Translations under genes and position numbers: made by a program
Notes under the pieces: generated by a model
What the model saw: only the letters and a program-made list of their open reading frames with translations
Databases searched by the model: none
What the model was told of the DNA's origin: nothing
Part shown: one piece after another, positions 1 through 39,860 of the stretch
Layout of the letters: the number at the start of each line of letters is the position of its first letter
How positions within the stretch are numbered: position 1 is the first letter of the stretch
From: Chloroflexota bacterium
GTDB lineage: Bacteria; Chloroflexota; UBA11872
DNA: 39,860 nucleotides
Direction of reading: 5' to 3'
Assembly: GCA_026707585.1 (NCBI GenBank)
Contig: JAPOWQ010000012.1
Span: 1-39,860 of the forward strand

Positions 1-395
1 TGCCAGGCGTCCAGCAAGTCGGTGGCCCGCGTGCGCTTCGCCACCGCCTCGAGCAACACCACCAATCCAAGGTCGACATCCAGCCGGCGCAGCCCCTCGA
101 CTCGCGGCCAGGCGAAGCGCAGCACCCGCTCGCCGCGCGTGTGCCGCCGCGGCCGCCGCCGCACCCACAGTCCGGTCGACTCCTCGACGCCGGTGCGGGC
201 TTCCAACACGTCGCCGCGCAGCGCGGCGACCACGGCCTCGGCGATCGGAATCACACAGGGCGCCGGGCCCTCCCGTCGCCGGGCCTGGCCGGGCAGCGGC
301 TGCCCGGCCGCCCACGGCACCAGCGGCGACGTGGTCGTGCCCTCGCGAAGCTCGGTCTCCATCTCCCATGGACTCGCAACCCATCGGCGTGCCAT
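1..395 (-). CDS. Hypothetical protein, C-terminus beyond the left edge
   Basis: I do not recognise this family. A minus-strand frame is open from an ATG at 395 to the window edge (131 complete codons), with a GGGAGG-type ribosome binding site six bases before the ATG, which decides the start. The visible product begins MARRWVASPWEME, has an Arg-rich middle (residues about 80-95) and then an Ala/Leu/Val-rich, probably helical stretch ending LLEAVAKRTRATDLLDAW. No signal peptide or membrane helix is evident. It lies 114 bases downstream of the next minus-strand gene and may share its transcript. The long plus-strand open frames over this region are shadows: they are Arg/Pro/Ser-rich and have no ribosome binding site. 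Confidence 0.65.
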   Translation of the reverse strand, partial: MARRWVASPWEMETELREGTTTSPLVPWAAGQPLPGQARRREGPAPCVIPIAEAVVAALRGDVLEARTGVEESTGLWVRRRPRRHTRGERVLRFAWPRVEGLRRLDVDLGLVVLLEAVAKRTRATDLLDAW

Positions 396-428
396 CGGGG
401 TCCTCCCGTTCGGTCTGGTCATGGCACG

Positions 429-473
429 CCCGCATGGGCCCGGCCCTCCAGGGGCCGGCACCACCCATGCGGG
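429..473. repeat. Nested inverted repeat (cruciform-capable) between two genes
   Basis: CCCGCATGGG at 429-438 and CCCATGCGGG at 464-473 are a perfect 10-bp inverted repeat. Inside the loop a second perfect 7-bp pair, CCGGCCC (440-446) and GGGCCGG (452-458), forms its own hairpin. The unit lies between two minus-strand genes, downstream of the 510-1157 gene. It has no T-run, so it is not a classical intrinsic terminator. It could be a transcript-processing or attenuation hairpin, or a REP-like palindrome. Confidence 0.55.
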
Positions 474-509
474 CGCCGGCCCCTCACGGGGCCTATCGAA
501 TCCGTGCGA

Positions 510-1157
510 TCAACGCGTGGTCGTGTGTGCCGGCATCTCCAGCACCTGCGGCGTCAGCTCGGCGATCCAGGCCGCCGCCGTCCGGCGGTCCAGCCGACCC
601 AGGTCACAGCCGTAGCGCGCCGGCGCGGCGGCGACCACGTCCAGCCCCACCCGCTCGCCCAACAGCCGCAGGGCCTTGAGCTGGATCGGCAGCGGCGGCT
701 CGCCGGCCACCTGGCCGACCGCCGTGCCGTCCGCAGCCGGCGTCGCCGCCTGACGCCGCGAGCCGCGCGGGCGTTCGATCCAGTCGGGATCCACCGCCAC
801 CCGGTGCCAGGTGCCGCGCGCCACGTGCGGGGGCCGAATCCCGCCGGTCAACTGGCGTATCGCGGCCGCGGCCTGGCGACGATTGAGGTCGCCAATCGCG
901 ACGCCGAAGCGGGCCGGCACCGCCTGCCGCCAGTCCGTCCCCAGCAGCTCCGCCAGCAGCGTCAACTGCCGGTTGCGCGCCGGTCGCTCGCCGTAGGGGA
1001 CCTGGCGCGCGGCCACGGCCCGCGTCTGGCGGGGTTGACCCGCCACATGGCGTGCGCCATCTCCGGCCGTCCGCGCCACGGACGGCGCCGGCCGCGAGCC
1101 GCGCTCAACCACGCGTTGCGCTGCCGCCGACAGCCAACGCCAACATCCTGAAACCAC
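510..1157 (-). CDS. Hypothetical protein with two tandem helical 'RR-x-AA-x-x-I' repeats
   Basis: 215 residues from a GTG at 1157. That start is chosen because AAGGAGG at 1170-1164 lies six bases upstream; an in-frame start further up at 1319 has no such site. The clear content is a duplicated module at about residues 64-103 (ending LNRRQAAAAIRQLT) and 158-203 (ending LDRRTAAAWIAELT). Each has a helix, an ARFG/ARYG turn and a closing helix. This resembles the short C-terminal helical module seen on recombination or ssDNA-associated phage and plasmid proteins (pattern 'RFG..L..L.RREAS.LIDEL'). That similarity is by eye only and the function is unknown. The N-terminal 60 residues are Arg/Ala-rich and low in information. 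The gene probably leads a short minus-strand operon with the gene to its left. Confidence 0.6.
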   Translation of the reverse strand: MVSGCWRWLSAAAQRVVERGSRPAPSVARTAGDGARHVAGQPRQTRAVAARQVPYGERPARNRQLTLLAELLGTDWRQAVPARFGVAIGDLNRRQAAAAIRQLTGGIRPPHVARGTWHRVAVDPDWIERPRGSRRQAATPAADGTAVGQVAGEPPLPIQLKALRLLGERVGLDVVAAAPARYGCDLGRLDRRTAAAWIAELTPQVLEMPAHTTTR

Positions 1158-1934
1158 GACGCTCCTCCTTCCGTCCTTCGCAGGACGGCCAAGGCCCGCC
1201 GCGTGGCGTCGCCGGCGGGCCGCGAACCACCAGGTGGTGGCATACCCGCCGGCGGCGCATTCCGCCGACAATGAAACCTCTCGCCCAACGCGACCTCCCG
1301 TCGCTCGGGCATTCGCCAACGGACGACGATTGCGACCTCCCAGCGCGTCGTCGACCAGACTCCTGTGACGTGGACGCCCTCCCAGCGCCCAGTCATTACA
1401 AACGCTGTCGCGGGCCCGCGTCGGTTAGGTGGTGCGCGGGGTCGCGACAGAGCCAGTCTGGCCGCGACGCGCTGGATCGCCTATCCAGGTTTCAGTAATT
1501 CGCCGGCGCTCCGCGAATCATAGACACCGCCGCCGACCCACCATGAACGCTGCGGGGGCCGATGCAAAGGCGTAGTTGGCGGTCGTCATCAGAGCGCCGT
1601 CGGCACCATGCCAGTCCGCCGGTCAGGACACCCCGGACGTCGCAGTCGGGGCCCCAGGGCCCAGCCCCACAGCGAGGGTTTGCGCGATGCCCTCGGTCCC
1701 AACTGCGACGGTACGTCGTCCACGCCGGCGGTGTGGTTGGAATCGACTGAACCAATCCAGCCGCGAGATCAAACCTCCACCGTGGCGACGGGCTTCGACC
1801 TGCGCGAGGTCCGACCGCTCGATTCCAGCGGCCGCCCGCGCGCCTAACGCCAGCGGGCACCGCGCGGCGAGGCGTCAGGCGCACTCGCTGGTGGCGGTAG
1901 TTTGGCGCGAGTGCCGACCTGCGCTCAGGCCGCG
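1158..1934. other. No supportable gene
   Basis: Open frames exist on both strands, but they are Arg/Pro/Ala-rich products of GC-rich DNA with no motifs and no ribosome binding sites. The right part may include the last traces of the decayed Fic gene that follows. The 40 bases before 1157 carry the ribosome binding site of the minus-strand gene; I see no confident promoter. Confidence 0.4.
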
Positions 1935-2625
1935 CCGCGTGCCTGCACGTAATCCCGCGCGGTTCGCGCGTCCCCGACGCCGCGGCACGACATGCTCTAC
2001 GAACACGCGGAGATCCCGCTTCAGAAAGTGAGGCGGAGTTCCGGAACGGCGGCGTTGAACGTCGGCGATCGTCAGCCGACCCTGGCCCAGGACGACGCCG
2101 ACTGCCATGACCTTCCGCACGGTCAGAATGTGGCGTCGCCCGAGCACATCCTGTCGCGTGGCGTGCTCTCCGCGCTGCCTTACCTCCGCGAGCTGTGGCC
2201 AACTCGCGCGTGAAGAACTCGATCCACCGAGTCATGTCTATCGACATCCGCCGCACGCCCTAAACGGCGCCGCAGAAGGCGGTCGGACCCGGATTGTCGT
2301 CCTCGCTGATCGCAACGAGTCACTTGACGTCGTAGCCGGGCCGGTAGTCCATCACATCGACAGTAGCCGCGTCGTGCGGCCGGTGCCATCAAGGAACGGA
2401 TGAATGTTCACCAACTGAAGCTGCGCGATGGTGCTGCCGATCACGGGATGCACGTCGTGTGGGTGGTTTAGCCACTGGACAGGGTCGCGCATAAGCTCCG
2501 GTATGCCGTTGGCCGGCGGAGAGACATAAGTCACGTCGCCCGTGGCCGCGTCGATGAGGTCATTCTGGATCGTTCGATAAGTGCCGGGTAACTTCGACGA
2601 GGCACATTGGCTTCGCTGGACACGG
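1935..2625 (-). pseudogene. Fic-family AMPylase-like gene, multiply frameshifted
   Basis: Pieces of one Fic protein lie in order on the minus strand in different frames. From 2610 down to about 2352 the translation reads LPGTYRTIQNDLIDAATGD and continues to the active-site motif HPFLDGTGRTTRLL (consensus HPFx[D/E]GNGR, with Thr replacing Asn). Near 2230-2200 another frame gives MTRWIEFFTRELATA, the helix that follows the Fic core. From about 2147 to 1945 a third frame gives TVRKVMAVGVVLGQGRLTI and LKRDLRVFVEHV, a winged-helix tail typical of Fic proteins that carry a DNA-binding domain. Fic domains usually transfer AMP to target proteins. With at least two frame changes and no intact start, this copy is non-functional. 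Confidence 0.75.
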
Positions 2626-3761
2626 CGACGCGGCGCATCCAGCGTCGCTCCCTACATCGCAGACCCCATCGCCTCGCTGCCTGCCACCGTCGTCTCGCAC
2701 ACGCGACATTCCGCGGCATAGCTAACCTGGGCGAATGCGTCGTGCGCGTAATGTTCCGACAAAACAAGCACGTTCGCGTCGTCTGACTATATGGGTCTAC
2801 CTACGTCATCCCTCTATTCTGCGCCCTGCGGCCGGTAAGGGTCTCCGGCCTGCGTGGTGCCCATCGTTGGCCATCCACCGTCTCGCCCACCAGTGATAGG
2901 TCGACGCGTCCGAGGGGCGAGCGACCCAGCCCTGGCTCCCGGTCGCTGGCCCTCAAAGATAAAGCCGCGCGCGGCGAACTCGAGCAACGGGCGCTCACGT
3001 GGAGGGAGGGCGTGAGGCGAGACATCGCCTGCGTGCACGAAGAGCTCCTGCAGCGCGAATAGGCGGCCATGCGGTCCGTCGAGTTGGCGCCGCTTGGAGA
3101 ATCGAAGCACGCCGGCGAGCTTGCCAGTGGGGCACGACGCGGCCGCGCGGAGCGATTGATTTCTCAGACAGGTGTCCACTCGACGCGTCCGCCCCGCCAG
3201 CGTTTGGCGACGCGGCTGGACGGATCCACGCAGCCTGACACCCGATGAAGTAGCCACGGCACTTACGATCAGGCCTCGGCGGCTCGCGGGGAATACAGGA
3301 ATCCGTAATCCTGGCCGCCATCACGCCGGGGCGTGAGCCGACCCTGGTGGCACGGGATTCCACAGACGGCGGATCGTTCCGGATCGGCGAGCGATTTGAC
3401 AGTTTCCATGGCTTCGCCGTTTTCCATGCGCAGCCCGAACTGGCCGACGTTGACTGCCAGCGTTCGCGCGCTCGCTGCGCGCCGTCCAATGCGCGTCGCC
3501 CGGCGAAGCATCCACTCGTTCGGCAGCCGGTCCAGGACCGCATGCGCTCCCGTGGCAGCGCACCAGGTCCCGCGACGTGCAAGGGGGAACGAGGCCACGC
3601 CGAGGGCGTAGGGCAAAGAAGAATGGGCGGCAGCCTCGCGCACCGAGACGGGAAGACGGTCGAGTGTGGACGCGTTGGAGAACACAGGCTGAAGGACGCT
3701 TCACAGACGGCGTTACGCCGGCGGACGTACGACGATGACCGAACAAATGGACAGGACTTGC
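2626..3761. other. No supportable gene; possible degraded minus-strand coding
   Basis: Minus-strand frames give locally protein-like text, for example 3685-3269 (includes NVGQFGLRMENGEAMETVKS) and 3257-2814 (includes GRLFALQELFVHAGDVS), but I recognise no family and see no ribosome binding sites. A further minus-strand frame at about 2780-2662 (DANVLVLSEHYAHDAFAQVS) ends at a stop. These may be remnants of decayed genes. The overlapping plus-strand frames look like shadows. Confidence 0.35.
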
Positions 3762-3781
3762 ACACAATAATATCGTTGTGT
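3762..3781. promoter_or_regulatory. Inverted repeat at the start of the DUF6932/XRE operon, possible operator
   Basis: ACACAA (3762-3767) and TTGTGT (3776-3781) form a perfect 6-bp inverted repeat with an 8-base AT-rich spacer, ending two bases before the ATG at 3784. Two-gene modules encoding an XRE-type regulator are often autorepressed through such palindromes at the promoter or start. The operator role is inference; the symmetry is seen. Confidence 0.35.
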
Positions 3782-3783
3782 AT

Positions 3784-4224
3784 ATGATCCCCGAGTTGGA
3801 TACCAATGGACTCCTTCCGCCCGGCCTGCACTGGGCCCGCTGGGACGAGTTGATGGTCAGATTCGGGAACTCACCTTGGAGGCGGTACCTCATGACAGGT
3901 CTCGAGGCCGCGCTGGAGAACCTGAAAGGCGCGGGATGCCAGACTGTCTATCTCGATGGGAGCTTCGTGACGAGCAAGACCAGACCCAACGACTACGACG
4001 CCTGCTGGGATGAGGCCGGCGTTGATCCGCTGGCCCTCGATCCCGTGCTCCTGACCTTCGACCCGGGGCGAGCCACTCAGAAGGCCAGATACAGGGGAGA
4101 GCTGTTCCCAGCCTCGGTCATCGCTGACGCAGACGGCCTGTCGTTTCTGGAGTTCTTCCAGACAGACAGGGAGACCGGGAGAGCCAAGGGGATCGTCGCC
4201 ATCGACCTCGGAGGCCTCGCATGA
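3784..4224 (+). CDS. DUF6932-type nucleotidyltransferase-like protein
   Basis: 146 residues from the ATG at 3784; a GTG two codons upstream is in frame, but homologues begin close to 'IPELxxxGLLPPG'. The protein matches the DUF6932 pattern: an N-terminal DTNGLLPPGLH block, a helical segment, then YLDGSFVTSKTRPNDYDACW. That block resembles the G-S ... D-x-D active site of nucleotidyltransferase-fold proteins. FDPGRATQKARYRGELFP and LEFFQTDRETGRAKGIV follow near the C-terminus. It overlaps the next gene by four bases (ATGA), so the two are co-translated. DUF6932 genes commonly sit beside a helix-turn-helix gene, which suggests a toxin-antitoxin-like or regulatory pair. The biochemical activity is unknown to me. 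Confidence 0.85.
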   Translation: MIPELDTNGLLPPGLHWARWDELMVRFGNSPWRRYLMTGLEAALENLKGAGCQTVYLDGSFVTSKTRPNDYDACWDEAGVDPLALDPVLLTFDPGRATQKARYRGELFPASVIADADGLSFLEFFQTDRETGRAKGIVAIDLGGLA

Positions 4225-4661
4225 TCAAGAACGAACGGCAGTATCGGATCACCAAGAATCAGGCGGAGCGGTTCTCGCAGACCCTCGCCAGCTTGAGGCA
4301 GCGCTCCGGAGAAACCGAAGGCGTGCATCCCGTTATCGCCAAAGCGCGGGAGAACGCCGTGCGAAGCCAGCTGGCAGATCTTGAGGAGCAATTGCGCGAG
4401 TATGAATCCCTCAAGGCTGGCAACTTCGAAATCAAGGACCTGAACGTGGTCGCCGACTTGCCGGCCACGCTGATCAAGGCCCGCATCTCGCAAGGCCTGA
4501 GCCAGAAAGACCTGGCGGAGCGGCTCAGCCTGAAGGAGCAGCAGATCCAGCGGTATGAGGCGACCGACTATGCGTCCGCAAGCCTGTCGCGGATCACGGA
4601 GGTCGTATGCGCGTTGGGCGTGGAGGCGAACACGGCAGCTCCAACTACAGGATCACGCTGA
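4221..4661 (+). CDS. XRE-family helix-turn-helix protein (HigA-like antitoxin/regulator)
   Basis: 146 residues. GGAGG at 4210-4214, six bases before the ATG at 4221, decides the start, which overlaps the DUF6932 stop as ATGA. Residues 1-70 are charged and helical, likely a dimerisation or partner-binding region. Residues about 82-134 are an XRE/Cro helix-turn-helix (LIKARISQGLSQKDLAERLS ... QQIQRYEATDY). This layout is known for antitoxin-like partners of DUF6932 genes. It probably binds DNA and represses its own operon, possibly at the palindrome at 3762-3781. Which partner would be toxic, if either, cannot be read from the sequence. Confidence 0.85.
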   Translation: MIKNERQYRITKNQAERFSQTLASLRQRSGETEGVHPVIAKARENAVRSQLADLEEQLREYESLKAGNFEIKDLNVVADLPATLIKARISQGLSQKDLAERLSLKEQQIQRYEATDYASASLSRITEVVCALGVEANTAAPTTGSR

Positions 4662-5676
4662 TCACGGATCCACGAATTCGCAGCGGCGGTGCACTCGGCA
4701 GTGGCGGCTCGGCAGAACGTCTCCGAATGTACTCGAGAGTAAGGCGTCAGCCTCCTTCTTTCAGAGTTTCTGCGCGGCTCCGGTCTCTAAGCTGACCGGA
4801 GCGCTGAAGCCGGAAGGGTGCACCCGACCTCCGTGTCTAGTTGCAATCCGGCGATCTGGACACTCTCAAATGCAAGTGAGACTGCGCTCGCTGTGCCCTG
4901 GAAAAGCTCCGATCTATTCCAGGGTCGGGGCCCGCCGCCTGTGCATATGCTCAGGAGCAACGGACAGTCGGTGAAGGCACCCGTCCCACGCATTGGTCGA
5001 CGTGGCGGATGACGGCCAGTCGCGCCAGACGTGCCGGGAGCGCTTCCGGCGGCTCCTCGACGCGCTGATGCCGTGGGCCCGGATCGAAGCGTGCAGGCGC
5101 CAGGTCGGCCCCAACGGTGAGCACGGACGGCCTCCGCATCCGTAGGTCCCGCGACTCCGGATTCCCGGCGTGCAACGGTTCGCCACCTGAAGCAACCAGG
5201 CGAGGGATGACGCGGGGTCTTACCGCGTGGTGGGGCCGCGGTTGGTGGGAGGGAACCAGACGGTACTCGCGCCCCGATACGACCCCGAGGCGCCATGACC
5301 GGCCCATTTGGGGCAACCAATCCGGCCCATCCCCGGTCGTCGCGAGCCAGCTCTGAGCTAGCCGACGGCGGACCCATTCCCGTTCGTTGCGAGCTGGGCA
5401 ATCGCCCGTCGGCGGCCGGGCGAGCATAAGGGTGGCAACCAAGTGCCTAACTCGACACAAGCTTGTAAGACGGCCTCAGTCCAGGGGTGGCATGGCCAAG
5501 AGCAGATTCACGCGCCGGACATCCTGATACGACATTGAACGGCAGGCGCTAGGCGACCCGCTACCGACGGTGTACGGACTTTGCAGAAGCGGCATGCCGC
5601 AAGTCACTCGTCCGCGGTCCCTATACTGGCGTGTCGCGGCCTCTGAGTTGATGGCCGGAGCAAGCGCGGCAGATTC
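4662..5676. other. No supportable gene
   Basis: About 1 kb with only Arg/Pro/Ser-rich open frames on both strands, including a 204-codon minus-strand frame at 4787-5401 and a 169-codon frame at 4951-5460. None has a family signature or ribosome binding site. It probably holds decayed or non-coding DNA plus the promoter of the GIY-YIG gene, which I cannot place. Confidence 0.4.
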
Positions 5677-6225
5677 ATGACGAGCGACGAAACCCAAGCG
5701 ACCGATGAATCCGGCATTGTCTACGTCGCGACCAACCCCATGATGCCGGGCCTGGTCAAGATCGGCAGCACGAGTCGCGCGAACGTTCAGGCGCGCTTGG
5801 ACGAGCTCTTTTCGACGGGCGTGCCCGCGCCATTCACCTGTGAGATCGCTCGGCGTGTGGATCGCTACGTCGAGGTTGAGTCCGCGCTGCATGCCATTTT
5901 TGAACCGTCGCGGGTGACGTCGGGGCGCGAGTTCTTTGAAGTGAACCTAAATCAGGTGGCTGCGGCGCTTAAACTGGCCGGTGGAGAAAACGCCATGCCG
6001 CAGCGCGATGACGAAGTCGAGTTCATCGTTGGGCAGACCGTAGTGGACAACGATGGTCGGCACGGCAAGATCGTGAGAATCACCAAGGCCATGTTTTTCC
6101 TTCGGGATCCAGAGAGCGGTGAGGAATTCAAACGCTTCTACATCCGACCGGCAGTCGATCCACTTCCCCCTACCACCACACCAGAATCTTCCGATCCCAT
6201 CGCCTCCGGGAACGAGGTGTCCTAG
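5677..6225 (+). CDS. GIY-YIG nuclease-fold protein (T5orf172/MUG113 type)
   Basis: 182 residues. Residues 13-90 carry the T5orf172/MUG113 version of the GIY-YIG fold: GIVYVATN (13-20), the second strand VKIGSTS (27-33), the conserved Arg at 40 in ARLDEL, a family-typical STGVPAPF block, Glu67/His72 in VEVESALHAIF, and GREFFEV (83-89). Such domains occur in homing, phage-borne and restriction-associated nucleases, so DNA cleavage is the likely role, though many stand-alone members are uncharacterised. Residues 100-182 form a C-terminal extension with a strand-rich block (about 113-155) and a Pro/Thr-rich tail. No strong ribosome binding site precedes the ATG. The gene stands alone between non-coding DNA and pseudogenes. 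Confidence 0.85.
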   Translation: MTSDETQATDESGIVYVATNPMMPGLVKIGSTSRANVQARLDELFSTGVPAPFTCEIARRVDRYVEVESALHAIFEPSRVTSGREFFEVNLNQVAAALKLAGGENAMPQRDDEVEFIVGQTVVDNDGRHGKIVRITKAMFFLRDPESGEEFKRFYIRPAVDPLPPTTTPESSDPIASGNEVS

Positions 6226-6267
6226 CGTCTAACCTCATCCCCGCTTTCCGAAACCACACTTGCACAG

Positions 6268-6790
6268 AAGCGGCGTCTCATACTCGCCCATCTGAGTTTC
6301 TTCGACCTCACGGACTACCGTCTGACAGGACGAGTCCCGCCCGAGGTTGGATCTCTGGTAGACCTCGAGTGACTGAATCTGAACGGAAATCGATTGCCTA
6401 GTGGGAATCCGGACGAGTTGGGGATGCTATTCGAGCCATATGCCTTCGACCTAAGGGACGATCTCCTGAGGGCGCCCGTCCCGCGTAAGCTAATATCGCT
6501 CGTCAAATTGGAACGGTTAAATCTCAGCTACAACCGGCTGACTTCGTGACTCCAGCCGGACTGGGTGCGGTGCCCAAGCTGGAGTCACCGAATCTCGAAG
6601 ACAGTCAGTTCGCAGGAATGCCTCCGGCGACGCTAGTTCGACAATCTGACCTCGAGATCTTTAGCCTCAGCGGCTACCGTCTCGCGGGCTCCTTCCTTCC
6701 GCGCAGAAGACGTCACAATGCGCCCTCATCAGCCTTGCAAGGGCACCTCGCGGGCAGAATTGCGCGAAGACGACTCGATTGGAAATCGGC
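6268..6790 (+). pseudogene. Leucine-rich-repeat protein, decayed
   Basis: Translation from about 6268 gives plant-type leucine-rich repeats: LSFFDLTDYRLTGRVPPEVG, then an in-frame TGA at 6370-6372, then LNLNGNRLPSGNP and LVKLERLNLSYNRLTS followed by TGA at 6547-6549. From 6546 a different frame continues the pattern with LGAVPKLESPNLEDSQFAGM and DLEIFSLSGYRLAGSFLP. The ~24-residue LxxLxxLxLxxNxLxGxIP spacing is clear, so this was one repeat protein, now carrying two stops and at least one frameshift, with no start visible. Such proteins usually act in protein-protein contact at the surface or with host factors; this copy is inactive. Confidence 0.65.
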
Positions 6791-7080
6791 GTAATTTCCT
6801 CCTTTGAGCCTGGAACTCGATGGCATCTGCCGCGGCGCCGGCCTGAGCCTGCATGTGGTCGGGTATCGGAACTACAGCGCGGGTTAGGTCGCGCAACGTC
6901 TGACTGTGTCTATATCTCTTGCTGTATCGCCCGCATGTTCGACGCTTACAGCGAGGCGGTCGGCCTGAGCATCATCGACAAGGCCCGGAGGCTCGGAGGC
7001 TCGGAGAGGCGGCGTAGCGCTTGTCGGCGACGCGTGACAAACTGGCTACCAGATGCCGCACGGAATCGAGGCCGTTAGTC

Positions 7081-7460
7081 ATGGATTGCGGCTTCACGAA
7101 CCAGCTGCTCCGCGCCCTTCGACTGGATCCGACGCTCTACCGCGACGTCGCCGCGCCCGGCGCCAGAACCGAGCAGGCAGCGTTGGTCCTGATCCTTGCC
7201 GCGGTCGGATTCAGCTTTGCGAACAGTGCGAGATCGCTGGTTTCCTGACTAGGTGCCGAGGGCGTGGGCGTGCTGTTCGCCGTCACGCCTACTGAGGCCA
7301 ATCGGTGGATCGCCATGCACTTTGAGAACTATCGCGTCGCTCTCGGGGTTCTGACGCTGGCAGCCGCCTGGCCGGTCTGGACCGCCGGCGTGTGGCTGGT
7401 TGCCACGCGGATGGTCAATCCGGACGAAAAACGGACCGGGTACGGCCAGGCCGCCCGCCC
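7081..7460 (+). pseudogene. Yip1-like integral membrane protein fragment with in-frame stop
   Basis: From the ATG at 7081 one frame reads LLRALRLDPTLYRDVAAPGA then a hydrophobic helix (AALVLILAAVGFSFANS), stops at TGA 7246-7248, and continues in the same frame with LGAEGVGVLFAVTP, a second hydrophobic stretch (VALGVLTLAAAWPVWTAGVW) and YGQAARPLA before similarity fades near 7460. The 'LDPxxYRDVAAPGA ... helix ... YGxxARxLAFA' plan resembles short Yip1-domain membrane proteins. The stop and the missing C-terminal helices mark it as a pseudogene. Readthrough cannot be excluded, but the truncated end argues against it. Confidence 0.5.
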
Positions 7461-7645
7461 TTTAGCTGAGTCTCACACGTCTGTGGTCAGTAACGGCCAG
7501 CGGCCGTCTGACTCTTCGACGGGCCGTCCGTGCGTGGACGATGCGCCGCCCCGGAAGTTCTGAGTCTCACCGACCACGCACCCACCAATGTCACGGATAA
7601 TCTCCCAACGGTCGAAAGTCACATACCTCGCCACCTGGGTCTCCA

Positions 7646-10600
7646 ATGACAGTGTCTCGCGGTAACGGGGGTCAACGAGTCTTTGTTGGGTTTCCCTACT
7701 CGGAGCCGTACTTGTCCATTTACGAGACCAAGGTCTCATGCGCAATCCGAAACTATGGATGGGATCCGATCACGCCACGGGGAGAAGTCCCGCAGGGCAT
7801 CCTGCTCGCACGTATCTCCGCAATGATCGAGGGGTCGGAGCGTGCGGTATACGACATCGGCACAGAGAACGGCAACGTGTGCTTCGAGCTCGGAATCAGC
7901 CTTGCACTTCGACAGCCAGTCGCTTTGATGTCGGATCGAGATCCAGGGGACCTCCCGAATCTGTTCCGCTCACCGTGGCTGTACTGCTACACCGATAGCG
8001 ACACCTGCGTTTCCGCGCTCACTGGATTTCTGGGGCTTGAGAATCCCTTGCCGCTCGTTCCGCGGACTCAGGTTCCAGGAGACCCGGCGTTGGTGGTCGT
8101 GATCGGCACGGGTGACCGTGCCCGTGGGATAGAGCGAGCGCTTCAAGCATCCGGTCATTCGGTCGTCTACCGCAATCCGAACACTATTCGATCGGTCGCA
8201 GAGTCAATTCAACTCGCCGAATCGTGTGGAGCGCTGGTCGCAGCTCGACCAGCCGCCGACCGGTGGAGCGGAGATGACGCGATCGCTGCGCTTGTCACAC
8301 TCGGCGCGGCACACGGTGCGGGTCGCACAGCGATCATTGGTGCTGGACCGGGCGAACAGGTTCCCAGCGACTGCGCGCCGCTTGTCACACGTGGCGCAGA
8401 TGACGTAGACCTCGCGGCCAACGTCATAGAGCAGATCGAGCAGTCCGCGCCGCCGCTTCCGCTCGGCGGCGCGATTCGCCCGACCGCGGAGGAAGCGTTG
8501 CCACGGGCGCTTACGACCCCTGTGGCGGAGCAACTCCGCATTCGCGGCCGCGGGCTGCTATCCGCGGAACCCGGCTACGGCAAGACAACCCTTCTGCACC
8601 AAGTGGCGGACAGACTTGGCTATCCGACTGCTTGGGTGACAATTGAGGCCAACTGGTCAGCGGAATCGCTCATCGCACGTATCGTCGCGGCCGTTGGTGA
8701 GCACGTCAGTCGGTTCGGATGGCAAGCATGGGCCGCCGTGCGACGATCACGACAGGCAGCAGAGGTGATGGACAGCAGGGTGGCGCCGCTGGCCGTCCCT
8801 CACCCGCATCAACTGGCCGAACTGCTTGTCGACAACGCGACTGCCGACGCATCCGAACCGGTGCTGCTCGTATTCGACGACGTGCACAAAGCAACCGTCG
8901 ACGGCGCGAAGCTACTTGATCGATTGACGCAATGTGCGCCCCCATGGCTGCGGCTTCTATTCGCCGGGCGCGGGGCACCAGCACCGATCCAGTCAGCCGC
9001 CGACTCGGGCGGCATTTCCTGCTGGACAGCCGAGGACCTGCAGTTCTCGCGTTGCGAAACCAAGGGCTACCTTGCGCAGACCGTTCCTGGGTTGGACGAC
9101 GAGCGAGCGGATCTGCTGCATGAGCGGTCAGGGGGCTGGCCCGCGGCCTTGGCCATCATCCGAGCGTGGCTCTCGGCAAACACGAACGTATCGATCGAAA
9201 CTCTCACTGACATGACGCGCGGGGACCGGCGCCGGATCTACCGCCTGTTCGCGGCCGATTACTTCGGCCAACTCTCGCAGCGTGCTCAAGACGACCTATT
9301 GGTTTGCTCGGTGCCGCTTCGACTAGACGCCTCGGTAGCGCAGCAACTTCTCGGAACTGACGGCGGCAGGCGATTGCGCACGCTTGCCAACGGTCCGTAC
9401 TTCCTTGCCGAGGAGGAAGCTGGGACCTTCCGGATACACAGCCTGTTTCGCGAGTTTCTCAGCCAGCGCTGGATTGAGGACCGCGGCCTGACGTCCCTTC
9501 AAGACGCGAGGTCCGCACTCGCGCGGTGGTATCAGGACCGCGAGGATCCGGTCTCGGCCTACCAAATGGCCTGCGAAGGTGAAAACTGGTCTATCGCGAT
9601 AGACGTGATTGAGCCATTGGCACGAGCATTCGCAAGTCGAGGCGACGTCGGGTTCCTCAAGGAGCTCCTTGATCCCCTACCGATTGACCGAGTCCGTGAG
9701 CGCCGGTCTGTCTGGGAGTCACGGGTCCGCGCGCTTGCATATACCGGTTCAGCGGAATCACTGGAGGAGGCACGTGCGTTCGCTACTGCGCAAGCACCGT
9801 CGATCGTCGATCAGGCCGTCGCCGACCTGATACTCGCCGAAGTCGAGCACAATCTCGGACACCTCAGCGATGAGGACATGGCAGATGCCTGCAACAGGAT
9901 TGCAGCAAGCGTCAGCGGCCATGACAACTCACTTGGGTTCAGCGCCCGCCTTCTCTCTCTCGACGCTCGCCTGGTCCGTAGCTTCGATCCGGTCGCCTGG
10001 CCACAACTCGAGGACGAAGCGCGTCAACTCCTCACCGAAGCGGAAGCAGCGGATGCGCTGGCTGTTGCAGCCGGAGCCTGTGTAGCAGCAGCAGATCTCG
10101 CCAGCCGATCTGTAGAGACTGAGCTCCGGTCAGAGGGATTGCAACTCAGGATCTTAGAGAGTTTCGGTAACGTAGTTCCTCTGGCGACCAGGCTCGCGCG
10201 CGCTAGCCACTTCCTTGCTCGCTTCGACGAAGTCACCAATCTCTACGATAGAGCGCTCCGACTGGCAGAGGCTGCGAAGTCACCTTTGGTCGTGGCCCGG
10301 GTACAGATCGCTCTTGCGCGTTTCATCGTCCTGAACACCAGCCTAGCCGTTATTCAGTCAGGCGATCAAGACGAATCGACTCGTACGCAAGCGAATAACG
10401 CCCTTCAGCTTGCGCTACACGCAGCTAAGGCCTACTCGGATTTCGGCGCTCCTCGCGGCGCGGCAATCGCACTCAACGCAGCTGCGGAGGCTGCCTCCGT
10501 GCTCGGCGATCAGACGAGGATCAGTAGCCTGACGCAAGAAGCTTCTCGGATAGCTGCGCACTATGGATTTGACGATTTACGCGAGACTGCGGAGCGCATT

Positions 10601-11089
10601 TCCGAGGAACCGACCGCTCCTGACCTGCATCGACGGGCCCAAGCGCCACGTCCGTTCAATCATCAGAGCAGCCAGGAATTGAACGAATTTGTCGAGCAAA
10701 TGATCGGCGCCGCGCCCGTTTCGCCCTCGGACGCGGAGCTGGTGCGACCAGTTCTCCGTGACGAGGCTGCCGATCTTGCGCTGTTGGGAGCTACGTGCGA
10801 GGAGGTCTGTCAGTATTTGGCGCTCCTCAGAGACCGTTCGGGACCAAGGGTCGGGCCATTCTTTGCTGAACTGAGCTGGCGCACGACCTGCCGGCTGCGC
10901 GGCATATCGTCGGTTGAACAAGATGACCGCGCAGGGCCTCTCCTCCAGCGGTTCATGGATGGATTCTGCTCGAACTGCGAATTGCGTTCGCCGGGTCAGG
11001 CTATCCGAAACCCGGGAGAGGACGAGGATATGTATGCGCCACTGCTTGAGCGACTCTCCCGCGACCGAGCAGGTGCAGAAGCAATCTAA
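7646..11089 (+). CDS. STAND ATPase with TIR/deoxyribosyltransferase-like N-terminus and helical repeats
   Basis: 1147 residues. Residues 11-130 form a Rossmann-like domain with RVFVGFPYS, VYDIGTENGNVCFELG (Glu81 fits the catalytic Glu of the family) and PVALMS, typical of TIR-like/nucleoside 2-deoxyribosyltransferase-like domains. Residues about 147-262 look like a second, diverged Rossmann unit (ALVVVIGTGDRARGIERAL). The NTPase core is of MalT/LuxR STAND type: Walker A AEPGYGKTTL (307-316), Walker B PVLLVFDDVH (405-414), the LRLLFAGRG strand, SGGWPAALAI (495-504), then a winged-helix end with RIHSLFREFLSQRW. Residues about 620-980 are TPR-like helices, probably the sensor, and the tail contains a CSNC motif. 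This plan fits NLR/Avs-like immune proteins, in which sensing would trigger NAD+ or nucleotide processing. It stands alone on the plus strand with no clear ribosome binding site. Confidence 0.88.
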   Translation: MTVSRGNGGQRVFVGFPYSEPYLSIYETKVSCAIRNYGWDPITPRGEVPQGILLARISAMIEGSERAVYDIGTENGNVCFELGISLALRQPVALMSDRDPGDLPNLFRSPWLYCYTDSDTCVSALTGFLGLENPLPLVPRTQVPGDPALVVVIGTGDRARGIERALQASGHSVVYRNPNTIRSVAESIQLAESCGALVAARPAADRWSGDDAIAALVTLGAAHGAGRTAIIGAGPGEQVPSDCAPLVTRGADDVDLAANVIEQIEQSAPPLPLGGAIRPTAEEALPRALTTPVAEQLRIRGRGLLSAEPGYGKTTLLHQVADRLGYPTAWVTIEANWSAESLIARIVAAVGEHVSRFGWQAWAAVRRSRQAAEVMDSRVAPLAVPHPHQLAELLVDNATADASEPVLLVFDDVHKATVDGAKLLDRLTQCAPPWLRLLFAGRGAPAPIQSAADSGGISCWTAEDLQFSRCETKGYLAQTVPGLDDERADLLHERSGGWPAALAIIRAWLSANTNVSIETLTDMTRGDRRRIYRLFAADYFGQLSQRAQDDLLVCSVPLRLDASVAQQLLGTDGGRRLRTLANGPYFLAEEEAGTFRIHSLFREFLSQRWIEDRGLTSLQDARSALARWYQDREDPVSAYQMACEGENWSIAIDVIEPLARAFASRGDVGFLKELLDPLPIDRVRERRSVWESRVRALAYTGSAESLEEARAFATAQAPSIVDQAVADLILAEVEHNLGHLSDEDMADACNRIAASVSGHDNSLGFSARLLSLDARLVRSFDPVAWPQLEDEARQLLTEAEAADALAVAAGACVAAADLASRSVETELRSEGLQLRILESFGNVVPLATRLARASHFLARFDEVTNLYDRALRLAEAAKSPLVVARVQIALARFIVLNTSLAVIQSGDQDESTRTQANNALQLALHAAKAYSDFGAPRGAAIALNAAAEAASVLGDQTRISSLTQEASRIAAHYGFDDLRETAERISEEPTAPDLHRRAQAPRPFNHQSSQELNEFVEQMIGAAPVSPSDAELVRPVLRDEAADLALLGATCEEVCQYLALLRDRSGPRVGPFFAELSWRTTCRLRGISSVEQDDRAGPLLQRFMDGFCSNCELRSPGQAIRNPGEDEDMYAPLLERLSRDRAGAEAI

Positions 11090-12499
11090 AGAGCTTTCAG
11101 CCCAACCCCATGGGCACATCATTCTCCGAGGCAGGCGGTCGCGCATATCAGGATGAGAGGTCGAATCGGATCCGGCAATCGAAGCTTTCTGAATTCGTAA
11201 ACGACGAGGGTTTGCTGGACGACAGACTGTCGGATCAATTCCGCAGGTCGAAATGCGGCCAAGACTCTGTAACGTGCGTTTGTGGGCGCCGAGCCATCAA
11301 CGACGACCATTGCCCGGGGCCCTAGGGAGAGCTCTTGGCTGAGAGACGGCATTCGCCCAAGGTGCACGCTACCGGCGGAGAAGGTGAGGTCGACGGGTGA
11401 TTGGACTGAAGGAGTTCCTGCGTATCCCGACAGATACTTCAGTCAGCCGAGGACCGCTGGACCGAGACAACATTGAAGCTGAGGGTCGCAGGTGAGTTGG
11501 GATACGGAGACTGCCGAACCAGACCTAGCCCGGGATGCCCCACTTGTCAGGCATCGATACCACGGCTGGCAGCGCGAACGGTCGCAGGACCTTAGGCGAC
11601 AACGAGGAAGTGCAGGCGGACCATCGATCAGTTTCTGGCCGGAGATGTGAAATCGGGCGTTGCAGGCGACAGGTCGCATGGGGGTGTGGAACGCGAATCT
11701 ACGGGGCGAGGCGCGTGCGCCGGCGTGCCATCTAGCTGCTGTGTCCGACTGTGCAGTCCTGGAGAGTTCTCCGAGTGTCGAGTAACAACTGCGGGTAGGG
11801 ATGCTGGCACGGATGGCTAACCGAAAGGAACCACGACCACTTGATAGACGCATCCGGCTGGAACGAATGCGGTGAGTTCGCGCGAGACGGAGGACCGGGA
11901 TCGGGGCGATGAGCCCAGGCAGGGGAAGAAAACCGGCGGAAGCAAAGATCGGTCCACGAGGCGACAGCAGTGGCTGGCTGCAGCGCCGTGGAACTCGTCG
12001 GCGGCGTAGCAGGTTCGGCTCTCGGTCGAATCGACCGAGGAACTTGCATCGCCGGGACGCCAAAGCACGCAGCGCACCGTGACTCCTCGCGCACCGCTGT
12101 CAGCGTCGTATCGGTTGGGATCCAGCGCGGACCCACGCTACGACATCGGAGAACGCCCGGGGCGCTGGGGAGGCACGGACGCTGGACCCTTCTGAGACTG
12201 AAGATTGCGAGCGACCAGTTCACGAGCCGGGGATGCCATGAGCTGTAGACATGGCCCCGACGCCGTAGCAGGGACGGCTCGGACGCTGGCGGAAACCGAG
12301 ACTCGAAGGCGAGAATCGGAGCAGAGATTGACAATGGGCACGGTCCGATAGTTCATCGAAGCAACGCTCTCGCATTCTGCGGGGCATGCGAAAAGCAGGG
12401 GCGCCCGATTCGGTCCGGTCGCGTGCCGAATCACAGCAAGGACGCTTGCGTCGGTTGGCCGGGCCAATCGAAACAACTTTCGAGCCAGCGTTCGAGCCA
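11090..12499. other. No supportable gene
   Basis: About 1.4 kb downstream of the STAND gene. Overlapping open frames on both strands (the largest 206 and 200 codons on the minus strand) are rich in Arg/Ser/Pro, have no motifs, and lack ribosome binding sites. No strong terminator hairpin follows the STAND stop. This is likely eroded DNA. Confidence 0.4.
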
Positions 12500-12930
12500 C
12501 GTCGCGCAACACCGGACGAGCCGGATTCGTCTATCGACCCTTCTCAGCCGTTCTGGCACGGCTTCTGGTCAAACAAGATCAGGAATCTGAGGAGCCAGGG
12601 AATCTTCGTCTACGGGGGCATGGTGACTGCTGGAGGACGGGAGAATGGTGTGTATGTCAGCTAGGCTTTGGTCGTTGTGCGGGCTACTTATGACCGGCAG
12701 TATGAAGTCGCAATCATTGCGAGCCAAGATTGGGACTTCAGTGCTGCAGTGCGCTTGGCGAAAGAGATCGCACAATTCCAGGGCTGACGATTTGTGCTCG
12801 AATCTCGCTTCCAATACGTCCGGGGAACCTCTCCTAGAGAGGTGTGCCCGAAACGACGTGCATGCCGACAGATCAAGCGACCCACGACGCCTGCCGAGAT
12901 GCTGGGTACTTCCCCCCGAGGGATAGGTGA
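12500..12930 (+). pseudogene. NYN-domain (PIN-like) ribonuclease, decayed
   Basis: One plus-strand frame reads SNKIRNLRSQGIFVYGGMV, a TAG stop at 12662-12664, then RATYDRQYEVAIIASQDWDF and AAVRLAKEIAQFQG, then TGA at 12785-12787 and FVLESRFQYVRGTS. Near 12835 the frame shifts and the expected C-terminus appears: RGVPETTCMPTDQATHDACR ... DAGYFPP, stopping at 12930. The block 'YDxAIIxSxDxDFxxAVxLAKEI' is the acidic core of NYN/LabA-type PIN-like nucleases. Two in-frame stops, one frameshift and a missing N-terminal half make it a pseudogene. Confidence 0.7.
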
Positions 12931-13043
12931 GCAGCCGCAATGCACTAGAGTTCTGCCGGTGATAGCTACGCATTAGCTAGGCCCGGCAACTCCTTGACTC
13001 CATAGCCCGCAACGAGGAAAGCTGAGCAACGGGGGACATGTCC

Positions 13044-14270
13044 ATGCAACTCGGTTCAACGGGACAACTCGCGAAGGTTACAGCCGTTTCTGAGGACGGC
13101 CACCGAGTATATTTTGACTTGCGAAGTGGCCTTTCTGGTTGGCTGGATCAGCCGGATGAGGACTATGAGACGGGAGACGTGCTACTCCTAGTCACCGAGG
13201 ACGGGCGGCAAAAGGCAGAGAAGACTCCCAAGAATGCCTGGCCTGATCAAGAGTGGATCGGCGTCGTTAGGCTAAAATCCGAAACCTACACAGTTATCAC
13301 GGTGGGAAGCCAACATAGAAAGGTCCCGACGACCGATGTCAACTATGAGGTTGGCAACACGGTCGAAGCAGGAGATTTGCAAGGTGTCGTTCGCGTTCTC
13401 TCCAAAACACCGATTAGCCTCATAGATCTTCCATCCCTCGACGAGAGTGTAACAGATGAATTCCTCTGGAAGCCTCCCCAGGGAACTCAACTTGGATTCG
13501 AAGACTTTGGTGGTCTTCACGAAGTTGTATCAAGGGCACACGAACTAATCGAGGTTCCGCTCCAGAACCGTGAGGCGTTGTCGAAAATAGGAGCTCGCCC
13601 CATAAAGGGCGTTTTGTTCACTGGCAAGCCAGGAACCGGAAAGACCTTTCTTGCCCAGATTATCGCCCATCAATCTGGAGCTGATTTCTACAAGATCTCC
13701 GGCCCTGAAATATTCAGCAAGTGGGTTGGACAGAGCGAGGAGTTACTGAGGAAGTTGTTTGATAAAGCCGCGGACAGCGACAAAGCGATCATATTCTTCG
13801 ACGAAATCGACAGTGTCGCGGCGCAGCGCGACGACGAGTCGCATGAGTCATCTACGCGCGTGGTGGCACAACTGCTTACCCTTATGGACGGTTTCTCATC
13901 CAAAGCTAATGTCGTTGTAATAGCTGCGACAAATCGCCGGCAGGACCTAGATGTGGCACTACTCCGACCTGGGCGTTTCGACTGGGAGATACATTTCCCC
14001 TACCCAGACCAATCCGATAGAGAAGAGATTCTCACCACGGCTGCCCGCAGGCTAAACACTCGAAACCCACTTCCACATGGAGCTATTGCAACAAAAACAG
14101 AAGGCTGGTCCGCCGCCGAGCTGGCAGCAATCCTAACTGAGGCAGCCCTGCTGGCTGTTGACGACGGCCGACGTGTAATCTATGAAGAGGACTACATAGG
14201 CGGCTATCAGCGAAGAGCCCGCTACAGAGAACTCTCCCGAGAGATCAGGCAAAGTGGAGGTGGTGAATGA
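13044..14270 (+). CDS. AAA+ ATPase, Cdc48/proteasome-ATPase-like, with N-terminal beta-rich domain
   Basis: 408 residues. I prefer the ATG at 13044 over the one at 13038 because GGGGGA (13031-13036) is then seven bases upstream. Residues 1-130 are strand-rich and may be OB-like or barrel domains, as in proteasome-activating ATPases. The AAA+ core has Walker A GKPGTGKT (194-201), a pore-loop-like KWVGQSEE (226-233), Walker B IIFFDEID (249-256), sensor 1 AATNR, the arginine-finger block LLRPGRFD (307-314) and sensor 2 GWSAAEL (354-360). This is the classic AAA clade of Cdc48/PAN/ARC unfoldases. It is one AAA module only, with no protease domain. It overlaps the next gene by four bases (ATGA), so the two products probably act together. 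GC is visibly lower than in flanking DNA, suggesting transfer. Confidence 0.92.
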   Translation: MQLGSTGQLAKVTAVSEDGHRVYFDLRSGLSGWLDQPDEDYETGDVLLLVTEDGRQKAEKTPKNAWPDQEWIGVVRLKSETYTVITVGSQHRKVPTTDVNYEVGNTVEAGDLQGVVRVLSKTPISLIDLPSLDESVTDEFLWKPPQGTQLGFEDFGGLHEVVSRAHELIEVPLQNREALSKIGARPIKGVLFTGKPGTGKTFLAQIIAHQSGADFYKISGPEIFSKWVGQSEELLRKLFDKAADSDKAIIFFDEIDSVAAQRDDESHESSTRVVAQLLTLMDGFSSKANVVVIAATNRRQDLDVALLRPGRFDWEIHFPYPDQSDREEILTTAARRLNTRNPLPHGAIATKTEGWSAAELAAILTEAALLAVDDGRRVIYEEDYIGGYQRRARYRELSREIRQSGGGE

Positions 14271-15670
14271 GCATTGGGTCGCGACTGTCGAGTCTGTTCC
14301 GACGCCGAAAGAGCCGCGATCCGAATCACGAATTCGGCCGTGAACGGAGGGAGTTCATTTACCTCGATGAGGTTTCAGTCCTAAGCATACTGGCCTCACG
14401 GACGGGCCGGATTGCTACCGAATCAACTGAGAGCCAGACTTCCTCTCAGAATAGTGAGATCAAGGGCTCAGTTGGTGTCGGATTGAGCGGAACCAAGGCC
14501 AACCTCGGCACAATGATGCAAGCTAGCCAGGTTGAGGCATCTCAGGTATCGCGCAAAGCCACCATTCAAAGTAGCTTCAAGGATCTATACAACATTGAAC
14601 GCTCGTCTTTGGCGTTGCATACTACCAACCCAGGAGAACCGCCTACAGTTGACTTGACTCGCGGCCTTGAGGGACTGCTTGCTTCGACTGACATGACTGG
14701 GTTCTTGGTTGACCCTTGCAAACTCTATCGAGGCGAACTTCTGGAAGTTGAAGTAGAACTTGAAGCTGATCCCATTTTCCGAATGTCCTCCATCATCACG
14801 ACTCTCGTCGGGCTGATGGAGGATAACGAGGAACTATTCAAGAACGCAGTCGCCGTCCAGCTATCTGAGATACGATCAGTTGCACGCCTTCTCGACAGCC
14901 TACTCGTAGGGCTCGTCCCCATCCGAGGGCGCCTCGTGGATTTCAAATGGATGCGGATTTCCAATCGTGCCGTATTGGTGCATCAGTCACTTCTCAATCA
15001 GATGCCTATCGACGCACAGCACGAAGCGAATCCCGTGTTTCTCGTAGGCGTTACGCAAAACGATCTTTTTTGGAAGGACATCAGACGGTTGCTATTCTCC
15101 CGGGGCAGGTACACGGTGTTCTGCCGTCTTGCGACAGACGGCCTTGCTGACAAGTGGAGTCCGGTGAAGATGGCGGACGTATTCTCCGGTATGGCTTTAG
15201 ACTTTGATGAAATGATCCAGAGTTTGGGCGATGAACTTATGTCCGGATTCAAGAGAGGAGTGCGTACAGCTACGGCCGGGACGACAGTCAATGGTACGCG
15301 GACGATGCTGAACGCACAACGTGGAAAGCTACTGCTCAGGCATTACGTGATGTTGCTTGCCGGATACCACAAACTAGAAATCGAGGCCTCTCTCATCGAG
15401 GATCTGATTTGCGGGCTGTCGTACGCTGAGAATTGGATGGACAGCGTCGACGGCTACCGGCCAGTTCTTGCAGAGGTGACGAAGATAGTGGATAACTCGC
15501 TAAAGGTCGAGACGCCCCGCGATGTAGCGCACGATCTTAGACTTCTGATTATGGGACATCCAGAGCTTAAGGAAGCTGTCGAACCTGGTGGTTCGACGGT
15601 CGGCGGCGATCACCCTGAATCCCGGTGCGAAAGGTATCTGGACTCAGAGATAATCGCGATCTACTGGTAA
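14267..15670 (+). CDS. DUF6414-type protein, partner of the AAA+ ATPase
   Basis: 467 residues, starting inside the ATPase stop codon (ATGA). After a basic leader with RRRKSRD, residues about 25-115 match what I know of DUF6414: FIYLDEVSVLSILASRTGRI, a Ser/Thr/Gln-rich linker (SQTSSQNSEIKGSVGVGLSG) and SRKATIQSSFKDLYNIE. The middle (about 140-330) alternates helices and strands; the C-terminal third is mostly helical. There are no catalytic motifs or membrane helices that I can name. Coupled translation and shared low GC imply a complex with the AAA+ protein, perhaps as substrate adaptor, sensor or effector. Function is unknown; antiviral defence is inferred only from the neighbourhood. Confidence 0.85.
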   Translation: MSIGSRLSSLFRRRKSRDPNHEFGRERREFIYLDEVSVLSILASRTGRIATESTESQTSSQNSEIKGSVGVGLSGTKANLGTMMQASQVEASQVSRKATIQSSFKDLYNIERSSLALHTTNPGEPPTVDLTRGLEGLLASTDMTGFLVDPCKLYRGELLEVEVELEADPIFRMSSIITTLVGLMEDNEELFKNAVAVQLSEIRSVARLLDSLLVGLVPIRGRLVDFKWMRISNRAVLVHQSLLNQMPIDAQHEANPVFLVGVTQNDLFWKDIRRLLFSRGRYTVFCRLATDGLADKWSPVKMADVFSGMALDFDEMIQSLGDELMSGFKRGVRTATAGTTVNGTRTMLNAQRGKLLLRHYVMLLAGYHKLEIEASLIEDLICGLSYAENWMDSVDGYRPVLAEVTKIVDNSLKVETPRDVAHDLRLLIMGHPELKEAVEPGGSTVGGDHPESRCERYLDSEIIAIYW

Positions 15671-16637
15671 TGTCATGAATGTAAGTTGGACACCGGTAAG
15701 AAATGCCAATTCGTCGTGCCGAGATCAGGAGCATCTCACCCTTCCGGCACTAGCAGACCTTGCCACGCGTCCATCGCCGTCTCCTTATTCCGTCCCTCCC
15801 GGGGAGACATTTGCACCCGCCCTCGTGCTCGAAGGTGCGGCGACTACTGCTTCATCTCCTAGGAAAGTACAAGGGTTAGGATGAGCACACGGGCAGATCG
15901 GTCAGTTCGCCGCGGCTTTGGAACGGGGCGAGCTGTGTGCAGCGGACGGGACGCGGGTACAGGCGCAGGTTCCGAAAGAGCCGATGGCGGATTATTGTTA
16001 CGTGGGACCTCAGCATCGCCGGATTCTCGGCTCCATTGGCGTGTCTGACGTCTACGACGGCTGGGACGAGCAGGCGCAGTTTCAGGCTCTGTGGGCGCAG
16101 GCGGGGACGCCGCAGATAACGTGCGCCGTTCGCTAATACTCGCAGCGCGCTATGGGAACGCGCACCCCTGTGCGCACTCTAGGGATGAGTACTTGGCACA
16201 CGTTGCTTGTGCGAGAGTCCGGTCCCAGCGCCGGGGCACAGCGTGAGGCGACAGTGGCGGTTTGGCTCAATTTCACGTTTGGGCCGTTACAGCACGCCAG
16301 CCGCGCCAACCGAACTCAGTACGGCCGTGTACGAGGTAACAAGGGAATACCGGAAACGCTCCCAACGCTCGACGTTCGTGGCCTTGAACCCTGACAGCTA
16401 GACCAAGCGCAAGTCATACACCGCGACTTCCAGGACCGGACCTTGATGTCCTGTCACCGCTGGGCCATTGATCCCCTGGATCGAGGCGGACCAACGCGAC
16501 ATCGCGCGCCTGCTGGGAATAGCAGCCGAAGCTCAGACAACTCTCGCGTGGCTCCGCATCCTGCTTATCACGGACTCATCAATCCATAGGTCGAAACAGG
16601 CGTCACTAACCACCTAGCCTTTTGAGAGACTCTGCTC
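15671..16637. other. No firm gene; one coherent coding-like fragment
   Basis: A convergent gap of 967 bases between the DUF6414 gene and the minus-strand STAND-like gene. One plus-strand frame from about 15882 to 16136 reads coherently (GQIGQFAAALERGELCAADG ... DVYDGWDEQAQFQALWAQAG). It has only a TTG as possible start, no ribosome binding site and no family I recognise, so it may be a gene remnant. I see nothing else supportable and no clear terminator. Confidence 0.35.
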
Positions 16638-19600
16638 CTATCGCCCATAGATTTCCTCGTCAAGTTCGCGCTGGCTAGCCTCATCGATTGCCGTCCGGAT
16701 CCACTCGCACCCAGATTGTCCTACCGCAGCTACACTGGGATCAGGCGACATCGATAGCCTCTTAAAGTACTCTAGCCAAGTCTGCCAGTGAGCGGACTCG
16801 GGACCGTGCCATACCGAGACGATCATTGTAGGACTAACAATGGCCTGTGCGATTCGGATAGGGGACCATCCGGCTTTCGAAGCTACTTTGATCTTGTTCT
16901 CCGACACTCCCACAAATCCAGCCTCATGGTAATCTGACAGACAATCCATGGCAAGAAGGATCTCCAAGACTTCAGTATGATCACCAACCAACTTCGCAAC
17001 TATAGGTGCAAAATAGAAGCTGTCCCTCCCTGCCATGGCCGACAGAATGCTCTTTCTCTGACTGACGGACAGCCCGCCAAAGGCATCGTCTAGGTCTCGG
17101 ATGAACCGGTGTGTATCGCTCGATATGTCATCTTCAATACGAGAAATTAGCCATTCACAGCATAAGTCTGCGTCACTTGCCAAGATGACTGAGAGCATAT
17201 ATGCCTCGCCCGGTGAACGAACTATAGCTGCTCTCCAGTCATCAAACAGAACATCAGGGACATGACGATTATCTCCACTCAGCCATAGACAGACTGCTGT
17301 GATTTCGGCGACCTTGGTGGATGGGTGACGGAGCAGAAGTCGTAGTGTGTTCGCGGGACTCCGACCACGGCGGACAACGCCTTCCAGTAGGTTTCCCATG
17401 TTCCCTAGTCTCGGGAGGACTTCAAGCGCAGATTCAAGCTCCTCGTTTAGCGGCTCATTTACAGTAAGAACAACGACCACAGCTGCGGCCTGAGCCGAGT
17501 CTGAATCGAGCGCGCGCAACACCAATGGAGGACCTTGCTCGGGGCTTTTCTCTCTCGCTTTACGGAGCAGTGGCTCGACAACGATGGAGTCTAGGTTCTC
17601 GGTAACTGCCCATTCGGCCCATGCAAACGGTTGGTCAGTCGTTCGGGCAATCTCGTCAATGAAATCGCCTGTCATATCGGGCCACCCTCCGCCGGCCTCC
17701 GTAGCAGTCTTGATTGAGTCGCGAACCATGCCTAGTACGCTGTCTGGTCCGAGCGGTTCGAGGTCGACTGCCAACACTCGCGCGTTGTTACGCCATGCGC
17801 GCTCCTGATTATCGAGATTGTCGACGTGCCTATCAAGGTCACCCACTCCGGCCAAGAAGTGCTCTTCTGGGAATAGGACTGCGAAGACCTCTGGAACCTT
17901 GATGGAAGCATCGAAACCGGCTCGTCGCAAGAACTCTCGGATCTCTGCAAGTATGCCCGGGTGATGCGAGAATCTTCCTGCAAGATCGGTCGCCATACAC
18001 TTCGTATGCGAGCCCATCACATCCCTAACTTCCGCTGGAGGTGCACGCTCCAGTCCACCAGCGTAGGCCCAGTCATGCAGCATTCTGAAGAGCACCGAGT
18101 AGTCATCTGGACCCGAAACTGGTATAGACTCCAGGATAGTTGGCCAAATCTCGATCAGCCCGTCCAGACAGGCTCCCGAGACCAGTCCGGACTTGAGAGT
18201 TATCGTGTCTCCCGATCCAGCATCCACACTGGTTGATTCGAATTTCGGGCTCATGGCCAAGCACAGGGCCTGAATGACGACCTGTGGATTACCGTCGGCA
18301 TGGCCGTATAGAACCGTTTCATTCGCCAGCAGCCTGCGTCGGTCGAACTGCTGATCATCCGTGGATGGGGCCGATTCGATCCAATCCTCAAGAATCCGTA
18401 GCGGATGATCGGGATGAGAGTGCAAGGGCCGTCGATCTCCAACGGCCCGCACAAGCAACATTGGAATCGTCTCCGCCGGACTAGTCAAGAGCGAATACGG
18501 CGCTATCTCCGTTAGCCATTCCGGTCGAACCTCGAGTGCAAAACTAGCCTCCCGCCGACCAAGCAGGACGTATCCTTTGAAATCATCAACTTCACCAAAT
18601 CTGATCAGGAACTCCTCAATGGTCCTCGCAGGAACTCGTGCACCCATGCGTGCCGCACCGACTAAGGAACCCACTACGCCCTCTCCATCCAGGCTCCGAA
18701 TTGCAAGATCTAGAGGAATATTCACAGAAGCCTTGGGCGAATGGAATGCATCGCCGACAGTTGCAAATCGTAGTTCTCGTGGCCATATCGTAGCTTTACC
18801 AGTGAGAGATTCAATTCGAAACACACCGGTATGTCCCAGGCGAGCCATTGACGTATGCGATTCGACGACGTTCAATCCGAGGATCGTCTGCACATCTACT
18901 AAAGATGCACCTCTATCTCCCGACAGAGCCATCACGGCGAGGACGTACATGAGATTAGGATCACCAACACGGTTCACCATTGTTCTGAAGTCGCGAAGAA
19001 GAGATTCTCCTGTCAGAAGTGTTCTAGCTCCGTCTCTTCGGACATAGTCACAGAGTGTTGCCGTAAGCCCAGGCCGTCCGCCTGATTGCTTCACTATCGC
19101 TCTTTGAAGCTCTACCGGCCCAGTGATATCCATCGCTTGGACAACTTCGAGTATCTCGTCCTGGGTCAGCAATCGGAGCTCTAGGATTGAGCCTTGAGGA
19201 ACGCCGAGGGCGCCTGCTACTTCATCTTTGTCGCCGGGCCAAGTCGTAGCGGCAATCCGAAAGTCAGCGTCTATCTCTAATCTCAAATGGCGGAGGCTGC
19301 GGAGACTTTCCAAGGCAGCATGCGCGTCATCGACAACAATGACTTTAGGCTCTAAGTCGCGCACCGCGGTTGCAACTCGCCTGCTGTCTGCGTCAACCAA
19401 GAACAGCCAGTCCTTGTCGACGAACTGCCGTAGCAGGTGCGTCTTTCCCGAGGCTGGATGACCCGAGATCACGATGTCGTCGGAACTATCCTCCAGCCAA
19501 TTCCTGTCCGATTCACGTCCGGTTAGCGGGAGGTTGCTCGTAGGCCGTGACGATAACGGCACTGCCGAAAGCGCAGGCAACTCCCCGCTGAGTCCCAAAA

Positions 19601-20114
19601 GTTCGCACGTCCAGCGTGATGAACGATAGAGCTCGTCCGCGAACCACTGGCGGCCGTGGACGTTAATTAGCCGAAAACCTTCGTTGGCTGCGGCGCCGCT
19701 GAGGCTGTCCTTAAGAGGCCCAGTTTCGTTTTGGGTTGTCGCGACTATGACACGTCGTGCGGAAATACTCCCACTCTGAGATTTGTGACTGCGAAGATTC
19801 GATATAAGGTTTCTTCTGACACTTCGCGCTGTCGTCGTGACAAGCATTGTTGGTCCTTCGGAGCCCGATGCATCCAGGCCGTCCATTCCCAGGTCGCCGC
19901 CGCCCTCGACGGGCGTGAGTCGAGGGTATCGCTTGCGCAAAAGATCCTGAGCGCATAGCTCGAACGTGTCTGGCTCTGGACCTTCCGCCAGCCTGTCCAA
20001 TATTGCTCTGTAATGCCGATCGCGAATCACGTGACCGATGACTGAATCAACTTGGACAATCTTACCGATGCGATGCGCCCGACGGGATGCATCCCTAGCA
20101 GCGACTTCCGACAT
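16638..20114 (-). CDS. Large P-loop (STAND-like) ATPase with N-terminal restriction-endonuclease-like domain
   Basis: 1158 residues. Residues about 46-175 look like an Mrr/restriction-endonuclease-type domain: FELCAQDLLRKRYPRLTPVE, GGGDLGMDG (candidate catalytic Asp), the strand MLVTTTA where canonical enzymes carry (D/E)xK, then RRVIVATTQ and VHGRQWFADELY. The missing Lys makes cleavage uncertain. The P-loop module follows: Walker A ISGHPASGKTHLL (216-228), Walker B VIVVDDAH (258-265) and RIAATTWPG as a sensor-like strand, with SGGRPGLTATL matching the winged-helix entry of STAND proteins. Residues 450-1158 are helical-repeat-like and probably sense a ligand. This plan fits an Avs-like antiphage protein. 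The ATG at 20114 has no good ribosome binding site, so the start is uncertain. GC is lower than in flanking DNA. Confidence 0.88.
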   Translation of the reverse strand: MSEVAARDASRRAHRIGKIVQVDSVIGHVIRDRHYRAILDRLAEGPEPDTFELCAQDLLRKRYPRLTPVEGGGDLGMDGLDASGSEGPTMLVTTTARSVRRNLISNLRSHKSQSGSISARRVIVATTQNETGPLKDSLSGAAANEGFRLINVHGRQWFADELYRSSRWTCELLGLSGELPALSAVPLSSRPTSNLPLTGRESDRNWLEDSSDDIVISGHPASGKTHLLRQFVDKDWLFLVDADSRRVATAVRDLEPKVIVVDDAHAALESLRSLRHLRLEIDADFRIAATTWPGDKDEVAGALGVPQGSILELRLLTQDEILEVVQAMDITGPVELQRAIVKQSGGRPGLTATLCDYVRRDGARTLLTGESLLRDFRTMVNRVGDPNLMYVLAVMALSGDRGASLVDVQTILGLNVVESHTSMARLGHTGVFRIESLTGKATIWPRELRFATVGDAFHSPKASVNIPLDLAIRSLDGEGVVGSLVGAARMGARVPARTIEEFLIRFGEVDDFKGYVLLGRREASFALEVRPEWLTEIAPYSLLTSPAETIPMLLVRAVGDRRPLHSHPDHPLRILEDWIESAPSTDDQQFDRRRLLANETVLYGHADGNPQVVIQALCLAMSPKFESTSVDAGSGDTITLKSGLVSGACLDGLIEIWPTILESIPVSGPDDYSVLFRMLHDWAYAGGLERAPPAEVRDVMGSHTKCMATDLAGRFSHHPGILAEIREFLRRAGFDASIKVPEVFAVLFPEEHFLAGVGDLDRHVDNLDNQERAWRNNARVLAVDLEPLGPDSVLGMVRDSIKTATEAGGGWPDMTGDFIDEIARTTDQPFAWAEWAVTENLDSIVVEPLLRKAREKSPEQGPPLVLRALDSDSAQAAAVVVVLTVNEPLNEELESALEVLPRLGNMGNLLEGVVRRGRSPANTLRLLLRHPSTKVAEITAVCLWLSGDNRHVPDVLFDDWRAAIVRSPGEAYMLSVILASDADLCCEWLISRIEDDISSDTHRFIRDLDDAFGGLSVSQRKSILSAMAGRDSFYFAPIVAKLVGDHTEVLEILLAMDCLSDYHEAGFVGVSENKIKVASKAGWSPIRIAQAIVSPTMIVSVWHGPESAHWQTWLEYFKRLSMSPDPSVAAVGQSGCEWIRTAIDEASQRELDEEIYGR

Positions 20115-20529
20115 TCAATAGCCACTCGCCATTCTTGCGGCGGAAGCCGGCCGACGTGGTGGCATTGCGAGGGCGGGCGGGACGGCGCAGAGCTTGCTGG
20201 GACTGAGCAACTGTGTAGGGGTGCGGCGGGTTAGGGTGAGGAGACTTTCTGACGAGGCTACACGCCATTACTCCGCTCCACTTCCCGGCCGGCTCTGAAA
20301 GAGGCTCATTCCTCCAAAGTCCCACAACTTCGCCGACATTGCCCACCGTGGGCCCTTGTCACATGACTCACTTCCGCCGGCATGCGAAGGCAACCCCCAA
20401 AGCCCACCGCCTGACTCGGCGTCGCGCCGTCTGGACTCGATGCCAGCAGAGTCGAACGCCGATCGTGGAATCCGGCTGACGGCAACTCCTGTCTCACACG
20501 CAGCTCCGGGACCGTCCCCCGCGGCACTC
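20115..20529. other. No supportable gene; upstream of the minus-strand ATPase
   Basis: About 400 bases holding the unlocated promoter of the minus-strand ATPase gene and mixed GC-rich sequence. Plus- and minus-strand open frames here (including a 178-codon minus-strand frame reaching 20804) are Gly/Ala/Val- or Pro/Ser-rich and are shadows of the glycosidase-like fragment that begins near 20530. Confidence 0.4.
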
Positions 20530-20786
20530 GGCTGGAACTCCAACCCGCCACCAGGACCGACCCCTTCATCCGCGGCGACCATCCCTGGGAAAACTGGATC
20601 GTCGACAGCGTCTACACCCTCATCCACGACCAGGGCCGCTACCGCCTCTGGTACGAAGCCGCCCCCGAAGACCTCTACGACCCCCAGCGCCGCCAACACC
20701 TCCCCGCCCGCGAGATCTGGGGCGTCGTTCTCTGCTACGCCGAATCCGACGACGGCCTCACCTGGCGCAAACCCGAGCTCGGCCTC

Positions 20787-20838
20787 TGTCCAGACCGGAC
20801 ACATGGTTTACAGACGTTCGGGGACATGGTTTACACAT
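20787..20838 (+). repeat. IS481 terminal inverted repeat, left
   Basis: 52 bp beginning TGTCCAGACCGGACACATGG. It pairs with 21999-22050 on the other strand and shares the outer CAGACCGG and the inner ACATGGTTTACACAT. ACATGGTTTACA also occurs twice within this end, giving internal direct repeats that may be transposase binding sites. Confidence 0.9.
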
Positions 20839-21987
20839 TTAGACGGGCTTTCGGAGACCAATGGTGGTCAGGTGGTCGGTCATAAAGTGCATGGTCCAGC
20901 AGCCGTCGGTGGGCGTGGGACGGAAGGCGACCAGCTCGCCGCGCAGGCCCTTGGGGACCCGCAGCCGCCGGCCCCGGAACGACACCCGGCCGCCCAGCCC
21001 CACCCGCCGGCACTCGTCGTCGGGGCCGTAGGGCAGCGCCGGCAGCTCGGCCGGATAGGGCCGCGGGCTGAGGCGATAGCGGCTGGCGGGGACGGCCAGG
21101 GCCAGCGCCTCATGGGGCCGCACCTGGTTGTACTCGTGGCGCCAGGCGTCGAAGCTGGCTTGCCAGGCGGCCAGATCGGGGCGCGGCGGCTGCCGGCCGA
21201 AGTCGCGCTCGAGGGTGCCGTGGAAGCGCTCGTCCTTGCCCAGGGTCTGGGGGTGGTACGGGCGGCTGTGGCTGACGGCGATCCCCAGGCGCCGCAGCCA
21301 GACCGTCAAGGGCGTGTAGGGATGGGCGGGGTGATTGCCCCAGGGACTGCCGTTGTCGACCAGCACGCGGTCCGGCAAGCCATAGCGCTGGAAGGCCGTG
21401 ACCAGGTGGCCGCGCACGGTGGCGGTGCGCTGGTTGGGGCAGGCGATCAGGCCGAGGGCGTAGCGCGAGTGGTCGTCCAGGATGGTCAGCGGATGGCAGC
21501 GCCCCGGCCCACAGGGCCAGCCGCCCTTGAAGTCCATCTGCCAGAGGGCGTTGGGATAGGGGTGCTCGAAGCGCTGCCAGGCGCGCGGCTGGCCGGCGCC
21601 CCGCGCGGGGTCCAGCCGGTCGTGCCGCCGCAGGATGGCGGTGATGGTGGAGGCCGCCGGCAGGGGCTGGATCCCCTGGCGAGCCAGCAGCACGCGCAGC
21701 TTGCGCGGCCCCCAGGTGGGGTGCTGGGTGCGCAGCGCCAGCACCGCGTGCTCGATGGCCGGGGCCGTCTGCGCCGGACTGTGCCGCGGGCGGCGCGAGC
21801 GGTCCTGCAACCCGGCGGGTCCCTCCGCCGCGTAGCGCCGCAGCCACTTGTAGCCCGTCGGCGCCGAGATCTCGAAGCGCTGGCACAGCGCCCGCCGATT
21901 GGCCCCCGGCTAGCTGGCCAACGCCACAAACTCCGCCCGCAAGTCGCTCACCTGTCGCTCCGCAAACGGCACATCCCGGTCCTCCAT
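20839..21987 (-). pseudogene. IS481-family transposase with an in-frame TAG
   Basis: The full frame runs from ATG at 21987 to a stop at 20839, 383 codons including the stop, and starts MEDRDVPFAERQVSDLRAEF. Codon 26 is TAG (21912-21910), one base from CAG, which fits the context LAS-Q-PGANRRALCQRF. After the stop the N-terminal helix-turn-helix and the DDE integrase core are intact: MDFKGGW (first Asp), LVDNGSPWG (second Asp) and GKDERFHGTLE (Glu), then the C-terminal VSFRGRRLRVPKG barrel-like block. A 323-codon frame starting internally at 21810 lacks the DNA-binding N-terminus. The enzyme would cut and paste this element, but with the stop it is probably dead unless translated by readthrough. 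Confidence 0.85.
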
Positions 21988-21998
21988 CTCATGCCCAG

Positions 21999-22050
21999 AT
22001 GTGTAAACCATGTCTCCGACCACGTGTAAATGATGTCCCCGGTCTGCACA
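21999..22050 (-). repeat. IS481 terminal inverted repeat, right
   Basis: Read on the minus strand this end begins TGTGCAGACCGGGGACATCA and ends GGAGACATGGTTTACACAT, matching the left repeat with scattered mismatches. The transposase ATG lies 11 bases inside it, so the promoter must lie within or next to this end. Confidence 0.88.
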
Positions 22051-22185
22051 GCCTCCAGGAGTGGAACGGCTCGCGCGCCAACAACATCGTCATCGGCCGC
22101 CAGCTCACCGGACCCCGCGGCCTCATGGGCGCCGCTGTAATCATCGACGACGCCGCCACCCGCCCCAGCGCCCCCGAACCCGACC

Positions 22186-22486
22186 GCGTCTGCCCATACG
22201 CCACCGCCAGCGGCGCCAGCAACCGCTCGAAATCCACCAGGTTCGCCTCAATCCAATCCGCCCGACCCAGCACCTTCACCTCGTCCGACCCCACCTCCAT
22301 CGCCTCACCCGTGTACGCCGAGACCGCCGCAAAACTCTTTCTGACGATCGAGTCGTAATGCCGGATCAGCACCTCACTCGCCCGCCACCCCTCCGGCTCC
22401 CCCGCCAACCTTCGCGGCCGTCCGCCCCGCCAACTCCCAATCAACAAGCCCTTCAGAAACCCCTCGCCAAACGGATTTGCGTCATC
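22186..22486 (-). pseudogene. N-terminal fragment of a DUF2342-like zinc-dependent metalloprotease
   Basis: On the minus strand, after a TAA at 22489-22487, an open frame reads DDANPFGEGFLKGLLIGSWR ... SIVRKSFAAVSAYTGEA ... VKVLGRADWIEANLVDFERL and then loses similarity near 22190. The block 'xYTGEA ... VxVxxRADWIEANLxxFxxLLxPL' is the N-terminal signature of DUF2342-type (coenzyme F420-associated) putative zinc metalloproteases. The catalytic HExxH part is absent, so only about 100 codons remain. It abuts the glycosidase fragment on the opposite strand, which points to an illegitimate joining of two unrelated genes. Confidence 0.6.
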
Positions 22487-22497
22487 TTAAGAGGTCA

Positions 22498-22518
22498 TCC
22501 CGGCGTGCTCAGCCGGGA
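22498..22518. repeat. REP-like palindrome in a mixed intergenic region
   Basis: TCCCGGC (22498-22504) and GCCGGGA (22512-22518) form a perfect 7-bp stem with a 7-base loop, embedded in GTCATCCCGGC ... GGGACCCAGTC, a sequence style common to dispersed intergenic repeats. About 90 bases further, GACCCACCCGTCTTCCGC near 22588-22606 recurs almost unchanged near 24335-24355 (GACCCGCCCGTCTTCCGC), and CCCGTCTTCCGCTC occurs again near 30328. The rest of the gap 22487-22763 shows nothing else. Confidence 0.5.
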
Positions 22519-22763
22519 CCCAGTCTTCCTCCGCTCCCCTGCGTCATCCCACCGTCCCCGTCCCCTCTTGCGTAGGGGCGGCGTCTCTGACCCACCCGTC
22601 TTCCGCTCTATCCACACCACAAGTCTCTACCCGTTCGTGGCCAGCCGATCTCGACTTCGCGGAAGACCGCCTCTAATCACGCCCCCAGCACCTCGCGACA
22701 CCAAGTGATCCCAGTCTCCGTACGCAAGGGAGCGATCTCCGCTCGTCGTCGAAAGTTCAGTAA

Positions 22764-23567
22764 ATGGTAAACTCGACACACCTTTACCTAGGGAAGCTAC
22801 TGCCAGTGCGAGTCTTACGCTTGCTTACGCTTGCTGCGATCGTTATAACGATAGGTATAACTACAGTATCGGCCCAATGGCCGACTACGTGCATTGACTT
22901 GAACGACGCATTTGAACGTCTCGCTGGAAGAGATGAGAATGTAGCAATTTATCAGAAGGTTCACCAAGGTCAGGCAGAAGAGCGATGCAAAGATGATCAT
23001 CGTGAAGCGGTAAAACGAGCTTTCGCCTGGGCCTTCGACGGCGAACCTTCACCACAATACCTGAAGTCACCCGAAGCGCATTCGGCCTTCGACCTTGTTC
23101 GACGCACCGCAATTGCCCGCGGTGCCGACGAGGACCTAGCGCAGGTAGTCGCAATGACTGTAATTGCCGAGGATACTTGGCCTGCCTATCTGCGAGGGAA
23201 TCTCTCCAACATTCATTTCGGCGACTATCGTTGCTCTTCGAAGGGTGACGACTGTCCCCTCGCACCACTGCCAAGATTCCAAACGCTCAATTGGCGCTGG
23301 AGCGGCGTCGAAGAACAAGGCAAGTGTTGGGGATTCTCTACAAGCCTTACTATAAGAAACAATACTTCTGAACGAATGCACTTTTCCTGGATAGCCATTA
23401 TACCATTAGATAAGTATGGCAATGAGCTTTTCAGAATTCCGATTTATCGAGTGAATGTCGGCGCTTACTCCGAGCGACCTATAGAAGAGTCCTGGCAGTT
23501 CTGCAACGATGCTGGCGAGCGTCCTGATACGCTGGGGATTGACTTCGAGGAGTCTCGCAATGACTAA
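22764..23567 (+). CDS. Secreted protein of unknown function, first gene of a coupled pair
   Basis: 267 residues. It starts with a basic segment and a hydrophobic core (VRVLRLLTLAAIVITIGITT) ending VSAQW, a good Sec signal peptide with likely cleavage after the Ala of VSA, so the protein is exported. The mature part has a helical half (about 45-150) and a strand-rich half (about 165-255) with paired cysteines (for example CSSKGDDC, GKCWGF, WQFCND) that could form disulfides outside the cytoplasm. No family is recognised. It overlaps the next gene by eight bases, so the two are translationally linked. GC is much lower than in flanking DNA, which indicates transfer. Confidence 0.8.
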   Translation: MVNSTHLYLGKLLPVRVLRLLTLAAIVITIGITTVSAQWPTTCIDLNDAFERLAGRDENVAIYQKVHQGQAEERCKDDHREAVKRAFAWAFDGEPSPQYLKSPEAHSAFDLVRRTAIARGADEDLAQVVAMTVIAEDTWPAYLRGNLSNIHFGDYRCSSKGDDCPLAPLPRFQTLNWRWSGVEEQGKCWGFSTSLTIRNNTSERMHFSWIAIIPLDKYGNELFRIPIYRVNVGAYSERPIEESWQFCNDAGERPDTLGIDFEESRND

Positions 23568-24276
23568 GAGAGTTCGTAGGAACATCGTTCTGATTGGAGT
23601 TCTCTTTGGCATCATTAGCAGTGCACTCATTATCAGGCATTACCTCACGAATAGCACTTCCGATGATGCGGGAGACATACAGAATATCAACGTAGAACAA
23701 GGCGCAACACTGCAATCTGCTAACATTGCGCCTCAACAGAGAATCATGGGCAATCAACAAAACATAGCAGGCGACGTAAATGTAGGCAATATTACCGTTG
23801 TCGATAGCTCCTTGTTGCGACCGACTCAGGTTACGACACCTATACCAACAACTCCAGTTCCAGAAGCCGCTTCGCCAATCCCTACACCGACTGAGAGCCC
23901 AACTCAAAAAGATGCGCTGGGCATAGCAGGCCTTCGTCAATCGTCTACACTGCTTGTTGACCTCGATAACACTAGGCACAATGATCACAAGACGAAGACT
24001 GACATAATGATCAGCGGTATTCAGCAGACTCTGCCGCATGTGGCACTACAGGCTGCCACGTCCATTCGTAATTCGGAAATCAGAGATCGTAGGTTAGAGA
24101 CCGTGGCCTTCTGTATGCAGGCCGACGAGATTGATTGGGCTAGGAAAGAGGCGGTAAGTCAGATCAAGAGCGGAGAGTTCCGAGTCTCAGTAGTAGAGAG
24201 GTTGGCTGAGGCAAGAAAGAACAACGAATCCGAAGTCATATGCCAGGAACTACAGGATGAAATCGGAAATGAATGA
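23560..24276 (+). CDS. Membrane-anchored protein with Pro/Thr linker and helical C-terminus
   Basis: 238 residues from the ATG at 23560. GAGGAG seven bases upstream decides this start, although the frame is open from 23509. A basic N-terminus (MTKRVRRN) is followed by one membrane helix (IVLIGVLFGIISSALII), so the rest is probably outside the membrane. Residues about 48-90 contain GNQQNIAGDVNVGNITVV, reminiscent of strand-forming 'QNIxGDVNxGxI' segments seen beside domains of bacterial conflict proteins. A low-complexity Pro/Thr linker (TPIPTTPVPEAASPIPTPTE) leads to a charged helical domain (about 115-238). No family is recognised. It is coupled to the upstream secreted protein, so the two may form an envelope complex. 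Confidence 0.78.
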   Translation: MTKRVRRNIVLIGVLFGIISSALIIRHYLTNSTSDDAGDIQNINVEQGATLQSANIAPQQRIMGNQQNIAGDVNVGNITVVDSSLLRPTQVTTPIPTTPVPEAASPIPTPTESPTQKDALGIAGLRQSSTLLVDLDNTRHNDHKTKTDIMISGIQQTLPHVALQAATSIRNSEIRDRRLETVAFCMQADEIDWARKEAVSQIKSGEFRVSVVERLAEARKNNESEVICQELQDEIGNE

Positions 24277-24487
24277 TAGCAATAGAGAGATGATTCGTAG
24301 GAACAATTACGGCAATTCGTCGAGGCAGTGTTTGAGACCCGCCCGTCTTCCGCGCAACAGACCTCGAAGAACATACTTGTTCGTGATGAGTCAGGCCGGG
24401 GTCTTTCGGGGGCCCGTGTCGAACCACATGCCCGGGCAATCAAGCCTCCCCAAGTAAGCTGTCTCGTCCACCTCCGCCTCGCCGCGA

Positions 24488-27427
24488 ATGCCCCGCACCG
24501 CCGAACACACCGTCAACGTCGAACTCGCCCGCCTGCTGCGCGGCAAGCATCCGCGCTGGCGGCACGGCATCGGCGTCGAACAGACCGGAGTGCTGGCTGG
24601 CGCGCCGAGCGATCGACCCGACATCCTTATCCAGCATCCAGGCGGCCTGCCCGTCGTTATCGAGACTGAGTACCACCCCGCCCGCGAAGTTGAGCGCGAC
24701 GCCATCGACCGGCTCGGCGAATCCGTCGCGTCCACAGGTGAAGTAATCGAGCAGGCCGTTGCCCTGCGCGTGCCCGTCGAGCTTCGCGGCGTCAACCAGG
24801 CCGTCCTACCCCGGCAGGTAGACGACGCCGCATTCGACTACTGTGTCTTCACCGAGGGCGCCGAAGGCCCGGACCGCTGGCCCGCGAGCGGCTGGCTCGC
24901 CGGCGGAGTCGATGACCTTGCCGGCTTCATCGAGCACACCGCGCTGTCCGAACGCCGTATCGCTCGCGGTACCCAGATCCTCGAAGTCGGCGTCCGACAA
25001 GCCGCCGGTCGCCTCGAAGCCATGCTGCTGCAACCGCAGGGCATATTGCGCCGACGGGCTGCCGTCCTCCACCAGCAACCGGGCGAGCAGACCGAGCGCA
25101 TGGCCATGGCCATCGTGGCTAACGCCATGACCTTCCACGCCACCCTCGCTGCCGCGGAGCTCGGCGTTCGGTCATTCGACGATCTGCGCCAGGAGTCCCC
25201 GCTGAAGCACCTGAGCCGCTCCATTGTGGTCGCGGAATGGCGCCGCATTCTGCGGGAGATCAACTACTGGCCGATCTTTCAGATTGCCGTCGACTTGATG
25301 TCGCCGGTCTCGCCGCGCGAGGCCACGTCGATTCTTGAGCACTTGGCCAAAGTCGCGGATGCGTTGCACGAGATCGGAACCTCGACTACTCACGACCTCT
25401 CAGGCCAGATGTTCGGACGCCTCATCGCCGACCGGAAGTTTCTGGCCACTTTCTATACCCTGCCGGCTTCCGCCGCCCTTCTTGCCGAACTTGCCGCCGC
25501 CCGGCTGGATGTGGACTGGCCGGACCCTGAAGCATTCACCAATCTGCGAATCGCCGACTTGGCCTGTGGCACCGGCGCGCTGCTGGCCGCCGCCTATCGC
25601 GCCGTCGCGTCCCGTCATCGGCGCGCCGGCGGCGACGACGCGCCCCTCCATGCCGCCATGATGGAACATGCCCTCATCGGCGCGGACATCATGCCGGCCG
25701 CCACCCATCTCACCGCCTCCACGCTATCCAGTGCGCATCCCGGCTTGCCGTTTGACCGCACCCGAATCCACACCATGCCCTACGGCGATCCCGAAGCCGA
25801 CGACCCAAGTGGACGCGCAACTGCCATCGGCTCATTGGACTTGATTCTCAAGGATGCCCAGCCTTCTCTCTTCGGTACTGGTCAGCACGCCATTCGGGGC
25901 CGCGGCGAGCATCCGCATTCAGATACGTCGCCAGGTCGGCAGCGACAAGGCGACGAACTCCACCTGCCCCAGTCCTCGGTCGATCTCACGATCATGAATC
26001 CGCCGTTCACCAGCCCGACGAACCACGCAGCACAAAACAACGTCCCGATTCCGTCGTTTGCTGGATTCGCCACCGGCGAAGACGAGCAGCGAAGGATGTC
26101 GGAGGTGCTCAGCGGAATCCGCGGATGCATACAGCAGCCTGTAGGCCACGGGAACGCCGGACTGGCTTCAAACTTCATCGACCTCGCGCACGCGAAGGTT
26201 AAGCCGGGAGGTGTCCTGGCCCTGGTCCTGCCCCTAGCAGTTGTATCGGGTAGCGCATGGTCGTCGGCCCGACAGCTCTTTGCTCGCGCCTACCGAGATC
26301 TGACCATCGTCACAATTGCGGCTGTCGGCGACACCGCGAGTGCGTTTTCGTCGGACACCAGCCTCGGTGAGGCGCTTGTTGTCGCAACACGTCGGGAGAG
26401 CCCGGTCCGTACGGACGAGTCGATGGCCGGGACGCTCTACGTAAGTCTCGGCAGGCGGCCTCGAAGTCTGGCTGAAGCCTCAGAGATCGCTCGCGCGGCT
26501 CAACGACTACCTGAACTTAGTAGCGGGCTAATTCAGATTGGCGACGAGACAGTCGGCTGTTTCATCCGCGCCACACTCGCTGACAGCGGCTGCGTCGCAG
26601 TTCGAGAACCAAGTGTCGCGCAAGCCGCGCTGGCCTTGAGAGATGGCTCGCTGCACCTCCCGCGCGTACGTGATTCCTGGAGTCTTCCCATTGCCCCTTT
26701 AGCCGAGCTCGGCGACCGAGGGCTGGTGCACCGCGACATCAACGGTAGAAACTCCGACGGCTCCGCCCGCGGTCCTTTCGACGTGATGCCGCGACACGGC
26801 GTGGCCTCGACGTACCCAATGCTCTGGCAGCACGGGGCCAAACGTGAGCGGCGGCTCCGCGTAGAGCCGGACACGGAAGGCCGCGTCCGGAACGGCTGCG
26901 ACAACAGGGCGCTTGACGTATGGGACTCAGCAACCCGGCTTCACTTGACCCTGGACTTCCGTCTCAACTCACAGAGCTTGTCGGCGTGCCTTACGCCCGA
27001 AAGATCGATCGGCGGACGCGCTTGGCCGAATTACAGAATTCAAAGTCCGGCGGCTGAAGAGGCCATTGCTCTCTGGGCCAACTCCACTCTTGGCTTGATG
27101 AGCTTCTGGTGGACGGGCGGACGTCAGCAGCAAGGCCGTTCGATTATGACCATTACCCAGCTGCCTGAACTCTCGGCTCTGGATTTCCGCCAACTAAGCC
27201 AGAAACAGATCGAACTATCGCGCAAGCTCTTCAATGACTTTCTTGACTACGAATTCCTGCCCGCCAACGAGGCCTACCACGACCCCGCCCGCAAAGCCCT
27301 CGATCAGGCCGTCCTAACCGACCTCCTCGGCCTTCCCGAGTCCATCCTTGAACCTCTTGCCCTCCTCCGCCTCCAATGGTGCGCCGAACCCACCGTCCAC
27401 GGTGGCAAGTCCACCCGTCCCCGATAG
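24488..27427 (+). CDS. Adenine-specific DNA methyltransferase with nuclease-like N-terminus (type IIG-like)
   Basis: 979 residues. The methyltransferase core is clear: motif X/helical block DRKFLATFYTLPASAALLA (315-333), SAM-binding motif I IADLACGTGALLAAAY (355-370), and catalytic motif IV IMNPPF (502-507), so it should place N6-methyladenine. Residues about 8-75 show a restriction-nuclease-like pattern, RPDILI (43-48) then VVIETEY (56-62). The ExE in place of ExK makes nuclease activity uncertain. Residues about 650-960 would be the target-recognition region (SFWWTGGRQQQGRS, YRIQSPAAEEAIALWANS). The enzyme could be a single-chain restriction-modification protein or the methylase of a multi-gene defence system; no separate specificity or helicase gene is adjacent. 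No strong ribosome binding site precedes the ATG. A membrane-protein gene lies 180 bases downstream. Confidence 0.9.
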   Translation: MPRTAEHTVNVELARLLRGKHPRWRHGIGVEQTGVLAGAPSDRPDILIQHPGGLPVVIETEYHPAREVERDAIDRLGESVASTGEVIEQAVALRVPVELRGVNQAVLPRQVDDAAFDYCVFTEGAEGPDRWPASGWLAGGVDDLAGFIEHTALSERRIARGTQILEVGVRQAAGRLEAMLLQPQGILRRRAAVLHQQPGEQTERMAMAIVANAMTFHATLAAAELGVRSFDDLRQESPLKHLSRSIVVAEWRRILREINYWPIFQIAVDLMSPVSPREATSILEHLAKVADALHEIGTSTTHDLSGQMFGRLIADRKFLATFYTLPASAALLAELAAARLDVDWPDPEAFTNLRIADLACGTGALLAAAYRAVASRHRRAGGDDAPLHAAMMEHALIGADIMPAATHLTASTLSSAHPGLPFDRTRIHTMPYGDPEADDPSGRATAIGSLDLILKDAQPSLFGTGQHAIRGRGEHPHSDTSPGRQRQGDELHLPQSSVDLTIMNPPFTSPTNHAAQNNVPIPSFAGFATGEDEQRRMSEVLSGIRGCIQQPVGHGNAGLASNFIDLAHAKVKPGGVLALVLPLAVVSGSAWSSARQLFARAYRDLTIVTIAAVGDTASAFSSDTSLGEALVVATRRESPVRTDESMAGTLYVSLGRRPRSLAEASEIARAAQRLPELSSGLIQIGDETVGCFIRATLADSGCVAVREPSVAQAALALRDGSLHLPRVRDSWSLPIAPLAELGDRGLVHRDINGRNSDGSARGPFDVMPRHGVASTYPMLWQHGAKRERRLRVEPDTEGRVRNGCDNRALDVWDSATRLHLTLDFRLNSQSLSACLTPERSIGGRAWPNYRIQSPAAEEAIALWANSTLGLMSFWWTGGRQQQGRSIMTITQLPELSALDFRQLSQKQIELSRKLFNDFLDYEFLPANEAYHDPARKALDQAVLTDLLGLPESILEPLALLRLQWCAEPTVHGGKSTRPR

Positions 27428-27607
27428 CAGTTGTGGACCTCCTAGCTGTACGAACTATCTCAAGAAGGCAACGGGTGGCATATAAAGCGACCTATTGACA
27501 ATGGACACAAGAATTCACAACGCAGCCATCTTCGCCATAAGCTCGCCCGACAACCGCTTCGTTTATCCACACAACTGATCAGAAAGAACTATACACACTG
27601 CGCTCAC

Positions 27608-28675
27608 ATGACGAATTCAGTGCAAAGCCACGATTCAGATCTTTCAATTCGAGACCTCGACAGAGATGAACTTCGTCACGTCATGACAACGTTTGCCAGA
27701 CGCATCGGACTTCCTGGCTCAGACGAGAGACAGCCCAGATGGCAGGTTATGTCGACAGATGACTTTTTTGAGCTTTTGTCTCTGGACAATTGGCCTAATG
27801 CTGAAGCTACGACCGAGGACTTATTCTGGTACTCCCATCCACTGCGCCATAGTGACTTTCGACGCCTTGACGAATACTCAGTTCACTGGCAGAAAGTGAG
27901 CAAAGACATCCGCTTATGGATATCCAGGGAACCTGCTGTCCCTTCCAACTCCAAGCACATCTACAATGCACGAGATCTACTCTATTCCCTCTTATCCAGC
28001 TGCAAGATATATATATCTGATGAGTACAGCCATGACCATGCTAGGGCTTTGAGGAAGTTTAGAGTAGATCTGTTTAGGTGGCATTTGAAGAGCCTGATAC
28101 CCACTATCATGTTCATTCTTGTTGCCGTGCCTATTGCTGGTGCATATAGCTGGACGACGTGGAGTGGTTCCACCGGAGCCAAGATAGGTGGCTTGCTCAT
28201 TTACGCAAGCGGCTTCCTTGTGGGTGCCGTCGCACTGAGACTAGCCGTTACTCGGTTAGGCTTCATGTCAGGAACGATGTTTCTGGCGGTTGTATATTCA
28301 CTCTTCTTCTATGTGTTCGTCGTAACTCTCGAGAGGATCAACGTTCTTGATCAGCCCTTTTCTAGTGCCGATGATGTTGCCCTTTTGATATGCGCGCTTC
28401 TGGGGTTATTTGTTGCAGATCTGAAGTATCCACGCCTCCGCCTCACTATTGGAAGCTCGATAACGCGCGACGTGATCCGATTGATTTACCGGCAGATGAT
28501 CGTGCCTGCGTCGCTAGTGGTCGCGCCCGCATTCGGTGTACTGAAGCTCACGGAGTATGTAATAGAGAGAATAGTTGAGGACGTTCGCTCGGCAACGATA
28601 CTAGTGCCGATTTCAGTTATGGCAATTGTAGCTCTTCTCGAGTTAATCAGGACAGAACTTAGACGTAAGAGCTAG
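27608..28675 (+). CDS. Multi-pass membrane protein of unknown function
   Basis: 355 residues. Residues 1-155 are hydrophilic and charged, so probably cytoplasmic, with Trp/Asp-rich segments (DDFFELLSLDNWPNAEA). They are followed by at least five hydrophobic segments: about 160-180 (LIPTIMFILVAVPIAGAYSW), 193-213, 218-240, 255-272 and 293-315, and a last one near 330-350 before a basic end (ELRRKS). I recognise no family. GC is clearly lower than in the methyltransferase 180 bases upstream, and the gap carries no obvious shared signal. A soluble domain joined to a membrane module near a defence gene would fit a membrane effector, but this is inference. Confidence 0.78.
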   Translation: MTNSVQSHDSDLSIRDLDRDELRHVMTTFARRIGLPGSDERQPRWQVMSTDDFFELLSLDNWPNAEATTEDLFWYSHPLRHSDFRRLDEYSVHWQKVSKDIRLWISREPAVPSNSKHIYNARDLLYSLLSSCKIYISDEYSHDHARALRKFRVDLFRWHLKSLIPTIMFILVAVPIAGAYSWTTWSGSTGAKIGGLLIYASGFLVGAVALRLAVTRLGFMSGTMFLAVVYSLFFYVFVVTLERINVLDQPFSSADDVALLICALLGLFVADLKYPRLRLTIGSSITRDVIRLIYRQMIVPASLVVAPAFGVLKLTEYVIERIVEDVRSATILVPISVMAIVALLELIRTELRRKS

Positions 28676-29155
28676 CAGTGAGAATGAGTTCCATCCCCTG
28701 ATCTAGAGGCGTGATTTGGAATCTTATGCGATCTAGAGATAACTGAGACGACATTGAGGATTTAGTGCATTCGTTTTGTGGAAAGAAAACATTACTGTGT
28801 AATCCGAAAGTGAGTCGACGACGTCGCCCCCCTCGCCCACACCGCCCCAAACCGGTCATTCAGCCAGCACCACAACCCCTGGATCGCCTGACTGTTCGCG
28901 TCCATCGTCTGTTCCGAATCCGACTGATCCTCCCGCACCCCGCGCTACCGCATCCTCGCAACCCCCCGCATCAACCCCTGCCACCTCGGTTTCACCATCA
29001 CCGGGGGCTCCCAAGTGGCGGGCATGCGCGGGAACGTCCGCAGCCGCAGTTGCGCGTGCGCCGCCCACGCCTAGTTGTGGGTGGGCATCGCGGGGTGCTG
29101 CCGACCTGCGATGTCGATCATTCCGCCGCACACGTAGGGCCACCATGACCGCCGC
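28676..29155. other. No supportable gene; possible minus-strand remnant
   Basis: The first 150 bases are AT-richer and carry two copies of GATCTAGAG about 30 bases apart. From 28830 to 29100 the DNA is GC-rich. A minus-strand reading gives DSEQTMDANSQAIQGLWCWL with an in-frame TAG nearby, perhaps a gene remnant that I cannot name. The long plus-strand frame is Pro/Arg/His-rich and looks like its shadow. Confidence 0.35.
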
Positions 29156-29545
29156 TTGCAGGCCGCAATCACCTCGGCGGTCGTCGCCGTGCTTCGCGAC
29201 CAGCGGGCGATGATCCAGAAGCGTCGTCAGGCTGCCGGCGCCGCCTGTCAGGACGGAGACTTCGCCTTTACCACCAGCCAGGGAATAGAGTGGGATCCCC
29301 GCAATTCTCCCCGGGCGTTTCGAACAACGCTGAGGAAGGGCTGACTGGATCCGCGGCCCCTCAACGACCTGCGGCACTGCTTTGCCAGCCTGCTCCTCAG
29401 TGCCGGGGCACTGCCCAGTGTGGTCAGCGAAGCCACGGGCCGTGCGGGCATCAAGGTGACGACAGACGTTTACGTCCAAGCCCCGCTTTGGGCCCAGCAC
29501 GCGGCCTTGGCGCGGCTCTGTCCGCTGTTTCCCAACGAGCCCAGG
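29156..29545 (+). pseudogene. Tyrosine recombinase (phage-type integrase), C-terminal remnant
   Basis: A first frame (29156-29344) reads AMIQKRRQAAGAACQDGDFA and TTSQGIEWDPRNSPRAFRTT, the segment before the active site in many integrases. After a frameshift near 29335 a second frame gives LDPRPLNDLRHCFASLLLSA, then VTTDVYVQ. LRHxFASLLLSAG is the HxLR box (catalytic Arg and His) and TDVY holds the position of the nucleophilic Tyr. No N-terminal core-binding domain or start is left, so it is dead. It lies about 130 bases from a tRNA-like 3' end, the usual position for an integrase beside its attachment site. Confidence 0.72.
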
Positions 29546-29667
29546 CCGCCCTCAAGAGCAATACGTCGCGTACGTACTCAGACTGTTGGTAGTGCAAAGT
29601 TAGAGCAACGCCGAGAGCACAGTTCCAGCCGGCGTGCCCGATAGTCGCCCGACAGCTGTGGGAGGGT

Positions 29668-29760
29668 GACACGCCCGGAGGGATTCGAATCTCCGACTCC
29701 TAGTTCCGACGCACCGGACGCAACTCGCGTCATCAAGAGCGATCCATCTCGCTACTGAAG
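29668..29760 (-). pseudogene. Degenerate tRNA (Arg-like) remnant, possible old attachment site
   Basis: Read on the minus strand, the segment has TAGCGAGATGGATCGCTC, resembling a D-arm (TAGCTCAG-GGATAGAGC), and ends GATTCGAATCCCTCCGGGCG, a T-loop followed by the acceptor 3' strand seen in bacterial tRNA-Arg. The T-stem has mismatches, no proper anticodon stem forms, and the 5' acceptor partner ACGCCCG is absent, so it is not a working tRNA. Such 3' tRNA ends are left behind by integrase-mediated insertion at tRNA genes, and an integrase remnant lies next to it. Confidence 0.4.
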
Positions 29761-31257
29761 ACCGAACGAGCTACACCGACCGATTCCTTGGAGTTCACCT
29801 AGGCGCGTGCAGAGACTCAATCCGTACTAGCCGCGCGTCGGCGTCGGACACCGTCGCGCCGGGCTGGCACCTCGCGCATGAGGCACCCAGAAAGCGTCGG
29901 CGGTTTTGGTGAGCGCCTACACGGGAAGCATGAGTTCTCACCGAAGACGCGAAGCTGAGCAATCGCACCACACGTTCATTGTTTGGCCAGACTAGTCAGA
30001 ACTACAGAGCTCTACGGAGGTCGGCCAGGATGTTCATCACTCCGCCAGCGCTGCCGACTTGGCCGTCGCGAGACTCTTTTGTCTGCCGTATCGACCTGTG
30101 GCGCGGGCGACGCGAGTCATGCGACACGTTCCGAGCGAGCGCGAAAGCGACCGAACCGATCATGGACATCTATCAGCCATATCTGTGTAAGAAACTGAAG
30201 ACTACGGATCGCCACCGAAGGATATCAATGGCGATCCGTAGCTGCCTTCAACAGGTTTGGACGGGCGTCAATCGGAACCATCCGGCATCAAGTTATCCGA
30301 ACAGTTCTTTGCCTTCTTGAATCCCGTCTTCCGCTCCAACGACCCTTCCTTCAAGTTTCGGGGGGATCTTGCCGAGGGGTCCCGGCGCATGCCCGCGTTG
30401 TCCCGAAGTCCGGAAACGTAGGCGACGAGATCCCCTGCCGTAGTGGCCCGCCAGGTAGCGTTGGCGCCCCACCATATCGCCGTTGCGGCGAAACGATCCA
30501 CGACCCTTAGCACCCGAGCAGCACGCGTCCGAGGCACGGCCTCGGCCGCCGTTCGCGAGATCGCGAGTGTCTCGCTTGGCGCCCAGACGGTCCGACTCAC
30601 GGCGGAATGGACCGTTCCCGGCGAATCGAGGTCCCGAACGCCACGGCCACGTCCGCCCGCTCAGGCGTCCAAACCCTTCGAGGCCGGCAGCCACTCCGCC
30701 ACGGTGGTCAGACTCGAACACCGTGCCTGCGCACGCCTCCACGATCGGTGCCGCCGACAACTTTAGTACTCGGACCTTGGTTTCCCACGGGCGCGGTACT
30801 TCGCTCCGCGCCACTTTCGCACTGCGACAGTGGGCCCGGCCACCAGATCTCAAGGATCGTCCCTAGCCCGTGTCGCGCACCAGATGACGACGCGCCCTAG
30901 CTCCCGATGCTGGATACGAAGTGCGCCAGAAGAAACCGGGGGCGTCCATTTTTCACGTGGCCCCGTCGTCGCACCGCCGTGCCCTCCACGAGCCGATGCT
31001 CAAAGCCCCGTGTTACAACCGCTCGCGTCATAAAGATACCAGCACCTCAACACGGTATATCAATTCGTCTTCACACAGTCGTCGCGTCGGGACGGGGGTC
31101 GAGCATCGGAAGCGAATCTGCGCATCATCGGCTCCGGCACATAGTCTGCGGCCGACAACGCTCCTACCGTCCACTTGCGGCGCCGGTCCGCCGCCGCACA
31201 ACCCCCGCAGGGACATACGAGGGGAGTTGGCGCTGCATGCGCAGCGAAATCCGTTCG
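29761..31257. other. No supportable gene
   Basis: About 1.5 kb with no gene I can support. Minus-strand frames at 30268-30600 and 30293-30853 and several plus-strand frames overlap, all Arg/Ser/Gly-rich with no motifs. The sequence near 30320-30335 contains CCCGTCTTCCGCTC, also found in two other gaps. This is probably eroded DNA between two integrase remnants. Confidence 0.4.
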
Positions 31258-31470
31258 TCAGAAGTCGAGAGTCGCCGCCAGCATGCCCGGGCCCGCCGCC
31301 ACGTGCCGAGCGTTGCCGCCCTTGCCGCGGCGAGCCCGCACGTTCCCGTTATCCAGGTCCAGGCCGTCCAGCGTGAGCCCAAAGCGTTCCGAGGCCCACA
31401 GTCCCGAGTACCGGACGACCAGAACAGTGGCGCGGCCGCGCGCATGGGCGGCTGCCAATGTGAATCTCAC
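31258..31470 (-). pseudogene. Second tyrosine recombinase remnant (central catalytic part)
   Basis: The minus strand reads RATVLVVRYSGLWASERFGL, then LTLDGLDLDNGNVRARRGKG and GGNARHVAAGPGMLAATLDF, ending at a stop at 31258. This matches the first part of the integrase catalytic domain (consensus 'LLYxTGLRxSELLxLxxxDxDLxxxxxRVxGKGxKER'). The catalytic Arg of GLRxSE is replaced by Trp-Ala (GLWASE), and the HxLR and Tyr parts are missing, so it is non-functional. It lies on the opposite strand to the remnant at 29156-29545 and covers a different part of the fold, so it is a separate integrase. Confidence 0.65.
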
Positions 31471-31601
31471 TTCACTCCTATTCCAGAGGCACTAGTCTGT
31501 GGCAATATCGTCAGGCTGTCGCGGATCTGGGCGCGTCCGCTGACGCTTCGCGCGATGGGCTCCGAACGAAGCCCAATAATGCCGGGATCTTGGGGTGACG
31601 G

Positions 31602-32496
31602 ATGATCAATCTGGAGTTTGGAACTGCCGACGACACGCTTGGCTATTGCGAGGAGAAACTCCAGGCGCCCTTACATGTCTCCGCTGCAGCACACGCCGCC
31701 CACCTGCTCCCAAACCTGAAGCCCGGTCACGGGATTCTCGACCTTGGATGCGTGCCCTGGGCCATTTCGAACGGGCTTACCGAGGCGACATCTCCCGGCG
31801 AGATTCACGGCATCTGCGTGGAGAAGTTGCAGTTCGACCTCGCGGAGTTTCTCGCCGCGCGGTGGACGCGACAATACAGCCTTCCACGCTGGCGACGTGA
31901 CCGCCCTTACGCATGAGGACGGCTGCTTTGACGTTGCGCACTGTGGTGACGTGCTGATGCACGTTCTGGATGCCCAGGTGGTCCCGCGCGAGGTGAACCG
32001 GGTCGTGAAGCCCGGCGGCATCATCGCCGCCCGTGAAGTGATTGCTGACGCGTCGTTCGCGCGTCCCGACTTCGACCTGCTGAGACAAGCGTGGGACTCA
32101 TTTGGTGATCTGTCTGCGGTGGACAAGGTTCACCCGCAGAAGGGAATGGACGTGAAGGCGCATTTCGTCGAGGTCGGATTGACGAGCTTTCGCGTGAGTG
32201 CGTCGATTGAGACCTCTACGACTGCTAGCGAGCTCGCATGCATCCATCACTTCGCTCACCAATGGTTCTTGGCGTCAAAGATCAGGGACTCGGCCATTTG
32301 GAATGGCGAGGCAACGCCAGCGCTCTGCCACCAGATCGGCTACGGCAAGTGGAAGGACCACCCGGGCGCAGTCGCAGCCGTGGCTAGCGGCGATTTGGTC
32401 GCCTGGAAGCCGGCGTCCAGTCCGCTGTCAGACTTTTCAAACCGAAAGGGATGCGACCCTCGTCCGTCTCAAGGGTGCAAGAACTCTGAATCATGA
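31602..32496 (+). pseudogene. SAM-dependent methyltransferase, frameshifted tandem copy
   Basis: The first frame (31602 to about 31862) reads AHAAHLLPNLKPGHGILDLG then CVPWAISNGL and HGICVEKLQFDLAEF. After a frameshift at about 31858-31866 the second frame gives GGRDNTAFHAGDVTALTHED and VNRVVKPGGIIAAREVI through to the stop at 32496. It aligns almost residue for residue with the intact methyltransferase that follows, so the two arose by tandem duplication. Here motif I has decayed from GCGPGT to GCVPWA, and the Asp that binds SAM ribose (HGIDI in the intact copy) is Cys (HGICV). Loss of SAM binding and the frameshift both argue for a pseudogene. Its stop overlaps the next ATG by four bases. 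Confidence 0.82.
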
Positions 32497-33332
32497 CTGA
32501 GCCCACGTCGGCCATGCCCTGGTACACGTGCGGCTTCAGCGAGCCCATGCTCCGCCTCCTCAAAGGGCATACGGTTTATTCCCACGCCGCGCATCTCCTC
32601 CCATATCTGCAGCCCGGTCAGCGGGTTCTAGACTTTGGGTGTGGTCCGGGCACCATTTCGGTCGGCCTCGCCAGGGCTATTGCGCCCGGTGAACTGCACG
32701 GTATCGATATCAAGCAGGCGCAGATTGATCTGGCCCGATCGGTAGCCGAAGCAGGCGGACACGCCAACGCGACCTTCCACGTTGGCGACGTGACCCAGCT
32801 ACCGTTCGACGCCGACTATTTTGACCTCGCACACGGCCACTCCATCCTTACGTATGTTCCCGACACTCAGGCCGTGCTGGGCGAGGTGAAGCGGGTGTTG
32901 AAGCCCGGCGGGCTCATTTCCGTCCGCGAAGGGATCATCAGTTCCTCGTTCGTGGCTCCAGACTTCGAACTTCTCGGCGACGCCTGGATCACGTTCGCGG
33001 AACTCATCACGGCTGACGACGGCCATCCCCATATCGGACGGGACCTCAAGCGTCATCTTCTTGAAGCGGGATTCACAGACCTCCGGCCGACGGCTTCATT
33101 CACGTCCCATACCACGGCCGAAGAGGTTGCGTTCTTCTGGGCGGTTATCCGGGACTGGTTTCTCTCCTCTGCCGTTCGCGAGGCGGCGACGGAATACGGC
33201 GTGATATCCCACCGGCACCTCGACAACGTGGAACACGCGTTTGATCAGTGGAGTCGCCACCCCGGCGCCTTTAGCGCGTTCGCCTACGGCGAGTGCCTGG
33301 CCTACAAGCCACGGGGTGACTCCGCATCCTGA
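32493..33332 (+). CDS. Class I SAM-dependent methyltransferase (UbiE-like)
   Basis: 279 residues. The Rossmann core is intact: motif I VLDFGCGPGTISVGLA, motif II HGIDIKQAQIDLA, motif III NATFHVGDVTQLPFD, then YFDLAHGHSILTYVPD and VLGEVKRVLKPGGLISVREG (motif post-I to VI). This UbiE/Coq5-type core methylates a small molecule; the C-terminal helical cap (about 185-270) would set the substrate, which I cannot name. It starts as ATGA inside the stop of the decayed paralogue, so it once formed or still forms the second gene of a coupled pair. It converges on a MarR-family gene 173 bases away, which might regulate this or a resistance function. That is inference only. Confidence 0.92.
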   Translation: MTEPTSAMPWYTCGFSEPMLRLLKGHTVYSHAAHLLPYLQPGQRVLDFGCGPGTISVGLARAIAPGELHGIDIKQAQIDLARSVAEAGGHANATFHVGDVTQLPFDADYFDLAHGHSILTYVPDTQAVLGEVKRVLKPGGLISVREGIISSSFVAPDFELLGDAWITFAELITADDGHPHIGRDLKRHLLEAGFTDLRPTASFTSHTTAEEVAFFWAVIRDWFLSSAVREAATEYGVISHRHLDNVEHAFDQWSRHPGAFSAFAYGECLAYKPRGDSAS

Positions 33333-33505
33333 ACCCCTGCTAGCCCGACGCAGTTAGGGACGCTTCGCCAGGAGTTCGCGCCGGTCCGCCGCCGCACCAT
33401 TGTCAGGCGGCGTTTCAGGGATTCTCGGCAAGACCAAGGCTCGCGTGCTCAAGCACTCACCCCACAGGCCTCAGCCAGGGCCTTCGGGCCAACCGGTGCC
33501 TCCGG

Positions 33506-33997
33506 CTAGCGCGACTCTCTCAGCGCTCCATAGTTCGCGGTGATCTTGGACGTAAGCAGCGTAAAGACGCCCATCTCGTCCTCACTCACGCCTTCGAGGA
33601 GCCTCGCGACATGCTCCTTGACCTGCTCGTCCACGCGCGACGTCAGATCACTCCCCTTGTCGGTCAGGTGCAGTAGGACAACCCGTCGGTCACTGCCCAA
33701 TCGTTGCCTGCGAAGCAGGCCCAGATTGACCAGCCGGGTTACCATTCGGCTGATCCGGGATGCGTCGACAGGCAGAATCTCCGCTAGTTGCGTTGCCGTG
33801 CACGGTCCGCTCTCAGCGCACGTGCGTAGCAGGTTGAACTCCGACGGGATGAGTCCGTACGGCGACACCTCATCCGACAATCCCTTGTCCACCGCATTCA
33901 CCAGGCTCGCCACACACCTAATCAGGTTCGCTGCTGAGCGCCTGGTCCCGGCAGACTCGTCGTCGGACGACCGAACATCGACCCGCGAGATCGCCAA
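33506..33997 (-). CDS. MarR-family transcriptional regulator
   Basis: 163 residues from a TTG start; no strong ribosome binding site is visible, so a nearby downstream start is possible. The winged-helix core is clear: SEFNLLRTCAESGPCTATQL, then AEILPVDASRISRMVTRLVN (recognition helix), then LLRRQRLGSDRRVVLLHLTD (wing with the conserved D-R-R) and a C-terminal dimerisation helix. MarR proteins are usually dimeric repressors that release DNA when bound to phenolic or toxic ligands, and often control a divergent gene. Here the divergent side (33998-34670) has no confident gene, and the convergent neighbour is the methyltransferase. Confidence 0.9.
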   Translation of the reverse strand: MAISRVDVRSSDDESAGTRRSAANLIRCVASLVNAVDKGLSDEVSPYGLIPSEFNLLRTCAESGPCTATQLAEILPVDASRISRMVTRLVNLGLLRRQRLGSDRRVVLLHLTDKGSDLTSRVDEQVKEHVARLLEGVSEDEMGVFTLLTSKITANYGALRESR

Positions 33998-34674
33998 GGC
34001 TAAGGGTCCCTATCGGGGCTTGCCGTGCATCCGGCATCGTGGCGACAGTCCAAGTTGCTTCACAGCATACGTCGCCGTGCGAGGAACTCCAAGGCAAGAC
34101 GCCCACCTTTGAGCTTTACACCACGCGCTGCGACGTAGAAACCTATCACCCATTAGACATTTCTTTACGGAGTAAGTCCCAGCGAAACTCTGTATTGTAA
34201 TTGAGCCAGCGCTCTACTTTGTCTATGACGTGCGCGTCCCGTGCCTAACAAAGGCGATTCTCTTGGCCGACAGAGTCTCAATTGGCATCTGTCGATGCCC
34301 CCTCCAAGTTTTGGATCTTCCGTACGCCACTTCCGCTTGGATCGTAAATGGCTCATCCAAACAACAAAGCGCTCTCGAAACCACCGGAGCGCAGCATTGT
34401 ACGAGTCTCGCCCAAGAACTTCAGCTTAAAGTCGACTGGACCTTCATCGACGTAGAAGTGCGAGGTTTCAACGTTGGCTTGCTCAAGCTTCAAGGCTATA
34501 AGATCTCATGATCAACAATGACTTGCGCCTCCGTAGCGGAGGAACTTCCGCACTCAACTTTTTCCAAGACACGTGAATTCTCGGAGAGGAACTGGACCAT
34601 CTATTCAATCGACGTAATGTCCTGAGGCTCCATTACTCCGCAATTAATCTCGCAACGATTCTGCATACGATTCC
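33998..34674. other. Upstream of the MarR gene; one weak open frame only
   Basis: The first 200 bases should hold the MarR promoter/operator; I see no clear palindrome. A 93-codon plus-strand frame at 34230-34511 reads coherently at its end (SLAQELQLKVDWTFIDVEVR) but has no ribosome binding site or known family. GC is lower here than in the flanks. Nothing else can be supported. Confidence 0.35.
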
Positions 34675-34869
34675 TCACCATAGCTGGTTGTACCGCCACC
34701 GCCGGGCGACTTCATCACCGTTCCGGGGCGCGTATTCCTCGATCGACGCTACGTACCTCTTGTCGCCTCCCTGAGGCGATTCGACCGCCTTGCTCATCCG
34801 TAGCCTCGCGTCCGCCGTTAGTGCTTTAGCACCAGGACCTAACACGGCGTAGGCACCGCCGAGGGTCAC
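34675..34869 (-). CDS. Possible small protein, 64 residues
   Basis: The GTG at 34869 has AGGAGG seven bases upstream, the best ribosome binding site in this stretch, and overlaps by four bases (GTGA) the stop of a short upstream frame reading SNAVQPLLQEAAE. That overlap pattern is typical of coupled genes. The product has a Gly/Ala-rich start, a charged middle (DARLRMSKAVESPQGGDKRY) and an aromatic end (RRWRYNQLW). I do not recognise it. The upstream frame is only about 18 codons long between stops, so the pair may be the tail of a decayed operon. The start signals support translation more than the protein text does. Confidence 0.35.
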   Translation of the reverse strand: MTLGGAYAVLGPGAKALTADARLRMSKAVESPQGGDKRYVASIEEYAPRNGDEVARRWRYNQLW

Positions 34870-35422
34870 TCGGCCGCCTCCTGGAGGAGCGGCTGCACAG
34901 CATTGCTATCGGCGACGGCGCTTTGTCAAGAGCGCTGATTTGCCAGGCGTCACGCTTCAGGATGACCGTCAGGCCAAATCGAGCAAGGCGCTAGTCGTCC
35001 GCGCGATAGTGCGAGGCGCAGTTGACCCACCGACACAACGTCGCAAACCATCGTCGGTCCCGCGCGGTTCGCGATGGACATGACCCCGCCGTACAGTCGG
35101 CGCTAAAGTGGCCTCGGACATCCACAGACTCTGGTCAAACGAGCCTGTCGATCTCAGAATGCCGGCGCATCGCACGATGGGATTGGGACGAGGCTACGCC
35201 GCTACATTGGCGACGACGTTGATTCTGCCACCGGCATTTTCACCTAGTGGCCGCTAGGGTAGTGGATGGAGGCCGACGAATCAGGTACAGACCCTTACTA
35301 AGGGAGCATCCATGCCTGGCCCCCGGATTCTGCGGGATTACACAGCTGAGTTATCCATGTCGTTGTGAGTTTCGATTGTAGGGCGAGAAGACCCCGCTGT
35401 GAATGCCTGTCGAGTTGTGCGG
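34870..35422. other. No supportable gene; 3' flank of the Calx-beta gene
   Basis: This stretch lies between the small minus-strand frame and the end of the giant minus-strand surface-protein gene. The open frames are short and motif-free. I see no strong hairpin with a T-run that would serve as a terminator for the surface-protein gene. Confidence 0.4.
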
Positions 35423-38182
35423 TCAGGTTCCCTGGTAGCTTGCGCGTTTCCTGCGTCTGCGAGCAGCCGCGATAAGCCCTGCGATCAGCCCTGCGATCAG
35501 CAGCAGGAACCAAGGCCATGGTGAAAGCCATGACGGAGGGATAGCCAGGGATGCTTGAGCGGTCGTTCGCGCTGCGGCGCCTGAGGCAATCGACTCGGAC
35601 CCGGCTTGCGCCGGGTCACTGCGCGACGCAGGTGTGAGCCGCAGAGTGGTTGTGAGCTGCTGAGCAAGCGAGGTAACCGACTCCGGGAGGGTCGCGGATG
35701 TCGTACCCGAGGTAGACGCAGGAGTGGTCCCGGTCGTGGGCACGGATGTCGTCACGGAAGTGGGCGTGGGAGTCGTCCCTGAAATGAGCGCGGGCACCGT
35801 CCCCGGCGGAGACGTGGGCGTCGTCCCCGGCGGCGGCGTGGGTGTCGTCCCCGGCGGAGGCGTAGGTGTCGTCCCCGGCGGGGGCGTGGGTGTCGTCCCC
35901 GGCGGAGGCGTGGGCGTCGTCCCCGGCGGGGGCGTGGGCGTAGTCCCCGGCGGAGGCGTGGGCGTCGTCCCCGGCGGGGGCGTGGGCGTCGTCCCCGGCG
36001 GGGGCGTGGGCGTCGTCCCCGGCGGGGGCGTGGGCGACGCATCGTCGTCCGCGATGGTGGTGGTGACCGACGAGGCGCCGAGGCTCGGCGTTGGACCCCC
36101 GCCGCCCGCGGGGCTGGACACGGAAACGGCGAACGTCTCTCCGGCACCCTCGTCGAGGGTGTCTTCCAACGTGCTGACCCTGAATGTCTGCATGCTCAGT
36201 GCCGCCTGTGTGAAGGTCAGCATCCCTGTGATCGCTGTGTAGTCCGTCCCCGCCGTCGCCGTGCCGTTGGCGGTCCCGTAGCTAACGGTGAGGTCAGAAG
36301 TTGGCTTCACCCCAAACGGGGACAGCCACACCGTGTAGACGGTCGTCGCGTCCCCCTCGTTAACGCTCGACGGCCCCGAGATGTTGACGCTAATCGGGTC
36401 ACTCGCCGCGATCCTCGCCGTGGCCCAGCCTCTGCCCGGCTTCACCAACACACGGGATGCAAGGTCGCCCGAGACTGGTCCAAGTGCGACTGTGAAAGTC
36501 TCCGCCCCTTCGGAGAGCATGTCCTGGTTGGTGGCGATGGTGATGGTCTGCGTCGACGCCTCGGCCGAGTTGGCCGGAAAGGTGACGGTGCCCCGCGACG
36601 GCCCGGTGTAATCGGAGGCGTCCGCGGTGCCGGGGGTCACATGGAAGGCGACGGTGATGTCGGCGTCTACCTGCCGCGAGAGGGTGACGGTGAACTGAGC
36701 GCTGGAGCCTTCCGGTGTCTCGGTCGAGGGTGACTCAATGCTCAGAGAGGCAGTGCTTCGGCCGTCGCCGGTGGGATCGACAAGGGTGATGCTGTCCGCT
36801 GCTTGACCCAAGCCAGGGGCGTTGCCGACGACGGAAATCGCCTCCGGACCTTCGATTGTTCCGTCGTTCTTCGGCGTGATAGTCAACGTGTCGGTCGCGC
36901 TGGATTGACCCGCGGGGATGGTGATGCCCGCCAGGTTTGTCGCTGTGTAATCGGACGCGTCAGCCGTCCCCGACAGCGTCAGAGTGACGACAACGTCCTC
37001 GCTGCCGGCAGTCCCGTCCTTCAGCGTCGCCCTGACTGTGACCGTCGTCGGCCCGGCGTCCTCGGCGATGCTGCTGGGGCTGACATCCAAAGTGAAGCCG
37101 GTGGGCGCCGGGACAGGCGTAGGCGTCGGCTCCGGCGACGACGGCGGTTTCGCAGGTCGAGATCTGGACGGCGCATCATCATCCGCGATGGTCGTGCGCA
37201 CCGACGAGGTACCCAGGCTCGGCGCCGGCCCGCCCCCGCCGGCGGGACTGGTGAGGGTCACGCGGAACGTCTCCCCCGACCCCTCGTCCACGTCGTCCTC
37301 CGTGGTCTGGACGGTAAAGGCCTGGGCTCCCGCCGCCGTCCCCGTGAACGTCAGCGTCCCTGTCGTGGCCGTAAAGTCCGTCCCCGCCGTGGCCGTCCCG
37401 TTGGCCGTGGCGTAGCGCACCGTTAGGTCCTCCGTTGGCACCACGCCAAATGGCGAGAGGGAGACTGTGTAGCTGCCCGTCGTGTCCCCCTCATCCACGC
37501 TCGATGGCCCGCTGATGTTCACCGTGATCGGGTCGCTCGCGGCAATGGTGGCCTCGGCGCTGGCAGCGGTCGCCTTGACAAAAACGTTAGCCGCTTCGTC
37601 TCCGGTATCGGTCCCCAACGAGACGCTGAAGGTCTCGGCAGTCTCCGACAAGCTGTCTTCGGCGACCGGGATGGTGATGGTCTGCGCCGCGCCCGCCGCG
37701 GAGTTGGCCGGGAAGGTCACCGTGCCGGACGTTGCCGTGAAGTCCGAATCCTCAGCTGTCCCTGCCGTGGCTCCCCAGGCAACCGTAACGTCGGCGCTCA
37801 CAGACTTGGACAGGGTGACGGTGAAGGATGCGTTCGACCCCTCGTCCACATCGTCAGATGGCCCGCTGATGCTCAGATACGCAGCTTCGTTGTCATGGAT
37901 GGTGATGAGCGCAGAGTCGATGATCAGGGCTTCGAAGGTCCCGCCAACAATGATGGTCTCGTCGCCCTCCACATCGGTGTCGTCGATCAAGGTGAGCGTC
38001 AGGGTCCCGCTGCCGCTGGACTGGCTGGCCGGGATGGTCACGCTGGCCGTCGCCGGGGCGGTGTAATCGGAGCTGTTCGCCGTACCTCCCAGACTGAGGC
38101 CAATCGTGATGTCTTCAGTCCGCGGCGTGCCGGTCAGGGTGGCTGTGACCGTAAAGTTGGTTTCGCCGTCACCCTCGTCCAC
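35423..38182 (-). CDS. Giant Calx-beta surface protein, C-terminal part (after a frameshift)
   Basis: About 919 codons from a GTG at 38182, which is internal: the frame is open back to the homopolymer at 38242-38248 and continues the protein encoded to the right. It contains several Calx-beta-type modules, each with blocks such as DYTAPATASVTIPA, DTDVEGDETIIV, SISGPSDDVDEGSNASFTVT and TIADDDA, whose acidic residues bind Ca2+ in known members. They are followed by ten PPPGTTPT units (a Pro-Thr stalk), a Ser/Thr-rich region, one membrane helix (PWPWFLLLIAGLIAGLIAAA) and a basic tail RRRRKR. The order suggests a cell-surface adhesin on a stalk anchored in the membrane, with no LPxTG motif. It is separated from the upstream part by a single-base frameshift, so its status depends on that tract. 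Confidence 0.85.
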   Translation of the reverse strand: MDEGDGETNFTVTATLTGTPRTEDITIGLSLGGTANSSDYTAPATASVTIPASQSSGSGTLTLTLIDDTDVEGDETIIVGGTFEALIIDSALITIHDNEAAYLSISGPSDDVDEGSNASFTVTLSKSVSADVTVAWGATAGTAEDSDFTATSGTVTFPANSAAGAAQTITIPVAEDSLSETAETFSVSLGTDTGDEAANVFVKATAASAEATIAASDPITVNISGPSSVDEGDTTGSYTVSLSPFGVVPTEDLTVRYATANGTATAGTDFTATTGTLTFTGTAAGAQAFTVQTTEDDVDEGSGETFRVTLTSPAGGGGPAPSLGTSSVRTTIADDDAPSRSRPAKPPSSPEPTPTPVPAPTGFTLDVSPSSIAEDAGPTTVTVRATLKDGTAGSEDVVVTLTLSGTADASDYTATNLAGITIPAGQSSATDTLTITPKNDGTIEGPEAISVVGNAPGLGQAADSITLVDPTGDGRSTASLSIESPSTETPEGSSAQFTVTLSRQVDADITVAFHVTPGTADASDYTGPSRGTVTFPANSAEASTQTITIATNQDMLSEGAETFTVALGPVSGDLASRVLVKPGRGWATARIAASDPISVNISGPSSVNEGDATTVYTVWLSPFGVKPTSDLTVSYGTANGTATAGTDYTAITGMLTFTQAALSMQTFRVSTLEDTLDEGAGETFAVSVSSPAGGGGPTPSLGASSVTTTIADDDASPTPPPGTTPTPPPGTTPTPPPGTTPTPPPGTTPTPPPGTTPTPPPGTTPTPPPGTTPTPPPGTTPTPPPGTTPTSPPGTVPALISGTTPTPTSVTTSVPTTGTTPASTSGTTSATLPESVTSLAQQLTTTLRLTPASRSDPAQAGSESIASGAAARTTAQASLAIPPSWLSPWPWFLLLIAGLIAGLIAAARRRRKRASYQGT
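35799..36038 (-). repeat. Ten tandem 24-bp repeats encoding PPPGTTPT
   Basis: Ten consecutive 24-bp units, each starting GTCCCCGGCGG on the plus strand, with the last unit next to the Calx-beta modules. Variation is mostly at third positions, so the peptide PPPGTTPT is kept while the DNA drifts. The tract forms the Pro/Thr stalk before the membrane anchor. In-frame 24-bp units allow unit gain or loss without frameshift, so stalk length may vary between strains. Confidence 0.93.
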
Positions 38183-38220
38183 GCTGTCCGGAGAGACGCT
38201 GAGCCCGATGGCTATGTTCC

Positions 38221-39860
38221 CTATAAGGCCGGGATTGTCTTGGGGGGGTCGCTGACGGGTTCGTTGTCCGCGATCGTCGTCTCCACCGACGCCGTCCCTA
38301 GGCTCGGCGCCGGCCCGCCGCCGCCGCTGGGACTCGACATCGTCACCGTGAAGGTCTCATCGCCCTCTGACAAAATGTCTTCGGTCGTCCGCACCTCCAC
38401 CGTCTGCGCCCCCGCCGCTGCCTGGGTAAAGGTGAGCGTGCCGGAGGCGGCGGTGTAGTCGTCGCCCGCCGTGGCCGTCCCGTCCGCCGTCCCGTAGCTC
38501 ACCGTCAGGTCGGCCGTCGGAGTCACCCCGGCCGGCGTCAGCGACACGGTGTAGGTGGCGGAATCACCCTCGTCGACAGTGGACGGGCCTGATAGCTCCA
38601 CGGTGATCGGGTCGCTGGCAGCTATGGTCGCCGTTGCCGATTCCGACCCGCTCTCCAGGGACACCCGGTCCGACAGGTCTCCCGAGATGGTCCCCAGGGT
38701 CACCGTGAAGGACTCCGCAGTCTCCGACAGCTGGTCGTCCGTGGCCGTGATGCTGATGGTCTGGGTGGCGTTGGCCGCCGAGTTGGCCGCGAACGTCACC
38801 GTCCCCGACGTGGCCGACAGGTCCGCGGTCTCCGCCGCGTCCGTCCCCAGCGGCGCCGACCAGGCCACCGTCACGTCCGCCGCCACCGCCTTGGACAGCG
38901 TGACGGTGAAGACGGCGGCAGATCCCTCCGCCACCGACGCCGAAGGGCCGGATATGCTCAGTTTCGCGCCGTCAACTTTCAGACTGGTTTTGCGGTCGGT
39001 CAGGGTGATGCTGGCCGAGCTCACCTTCAATCCCGTCGCCGTCCCCGGGACCTCAATCGTCTCGTCGCCTTCCTTCACCCCGTCGTCGGACGGCGTCAGC
39101 GTGAGTGTCCCAGTCCCGCTCGCCGTGTTCGCCGGGATGGTGATGCTGGCCAGCGTGGTCGCCGTGTAGTCCGTGTTCTGCGTCGCCGTCCCGCCCAGCG
39201 TCCCGATCGTCACCACCGTCGCCTCGGTGCGCGTGCCCCCGGTCAGCAACGCCGTCACCGTCACCTTGGTCGCCCCGTCGTCCTCTTCCAACGTCGACGG
39301 ACTTGCGTTCAGGGTGATGTCCGCGTCGTCGTCCGTCAGCGTCACTGTCGCGTCGCTCACGCTCAGACCCACCGTCGTCGTCCCCGGGATCGTGATCGTT
39401 TCGTCGCCTTCAGCCACCTGATCGTCTGTCGGCGTCAGGGTCAGCGTCCCCGTGGCGCTCGCCGTGTTCGCCGGGATCGTGATGCTGGTCAGCGTCGTCG
39501 CCGTGTAGTCGGTATTCTGCGTCGCCGTCCCGCCCAGCGTCCCGATCGTCACCACCGTCGCCTCGGTCCGCGTGCTCCCCCCACTCAGCGTCGCCGTCAC
39601 CGTCACCGAGGTGGCGCTGTCGTCCTCGGCCAACGTCGACGGACTCGCGCTCAGGGTGATGTCCGCACCGTCGTCCGTCAGCGTCACCGTCGCATCGCTC
39701 ACGCTCAATCCCACCGTCGTCGTTCCGGGGATCACGATCGTCTCGTCACCCTCGACCACCTGGTCATCCGTCGGCGTGATCGTGAGTGTGCCCGTGCCCG
39801 TGGTTGCGTTCGCCGGGATCGTGATGCTCGCCAGCGTCCCCGCCGTGTAGTCGGTCCCCT
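38221..39860 (-). CDS. Giant Calx-beta surface protein, N-proximal part, 5' end beyond the right edge
   Basis: The frame is open from the window edge to a stop at 38221. It encodes highly similar Calx-beta modules of roughly 100 residues, with recurring blocks DYTATTLTSITIPANT, DDQVAEGDETITIPGT and VGLSVSDATVTLTDD, then diverged modules (LSISGPSASVAEGSAAVFTV, DPITVELSGPSTVDEGD). The frame ends DPPKTIPAL right after a run of seven C (coding strand). With eight C the text becomes DPPQDNPGLIGNIAIGL and runs directly into the C-terminal part that ends at 35423. The signal peptide and true start lie outside the window. The near-identical modules suggest recent internal duplication. Either this is a real frameshift, a phase-variable tract, or a sequencing error. 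Confidence 0.85.
   Translation of the reverse strand, partial: GTDYTAGTLASITIPANATTGTGTLTITPTDDQVVEGDETIVIPGTTTVGLSVSDATVTLTDDGADITLSASPSTLAEDDSATSVTVTATLSGGSTRTEATVVTIGTLGGTATQNTDYTATTLTSITIPANTASATGTLTLTPTDDQVAEGDETITIPGTTTVGLSVSDATVTLTDDDADITLNASPSTLEEDDGATKVTVTALLTGGTRTEATVVTIGTLGGTATQNTDYTATTLASITIPANTASGTGTLTLTPSDDGVKEGDETIEVPGTATGLKVSSASITLTDRKTSLKVDGAKLSISGPSASVAEGSAAVFTVTLSKAVAADVTVAWSAPLGTDAAETADLSATSGTVTFAANSAANATQTISITATDDQLSETAESFTVTLGTISGDLSDRVSLESGSESATATIAASDPITVELSGPSTVDEGDSATYTVSLTPAGVTPTADLTVSYGTADGTATAGDDYTAASGTLTFTQAAAGAQTVEVRTTEDILSEGDETFTVTMSSPSGGGGPAPSLGTASVETTIADNEPVSDPPKTIPAL
38242..38248. repeat. Homopolymer of seven G (C on the coding strand) at the frameshift point
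   Basis: Seven consecutive G on the plus strand lie exactly where the two Calx-beta frames meet. One more base would join them without loss of module text. Homopolymers like this slip during replication and are also a common site of sequencing error. Confidence 0.9.

What the first reader, a model, noticed from the sequence alone, without database searches (positions are those of the whole stretch)
7646..11089. NLR-like protein with two Rossmann-like N-terminal units on a MalT-type STAND core
Seen: a TIR/nucleoside-deoxyribosyltransferase-like domain (residues 11-130), an apparently second diverged Rossmann unit (147-262), a P-loop core with MalT-like hallmarks, and about 350 residues of TPR-like helices. 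Known: TIR-like domains in bacterial immunity degrade NAD+. Inference: MalT-type STAND modules are best known as transcription factors, so their use with a nucleotide-cleaving effector in place of LuxR-type DNA binding would be an unusual immune architecture.
Basis: partly seen in the sequence, partly recalled or inferred. Interest (0 to 1): 0.7.

Follow-up and report, generated by a model that had tools for sequence, protein, structure and literature searches.

The report
NLR-like protein with deoxyribosyltransferase-type effector
A single bacterial protein joins a predicted nucleotide-cutting domain to an ATP-driven switch of the kind normally used to turn on genes, and it looks like an uncommon version of a bacterial immune receptor, though nobody has tested whether it defends the cell.

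Summary
The 1147-aa ORF at 7646-11089 (+) is real and built much as described. Residues 10-130 fold as a nucleoside 2-deoxyribosyltransferase/DNPH1-type domain (VIA-align Z 15.6 to human DNPH1, about 12-12.5 to TIRs) with the catalytic Glu kept as Glu81. DNPH1's general acid Asp80 falls on Ile57, so that acid is missing, which fits an NAD(P)-type substrate better than a deoxynucleotide (inference). Residues 147-262 look Rossmann-like, identity unresolved. Residues about 290-690 are a MalT-family STAND core (E 5e-22), then weakly repeat-like helices; no DNA-binding domain was found. None of 26 near MalT-type relatives has the N-terminal motif; Trans_reg_C was found in 11 and GerE in 10 of them. 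A related N-terminal domain stands before a different P-loop core (Sll1717 family) in the same genome, four other genomes of the phylum, Occultella and a phage contig. The gene lies among defence-type genes. Best reading: an NLR-like immune receptor in which a DRHyd-type effector replaces the DNA-binding output of a MalT-family switch; a new variant of a known kind. Immune role and substrate are inferred, not shown.

The parts
7646..11089 (+). Single-gene NLR-like protein, 1147 aa
   Evidence: ORF, codon-position GC, homologues of the core
7673..8035 (+). Domain 1, residues 10-130: NDT/DNPH1-type (DRHyd) effector domain
   Evidence: AlphaFold model and VIA-align Z 15.6 to DNPH1; profile vs PDB E 1e-4; BLASTP E 5e-8 to the second protein of the same genome
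7886..7888 (+). Codon of Glu81, the predicted catalytic Glu (motif NGNVCFELG)
   Evidence: invariant in 35 aligned sequences; aligned with the catalytic Glu of DNPH1
7814..7816 (+). Codon of Ile57, at the position of the DNPH1 general acid Asp80 (acid absent)
   Evidence: HMMER alignment in which the D80A and D80N mutants 8rpt/8rps mark the column
8084..8431 (+). Domain 2, residues 147-262: Rossmann-like unit of unresolved identity
   Evidence: strand/helix order in the model, block pLDDT 44-69; Pfam F420_oxidored E 1.4e-4 on the isolated stretch; not matched by a profile of the Sll1717-type second domains
8513..9715 (+). MalT-family STAND NTPase core, residues about 290-690
   Evidence: NCBIfam MalT E 5e-22, AAA_16 E 3e-9, phylum-wide relatives
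8573..8590 (+). Walker A, GYGKTT (residues 310-315)
8870..8887 (+). Walker B, VFDDVH (residues 409-414)
9533..10645 (+). Helical, TPR-like C-terminal region, predicted sensor/autoinhibitory arm
   Evidence: weak TPR_7 match; some alignments with MalT-type relatives reach into it
13038..14270 (+). Neighbour: AAA+ ATPase, nearest defence model IetA
   Evidence: PADLOC E 3e-35
14267..15670 (+). Neighbour overlapping the AAA gene: DUF6414 protein
   Evidence: Pfam E 4e-46
16638..20114 (-). Neighbour: large P-loop protein with REase-like N terminus (second NLR-like candidate)
   Evidence: PADLOC REase-containing model E 5e-4 at 49-140; weak AAA_16 at 212
24488..27427 (+). Neighbour: defence-type DNA methyltransferase
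   Evidence: PADLOC MTase_II/mad2 E about 5e-9

Best explanation
It is a one-protein NLR-like conflict (probably anti-phage) receptor. At rest the MalT-type NTPase holds nucleotide and the C-terminal helical arm keeps the protein shut. A trigger, probably an invader molecule, binds the arm; the core exchanges nucleotide and oligomerises, as MalT does. Clustering switches on the N-terminal NDT/DRHyd domain, which uses Glu81 to cut an N-glycosidic bond, most likely in NAD(P)+, so that the infected cell stops growing or dies. The second Rossmann-like unit probably serves as a spacer or nucleotide-binding regulator. Shown: domains and order, conserved catalytic Glu, MalT-type core with intact Walker motifs, no recognised DNA-binding domain, defence-type neighbours. 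Inferred: trigger, oligomerisation, substrate, immune outcome.
For: Domain 1 fold and Glu. MalT core. No DNA-binding family at E up to 1, whereas Trans_reg_C is found in 11 and GerE in 10 of 26 MalT-type relatives. A related domain 1 stands in front of another P-loop NTPase core in the same genome and in six other sequences, one on a phage contig; that core family weakly matches an anti-phage model (DS41_1, E 1e-8 to 1e-14, below cut-off). The Glu is kept in all seven. It is the only MalT-like protein found in its genome, with none in 23 other genomes of the order, so an accessory gene. Neighbours are of defence type. DNPH1's Asp80 is Ile57 here; DNPH1 is proposed to need it to protonate the base (PMC10483697), while nicotinamide leaves neutral (general knowledge). 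DRHyd domains as NADase effectors and as N-terminal partners of STAND NTPases are described (PMC9503650, PMC8195603).
Against: No orthologue with the full architecture was found, so conservation of the whole protein could not be tested. A MalT-family STAND could still regulate transcription through a partner. Conservation around Glu81 does not fix the substrate. Domain 2 is unexplained. No promoter-like site was found. The core and arm were not modelled here.
Confidence: 0.6

Rival explanations
1. The effector cuts (deoxy)nucleoside monophosphates or nucleosides, as DNPH1, MilB and NDT do, and so starves the phage of precursors or destroys modified nucleotides, rather than cutting NAD+.
For: The best fold and profile matches are DNPH1/Rcl, MilB and NDTs, above TIRs.
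Against: The DNPH1 Asp80 position is Ile57 here and mostly Ile/Val-type in the relatives; conflict-system DRHyd domains are described as NADase effectors (PMC9503650).
Confidence: 0.25
2. A signal-generating receptor: the domain makes a nucleotide-derived messenger (cyclic ADP-ribose type) for a separate effector.
For: TIR/DRHyd enzymes can make such messengers (PMC9503650).
Against: No dedicated partner gene is recognised next to it; it looks like a lone gene.
Confidence: 0.12
3. A metabolic transcription regulator of the MalT kind with an N-terminal nucleotide-sensing domain.
For: The MalT-type core is mostly found in LuxR- or BTAD-type regulators.
Against: No GerE/BTAD or other DNA-binding family at E up to 1; catalytic Glu conserved; defence-type neighbours; accessory distribution.
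Confidence: 0.1

Closest known systems
MalT-family STAND ATPases (MalT, LuxR/BTAD-type regulators)
   Same: NTPase core residues 304-685 (E 5e-22), Walker motifs, GGW and FREFL-type motifs, helical region behind it
   Different: No DNA-binding output domain; about 290 extra N-terminal residues with an enzyme-type domain; 78 bits against the MalT equivalog cut-off of 537
DRHyd-fronted Sll1717-family P-loop ATPases
   Same: Domain 1 related (BLASTP E 5e-8 to the one in the same genome), a second domain follows, then a P-loop NTPase; Glu kept
   Different: Different NTPase core (no Sll1717 match here), second domain not detectably related, window protein about 350 residues longer
Avs5 and other Avs STAND defence proteins
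   Same: Effector - STAND - repeat layout; Avs5 hydrolyses NAD+ through an N-terminal Sir2-like domain (PMC12931631)
   Different: Other effector fold, other STAND clade, no PADLOC Avs match
DNPH1/Rcl, MilB and nucleoside 2-deoxyribosyltransferases
   Same: Fold (Z about 12.4-15.6) and catalytic Glu
   Different: General acid Asp absent; fused to a STAND protein
Swarozyc / DUF4062 TIR-like NADases
   Same: Another TIR/NDT-related NADase branch used in anti-phage defence (PMC13174449)
   Different: No DUF4062 match at E up to 1

Membership tests
NDT/DRHyd class (domain 1) | NDT-type Rossmannoid fold | tested here: met
   Block pLDDT 75-93 over residues 11-130; VIA-align Z 15.6, rmsd 2.4, 122 residues to DNPH1
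NDT/DRHyd class (domain 1) | Catalytic Glu in the ELG motif | tested here: met
   Glu81 invariant in 35 sequences, aligned with DNPH1 YELG
Pfam PF05014 Nuc_deoxyrib_tr | Score over the gathering cut-off | tested here: not met
   No match for the window protein at E up to 1 or for domain 1 alone at E up to 5
DNPH1-type N-hydrolase | Conserved Asp80 general acid | tested here: not met
   Position holds Ile57; role of Asp80 from PMC10483697
TIR domain | Pfam TIR match | tested here: not met
   No TIR family at E up to 1 or up to 5 for the isolated domain
TIR domain | TIR fold | tested here: inconclusive
   TIRs match at Z about 12-12.5, below NDT/DNPH1
MalT-family STAND | MalT-type NTPase core with Walker A/B | tested here: met
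   NCBIfam PRK04841 E 5e-22 over 304-685; motifs
MalT transcription regulator | C-terminal LuxR-type DNA-binding domain | tested here: not met
   No GerE at E up to 1; equivalog cut-off not reached
Avs (AVAST) systems | Match to an Avs model | tested here: not met
   PADLOC scan: only mad8, E 0.017 over the P-loop
Sll1717-family ATPases | NF047389 core | tested here: not met
   No match in the window protein, strong in the seven relatives
NLR-like immune receptor (functional class) | Protects against phage; trigger-dependent oligomerisation | not testable with these tools
   Needs experiment
NAD+-cleaving effector | NAD(P)+ hydrolysis needing Glu81 | not testable with these tools
   Needs experiment

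The most novel reading that the evidence does not exclude
A lineage of MalT-family switches that has left gene regulation for immunity by taking over a DRHyd effector, with the second Rossmann unit binding NAD(P) as a built-in gauge of the effector's own substrate.
Probability: 0.12. Interest if true: 0.65.

Novelty: new variant of a known kind. Interest (0 to 1): 0.45.

Why it matters
STAND switches are shared by bacterial regulators and by immune receptors of bacteria, plants and animals. A case in which the regulator-type core carries an enzyme in place of DNA binding, with relatives of that enzyme domain on another core, suggests modules being exchanged and gives a direct test of whether a MalT-type switch can fire an enzyme. 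It also points to DRHyd-Sll1717 proteins, one of them on a phage contig, as defence candidates.

Tried and rejected
Second unit as a copy of the second domain of the Sll1717-type relatives: by eye an AHGxG motif lines up, but a profile of seven of them does not find it at E up to 10 among 2000 shuffles, so dropped as a claim. Second unit as NAD(P) Rossmann: F420_oxidored E 1.4e-4 on the isolated stretch but 0.0019 and under the cut-off in the whole protein; PDB best 0.036: left open. Folding it alone failed (mean pLDDT 46), so no fold search was made with it. Plain Foldseek of residues 1-290 gave unspecific two-domain matches; the viral library's best hit was an NDT. Scans with residues 1-290 in plasmids and viral contigs and with the full protein in phage records found nothing; full-protein plasmid hits covered the core region only. 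The one genome-contig scan gave 2 loci because only one pattern was usable. Pfam NDT family in the own genome: one 211-aa frame below cut-off.

Full report
Observation. The ORF at 7646-11089 is exactly as described: 1147 aa, ATG start, with the codon-position composition of a gene along its length. Its GC at third positions (0.65) and that of most neighbours from 13 to 28 kb (0.49-0.73, with one ORF pair unclear) is lower than in the large Calx-beta genes at 35-39.8 kb (0.80-0.89), which fits an imported stretch but does not prove one.

Domain 1 (residues 10-130). No Pfam family matches it. Alignment with distant relatives in the same phylum and with 34 further sequences, most of them from viral contigs, leaves N75, N77, V78, E81 and G83 invariant. 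A profile of that alignment finds DNPH1/Rcl (E 1e-4), NDTs (E 1e-3) and, weakly, Cap12 (E 0.1) among PDB sequences. An AlphaFold2 model of residues 1-290 is confident for this domain, and VIA-align ranks human DNPH1 first (Z 15.6, rmsd 2.4, 122 residues), then MilB (14.5), NDTs (12.4-13.9), SPARTA TIR (12.5) and plant TIRs (about 12). So it belongs to the NDT/DRHyd side of the TIR-DrHyd-SLOG class (PMC9503650), not to TIR proper.

Active site. E81 lies on the catalytic Glu of DNPH1 (Glu104; PMC10483697). The mutant chains 8rpt (D80A) and 8rps (D80N) mark the column of the general acid Asp80 in the alignments; here it is Ile57, and most other members of this class have a hydrophobic residue there too. 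DNPH1 is proposed to use Asp80 to protonate the departing base (PMC10483697). A Glu without that acid is what TIR NADases have, where neutral nicotinamide leaves (general knowledge). This makes NAD(P)+ more likely than a deoxynucleotide; it is an inference.

Domain 2 (residues 147-262). The model gives strand-helix alternation at block pLDDT 44-69, and alone it does not fold with confidence (46). Its first 40 residues resemble an NAD(P)-binding Rossmann motif (F420_oxidored E 1.4e-4 on the isolated stretch; F420:NADP oxidoreductase 5n2i E 0.036). A profile of the second domain of seven Sll1717-type relatives does not find it. It is therefore 'Rossmann-like, identity open'.

Core and arm. NCBIfam's MalT model matches residues 304-685 at E 5e-22, far under its equivalog cut-off: a MalT-family core, not MalT. 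Of 94 columns at least 80% conserved in 26 relatives from the phylum, 46 are identical here, including Walker A, a Walker B Asp, R442, GW and the FREFL-type motif. Those relatives have the P-loop at residue 48-238 of their frames and none has the NxNVxxELG-type motif; Trans_reg_C is found in 11 and GerE in 10 of them, several being cut off at the 3' end of the stretch held. The window protein has neither. Repeats behind the core are only weakly recognised.

Where the N-terminal domain occurs. In the same genome an 836-aa frame (L042:8216-10723, contig C69) has a related domain 1 (BLASTP E 5e-8), then another domain, then a Sll1717-family P-loop ATPase (E 9e-56). The same layout is found in four other genomes of the phylum (L044, L045/L137, L046, L140), in Occultella glacieicola (L051) and on a viral contig (L136). 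All keep the Glu. In a sample of 400 phylum genomes the window protein is the only full-length module match on a MalT core; its own match is by construction, since it is a row of the profile. Simpler proteins with the same class of domain are found there and in many viral contigs.

Surroundings. In the window lie an IetA-like AAA ATPase overlapping a DUF6414 gene, a large P-loop protein with a REase-like N terminus, a defence-type methyltransferase, a T5orf172 gene and an HTH gene. This resembles a defence island. The gene itself appears to stand alone, and no other MalT-like protein is found in the genome or in 23 other genomes of the order.

Mechanism. By analogy with MalT and with Avs5, whose Sir2-like domain hydrolyses NAD+ after a phage protein is sensed (PMC12931631), the arm would sense, the core would exchange nucleotide and oligomerise, and clustering would switch on domain 1. 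Only the parts list is shown; the chain of events is inferred.

Known and new. N-terminal DRHyd or TIR domains on STAND NTPases of other clades are described (PMC8195603, PMC7159879), and an NLR-like protein whose HHpred relatives include MalT is known (LypB; PMC13236601). I found no description of a DRHyd effector on a MalT-family core in the papers held here; two main Avs/bNACHT papers could not be read. Hence: new variant of a known kind. The phylum was not named by the tools and I do not assert it.

Noticed in passing
L042:8216-10723 (-), contig C69 of the same genome: 836-aa DRHyd + second domain + Sll1717-family ATPase, beside a large ORF that reads like a type IIG-style restriction-methylation protein (motifs DPAMGSGHFL, NPPW; by eye only); a defence candidate of its own.
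   Followed up: partly
L136:3983-6382: A DRHyd-Sll1717 protein on a viral contig between a primase/helicase-like gene and a ParB-methyltransferase-like gene (neighbours by eye), so apparently phage-borne.
   Followed up: partly
window 13038-15670: IetA-like AAA ATPase overlapping a DUF6414 gene, not the usual IetS protease partner: possible two-gene defence system.
   Followed up: no
window 16638-20114 (-): 1158-aa P-loop protein with REase-like N terminus and long C terminus: second NLR-like candidate in the same window.
   Followed up: no
window 10796-10978 (residues 1051-1111): Five Cys (1051, 1055, 1082, 1108, 1111) in the C-terminal tail, spaced like a possible metal site; no family match.
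   Followed up: no
window 35423-39759 (-): Two adjacent large frames with four Calx-beta stretches each, GC3 0.80-0.89.
   Followed up: no
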